Below are positions 1-20,560 of a stretch of 20,560 nt of DNA, one piece after another. Under the pieces are notes generated by a model, which was not told where the DNA came from, made no database searches, and saw only the letters and a list, made by a program, of their open reading frames with translations. This DNA comes from a virus. Every line of letters begins with the position of its first letter. Within the stretch, counting starts at the first letter, position 1. Position numbers and translations under genes: made by a program. The stretch is from positions 1 through 20,560 of IMG/VR virus record IMGVR_UViG_3300048065_000272; one strand, written 5' to 3'.

Positions 1-3000
1 GTTCAATCATGGCTTCTTCGTTAAGCCTGTTCGCGCTTTCTGAAGAGTCGTAGATGAATGTCTTTCCATCACGGACGGTGCGTATCTTGGTAAATGTTTT
101 CCCGCCATACCCTTGAGGAGACTGACGTAGGAAAGATTGGACACGCCCAACAGTCTTGTCACTTACGTCACGACCAGAGCCTGCACGACCATTCCCCATA
201 GTCACGTTTCTAAGGTTTTGCTGAACGCGGCCAATATGTTCGCCGTGACCTTCCTTAATTGACTTCTCGTCTATGTCTATCGCGCTGGTTGTACGTGTGG
301 CTAACTGGCGCACACTGTACTGGTTGCCCATAGGATCGGTAGCCATGTACTTTTGTTGTTGTAAGAACCTATCAAGCATTGCATCTGCTTGAGTACGGAC
401 TAGCTTTATAGCTGTCTCTCTGTTTAACTTGCCAGACCTCATAAGGTTGCGAATAGAAGCTTCCTTAAATCCAGTCCATTCTGTCTGCATTTCTTTAGGC
501 AGGGTGGCAATTTGCTCTTGCACAAAACGAGGCATGAAGTCCCCGTCGTCTGGAGAAGGCAGTATGCCTTTCTGTGCGTTAGCCCAAAACTCAGATACTA
601 GATTATAGAACTCGCCTTCACCATGACGGTTCTTTACTACCTCTAGCATATCTTCAATAGTCGCAAGACCCATGAACTCGTTTTCCAAGTCCATTGCGTA
701 CCGACCAACTGAGCGGTTGCGCCACTCTCGGTGTGCTTGTTTCGCTTGCGGCTGAATGGAGTCGCCAACGATTGACTCAATTAAAGCGTCTGCAATTGCT
801 TCGTCGAACAACTCATCTCCGATGCCGTTATCAGATTGAGTTCTGTTTAATATGGAGTTCCACTCTTGCTCACCGCGAATGATGTTGACGGTATCTCTGA
901 ATATAGCTCGACGAGCTTCGACAGCTTCTGTGCCTTTACCCTTTGGCATAGCTCCGATTATTGCTGAAGACTTTGCTTTAGGTAGACCAAGGCTGTTAAA
1001 CTCTCTGCGTATATTAGCAAGCGTAGGAGAAAACTCTACGTCTATAAACTCGTTGATCTGTGTCTCTACATCAATGACAGGCTCTGGCGCTGGTGTCGGT
1101 GCAGTTTCAGCACTAGCTTCTGCCGTTCCTTCTGGAGTAGATACAGCCTCTTGATTAGGGTTAGCAACCGCATCTGTAGATTGCTTTTGCTCTTCAGCAA
1201 TCTGGTTAATAAGACTTTGTTGCTCCTCTTTTAGCGCGACAGCTTCGTTGTCTATGTCTGTCACTCTTTTTTGCAGAGTCAAAAGTTCTGGGTTAGGCGA
1301 GCCATCCTCAAGAGTTTCAGGCATGTTAGCCATCTCACGCTCAAGGCGCTTACGTTCGTAGGCAATGCTTCCCTTTTTACGCCCGTCAAGCCGCTGGTTG
1401 TTCTGATCCAGACGCTCTTGTGCAGACAATGTTACGTCTGCTTCTGGGGCGGCTTCTTCGGCTACAGGGCTTGCCGCGTCAGCAACTGTTTCTTCATTTG
1501 GTGTGGGGCGGAACTGCTGTCCCTCTACGTCTGCTCCTTCAGGCTCATCAAGTTCTACACGAGCCGCAGGAGTTTCTGTGGCAGGGCTTACTGTAAAGCC
1601 TTCTCCGTCTATAGCGCGGTCAAGTAGCTCATTAGGCTGATCAAAGATGTCGTCGATCCTTGAAGCCGCCATGCTGTCGCCAGCACTAAGTTGGCTTCGC
1701 GCTCTACCAACAAAGTCTTGGTAGCCGTTTTCTCCATCGCGTTGAGCCTTTTGCAAGCGCTCAAGCTCAGGACTTGTTGTTTGTCCTGCCGCTTGTAGCT
1801 TGGCTGTCTCAGCTTCTATCGCAACTTGGTTTTGTTCTCGTGTTTGAGGCCATCTGCTTACGAAGTCTATGCGTTGAAGCTTGCGCTGTACTGCATTTAT
1901 AGGACCGCGCTCTGCTTTTTCAGCACCCTCTGCGTCTCCCTCATCAATAAGGGACTGGCGATCTTTACGCCGACCATCAAGTTCTTCTTCCGTCTTGAGT
2001 TTCAGAGTAGCTAAGACCTCCGCTTCACCAGCTTCATTGAAGTCGATGGGAGGGTTTTCATCTTCAAGCATGTTTGTGCGAGGTGTGGGCTGAAGTTGTA
2101 GGTTGCCCTCTGGTGTTACCCTGCCAGCCGCGTTTGCCGCACGGTCAGCCATGCCGCGAGTAATGGAGTTTCGGTTTAGATTTGAACCAACCTTATCGCT
2201 AAGTTGTTTTATGCCTTCGTCGTCTAATTGAGTGATGCCTTTATTGCCAGCTTTTCTAGCGTTCGTGTCTGAAAGCATCTTGCCCAGAAAAGGAACCTTG
2301 CTCGCGCCTGGTATGTTAGGAGTAACTGCACCACCTAAACCAAATGCGCCACCCAATGCGCCGCCTGTTACCGCGCCGCCTAAAGCCGCGCCACCCGCAC
2401 GTAGCAAGCTAACGTCGTCTTGTAACCCAAGACCTACGTTTCTGTTCTGTATGCCGATGTCGGCAATACCTTCAGTTATACCACTAGCTACAGCCTCTCC
2501 TGTTGCACCGCTTTTTATAGCGGCCCCCATAGCTTTCTGAGAAATCTGAGATTTGGTCAAACCCTTAGCCGCAGTTCCAGCGGCTAAACGAGCCGCCTGT
2601 CCACCAGCACCGAAACCAATAAGGTTCAGCGGGTCAGCTAACATTGCCGCGCCAGTTTCAAGGATAGCCTCGCCAGCGCCATCCACCCCGAAAGGTAGCT
2701 GGTCGTACACTTGCTGTATTCTGGCTAACCGTTTGGTCTGAGAGTCTGAAGAATTGTATGCGTCGTAAACGTCTTTACCGATAGAGATACTGTTGTTGTT
2801 TCTCCAACGTCTATCGTTTAGGTAATACTCAATGACCTCATCCGAACCGCTGAAAGACTTGCCGTCTCTTTGTCCGTAGTAGTCATACAGGTCTTTTAAG
2901 AACCTGTTATCGCTGAGAAGGTTCTTAGCAGTTTCTGCTGTTAGATTAGATGCATAGTCAGTAGCTGTGTAGTCTGAACCCGTGTCAGTAGGGGTGTTGA

Positions 3001-3040
3001 TGAGTCCATCAAGACCTTTGCCTTTGTGTACGTATGGCAC
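1..3040 (-). CDS. Very large internal/ejection-type virion protein (3' end cut by window)
   Basis: Open frame of 1,013 codons running off the left edge, so the C-terminus is missing. I chose the GTG start at 3040: an in-frame TGA lies seven codons upstream, no ATG or TTG falls between, and a GGAG sits seven bases before it. Residues ~1-115 are polar. Residues ~120-245 are Gly/Ala-rich with amphipathic helices (ADPLNLIGFGAGG near 135-147, GGAALGGAVTGGALGG near 216-231). From memory, this type of segment occurs in large ejection or internal virion proteins of marine podoviruses. A long acidic, Gln/Glu-rich helical section follows, with a probable coiled coil (LKEEQQSLINQIAEEQKQ, ~1180-1235). 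No lysozyme or transglycosylase motif is visible in the part present. It is the last gene of a run of virion genes, which fits a DNA-ejection role. That role is inferred from context and composition. A polyvalent or other large virion protein is the alternative. Confidence 0.8.
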   Translation of the reverse strand, partial: MPYVHKGKGLDGLINTPTDTGSDYTATDYASNLTAETAKNLLSDNRFLKDLYDYYGQRDGKSFSGSDEVIEYYLNDRRWRNNNSISIGKDVYDAYNSSDSQTKRLARIQQVYDQLPFGVDGAGEAILETGAAMLADPLNLIGFGAGGQAARLAAGTAAKGLTKSQISQKAMGAAIKSGATGEAVASGITEGIADIGIQNRNVGLGLQDDVSLLRAGGAALGGAVTGGALGGAFGLGGAVTPNIPGASKVPFLGKMLSDTNARKAGNKGITQLDDEGIKQLSDKVGSNLNRNSITRGMADRAANAAGRVTPEGNLQLQPTPRTNMLEDENPPIDFNEAGEAEVLATLKLKTEEELDGRRKDRQSLIDEGDAEGAEKAERGPINAVQRKLQRIDFVSRWPQTREQNQVAIEAETAKLQAAGQTTSPELERLQKAQRDGENGYQDFVGRARSQLSAGDSMAASRIDDIFDQPNELLDRAIDGEGFTVSPATETPAARVELDEPEGADVEGQQFRPTPNEETVADAASPVAEEAAPEADVTLSAQERLDQNNQRLDGRKKGSIAYERKRLEREMANMPETLEDGSPNPELLTLQKRVTDIDNEAVALKEEQQSLINQIAEEQKQSTDAVANPNQEAVSTPEGTAEASAETAPTPAPEPVIDVETQINEFIDVEFSPTLANIRREFNSLGLPKAKSSAIIGAMPKGKGTEAVEARRAIFRDTVNIIRGEQEWNSILNRTQSDNGIGDELFDEAIADALIESIVGDSIQPQAKQAHREWRNRSVGRYAMDLENEFMGLATIEDMLEVVKNRHGEGEFYNLVSEFWANAQKGILPSPDDGDFMPRFVQEQIATLPKEMQTEWTGFKEASIRNLMRSGKLNRETAIKLVRTQADAMLDRFLQQQKYMATDPMGNQYSVRQLATRTTSAIDIDEKSIKEGHGEHIGRVQQNLRNVTMGNGRAGSGRDVSDKTVGRVQSFLRQSPQGYGGKTFTKIRTVRDGKTFIYDSSESANRLNEEAMIE

Positions 3041-3041
3041 T

Positions 3042-3090
3042 GCGATACTCCAGTTTTCTCAGTGGTTGTTACTAAGAACAAGAGTATCGC
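3042..3090 (-). promoter_or_regulatory. Long-range stem covering the ribosome binding site of the >1,013-residue gene
   Basis: A perfect 9-bp inverted repeat joins 3082-3090 and 3042-3050 (minus strand GCGATACTC and GAGTATCGC), with one more possible G-U pair and a loop of about 30 bases. The 3' arm includes the GAG of the Shine-Dalgarno sequence and ends one base before the GTG start. If formed in the mRNA, it would hide the ribosome binding site. The repeat is seen directly. A regulatory role is inference. Confidence 0.55.
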
Positions 3091-3100
3091 TATTTTTTTT

Positions 3101-3119
3101 AGTAGTCGTCCCTACTACT
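3101..3119 (-). other. Small hairpin with GGGACG loop at the end of the 742-residue gene
   Basis: Minus strand AGTAGT - AGGGACG - ACTACT: six perfect base pairs around a seven-base loop, overlapping the TAG stop of the upstream gene. It is followed on the minus strand by eight A residues, so it is not an ordinary intrinsic terminator for this transcript. The loop sequence recurs after the capsid and scaffold genes. It may be an RNA processing site or a protein-binding site; the function is unknown. Confidence 0.5.
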
Positions 3120-5343
3120 TATTGGGGTCATCGCTAAAGTTGGAGGCGTTTAATCCATACGAAGACGCACCTGGCGCACCAACAAGTTCATAGAAAGCGC
3201 GGTCAGAAATCGCCGTCCCTTGGTCTCTATAGGCTTGTGCCATTTGCATGACTACACTACTAAGCCAATCGGCTGGTGTATCGAATGGGCCGTTAGGTCT
3301 GATCCCGATAGTTGGGTCAGGGGTGAAGCCGTACACCATGTCTGTCTTATTGTTAATCCCAGAAAACGCCATCCGCATTTGCGTTGACGGGTTAAAGCCT
3401 TGCGGTCTGTTCGGGTTCGGGGTCATCGGCGGTAGCTGTCTGACCGAACTTTGAGAGACAGGAGTAAGGGAGCCAGACTTCTGATCGTATTTGTAGAATT
3501 TACCCACTGCCAGAGGCTCACCATTAGTGTCCTTGAATTGATCTGAACCATTAAGGGCTTTGTACGTATTGTTACTGCTTCCAAACAACTCAAGTGTTGG
3601 GTGTCTAATAACTGAAGGACGACCCGTACTGTTCTTGGGGTCAGCAAGTATCTGACTAACTTTTTCAAGAACTCTATTTGTTACCTCGTTATGCTTGGTG
3701 GTTATTTCAGACTCGGTTAAACCTCTGAAAGCTCCCTTGCTTTGCAAAGTTTTACGTAAGTCTAAGTCAATCTGGTTTACCAGAGCTTCTACGATCTGTT
3801 GCTTTTTAGCAATGACCTGTTCTTGGCTGTCTCCAAACTTCAATGTGGTAGTGAAGATTGTCTCAATTGCTTCCGCAAACTCTTTGTCGTAGGCTTCTTC
3901 TTGGTTAGAATAGTAAACCTCCAAGTCTGAACCTGGCGGGATAGCGTTAGTAGTGAACTCGGCTCTGACCTCCGCCTGAAATGCAACACTTGACTGTATC
4001 AATTTGGTAGCCACGAGGTAGTTCAGCATTTCACGAGCATCATCTACGGTTCCGCTCGTCAATTTATCCTCTCCGAACCTGGCCTTCAATTCACTTGCAA
4101 CACCAAAGGCATCTTTAGTCATAACGTAATTTGCGGCGACCTCTGTCATTACGGCAAACCCTGCGCCGCCTTCTGCAAACTCAGGCATGCCAGCAAGTGT
4201 ATCTACCCGTTTCTTAGCAAGCTCAAGTGCCGCTTCAACCTTTGAATCTATCTTGACTTGCTCTGCGTCCCACTCCGTCTGGTACTGAGTGCCTATAGCT
4301 CTCTCAGCGGCTTCTATCCATTTCTTGAACTCTGGGTCTTGAGCGTTGGCGGCGATAGGTAGGTCATAAGTTTCACGAGCCATGTTGTAGGCTTGAAGCA
4401 CATCTGCGTCGTCGTACCCTTTCGCCGCCACAGTTTTTGCAAACTCACTATCCTTTGAAAGAATGTGAGTGCTGAACTCTCTTTCGTTCAACTCTACTTT
4501 GGCAGAGTTTGCTTGAGATTGCCTTGTTAAGAGAGACGCTACAATGCTTGCATGCAAGGTTTTATATTCGTCGCTGTCTTTACCAAGGTTATACTTTGAC
4601 CCAGCAATTATTTCTGAAGCCAAGCTTCCGATTTGATCTTCACTCATGTGCCTTAGTTTTTCGCCGCTGTAGCCCACCACCAGCTTGCTTGCGTCGGCTG
4701 TGGCTGTAGCCGTCAGTTCGTCTTGCTTCCTTTGGATTTCTATACCAATCAAAGTTTGCTTCCATGATGGTACGCTGTTAGCGTCCATTATCTTTTCGGC
4801 AGTCGCAACATCATTTACGTTCTTCAACGGGCCATTCAAGTAATCTTGAACAGCTTGTGTTCTAATCTGGGCATGCTGTTCAGGAATGTTTTGAGAGCGG
4901 CGTTCCCACATTGACTCCGCCATTTCTGGTCTGTCTGGAAAACCCGCTATCCAGTCTTTCTTTAACTTGACAAGTTCTTTTTCGTCAGTGACATCAACAT
5001 TCGAGTGGTAGCCCAAAAAGCTATTCCAACTTTCATCAGCCTTTTTACGGTCTTCCATCACTTTCGCTTCTTCTGCGCCGCGAGTGTTCAAAGCCAGTAC
5101 GTTGTTTCTGTCAGCAAGTTCCTTCATCATCGCGCCAGAAGGTAGGTCGCGCAAAAAGAAAGCGTCGCCGCCAGCAAGACTCCGACGAAAACCGTCCAGT
5201 TCTTTTGCGGTTACATCTTCCCCCATAGAAGCCTTCATCTTGCGGTATGCTAAGAAGTCTTCTCTGTTCTTTTTGCGCTTGTCATAGATGCGATCTTCTT
5301 GTTTCGTGAACGCATCATTGGCTGACGTAAAAAACTTTGCCAT
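3115..5343 (-). CDS. Large helical internal virion protein, putative
   Basis: 742 residues, ATG start, ten bases after the preceding 307-residue gene, with only a weak AGG upstream. The protein is charged and almost wholly alpha-helical by eye, with no signal peptide or convincing membrane segment. The N-terminus (~1-35) is strongly basic and charged (DKRKKNREDFLAYRKMKAS). Long Glu/Ala/Lys-rich helices follow, and the C-terminal ~120 residues are Pro/Asn/Gly-rich and probably less ordered. I recognise no enzymatic motif. It sits between a coiled-coil 307-residue protein and a giant Gly/Ala-rich protein, an arrangement like the internal-protein block of T7-type phages (gp14, gp15, gp16). A role in the ejection channel is therefore a reasonable inference from position and size, but there is no sequence proof. 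Confidence 0.75.
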   Translation of the reverse strand: MAKFFTSANDAFTKQEDRIYDKRKKNREDFLAYRKMKASMGEDVTAKELDGFRRSLAGGDAFFLRDLPSGAMMKELADRNNVLALNTRGAEEAKVMEDRKKADESWNSFLGYHSNVDVTDEKELVKLKKDWIAGFPDRPEMAESMWERRSQNIPEQHAQIRTQAVQDYLNGPLKNVNDVATAEKIMDANSVPSWKQTLIGIEIQRKQDELTATATADASKLVVGYSGEKLRHMSEDQIGSLASEIIAGSKYNLGKDSDEYKTLHASIVASLLTRQSQANSAKVELNEREFSTHILSKDSEFAKTVAAKGYDDADVLQAYNMARETYDLPIAANAQDPEFKKWIEAAERAIGTQYQTEWDAEQVKIDSKVEAALELAKKRVDTLAGMPEFAEGGAGFAVMTEVAANYVMTKDAFGVASELKARFGEDKLTSGTVDDAREMLNYLVATKLIQSSVAFQAEVRAEFTTNAIPPGSDLEVYYSNQEEAYDKEFAEAIETIFTTTLKFGDSQEQVIAKKQQIVEALVNQIDLDLRKTLQSKGAFRGLTESEITTKHNEVTNRVLEKVSQILADPKNSTGRPSVIRHPTLELFGSSNNTYKALNGSDQFKDTNGEPLAVGKFYKYDQKSGSLTPVSQSSVRQLPPMTPNPNRPQGFNPSTQMRMAFSGINNKTDMVYGFTPDPTIGIRPNGPFDTPADWLSSVVMQMAQAYRDQGTAISDRAFYELVGAPGASSYGLNASNFSDDPNK

Positions 5344-5353
5344 ATTTGTTTAC

Positions 5354-6277
5354 CTATTTACCACTATTGGAAAGGCCAAGCCGTTCTATTCTTGCTTGTA
5401 GGTCATTTATTGTCTGTTGTTGTTCCGCAATTTTAACATCGTTAGGGTTTTCGTAATCACCCTTGCCAAGTAGGAAGTCCATGTTCCCACCATACTTTCC
5501 AAGGTTTGCACGAGCCGTTCCTTCACCCGCCATGCTGTCTTCAGCGGTTTCTCCAACTTCACTGCGATATTCGCCCGCAGATTGCGAAGCATTACTGTAA
5601 GCTGAACCCGCGTTCGTAGGCAGGACATCTCGAAGGTTATCAATCCCAGTCTGATATCCCGCGCCAATGTCTGCGTATACGTTTTTGCGCCCGTCCATAA
5701 GCGTTTGCTGGTTAGTCCCAACTCTGTTAATAGCGGCATTGTAAGCCTCCTGATCCATCTTACGAAGCTCACTAGCATAAGTCCGAGAAAGGTCTCTTTG
5801 TTCATCTCTAAACCTATCCGATCTGTCCATGCCTTTTGATATTGCGTCAGCAAATCCTGTTGAGCTAACCCTGTCTATTGTTTCGTTCAAGTCGTCTTGA
5901 TACATACCACGTATTTGCTGGTAATTTTGGTTTATGTCGTTCTGGGTAACTGCTGGAAGTTGCCCCATAGCCGCACGAGCCTGGTTGATGGCTTGTTCAA
6001 GCAATTGTGAACGGTTCACAATTCCACCACGAAGAGACTGCTCTTCAGCGGCTCGTCGTTGTGCCAACTGTAGCTGTTGATTAGTGATAGCCTGCTGACG
6101 AGCCAAAGCATCTTCGTAGGCACGACGATCTTCCTTGGCCCTTTTCTGGGCTTCGTAGTAATCGTAACCAGCGCCTACTGTTTGCGCCCACATGCCCGCT
6201 CTTGTAGGGTCTCCGTTGGCATCAGTACCGTACAGAGAGTTCAAACCCTGCCCTAAAAATTCACCAATCCCAGCCAT
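5354..6277 (-). CDS. Coiled-coil internal virion protein, gp14-like by position
   Basis: 307 residues. The ATG is preceded by AGGAGAAGACG, a strong ribosome binding site overlapping the stop of the upstream gene nine bases away. The first ~38 residues are Gly/Ala-rich and mildly hydrophobic (GIGEFLGQGLNSLYG, TVGAGYDYY). A long heptad-like Gln/Ala/Arg helix follows at ~40-105 (QAITNQQLQLAQRRAAEEQS), then further helices to ~190. A short C-terminal coiled coil lies at ~285-303 (EQQQTINDLQARIERLGL). A small N-terminal hydrophobic patch plus long helices, placed just before two much larger helical proteins, resembles the smallest ejection protein of T7-like phages. This is analogy by architecture and gene order, not demonstrated homology. 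Confidence 0.72.
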   Translation of the reverse strand: MAGIGEFLGQGLNSLYGTDANGDPTRAGMWAQTVGAGYDYYEAQKRAKEDRRAYEDALARQQAITNQQLQLAQRRAAEEQSLRGGIVNRSQLLEQAINQARAAMGQLPAVTQNDINQNYQQIRGMYQDDLNETIDRVSSTGFADAISKGMDRSDRFRDEQRDLSRTYASELRKMDQEAYNAAINRVGTNQQTLMDGRKNVYADIGAGYQTGIDNLRDVLPTNAGSAYSNASQSAGEYRSEVGETAEDSMAGEGTARANLGKYGGNMDFLLGKGDYENPNDVKIAEQQQTINDLQARIERLGLSNSGK

Positions 6278-6286
6278 CGTCTTCTC

Positions 6287-7081
6287 CTATAGATACTTCA
6301 TTCCGAAACCAGAACGGGCTGTTGTAAGGTTACGTGACAGCGGACCACGAGCCGTGTACATGGCTTGAGGGTCATTCGGAGAGAACGCAATGATCTGCTG
6401 TTGCCCCGTAGTTGGCAAAACATAGTTCACGTCTGGAACAACTGACTGACCTGGACCTAGTTGTGGAATGTTTGGGTCAATCTGTAAGTCAGACTGACTC
6501 TGACCAACTGGTGTTTCCGTTTGCTCCGCACCAGGAGGAGCCATGTTTTCTACAACTTGGTCGTTACCGCCCAATGCTCTTGCTCCGAACCCCTGCTGTC
6601 CTTCACCGATTTCTCCGCCAGGTGTAGCAGAACCCATCTGCTGTTGTACCATAGCATCTTCAGAAACCTCCGAAGAATACCCAGCACCTTGCCCTTTTAA
6701 GAACTGACCACGCTTGTTGTTGTCGAAAGGTGTCATGCCAGTTAATACTGTTTCGTCTCCAAGGATTTTGTTCTTTCCTAAGAACTCCTTGTCAGCACTA
6801 GGGTCTCCAACATCTCTACGCTCTCCTTCACGAAACTCAGTAGACTGAGCCTCACTAAGAAAGTTTGTGATGTATTTGTAGTTAGGCACGTTTGATGGGT
6901 TGCTAGAGCTTACTTGCGAACCTCTGGGGCGGTAATTACTGCCTCCATTGTCATCTCCACCATTGTTATCGTTCGGGCCTTTAGGCCCGCCCCATGAAAC
7001 AGTTTTATTGGTTCCCTCAACGTAGCCTTGTGGTGGCCCTTGTGCTGGCCCACTTGGACCGCTTGTTCCTGAATCGCCCAT
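6287..7081 (-). CDS. Low-complexity virion-module protein with C-terminal GFG motif
   Basis: 264 residues, ATG start with AAGGAGAAG eight bases upstream. Residues 1-60 are Gly/Pro/Asn/Ser-rich and look disordered (GPSGPAQGPPQG). The middle (~65-150) is charged, and ~150-245 is rich in Gln, Pro and Gly. An internal QGFGARALGG lies at ~164-172. The last residues read ARSGFGMKYL. The two other virion-module proteins encoded just upstream (670 and 425 residues) also end in a GFG motif after an arginine. I recognise no domain and can assign no function. Composition and position suggest a minor or internal virion component. The short shared C-terminus is the only specific clue. Confidence 0.7.
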   Translation of the reverse strand: MGDSGTSGPSGPAQGPPQGYVEGTNKTVSWGGPKGPNDNNGGDDNGGSNYRPRGSQVSSSNPSNVPNYKYITNFLSEAQSTEFREGERRDVGDPSADKEFLGKNKILGDETVLTGMTPFDNNKRGQFLKGQGAGYSSEVSEDAMVQQQMGSATPGGEIGEGQQGFGARALGGNDQVVENMAPPGAEQTETPVGQSQSDLQIDPNIPQLGPGQSVVPDVNYVLPTTGQQQIIAFSPNDPQAMYTARGPLSRNLTTARSGFGMKYL

Positions 7082-7092
7082 AATCTTCTCCT

Positions 7093-9105
7093 TTAGCCAA
7101 ACATAATTCCGTTACCAAACCCAGCGCGTCTTGCGCCTCGGTCTATTTCGTTCTTGCTCGCTGTTCTAAATGTAGCAGAACCGTAGTCTCTGTTCTTCCC
7201 TCGCGTCAACATGCCTGCCCCTATACCACGTAAGCCACCGCCGCGTGTAGAGGCAGGGCTGTTGTACGATATCGGGTTAAGGACATTAGAAGAACTGTTC
7301 TGCCCTTCGTTTATGATGTTTTGTATCTGATCTCCGATTAGCTTCCAACTGTCACCAGAATTGTCGTTGCTGTCGTTGCTGTTGGTAGAGTTGACAGACT
7401 GGTTGGAAACAGGGCTGACTGCCGAAACACCGTCTTTGTCGTTATATGTTGCGGCAGTATTTGATACGTTAGTAGTACCAGCCATAGAGGTTGTGTTGCT
7501 TGGGATGGAACCAGACTTATTGTTTGCGAAAGATGTGGAGTCCCCAGAGCTACCAGAAGTGTTTGAGTGGACTGAAAAGTTAGACGAACTTTTGTTGTCT
7601 AAACTTTTTTGAGCGGCAGATTCCACTTGATTAGATATGTCTGATTGCAAGTCAGCGGTAGCCGAACCTTTTGGAGCCGCGCCTTTGCCAGAAGGCGACG
7701 TATTATTAGGTCCGTTGATATCTCCAGTATCCAAAGAAATACTGCCGACATTGACAGTATGATCAACTCCCTGTTCTGCGAGAATACCCCTAATCTCTTG
7801 GTTCATCATATCTTGCACTTTACCAACAGTCGCGCCTGTGATTGCCAGGTTGTTAGTCGCACCATATACGCCCTTTGCAAGTGGTCCTAACGCTTTGCTC
7901 GTTACGGGGTCTACAAACTGTCCAATCACTGGACCCATTATGTCGTAGTTCACATTCATATTCGCTCCTTTTGGAGCGTTGGGGTCATAGCCTGGTTGCG
8001 TGTAGTCGTAACTAGAAAGCGGAGCCATTGTGTCAAAATTAAAGCCAGATATTGCCGCACCTAGTTTTGGGTTTCCTTTCACAGTAGCCAAAACACTAGC
8101 ACCAGTCTTTGCCAGATTAGCCGCATTTTGCCCGACGTTCTGCCAACCAGACTTAATGCCTAAGTTCCCTTGTGCGTCTAAGCCAAATACATCACCAAAC
8201 AATCCCTTGCCGACTTTGCCAGTCTTACCGAACACGTTGTACCCGATGCCTGGTGTTCCTGTCTCAGCGTTAAACCCTCTAGCCATAGCGTCTACTATTT
8301 CTTGCTGGGTCATGTCAGGGTTGTTGTTTAGAATGTCGTTGACGTTTGGTGGCCCCATGAAGCCAAAGTTGTAGCCGCCCTTCATCGCGCCTGCTACAGC
8401 AGTCCTTCTGCCAAAATCTTCCAGAGCGGCCATACGCTCTGATTTAGACAGGCCGCTGTCTACGATACCTGTTCCAATCAGAGCGAGTTGTACGTTCGTG
8501 CTGTCCATTGGTGCGTTTGGATCGTAACCATTGTCTATCATGGTTTGGATTCTGTCAGCCAGCTTGCCTGCCGCGTTGTTGTTTTCGTTAATGTCACGGG
8601 CTGTGTTTAGGTCTTGCTGTGCTTGGCTCAATGTGGTGGTCGTACTACCGTCAGGGTTCTGCGTAGTAATGTTACCCATCTCGTCAACTGTTTGGTTTTG
8701 CGTATTAGCGTAGTTCTGCCCTACAGTGTTTGCCCAACCGCTCCAAGAGTCGGCTTCGGCCTTGCCAGCCGCCACCGCGTCATCAGCGGCTGATGATTTG
8801 TTATCGCTACTGCTACTGCTATTAGGACTGTCTTGATCCATGCCGTCTTCTCGGCCACCGCCACCGCTAGGACCAGCGTTGTTGTTTCCGCTACCCTGTT
8901 GACCATCTGGACCAGCAGACTGGTCGCCGCCTGGCCCGCCGTAGTCGTCGCCTTCGTCGTAGTAAGCTGGAACACCATGCACAGGCTTACCAGCACCGCC
9001 AAGAGCTTTTAACAGGTTTGCTTCTTCTTGGTTAATGTAGGCAAGCATATGCGGTTGGCCGCGAACATTAGTACGCCGAGGCGGGGAAAAAGTTTTTCCG
9101 TTCAT
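7093..9105 (-). CDS. Large Gly/Ser/Asn-rich virion-module protein with C-terminal GFG motif
   Basis: 670 residues. The ATG overlaps the TGA of the GNAT-like gene by four bases (ATGA), indicating translational coupling. Near the N-terminus, residues ~19-50 contain LAYINQEEANLLKALGG followed by GVPAYYD. I recall similar motifs in uncharacterised marine phage virion proteins, but this is from memory. Residues ~50-110 are a disordered Gly/Asp/Ser tract. The centre (~165-450) is more ordered, with Gly-rich helical stretches and two YDPNAP copies (194-199, 373-378). Residues ~455-610 are a second Ser/Asn/Thr-rich tract. The end is RRAGFGNGIMFG, matching the C-termini of its neighbours. No enzyme motif is visible. 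An ejection-associated or internal virion role is inferred from context. Confidence 0.72.
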   Translation of the reverse strand: MNGKTFSPPRRTNVRGQPHMLAYINQEEANLLKALGGAGKPVHGVPAYYDEGDDYGGPGGDQSAGPDGQQGSGNNNAGPSGGGGREDGMDQDSPNSSSSSDNKSSAADDAVAAGKAEADSWSGWANTVGQNYANTQNQTVDEMGNITTQNPDGSTTTTLSQAQQDLNTARDINENNNAAGKLADRIQTMIDNGYDPNAPMDSTNVQLALIGTGIVDSGLSKSERMAALEDFGRRTAVAGAMKGGYNFGFMGPPNVNDILNNNPDMTQQEIVDAMARGFNAETGTPGIGYNVFGKTGKVGKGLFGDVFGLDAQGNLGIKSGWQNVGQNAANLAKTGASVLATVKGNPKLGAAISGFNFDTMAPLSSYDYTQPGYDPNAPKGANMNVNYDIMGPVIGQFVDPVTSKALGPLAKGVYGATNNLAITGATVGKVQDMMNQEIRGILAEQGVDHTVNVGSISLDTGDINGPNNTSPSGKGAAPKGSATADLQSDISNQVESAAQKSLDNKSSSNFSVHSNTSGSSGDSTSFANNKSGSIPSNTTSMAGTTNVSNTAATYNDKDGVSAVSPVSNQSVNSTNSNDSNDNSGDSWKLIGDQIQNIINEGQNSSSNVLNPISYNSPASTRGGGLRGIGAGMLTRGKNRDYGSATFRTASKNEIDRGARRAGFGNGIMFG

Positions 9106-9557
9106 TTTAGCGCCTTCCTATAACTAGAGCCTATCTTATGGTGTCCTAGCCTTTTCATAAAACCGTCCCACTTATCTCCTTGACCATGAGATGTAGGGGA
9201 AAAATACATAAGACTTGCGCCAACATCCATTGACCAAGCCTCCCAAGCCTTCATAAACTTAAATGCCGTTGAACCCCCCCTGTTCTCAGGGGACACATAC
9301 AAAATCTCTTCGATTGAACACACCTCGTCGCAGAAGTAAAAAGGTTCAGCTTTAGCAATAAAGATACCAAAAATCTTTTGAGAGGGTGAGTCTTCTGCAA
9401 CAAGCATAAGCTTGTTTCTGTCGCTGAGTCCTCGCATACACCAGTCGAGCATCTTCTCCTCTTCGTAGGGTAGCCAGTGAAAGTACGATGACTTGTGGAA
9501 CTGCTTACCCAAATTAACACAATACCCCACATCTTCTTCTTCCATAAACCTAATCAC
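9102..9557 (-). CDS. GNAT-fold N-acetyltransferase-like protein in the virion module
   Basis: 151 residues. I chose the GTG at 9557, which overlaps the upstream TGA (GTGA). It supplies the typical GNAT first strand (MIRFMEEEDVGYCVNLG) that a later ATG at 9545 would lose. Acetyltransferase features are a central strand pair (KLMLVAEDS, KIFGIFIAKAEPF, ~49-74), then EEILYVSPENRGGSTAFKFM at ~83-102. The last holds the P-x-x-R-G-G-S loop expected to bind the acetyl-CoA pyrophosphate. A helix, a strand (ASLMYFSP) and a C-terminal helix complete the fold. From memory, GNAT-like proteins lie among head and ejection genes of other podoviruses (T7 gp13 and P22 gp14 types). It may be a virion assembly factor rather than a metabolic enzyme. 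The substrate cannot be told. The four-base overlaps on both sides suggest coupled translation with its large neighbours. Confidence 0.75.
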   Translation of the reverse strand: MIRFMEEEDVGYCVNLGKQFHKSSYFHWLPYEEEKMLDWCMRGLSDRNKLMLVAEDSPSQKIFGIFIAKAEPFYFCDEVCSIEEILYVSPENRGGSTAFKFMKAWEAWSMDVGASLMYFSPTSHGQGDKWDGFMKRLGHHKIGSSYRKALK

Positions 9558-10831
9558 ATGTACAATACCTTGTTACCAAACCCATTCACATCAGACCGTC
9601 TACTCTGAGCAGATATGCTTCTCCCGAACGTAGGGCTATATTGAGGCCCGACTTCCTGATAAGAACTTCCGCCGTCTCTGTCGTCAATCTCTTCGAGATA
9701 CGTAACGCCAGCAGGCTTCTGCGTACCAGTATAAGCAGGAGGCGTAGCAGAGGGTAGAGTCATTGACAGATTAGCCTGTTGATTGCTTGCCCCATAAGGC
9801 ACGTTCTGAGAGTCCAGAATCTGCCCGTAGTCACTAGGCAAAGGGTTTGAAGGAGTGTAAGTAGGCTCTGGTCTGGGAGGCTCGTAGGCATTATAAGCAC
9901 CGTAAGCGCCAACAGCACCTGACAGTAGCTTTTCAGTCGTACTCAGAGGGTTTTCTTCACCCAAGCCAGAGAGACCGTAGCCTGCCGCACCCCCAAGCGC
10001 GGCTTGTAGTGCTTGGTCGGTGTCAGCGCCCGCCAACTTAGCCGCACCGTAAGAGCCTGCTCCTGCTAATCCCGCCTGCACTAGATCGTTTCCAAGAGGG
10101 TCTTCTACAAAATCGTCCCAGCTATTGCCGATGTCTTTAGCCGCATTGTCATATAAGTTGCTTGCGCCGTCTTTCACATTGTTCCAAAGCTCGACGTACC
10201 AAGGGTCGTTAAACTGCTGTGCGCCTGTGGCGCTGTTGTAGTTTCCTTGGTCACTACCTACTACATATTGATCTGGGTTCAGACCTGATTGAGCCATAGC
10301 CATTTGGACAGCCATAGCAAGTTCTGGGAAGTTTTGCTGAACCCTAACAGGCATGACCATCTCTCCGCTTTGAGAGTAAGTTAGAGAGTCGTCGCCACCT
10401 TCCATAGCTTTGTAGTGGTTGATGATGTCGTCAGCGTCTTTAATCTTTCCTAAACCGTCGTCACCGCTTTGCATGATGGCGTCACTGATAGTGCGGTTTT
10501 CGCGTATCTCTTTGAAGCGTTCTTGCTCCGCGTCTTTAAGCGCCTTAATCCTGCCACTGCTGTTGCCTTCTCTGTCTGGACCTATGGCGTCAAAGCCAAG
10601 ACCACCAAGGCCAGATGGCATTGATGGTATCTCGTCGTCGTGACCCTGTAACATACGGGTAATGATGGACATAGGTCCATAATCATCGAGGAACTCTCGA
10701 ACGCTGTAGCTATCCTCCAGCCGAGGCTGGCCGCTCATGGTGGTGTTCTTCCGCTCTTTAGGGTTAAGACATTTTCCCGCTGAAGAACAAGCACCAGGAG
10801 ATGGACAATCTGGACAAGTTGAGAATGGCAT
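9554..10831 (-). CDS. Virion-module protein with Cys-rich N-terminus and C-terminal GFG motif
   Basis: 425 residues. The ATG at 10831 has AAGGGG seven bases upstream. A later ATG (residue 32) has a weaker site and would remove the cysteines. The N-terminus has Cys at 6, 9, 15 and 21 (C-x2-C-x5-C-x5-C), a possible zinc or disulfide knuckle. Residues ~90-145 are charged and helical. Residues ~156-195 hold GEMVMPVRVQQNFPELAM and NPDQYVVGS, a pattern I recall from marine phage proteins of unknown function. Residues ~245-315 are a Gly/Ala-rich hydrophobic helical region (AGLAGAGSYGAAKLAGA) that could touch membranes. The rest is Pro/Ser/Tyr-rich, ending RRSDVNGFGNKVLYM. It starts ten bases after the tail fibre gene and overlaps the GNAT gene. 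A role in the ejection or internal virion set is likely but inferred. Confidence 0.72.
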   Translation of the reverse strand: MPFSTCPDCPSPGACSSAGKCLNPKERKNTTMSGQPRLEDSYSVREFLDDYGPMSIITRMLQGHDDEIPSMPSGLGGLGFDAIGPDREGNSSGRIKALKDAEQERFKEIRENRTISDAIMQSGDDGLGKIKDADDIINHYKAMEGGDDSLTYSQSGEMVMPVRVQQNFPELAMAVQMAMAQSGLNPDQYVVGSDQGNYNSATGAQQFNDPWYVELWNNVKDGASNLYDNAAKDIGNSWDDFVEDPLGNDLVQAGLAGAGSYGAAKLAGADTDQALQAALGGAAGYGLSGLGEENPLSTTEKLLSGAVGAYGAYNAYEPPRPEPTYTPSNPLPSDYGQILDSQNVPYGASNQQANLSMTLPSATPPAYTGTQKPAGVTYLEEIDDRDGGSSYQEVGPQYSPTFGRSISAQSRRSDVNGFGNKVLYM

Positions 10832-10841
10832 GAGTGTCCCC

Positions 10842-12683
10842 TTATACGTTTACTGTAGCCGCCGCAATACCAAGTTCTAAAGAAGTGGCACTGGAGGCGT
10901 TAGTTACCACAAGCTCAAGTCTGCGGCCAGAAGTCGTGGCGTCAATCTCAATAATGGTGGCTAAAGATATAGACTGTGCAGTAGAAGACACGCTGTATGT
11001 GCTTCCGATTACAGAGCCGTCAACTGAAAGCTGAATAGTGCATGACCCTCCAGCAAGCTTAAAGGCAATGCCGTCAATTCGTATTGTTTGCTTCCACATC
11101 CGCGTAATGAAATAAGTCTTGTTAGTTACTGTAGCGGAGCTGTCTTCCCATACCGAGAAGAACGGAAGAGTAATGGTAGAGAATGTTTCAGGCAACTGAC
11201 CAACAGGTAGCTTACCCGCAGTGTCCAAGGTAGCTACACCGTTTGCCGCACCCATATAAGTCTTAGGTACAAGAGATGAGAAGTCGATGTCACCATACTC
11301 AAGCGATGTCCCTGTGCCATTAACGCGAACATATTGACCAGCGTTGGACTGGACGAACGTAGGCAAAGAACTTTCAGGAGAAGTGGATAGCCACTGCACA
11401 CCGTCATAGAACTTCAGGACGGCTGGAACCTGTGAGATGTCAAGCCACAGATCACCAGTTGAAGGAGACGTAGGAGATGTTAGCGAGTTTGTTATGTTTG
11501 CTTTACCAGCAAGAGAGGTCGCTAGATTAGAAACCTTTGCTTGAGGTATGTCATCGTTGTCGATAGACAGCTTGTTGTAACGAATAAACCCGTTAGCGTC
11601 AGTGTACTCATCCTCAAACATAAGGCCAGCAACTGTTTTCAAAGACTGGTTCTCAACAGTAAGAACAGTAACCTTGTCGTTCACGCCAAGAGGATTGTTT
11701 GGATCAAGGAAGGTAATAGTATTGGCTGTTGCTGATGCAAGATAGTCAGCGTTGCCGCCTTCTTCTTGCAAGATACCGTTACGCCACACCAAAATCTTTT
11801 CGTCAGATGTGTGGACAAAGGATATAAGAGTTGTCGTTCCTGTGATCTCTTGATCGTCACGGCGAAAGTTTGTTACCGCCTGAGAACGAACAGAATAGAT
11901 AGTGATCTTATCCCCGTTAGCAAGCACAGGATTTACGTTCTGCACTGTTACTGTGTTTGCGGTAGTGCTGTATGTGTACTGAGCGGCTGTACCAGCAGAC
12001 GTTACTTCGTGAAGCAGGATACCGTTGCGATAAACAACGATGTCTGCGGTAGATGGGTCAAAGGAATAATCAACAACAGAAACAGGAGCGCCAAGAGTTG
12101 CTACTGCCGCCGCTCCAGTTCCATTACCACCAGAGAATGTTATGGTGGGGACAGAAGAATACCCAGAACCCGCGTTGGTTATTGTTACTGCTGTAACTTC
12201 GTCGCCATTAGTACCGCCTAGAGTTACAGTGGCCGTGGCTTGAACTCCGTTGGGGTCGTTAGGCGCACTGAAAGTTAGAGTAGGAGCGGCTGTATAGCCA
12301 GAACCTGGAGCAGATATTGTTACCGTGTCTATAGGACCACCGATTTCGATGTCCTGTCTGTTGAAGAAGAACGGACCTTCGACGTTACCAACAGAAGCAC
12401 CAGCAGGCCCACGAAGATCGCCAATGTCAGCGATTGTAGCCCAGCCGTCTTCTTCCCCGTTGTACTGCCCTACACGGTATTGAATACCTGTTTGGCTGTC
12501 GAGCCGCATCTGGATTGGACCACGGAACACGCCCTCTTCGTCGAAGAGAATGGCGAACAACTCACTTACAGTCTTATTACCAAGCTCTGCTGAGTTGATG
12601 TACCTAATTAAGTTCTCGAAGTCTGTGTGAATGTTACCGCTATTAACGTAGTTCTGCGGGTGCTGTTGTCTTAAACGTGCCAT
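10842..12683 (-). CDS. Modular tail fibre protein
   Basis: 613 residues; the ATG directly abuts the TAA of the tail hub gene, with AGGA just upstream. Several fibre modules can be read in order. An N-terminal virion-binding-type region (~1-95) ends in one collagen-like GPAGAS. Two tandem beta modules follow with VTISAPGSGYTAAPTLTF (~121-138) and VTITNAGSGYSSVPTITF (~166-183). Two copies of a second module contain VVYRNGILLHE (~216-226) and LVWRNGILQEE (~298-308), each followed by a strand pair ending in NGDKITIYSV or NDKVTVLTV. Next come a linker (SNLATSLAGKANITN), a GDLWLD / LKFYDGVQW module (~410-431), and a C-terminal beta domain (~505-613) that is probably the receptor-contacting tip. Position after the tail hub and the trimeric-fibre-like repeats support receptor recognition. 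No chaperone domain or enzyme site is visible. Confidence 0.85.
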   Translation of the reverse strand: MARLRQQHPQNYVNSGNIHTDFENLIRYINSAELGNKTVSELFAILFDEEGVFRGPIQMRLDSQTGIQYRVGQYNGEEDGWATIADIGDLRGPAGASVGNVEGPFFFNRQDIEIGGPIDTVTISAPGSGYTAAPTLTFSAPNDPNGVQATATVTLGGTNGDEVTAVTITNAGSGYSSVPTITFSGGNGTGAAAVATLGAPVSVVDYSFDPSTADIVVYRNGILLHEVTSAGTAAQYTYSTTANTVTVQNVNPVLANGDKITIYSVRSQAVTNFRRDDQEITGTTTLISFVHTSDEKILVWRNGILQEEGGNADYLASATANTITFLDPNNPLGVNDKVTVLTVENQSLKTVAGLMFEDEYTDANGFIRYNKLSIDNDDIPQAKVSNLATSLAGKANITNSLTSPTSPSTGDLWLDISQVPAVLKFYDGVQWLSTSPESSLPTFVQSNAGQYVRVNGTGTSLEYGDIDFSSLVPKTYMGAANGVATLDTAGKLPVGQLPETFSTITLPFFSVWEDSSATVTNKTYFITRMWKQTIRIDGIAFKLAGGSCTIQLSVDGSVIGSTYSVSSTAQSISLATIIEIDATTSGRRLELVVTNASSATSLELGIAAATVNV

Positions 12684-14597
12684 TTATCCTGTCCTCACTG
12701 TAACGGCAAAGCCGATTATTTTTAGAAGCCCCTTACCTCTTGTTGTAAACCGAAATTGCACACCACGATAACGATGCTCAAACTTCCTTTCGTACTGTCT
12801 ACTTAACGGAACATCAGGGAATTTGTCGTCCACCCCGCCATCTTCAATAAGGAACTGCATTGAAGACATGTATCTACCGCGCTCGTCAAAAGCCTCTACC
12901 TGTAACTCGCCCTTTCCAGTAGCTTGTAAGATAAAACTGTAGCTTTCTTTAATGTCGTTGATAGCACCCTGCCAAAGTATGGGGGTAGTTATGACCATTT
13001 CAGGGCTAAACTCTACGACTTCCTCTACCTTGTTCTGCTCCCAAACACCACCTGGCGTACCAAGCAGAGTTATTCCGCCCAATGTGTCACCACACCGCAC
13101 GTTTAAGAAGTCACCAGAAGACCACTTGCTTTCTCCACCAGCCATAGGATTGAGTGTGAGAGTAAGTCTCTTGGATATAAGGTCTGACAGAGGGAAGTAT
13201 ATGTGGTACTGCCCCTCGTCTGTGTCAAAGTACGCAGTGATCTGCTCAGTGTCAGGCACTGTACGAACAAACTCTCTGTAGAGAAGGTCGATTTTGTTGG
13301 ACATAGGTATGGTAAAGATAGTCACACCGTTTGTTTCAGAGCGACGAAGCGAGTGTACACCGTCTCTTGAGCAGAAAAGTAAGTCAGAACCAGCCTGACA
13401 AATGGTGTTATGAGATATAGTGCCTACTTTAATGTTAGCTTTGTCGTCAATTTGCCATAGTGTGTAGTCAGGGTGTAGCTGATAAACCAGCGTCTGATCG
13501 AATGTGAACACCGCAAGTCTTGAGTTCTCGAAAACTCCAAGACCCCGTATCTCATCAGCAGTACCAATGACGTTTGCCACGTCGATGTCGGAGCCTTGCG
13601 TGACCTGTACAGAAGCAGGGTCTTCGTCTAGCGTAAATATGTCTTCCTTATCCACTCGGCTAAAGTCAATAATCGTTCGTCGGCCTGGCTGTCCAGCAGT
13701 CGCAAGACGACGTTGGACTGCGACTACGTAGGCTGGACGCGGGTCGCTGTCAGCTTCAATCTGTTCAAACTTAAATCCATTGTAGGTGTACATAGGGTAG
13801 TCGCGTGACGCGAACACCACCTTATTATTGAATATCGTGGACGTAACAATGGCTGTCTGAGGATAAACCTCAAAAGCCTCGTGTCCGTTAGACTGAGGCT
13901 TCACATCTGTTCTGTTTGCATAAAAGTATAGGTCAGATGTTTGAGCCGCTACAAAGTCATCAAAGTAAGTTTCATCGCCAGCTTTTGTGCCAGATGACGT
14001 AACCGTAACTCTATTGAACACCTCGTCCACCGATACTTCTACCGTCGCAGGAGTGCCGCCATCATCCGTAGGCACTAGCAAGTTGCCGTTCTCTACGGCT
14101 ATGCGGAGTATGTAAACGGGAGTTCCTGTGGCATCATCGCCCCAAGCAAGACCTGTCATCAAAGGATAGTTAGGCACTTCTTCAAAAACGACATCGTAGT
14201 ACCTAAGTGTGCCAGTCGGTCTGATTACTCCTGAAGGATCGTCAATAACTGTTTTTGTGGCTGAGTCCCAATTTACTTCTATAGACCTCTGCGGGTTCTC
14301 AATAGCCCTTTCTGATTTCAGCGTTGTTCCCCCACCATCTTTCTGCGCCCAAACCGCAAGGTCTCGCCCGAAGAAGGTAACGTGCTTAACAACTGCATCG
14401 CCTTGAGTTCTTTGAGTTGCGCCTGGATCACGCACAATAGAACCCCTCCAATCGGCGTAACCGTTGGAGATGTTCAGCATGTGTTGCTTCTGACCAGTAT
14501 CTAAAGCGCCTTTGTCTCTTGACGCATCAATCCCTTGGAAATCTTCGTAGGGGTAAACCTTGGTCTTTACACCAGATGGAGCGTAGCTTGTTGACAT
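12684..14597 (-). CDS. Tail hub / nozzle-type protein (P22 gp10 or T7 gp12-like)
   Basis: 637 residues; the ATG has AGGAG upstream in CTAGGAGACGTTAATA, two bases after the previous stop. The N-terminus (YPYEDFQGIDASRD, then NGYADWRGSIVRDPGATQR, ~16-62) is the pattern expected where a beta-propeller tail protein opens. Repeated short strands follow: VVFASRDYPMYTYNGFKFEQ (~259-278), RPAYVVAVQRRLATAG (~287-302), IRGLGVFENSRLAVFTFDQT (~350-369) and LFCSRDGVHSLRR (~407-419). The C-terminal ~85 residues form a separate beta domain (ELQVEAFDERGRYMSSMQF to the end). This pattern matches the stabilisation/nozzle proteins below the connector of short-tailed phages. The position between a probable connector and the fibre agrees. 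The assignment rests on pattern and context. Confidence 0.75.
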   Translation of the reverse strand: MSTSYAPSGVKTKVYPYEDFQGIDASRDKGALDTGQKQHMLNISNGYADWRGSIVRDPGATQRTQGDAVVKHVTFFGRDLAVWAQKDGGGTTLKSERAIENPQRSIEVNWDSATKTVIDDPSGVIRPTGTLRYYDVVFEEVPNYPLMTGLAWGDDATGTPVYILRIAVENGNLLVPTDDGGTPATVEVSVDEVFNRVTVTSSGTKAGDETYFDDFVAAQTSDLYFYANRTDVKPQSNGHEAFEVYPQTAIVTSTIFNNKVVFASRDYPMYTYNGFKFEQIEADSDPRPAYVVAVQRRLATAGQPGRRTIIDFSRVDKEDIFTLDEDPASVQVTQGSDIDVANVIGTADEIRGLGVFENSRLAVFTFDQTLVYQLHPDYTLWQIDDKANIKVGTISHNTICQAGSDLLFCSRDGVHSLRRSETNGVTIFTIPMSNKIDLLYREFVRTVPDTEQITAYFDTDEGQYHIYFPLSDLISKRLTLTLNPMAGGESKWSSGDFLNVRCGDTLGGITLLGTPGGVWEQNKVEEVVEFSPEMVITTPILWQGAINDIKESYSFILQATGKGELQVEAFDERGRYMSSMQFLIEDGGVDDKFPDVPLSRQYERKFEHRYRGVQFRFTTRGKGLLKIIGFAVTVRTG

Positions 14598-14599
14598 TA

Positions 14600-15241
14600 T
14601 TAACGTCTCCTAGCGTCGTAACCCTGTGTTCCGTTAGGGGCTTGAGACCGATCCCAAGGCGACACTTCAATTTTTCCAGAACCGAATTTTCTTTGGTAAA
14701 GTATTCTGTTCATCATCTTGAAGTACATAGGGCCGTAAGCTTCGATCTTGTTAGACTGTTGCTGAACAGAGTAGTGGTACAGTAATCCAGACACAACGAT
14801 GCTGTCAGGTATGGGTCGCTGTTCAGAGGGGTGTGTGTAGTAATCTATCTCTGGGTTGTCCCAGTAAGAATGACCGCGTAAGTCTTCAATCACTAGGTTG
14901 GCAAACTCGACGAACATCATCATAACTTCGCCGTCGATTGTGCCAGGATGCATGTCGCCATAACGACGTAGAGCTTGGAACACAAGTGCCTCCAAGTTTG
15001 AGTATGGCTCAGAAAGGTGAGGGTTGTTTACAGAGTATCTGTTACGACCCTCCTTACCGTCCCAGTATTCACGCCACTTACCTTCAATGTCGTTCTTAGT
15101 GTTAGCGTCTAAAGTATCACGTAAATCTCTAGCACCAGGCATATCATCTCGACCAGTGCCAGGATCGTAATGCTTTACGTCCTCGTTTGCTGGTCTATCG
15201 CCTTTTATGTCGTCGTATAAACGTGGTACTTCAATAGCCAT
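14600..15241 (-). CDS. Putative head-tail connector/adaptor protein
   Basis: 213 residues, ATG start four bases after the stop of the 97-residue gene; there is no strong ribosome binding site, so coupled translation is likely. The protein is acidic and polar at the start (~1-60, rich in Asp/Lys/Arg). It has helices at ~80-125 (LEALVFQALRRYGDMHPG, MMMFVEFANLVIEDLRGH) and a helix-rich second half including SIVVSGLLYHYSVQQQSNK and MYFKMMNRILYQRKFG, ending in a basic tail DARRR. Size, helical make-up and location between the capsid genes and a large propeller-type tail protein are what one expects of a short-tailed phage connector (gp11 or gp4-like by role). I do not recognise a specific family, so the function is positional inference. 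It could instead be a minor virion protein. Confidence 0.65.
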   Translation of the reverse strand: MAIEVPRLYDDIKGDRPANEDVKHYDPGTGRDDMPGARDLRDTLDANTKNDIEGKWREYWDGKEGRNRYSVNNPHLSEPYSNLEALVFQALRRYGDMHPGTIDGEVMMMFVEFANLVIEDLRGHSYWDNPEIDYYTHPSEQRPIPDSIVVSGLLYHYSVQQQSNKIEAYGPMYFKMMNRILYQRKFGSGKIEVSPWDRSQAPNGTQGYDARRR

Positions 15242-15245
15242 TTAA

Positions 15246-15539
15246 CTATGCCCCGTGCTTCATAAACCGACCTTGGACAAACCAAGTGTGCATCTCGAAA
15301 GCTTCTGTATGTTCTGGTGCTATTGAAAAGAACAAATACTCTCGTTCGTCATCCCAGTAGCTACGGTATCTTTGACCACGCAAAGTAATATCCAAACGCA
15401 CAACTTCTTCATCAGAAGAAACATAGATTGTGTTGTTTTTGCGCTGATCGTTTTTAGGCGCAGGAGTAGCTTTACTAGCCGCTACTTTCTTGACCGCCTT
15501 AATTGCGCTGGTTTTATCAGACTTCTCAATTACTGCCAT
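15246..15539 (-). CDS. Small basic protein after the capsid gene, function unknown
   Basis: 97 residues. I start at the ATG at 15539, preceded by GGAG with six-base spacing. An upstream in-frame TTG at 15551 overlaps that ribosome binding site and is unlikely. Residues ~1-35 are rich in Lys, Ala and Ser (AIKAVKKVAASKATPAPK) and probably flexible. Residues ~38-97 look folded, with alternating strands (NTIYVSSDEEVVRLDITLRG, EYLFFSIAPEHTEAFEMHTW). It lies directly behind the capsid gene, separated by a strong hairpin. A capsid accessory or head-completion role is possible from position, but no known family is recognised. Its ribosome binding site could be closed by a stem that encloses the terminator hairpin. 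Confidence 0.7.
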   Translation of the reverse strand: MAVIEKSDKTSAIKAVKKVAASKATPAPKNDQRKNNTIYVSSDEEVVRLDITLRGQRYRSYWDDEREYLFFSIAPEHTEAFEMHTWFVQGRFMKHGA

Positions 15540-15545
15540 GTTTAA

Positions 15546-15597
15546 CTCCAAACAAGTAAAGGGCGGGTTGCCCCGCCCTTAGTGTATGTGTTTGGAA
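15546..15597 (-). promoter_or_regulatory. Outer stem enclosing the post-capsid terminator and covering the next RBS
   Basis: Minus strand TTCCAAACA (15589-15597) can pair with TGTTTGGAG (15546-15554): eight Watson-Crick pairs plus one G-U. The 3' arm is the Shine-Dalgarno region of the 97-residue gene. The stem encloses the strong GC hairpin at 15559-15580, so the two could form one long structure that closes the ribosome binding site. The pairing is seen directly; the regulatory effect is inferred. Confidence 0.5.
15559..15580 (-). terminator. Strong GNRA-loop hairpin after the major capsid gene
   Basis: On the minus strand AAGGGCGGG and CCCGCCCTT form nine perfect pairs around a GCAA tetraloop. 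The following minus-strand sequence is TACTTGTTTGG, so there is no long U tract. A hairpin right after the capsid gene parallels T-phi after T7 gene 10, a partial terminator that makes capsid mRNA exceed downstream mRNA. It may also act as an mRNA 3'-end stabiliser. The stem is certain from the sequence; its efficiency as a terminator is inferred. Confidence 0.75.
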
Positions 15598-15599
15598 AC

Positions 15600-15621
15600 A
15601 AGTCAGTCGTCCCTATGACTT
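15600..15621 (-). other. Hairpin with GGGACGAC loop at the end of the capsid gene
   Basis: Minus strand AAGTCA and TGACTT give six pairs around a ten-base loop TAGGGACGAC. The 5' arm overlaps the TAA stop of the capsid gene. The loop shares GGGACGAC with hairpin regions after the 742-residue gene and after the scaffold gene. There is no U tract. The function is unknown; an RNase or regulator recognition site is one possibility. Confidence 0.5.
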
Positions 15622-16798
15622 AGGTAACTGCTGACCAGCCTTTGATGCGGTGATGCACTTTAGCTTGAGTCATTTCCAAGCCGCACTCAGTCATGTACAT
15701 GTGCTTCACACCGTCAAAGTCTGGAGTCTGGATGTCACGAACAAGCTGGGTGTCACGACCCTGCATGTAACGGTACTTCAGTTCACCCATATCTAGGACG
15801 AACATTTCCTGATCCATACCTGTTTGACGGAACATTGGGTGCATGTAAACCAACAGATCGCCAGCGTATGTGGTGTAACGTGTTAGTGAAACACCGTAAG
15901 CGTTGTCAATCTGAGTTGGTTGCCAGCGGTTCTTGCCGATTTCCATAAGGTTGGAAATAACGCGAGAGCCACAGAAAGCAACTTTTTCAGACGCACCGTA
16001 TGCGAAGATGTCTTCAATCAACAGACGGTCAAACTCTTTCTCAGTGATAGTGTTTGCCGTTGCACCGAAAGAAGCACCGTCAGTTACGTTAGTGATCATG
16101 CTTTGCAGACCGCCAGTGTAACGTGTTGGTGAGGCTGTTGAGCCGTTTGCTTCGTGACGCTGACCAAAGAACATAGCCCGCTCAATGTCGCCCATGTGCA
16201 ACTTGAGTGCTTTAGTCAATTGCTCCTGCTCTTTGTCACCTGTACGCAAGTATGTGTTCTGCAATGTGCCTGATACTTGTACGGCAGTCTTGAAGATTTG
16301 CGTAAAGTTGTGATCAAGAGTTGGATCAAAGCTAATAGCTGTTGGGCTAGAACCACCTTCTTGGTCTGCGAAGCCAGCAATAACAAGTACGTCGCCATCA
16401 GCAATCTGATGAGTTGTACCACCGATGTTACGAGTAACAGTCAGTGTGTTTGTGCCGAGGTTCGCATCCGCTGATGCATGCATGATTTCACCAGTTGACT
16501 GGTTCTGCAAGACAGTACCAGCAACAACGAAGGCTTCGTCATCATCGTTGTCAACCACAACAGCGCCTGTTGAAGTAGATGCAATAGCACCGTCAACAGT
16601 CAATGTGCGGTCAGGCAATTCGTCGCGGAAGTGGTTGTACTTAGGGTCATCTGTGCTTTCTGAGCCAGCCATTGAAAGCAGGGCTTGCAGAGGCGCAGTG
16701 CCGTTTGGTTCTAGGAGTGTAAATAACTCCCGATAATTCGTAGGACGAAAGTCGGTAGTGAACTGACCAGTCCCACGTAGTCCTGTAATAGCGGTCAT
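15620..16798 (-). CDS. Major capsid protein, SU10/DUF5309-like
   Basis: 392 residues, ATG start with AGGAG in CAGGAGATAAACATG. It is the shell-forming protein, expected to have the HK97 fold. Features I associate with the SU10-type capsid family are a short N-terminal arm (TDFRPTNYRELFTLLEPNGTAP is at 15-36), then a strand-rich insertion at ~65-145 with STGEIMHA, LTVTRNIGG and DGDVLVIAG. The long helix region follows at ~160-215 (TQIFKTAVQVSGT to DIERAMFFGQ). The C-terminal half has YGVSLTRYTTYAGDLLVYMHP, then MGELKYRYMQGRDTQLVRDI (338-357) and MTECGLEM (369-376). The length fits. It lies downstream of the probable scaffold, after a 180-base leader with hairpins, and before a strong hairpin, which suggests separate control of its high expression. 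Confidence in the capsid call is high. Confidence 0.92.
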   Translation of the reverse strand: MTAITGLRGTGQFTTDFRPTNYRELFTLLEPNGTAPLQALLSMAGSESTDDPKYNHFRDELPDRTLTVDGAIASTSTGAVVVDNDDDEAFVVAGTVLQNQSTGEIMHASADANLGTNTLTVTRNIGGTTHQIADGDVLVIAGFADQEGGSSPTAISFDPTLDHNFTQIFKTAVQVSGTLQNTYLRTGDKEQEQLTKALKLHMGDIERAMFFGQRHEANGSTASPTRYTGGLQSMITNVTDGASFGATANTITEKEFDRLLIEDIFAYGASEKVAFCGSRVISNLMEIGKNRWQPTQIDNAYGVSLTRYTTYAGDLLVYMHPMFRQTGMDQEMFVLDMGELKYRYMQGRDTQLVRDIQTPDFDGVKHMYMTECGLEMTQAKVHHRIKGWSAVT

Positions 16799-16910
16799 GT
16801 TTATCTCCTGACAGCAAAAGGTTACGTTAAGATTTGGTGGGCCACTACAAACAGTTTAGCGTACAGCTTAATAGTTTGCTTTTAGCCTTATTTTTGCACA
16901 GCTAAATGAG

Positions 16911-16919
16911 GCCGTAGCG
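16911..16919 (-). repeat. CGCTACGGC element, copy 1 (capsid leader)
   Basis: The minus strand reads CGCTACGGC followed by CTCA. The same 9-mer occurs twice in the 50-base gap before the scaffold gene, once followed by CCTCA. It may be a promoter or binding element of phage transcription; this is inferred from its restriction to the leaders. Confidence 0.4.
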
Positions 16920-16945
16920 TCACTGTACTTTGTTATTAAAGTATA

Positions 16946-16969
16946 AGAGGGACGTAGTGTCGTCCCCCT
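16946..16969 (-). terminator. GC-rich hairpin after the scaffold gene
   Basis: On the minus strand AGGGGGACG pairs with CGTCCCTCT (nine pairs including one G-U) around the loop ACACTA, twelve bases after the scaffold stop. The downstream sequence TATACTTTAATAAC is AT-rich but not a clean U tract. It contains the GGGACGAC 8-mer seen in two other gaps. It could be a terminator, an attenuator or an RNA processing hairpin ahead of the capsid message. Confidence 0.5.
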
Positions 16970-16978
16970 TTTAAGAAT

Positions 16979-18070
16979 TTACATCAAGTTACGTTTACGC
17001 ATGGCTTTTTCTGCCACGCTGTTCATAAACTCTTGGTCTGCATTTGGTGCAGAACTTTCGCCTGGCGAGCCTGGAGACGACGAAGATGCGCCTGTGTAGG
17101 CTTGACGACGTTTAGCCATGTTGCGTAGACGCTCCATTTCTGGAGTGTTCTTTACTGCGGCGTAATCTCCCATCACTTTCTTAGTGAGGTCTCCGTCGAT
17201 GAAGTCTTCCAGCGTAAACCCTCTCTCGAAGGCAAAGTTAAAGAAGTCGTCTTCGTCGGAGTCTGGCAGACCGTACTCAGATTGAGCCATATTCAGGTTG
17301 TTTGCCGCTTGTTGACGATAAGCTTGGTTAGCTTGCTCTTCAGCAGACATTGCCGCTTTTGCCGCGTCTTGGTTTATGCCCTGTGCTGAAGCCAAAAACT
17401 GGTTCATCATCTGTTGCATCTGAGCGTTCTCTTGACGCAAAGCCGCCATCTGAGCCATGCCATCGCGGTAGAGAGGTGGCAAAGTAACCGCGTTCTCTTC
17501 TTCCCAACGCTTGATCTGGTCTTCCATCTCGCTGGATATGTTTCGTTGACCAGTAACACTTTCACCTTGTCGGTCTGGAGTGTTGTCTCTCTGGCTACCC
17601 ATCTGAGGGTTTTTTACAAAAGCTTGAGTAGCCGCTTGTAAAAACTGAGCCATGTCTTCGCCGTTTATTTCTTTACCGCTTTGCTTTGCACGGTTCATAA
17701 TGTCCTGCACAAACTTCATTGCAGGCTCTACAGGCTTTATTTCATTCGCATGCTTGTAGTTTAAGTCACGGTATCTATTAAAAGTTTCCCGTATCTGATC
17801 CTCGGATAGCTGTCTTTTCTCCCCGCCAAAATCGACCTCAAGCATTTTAATGCTGTCGTTCATGGAGTTGTCAGCTTCTGTGGTAGGCGAAATCATTGAA
17901 GACGCCTTCTCCTGATCTGTTGTCGGAGTTTCTTTTTCTGGTGGTGGACCCTGCGGTGCAGGCTGACCTTGTGGTGGTGGTGGCGGACCTTGTGGTGCAG
18001 GCTGTGCGTTTGCGTCGCCTAACTTCTGCCCTGCCATTTGCTGGATCAGTTGATCATCTCTTTCTGCCAT
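16979..18070 (-). CDS. Capsid scaffolding protein, putative
   Basis: 363 residues, ATG start with AGGAG in CAGGAGAGTAAAATG. It should help the capsid protein assemble into a procapsid and then leave. Residues ~22-45 are a Pro/Gln/Gly tract made of two related units (PAPQGPP). The rest is highly charged and helical: QLSEDQIRETFNRYRDLNYK (~87-106), a Gln/Met-rich coiled-coil stretch MAALRQENAQMQQMMNQFL (~208-226), and an acidic cluster DSDEDDFF (~270-277). The C-terminus is a basic helix (VAEKAMRKRNLM). An acidic helical body with a basic C-terminal tail that contacts the coat protein is typical of podovirus scaffolds. Its place immediately before the capsid gene strongly supports the call. The sequence itself is too fast-evolving to recognise a family. 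Confidence 0.8.
   Translation of the reverse strand: MAERDDQLIQQMAGQKLGDANAQPAPQGPPPPPQGQPAPQGPPPEKETPTTDQEKASSMISPTTEADNSMNDSIKMLEVDFGGEKRQLSEDQIRETFNRYRDLNYKHANEIKPVEPAMKFVQDIMNRAKQSGKEINGEDMAQFLQAATQAFVKNPQMGSQRDNTPDRQGESVTGQRNISSEMEDQIKRWEEENAVTLPPLYRDGMAQMAALRQENAQMQQMMNQFLASAQGINQDAAKAAMSAEEQANQAYRQQAANNLNMAQSEYGLPDSDEDDFFNFAFERGFTLEDFIDGDLTKKVMGDYAAVKNTPEMERLRNMAKRRQAYTGASSSSPGSPGESSAPNADQEFMNSVAEKAMRKRNLM
17946..18004. repeat. Imperfect 20-base direct repeat in the scaffold gene
   Basis: GGACCCTGCGGTGCAGGCTG (17946-17965) and GGACCTTGTGGTGCAGGCTG (17985-18004) differ at two positions and are separated by a GGT-rich spacer. They encode the repeated Pro/Gln/Gly units near the N-terminus of the scaffold, probably from slippage or unequal recombination. 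The repeat number may vary among relatives. Confidence 0.6.
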
Positions 18071-18085
18071 TTTACTCTCCTGTCA

Positions 18086-18094
18086 GCCGTAGCG
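18086..18094 (-). repeat. CGCTACGGC element, copy 2 (scaffold leader)
   Basis: The 9-mer lies just upstream of the TGACAGGAG ribosome binding site of the scaffold gene and 24 bases from copy 3. It is an exact direct repeat of the copies at 16911 and 18110. Confidence 0.4.
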
Positions 18095-18109
18095 GACTGT
18101 TGTTTGAGG

Positions 18110-18118
18110 GCCGTAGCG
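18110..18118 (-). repeat. CGCTACGGC element, copy 3 (scaffold leader)
   Basis: It begins three bases after the stop of the 90-residue gene, in the context AGCGCTACGGCCCTCA. The capsid-leader copy has CGCTACGGCCTCA, so the similarity extends a few bases beyond the 9-mer. Confidence 0.4.
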
Positions 18119-18120
18119 CT

Positions 18121-18393
18121 CTATTGGTTTTTAGTTTCTGCCCCAGCCGTTGCCGCATCCATCAGCAACTCATTGTCGATAAGCATTTTCATATTAGTCG
18201 GCAGTTCTATCATCCGACGAGCGGCCCACATAGCCCCTCTTCGGAAGTGCATCTCATCAGTAGTCAACTGTTTGTTTTCTGAAAGTTGATATGCCGCTGA
18301 GATAATTTCTTCTTGCATCTTCTGGTGTAGCAATCCCCAGCCGTTAGAAGATAAAAGCTCGTCAAGTATTCTTGCTTGTTCTTGTTTAGTCAT
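18121..18393 (-). CDS. Small helical protein of unknown function
   Basis: 90 residues. I start at the ATG at 18393, which overlaps the end of the preceding membrane-protein gene by eight bases (ATGACTAA). The longer frame beginning at 18468 would overlap that gene by 83 bases and add a Trp/Tyr-rich stretch unlike the rest. The protein is helical and soluble by eye: EQARILDELLSSNGWGLLHQ, then EEIISAAYQLSE, and FRRGAMWAARRMIELPTNMK (~51-70). No ribosome binding site precedes it, so translation is probably coupled to the upstream gene. From memory, small proteins with the FRRGAMWA-type motif occur near structural genes of other marine phages, without known function. A structural or packaging accessory role is possible. 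Confidence 0.7.
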   Translation of the reverse strand: MTKQEQARILDELLSSNGWGLLHQKMQEEIISAAYQLSENKQLTTDEMHFRRGAMWAARRMIELPTNMKMLIDNELLMDAATAGAETKNQ

Positions 18394-18640
18394 TGAAGCG
18401 TGTCCATGCACCCACTGATATGATCCCCAGTATAACCAGAACAACCCACTTAACGAAGGTCGTGACAACAGATTTCTTTACTTCTCTCCAACCGTCAATA
18501 AGCTGGCGTAAGTCGTGTATGTCCTTGCCCGCGTCTTCGTCGTGCAATCCGATGCTTGCCAGAGCTTCTTTGGCTCCACGACGAGCGGAACGCTCGACGA
18601 GTTGCTCTAGCTCTAATTTTGTCATTGTTACTTGCGCCAT
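18386..18640 (-). CDS. Small single-helix membrane protein, holin candidate (DUF6127-like)
   Basis: 84 residues. The ATG overlaps the TAA of the RCC1-repeat gene by one base (TAATG), so translation is probably coupled. The N-terminal ~55 residues are charged and helical (LEQLVERSARRGAKEALASI, then DEDAGKDIHDLRQLIDGWRE). Residues ~62-80 form one clear membrane helix (FVKWVVLVILGIISVGAW), followed by four polar residues. The pattern of a charged N-terminal helix with E-A-L-x-x-I/V-G-L, D-L-R and W-R-x-x and a C-terminal membrane helix resembles DUF6127 proteins, which I recall from alphaproteobacteria and their phages. The size suits a holin or other lysis membrane protein. No endolysin is nearby, so lysis is only a candidate role. 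Confidence 0.7.
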   Translation of the reverse strand: MAQVTMTKLELEQLVERSARRGAKEALASIGLHDEDAGKDIHDLRQLIDGWREVKKSVVTTFVKWVVLVILGIISVGAWTRFND

Positions 18641-20560
18641 TAGAAAAGCAACTGAACTGGAGCGTAGCGAGAATAGTTTTCGTTGCCTATAGAATAGGCC
18701 GCGCTATATCCCCAAGTGTAAGCGTTGCCGTCCTCGGTCAACGCTATGCCAGTCATTTCGCTACTGTAGCCATACCCCGCAATATCAATAACCTCTTTAG
18801 TTATAGGCAAACAACTATATACACCACTGTTAGATATATTAGCCGCCCCCCCGTAGCCCAATGTGCCTTGAGCGCCGTACCCCCAACAAATCACTTCGCC
18901 GTCATCAGTCAAAGCAAAGAAAGCATTTGCAGAGCCACCTCCAGAATTTACTATTCTTTTGATATTGCTTGGAAATGCAGGATACCCAGTCGGACCGAAA
19001 TCACCACCCCATTGAACTGTCGGGTTGTTGGCAGGAATACTGGCATAAGTAAATGTGAGAGATGTGTTACCGTTCAGATTTTGCCCGTAACCATTATAGC
19101 CTGTAGCGTACAAAACCCCGCCCGCGTCTCTGGCGATAGAGTTATTGTAGTTGTCTTGAGACATTGCCGCACAAACTTCACATATCGTTGTATCGCCGTT
19201 GGCGTTGCTGTTGGTCATAACAATGGCTGGAGCAAAGTTTCCAGCCGCACCTCGGCCAAGAGCGCCAGAGTATGAGGAACTGTTGTCCTGTCCAAATGTC
19301 CATAAGTCGCCGTTAATATCTCTAATCCAAGCACCTTTACCAGTGGTCCAAAGTATTTCTGCCGCAGGCACGTTGATAGCAACGTCAGTGTAGTTACTGT
19401 TGTTGCTGTTGCTGGCAGGGTTCTGACCGCTGGTATAATGACCAGAGTACCCGCAGTGATAAACAGTGCCATCTTTTCCTAGAGCGATAGCGAAACTTCC
19501 GTCCTGTGAGCCAGCCCAGAGATCAACAAACTCGTCTAGGGAAGTGGTTTGGTAATTACCAAGTTGTGGGCTTGCCTGAACAAAGATAGATGTATCGCCA
19601 GTGCTACCATCACCCCGCGCACCGTAGCCACCGTCGCCAGCGTAGTGGACAGTTCCGTCGTCACAAAGCGCCCAAATGCCGTTGTAAGTAGAAACGCTTG
19701 TACCGCTCTGCCCAATAACAGTCTTGATTACGTTTTTGCCGTATATAGAGTTTGGAGAATGTGCGCTTGCGTTAAACGGAACGTATTGGTCAGTGGTTGA
19801 ACCTTGACCACATTGGCCTTGGTGGTTACGTCCCCAACACCACATGTTGTAGTTTCTGTCCACACAAGTAGCAGTGGTTTGGTAGTTAAACTGGAAGTAC
19901 CAACCCTTGTCTTCATAGTCATACACAAAACCGTTTGTGTTAAGAGTTATGGTGTTTCCAGCAGAGACTGCTGTAGTAGACCCCACATATCGGTACATGT
20001 CGGTTTCGTCGTCAGCGATACGGATGTAAGTAATACGGTCTGTGCCAGCGGTTAGACCAGGTGCTGTGTAAACACTTGTCTTCTTTCTGTCCCCAATGTC
20101 AGCAAGAGTGAGCGCAGTCCAAGTTGTGCCGCCGTCTGTGCTTTCTTCAAAGGTTAAGTCTTCTGTGTTTGTGCTGTCAGTCTGGTCGAACTTGTAAATG
20201 TTACCCTTAGTCATGTCGATATTAGGGTTGTCTGTTCCGTCGATCACGAAGATAGGGTCGCCGTTAGTGTCAGTTGACATCGTGACTGCATGCGTAACTG
20301 TGCGTTTGTTACGGTTTACTAGCTTGCGCTCGGAAAGCTTTACACCAGGGAAACCCGCAGGGAAAGCGGCATTTGTTGGGTTTGCGCGGTCGTTAGTCTG
20401 AGAGCCAATACCTTGTTGGTAATAGACGTTATGTCCCCAACCACGGTATGCGCCATCTTCCATGATAACAGCACAGTACCTGTAAGTATGGGTGTTGCCG
20501 CTAGGAAGGTTAGCGACACGGACGTTAGAACGCTGATCGTCGGCAGTCCAAACAGGGAGA
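18640..20560 (-). CDS. RCC1-repeat (beta-propeller) virion protein, 5' end beyond the window
   Basis: The frame stays open from the stop at 18642 to the right edge. The ATG at 20463 is therefore probably internal, since 32 coherent residues precede it (PVWTADDQRSNVRVANLPSG and so on). Counting from that ATG, residues ~58-160 form a beta domain with FVIDGTDNPNIDMTKGNIYKFDQ, the pattern of cupredoxin-like modules in marine phage structural proteins, but the usual Cys/His/Met ligand end is replaced by MYRYVG. Seven RCC1-like repeats follow at about 205-222, 264-287, 329-347, 383-404, 446-466, 519-538 and 574-594. Each has a D-G-x-V/L-x-x-x-G or CWG/TFG core (MWCWGRNHQGQCGQG, VICWGYGAQGTLGYGG). 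Seven repeats match one complete RCC1 propeller. An appendage or receptor-binding role is inferred from position and architecture. Confidence 0.82.
   Translation of the reverse strand, partial: LPVWTADDQRSNVRVANLPSGNTHTYRYCAVIMEDGAYRGWGHNVYYQQGIGSQTNDRANPTNAAFPAGFPGVKLSERKLVNRNKRTVTHAVTMSTDTNGDPIFVIDGTDNPNIDMTKGNIYKFDQTDSTNTEDLTFEESTDGGTTWTALTLADIGDRKKTSVYTAPGLTAGTDRITYIRIADDETDMYRYVGSTTAVSAGNTITLNTNGFVYDYEDKGWYFQFNYQTTATCVDRNYNMWCWGRNHQGQCGQGSTTDQYVPFNASAHSPNSIYGKNVIKTVIGQSGTSVSTYNGIWALCDDGTVHYAGDGGYGARGDGSTGDTSIFVQASPQLGNYQTTSLDEFVDLWAGSQDGSFAIALGKDGTVYHCGYSGHYTSGQNPASNSNNSNYTDVAINVPAAEILWTTGKGAWIRDINGDLWTFGQDNSSSYSGALGRGAAGNFAPAIVMTNSNANGDTTICEVCAAMSQDNYNNSIARDAGGVLYATGYNGYGQNLNGNTSLTFTYASIPANNPTVQWGGDFGPTGYPAFPSNIKRIVNSGGGSANAFFALTDDGEVICWGYGAQGTLGYGGAANISNSGVYSCLPITKEVIDIAGYGYSSEMTGIALTEDGNAYTWGYSAAYSIGNENYSRYAPVQLLF

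Follow-up and report, generated by a model that had tools for sequence, protein, structure and literature searches.

Gene layout of the window

The DNA analysed here, referred to throughout as the window, is a virus record of 20,560 bases and a contig of an uncultivated CRP-810-type marine podophage. Its capsid protein is 61.6% identical to that of Roseobacter phage CRP-810 and its nozzle 51.3% identical, and the two genomes have matching gene order, so that capsid, nozzle and gene order all agree with placement in this group; a marine phage family with CRP-810 as its type has been described (PMC11288001). The genes lie on the minus strand in the order RCC1-like protein, two small proteins, scaffold-position protein, major capsid protein, a 101-residue protein, adaptor, nozzle, fibre, slot A, GNAT-family protein, slot B, slot C, a 307-residue protein, a 742-residue protein and the start of a giant protein. 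The RCC1-like repeats of the first, 607-residue protein (18640-20463, minus strand), upstream of the scaffold-position gene, were recognised by eye.

The head-tail adaptor candidate (14600..15241) is assigned by gene order and is conserved in relatives. It is followed by a 637-residue protein (12684..14597), the putative nozzle of the P22 gp10 / T7 gp12 type, whose CRP-810 homologue is annotated as a stabilization protein. Slots A (425 residues; 9554..10831), B (670 residues; 7093..9105) and C (264 residues; 6287..7081) encode the proteins with which this study is concerned. Between slots A and B lies a GNAT-family protein (9102..9557) matching the acetyltransferase family phrog_1249, and some relatives have two tandem GNAT-family genes here (L037/L038, L052, L061, L066, L071, L084). 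The last three genes, for the 307-residue protein (5354..6277), the 742-residue protein (3115..5343) and the N-terminal part of a giant protein that is cut by the contig end (2..3040; about 3,750-4,120 residues in relatives), are ordered as T7 gp14, gp15 and gp16. These three position roles, and that of gp13 for the GNAT-family protein, are suggested by gene order.

A glycine-aromatic tail on three neighbouring proteins

Inspection of the minus-strand reading frames showed that the three slot proteins end as the sequence-only reading had claimed, with RRSDVNGFGNKVLYM in slot A (9557..9601), RRAGFGNGIMFG in slot B (7096..7131) and ARSGFGMKYL in slot C (6290..6319), and that the 307-, 742- and 613-residue neighbours lack the motif. 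The 12 bases GGGTTTGGTAAC are indeed common to the slot A and slot B genes, in frame. An arginine precedes GFG in all three proteins as proposed, at variable spacing (RRSDVN-GFG in slot A); and the motif, described as sitting at the extreme C-terminus, is near the end and not strictly terminal, with 1 to 10 residues following GxG in relatives. With this range and no alternating pattern after GxG, an outer-membrane beta-signal was rejected by eye.

Shuffling of each window protein gave chance probabilities of 0.0007, 0.0011 and 0.0020 for a terminal [RK]...GFG. The tails are basic and the bodies acidic, with mean net charges of +2.7 to +4.1 per 25 residues for the tails versus -0.84 to -1.30 for the bodies. 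Gly, Ser and Asn are abundant in the slot B and C bodies.

Conservation and selection among relatives

IMG/VR scans using the 670-, 264- and 425-residue proteins and the adaptor as queries yielded about a hundred loci, and removal of near-duplicates left 28 proteins for slot A, 25 for slot B and 21 for slot C. Among these non-redundant homologues, G[FWYILV]G occurs at the C-terminal end in 26/28, 16/25 and 19/21 proteins of slots A, B and C, respectively, and a stricter form, for which a basic residue and one of F, W or Y are required, in 20/28, 10/25 and 19/21. Both glycines of GFG are among the 13 invariant residues of the slot A alignment (27 sequences), and Arg256 and Gly258 are among the six invariant residues of slot C (21 sequences); slot B is looser, ending in GIG, GLG, GYG, FGD or GLND, or having lost the motif. 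In distant pairs the similarity of the whole tail exceeds that of the body only modestly, and the conserved part consists of the GFG core and the arginines. On the nozzle tree, GFG-type slot A ends are spread over the main branches.

In the contigs of 12 relatives, the strict motif was found in 22/34 slot proteins versus 9/515 other genes (Fisher p = 8e-24, a value that overstates independence because the 12 contigs are related). The nine exceptions comprise four terminases (KGWGEL/V), four giant proteins and one partial slot B. The motif is thus retained in homologues of the three proteins and seldom seen at the C-terminus of other proteins from these genomes, and it is not a product of chance. 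The cultured relative CRP-810 has no recognisable slots A and C, and the end of its gp39 is merely GFS-like.

Related ends were seen elsewhere in these genomes. The giant gp16-position protein (contigs G001, G002, G005, G009, G011, G012) often has a Gly/Phe-rich basic end, such as SSGFGSSGFGKDGF, and in other relatives ends in SSSFGGTFD, DPFGGDPFK or KRDSNW; because GFG is not kept in all relatives, this end was not counted as the motif. The large terminase ends in FKGWGEL/V or FKNWGEL (G003, G004, G005, G006, G007), and in NWRGWGL in CRP-810 (L010, 1087-2706), ends reminiscent of the GWG tails on slots A and B of locus L087. The gp14-position protein of cyanophage P-SSP7 (L139, 25955-26557) ends in GGQSGFGWWGG, possibly a chance resemblance.

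Selection was evaluated at the codon level. The GFG codons take 14 forms among slot A relatives, 5 in slot B and 10 in slot C, and because they vary freely, the 12-base identity is coincidental and sharing at the DNA level is ruled out. In each slot, non-synonymous changes make up a smaller share in the 22 C-terminal residues than in the body (p = 0.008, 9e-9 and 0.002 for A, B and C, approximate values since pairs were pooled and share sequences). Free codon variation, together with the smaller change of tails than bodies at the protein level, indicates that selection acts on the peptide, preserving it throughout the phage family as the remainder of each protein diverged.

The tail as a module

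Alignment of the slot profiles with hhalign placed the top match at the C-terminus for each of the three pairs, strongly for A-B (E = 3.6e-6 over 43 columns) and weakly for A-C and B-C (E about 0.01), and the C-terminus appears to be the only notable similarity between the slots. The columns shared by A and B include a GVxYxxxVxDRDTGxxxY segment, which corresponds to a hairpin in the structure predicted for slot A. Within genomes, tail scores averaged 28.8 for A-B and 25.7 for A-C versus about 17.6 for shuffled sequences, with B-C less elevated.

In two relatives (L087 and L094), slot B is occupied by a different, unrelated protein of 150 or 171 residues with an A-like tail. For the L087 protein, a small search aligned the last 21 residues to the slot A tail with a 52% match (E 0.016), and the tails of both slots in that locus contain GWG. 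In a sister family, whose nozzle is 37% identical, the tail is carried by one of two proteins at the same place, which ends with AFSQ and a PRF..GFG..IRL block. These substitutions and the sister-family tail show that the tail behaves as a module, which may predate the family.

The opposite end of slot B also recurs. Its first 63 residues (GQPHMLAYINQEEANLLKALGGAGKPVHGVPAYYDEGDDY) are found on otherwise different proteins of other phages and resemble GRFGDTLLAHINPQEAALLK in the sister family; several such N-termini adjoin a portal-like gene (L004-L009).

Predicted structures and searches of known families

AlphaFold2 prediction of slot A from 27 sequences gave a mean pLDDT of 59, with the tail below 50. 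The tail is thus not predicted to fold alone, as expected for a linear peptide that orders on binding; low pLDDT by itself is no proof of disorder. The 637-residue protein was also poorly modelled (pLDDT 50), and in a fold search with the model the 12 best matches were all phage tail complexes, P22 gp10 and the T7 entry 9jyz among them; because the TM-scores were low, the nozzle assignment rests on the consistency of these matches and on gene order. Its best-modelled part (pLDDT 80-90) is an insert of about 140 residues, at residues 98-240 approximately, that is absent from the 496-residue nozzles of other lineages.

Searches for known counterparts gave little. In a phage collection of named isolates, no meaningful match was found for the 670-, 307- and 742-residue proteins or for the slot A tail and body domain, the latter as a consensus. 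The listed virion proteins of four capsid relatives (Mel-JY34, Kuura, VS-ABTNL-3, PaMx41) carry no GFG tail, with the exception of a 367-residue Kuura protein before the capsid gene that ends in NNGFG. Pfam and PHROGs searches of slot A and a PHROGs search of slot C gave no clear family, and a PDB sequence search with nozzle and adaptor profiles gave no match. The tail is absent from those parts of the CRP-810 family description that were consulted (PMC11288001), and text searches and family libraries, with subscription literature thinly covered, returned no earlier description.

Comparison with T7 gp7.3

The closest precedent for the GFG tails is T7 gp7.3, a disordered virion protein. By cryo-EM (PDB 9jyz), residues 84-98 alone of gp7.3 are ordered, in six copies, each anchored to a neighbouring pair of gp12 nozzle subunits where nozzle and adaptor meet, and the remaining chain is attributed to density along the channel DNA (PMC11784390). 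Like the GFG-tail proteins, gp7.3 is of a disordered type and has a conserved Gly-rich C-terminal peptide with a basic start and an aliphatic end, and this end is kept while the body diverges: KKSLSVARS[SA]GGG[IL]NI is found in T7, Ebrios and an Erwinia phage, with differing bodies. However, there is no significant sequence match between gp7.3 and the slot proteins. By eye, ARSGFGMKYL of slot C and ARSSGGGINI of gp7.3 have A-R-S and one G in register, too little for homology. The body of gp7.3 (99 residues in all) is basic, whereas the slot proteins (264-670 residues) have acidic bodies; its gene is upstream of the portal, whereas the slots lie between the fibre and gp14-position genes; and, unlike gp7.3, the tails here are on up to three proteins at once.

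Proposed role of the tail and alternative explanations

The sequence-only reading had suggested a packaging or docking tag read by a common partner such as the portal, connector or ejection complex. A docking tag is the best-supported class of explanation; the gp7.3 precedent, however, points to the nozzle-adaptor junction, in the same channel, rather than to the portal or connector. We favour, tentatively and by analogy, a reading in which the GFG tail is a linear docking peptide that anchors disordered plug or ejection proteins in the portal-nozzle channel; the tail probably pins floppy virion-module proteins inside the phage DNA channel. On up to three largely disordered proteins of a podophage ejection or plug module, presumably incorporated into the virion, the arginines and the G-F-G-x-x-hydrophobic end would bind a single conserved site of the portal-tail channel, the best candidate being the groove that neighbouring nozzle subunits form where nozzle and adaptor meet. 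What is left of each chain, acidic and of low complexity, would sit in the channel or head and would exit with the DNA at infection.

Nozzle docking is supported by the conservation of the tail in all three slots, its specificity to the module, its lower non-synonymous share, the C-terminal profile matches, the unrelated slot B proteins and sister-family protein that carry it, the basic tails on acidic bodies, the low pLDDT of the slot A tail, and a nozzle identified by fold and gene order, as well as by the gp7.3 precedent. Against it stand the slight sequence similarity to gp7.3 and the acidic bodies, the loss of the motif from slot B in several lineages, and the lack of slots A and C in CRP-810. 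Co-drift of tails within genomes, as with a genome-specific partner, was also looked for among the relatives and none was seen; this absence speaks neither for nor against a partner that changes slowly, the nozzle for example.

The main rival, possible but distinctly less probable, is a head-cargo signal, in which the tail would bind the portal barrel, core or capsid interior at assembly and bring proteins into the procapsid. Encapsulin cargo-loading peptides provide the likeness: one short C-terminal peptide, on several unrelated proteins, is read by one shell protein. The GFG tail could by analogy be such a loading tag, and differs from these peptides in sequence and context. Also in favour of head cargo, an M[CG] start, found in 12/17 slot B and 18/20 slot C proteins versus 8% background (slot B of the window starts MN), recalls T7 gp14 and gp6.7, of which gp6.7 binds the portal barrel (PMC11784390). 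T7 gp6.7 shares the M-C start of many slot B and C relatives and a low-complexity body, and has an FGG stretch in its C-terminus (KSSIRKSAFGGKK); it differs in length (88 residues) and gene position. The part of gp6.7 that is resolved on the portal barrel, however, is its N-terminal loop, its C-terminus not being resolved in the structure, and the resolved C-terminal anchor in T7, that of gp7.3, is on the nozzle (PMC11784390). Because sequence, charge and gene position differ, the slot proteins were not filed as members of either gp7.3 or gp6.7.

It is unlikely that the basic-aromatic tail has some other local role, in contact with packaged DNA, at the host membrane or in self-assembly. Its positive charge would suit such a role, and lysines beside the anchored loop of gp7.3 contact DNA (PMC11784390), but a non-specific charge contact would not fix two glycines and an aromatic residue. 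More improbable still is shared ancestry only, in which the genes would have come to share a C-terminal segment by duplication and would retain it with no partner in common. A remnant of tandem duplication had been offered as an alternative at the outset, and the copying part of it survives: since A and B share about 43 C-terminal columns, including the hairpin-like segment, copying of the tail module is probable. The tail is no remnant in decay, however, because in every slot it has changed less than the body and is under stronger constraint. The unrelated slot B proteins of L087 and L094, moreover, carry the tail alone. Coincidence in glycine-rich proteins, to which the composition of the slot B and C bodies might have lent itself, is refuted by the low per-protein chance and the family-wide conservation.

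Implications

A broader and rather doubtful reading is that a modular virion targeting code may exist, in which a transferable C-terminal GFG tag, in this uncultivated marine family and a sister family, would send a number of unrelated disordered proteins to a single site of the portal-tail channel, the terminase (KGWGEL) and the giant ejection-type protein using related ends.

The conserved tail provides a handle for finding such proteins in uncultivated phages and offers a testable prediction of a docking site. It also suggests that several cargo proteins can share a single site in the channel.
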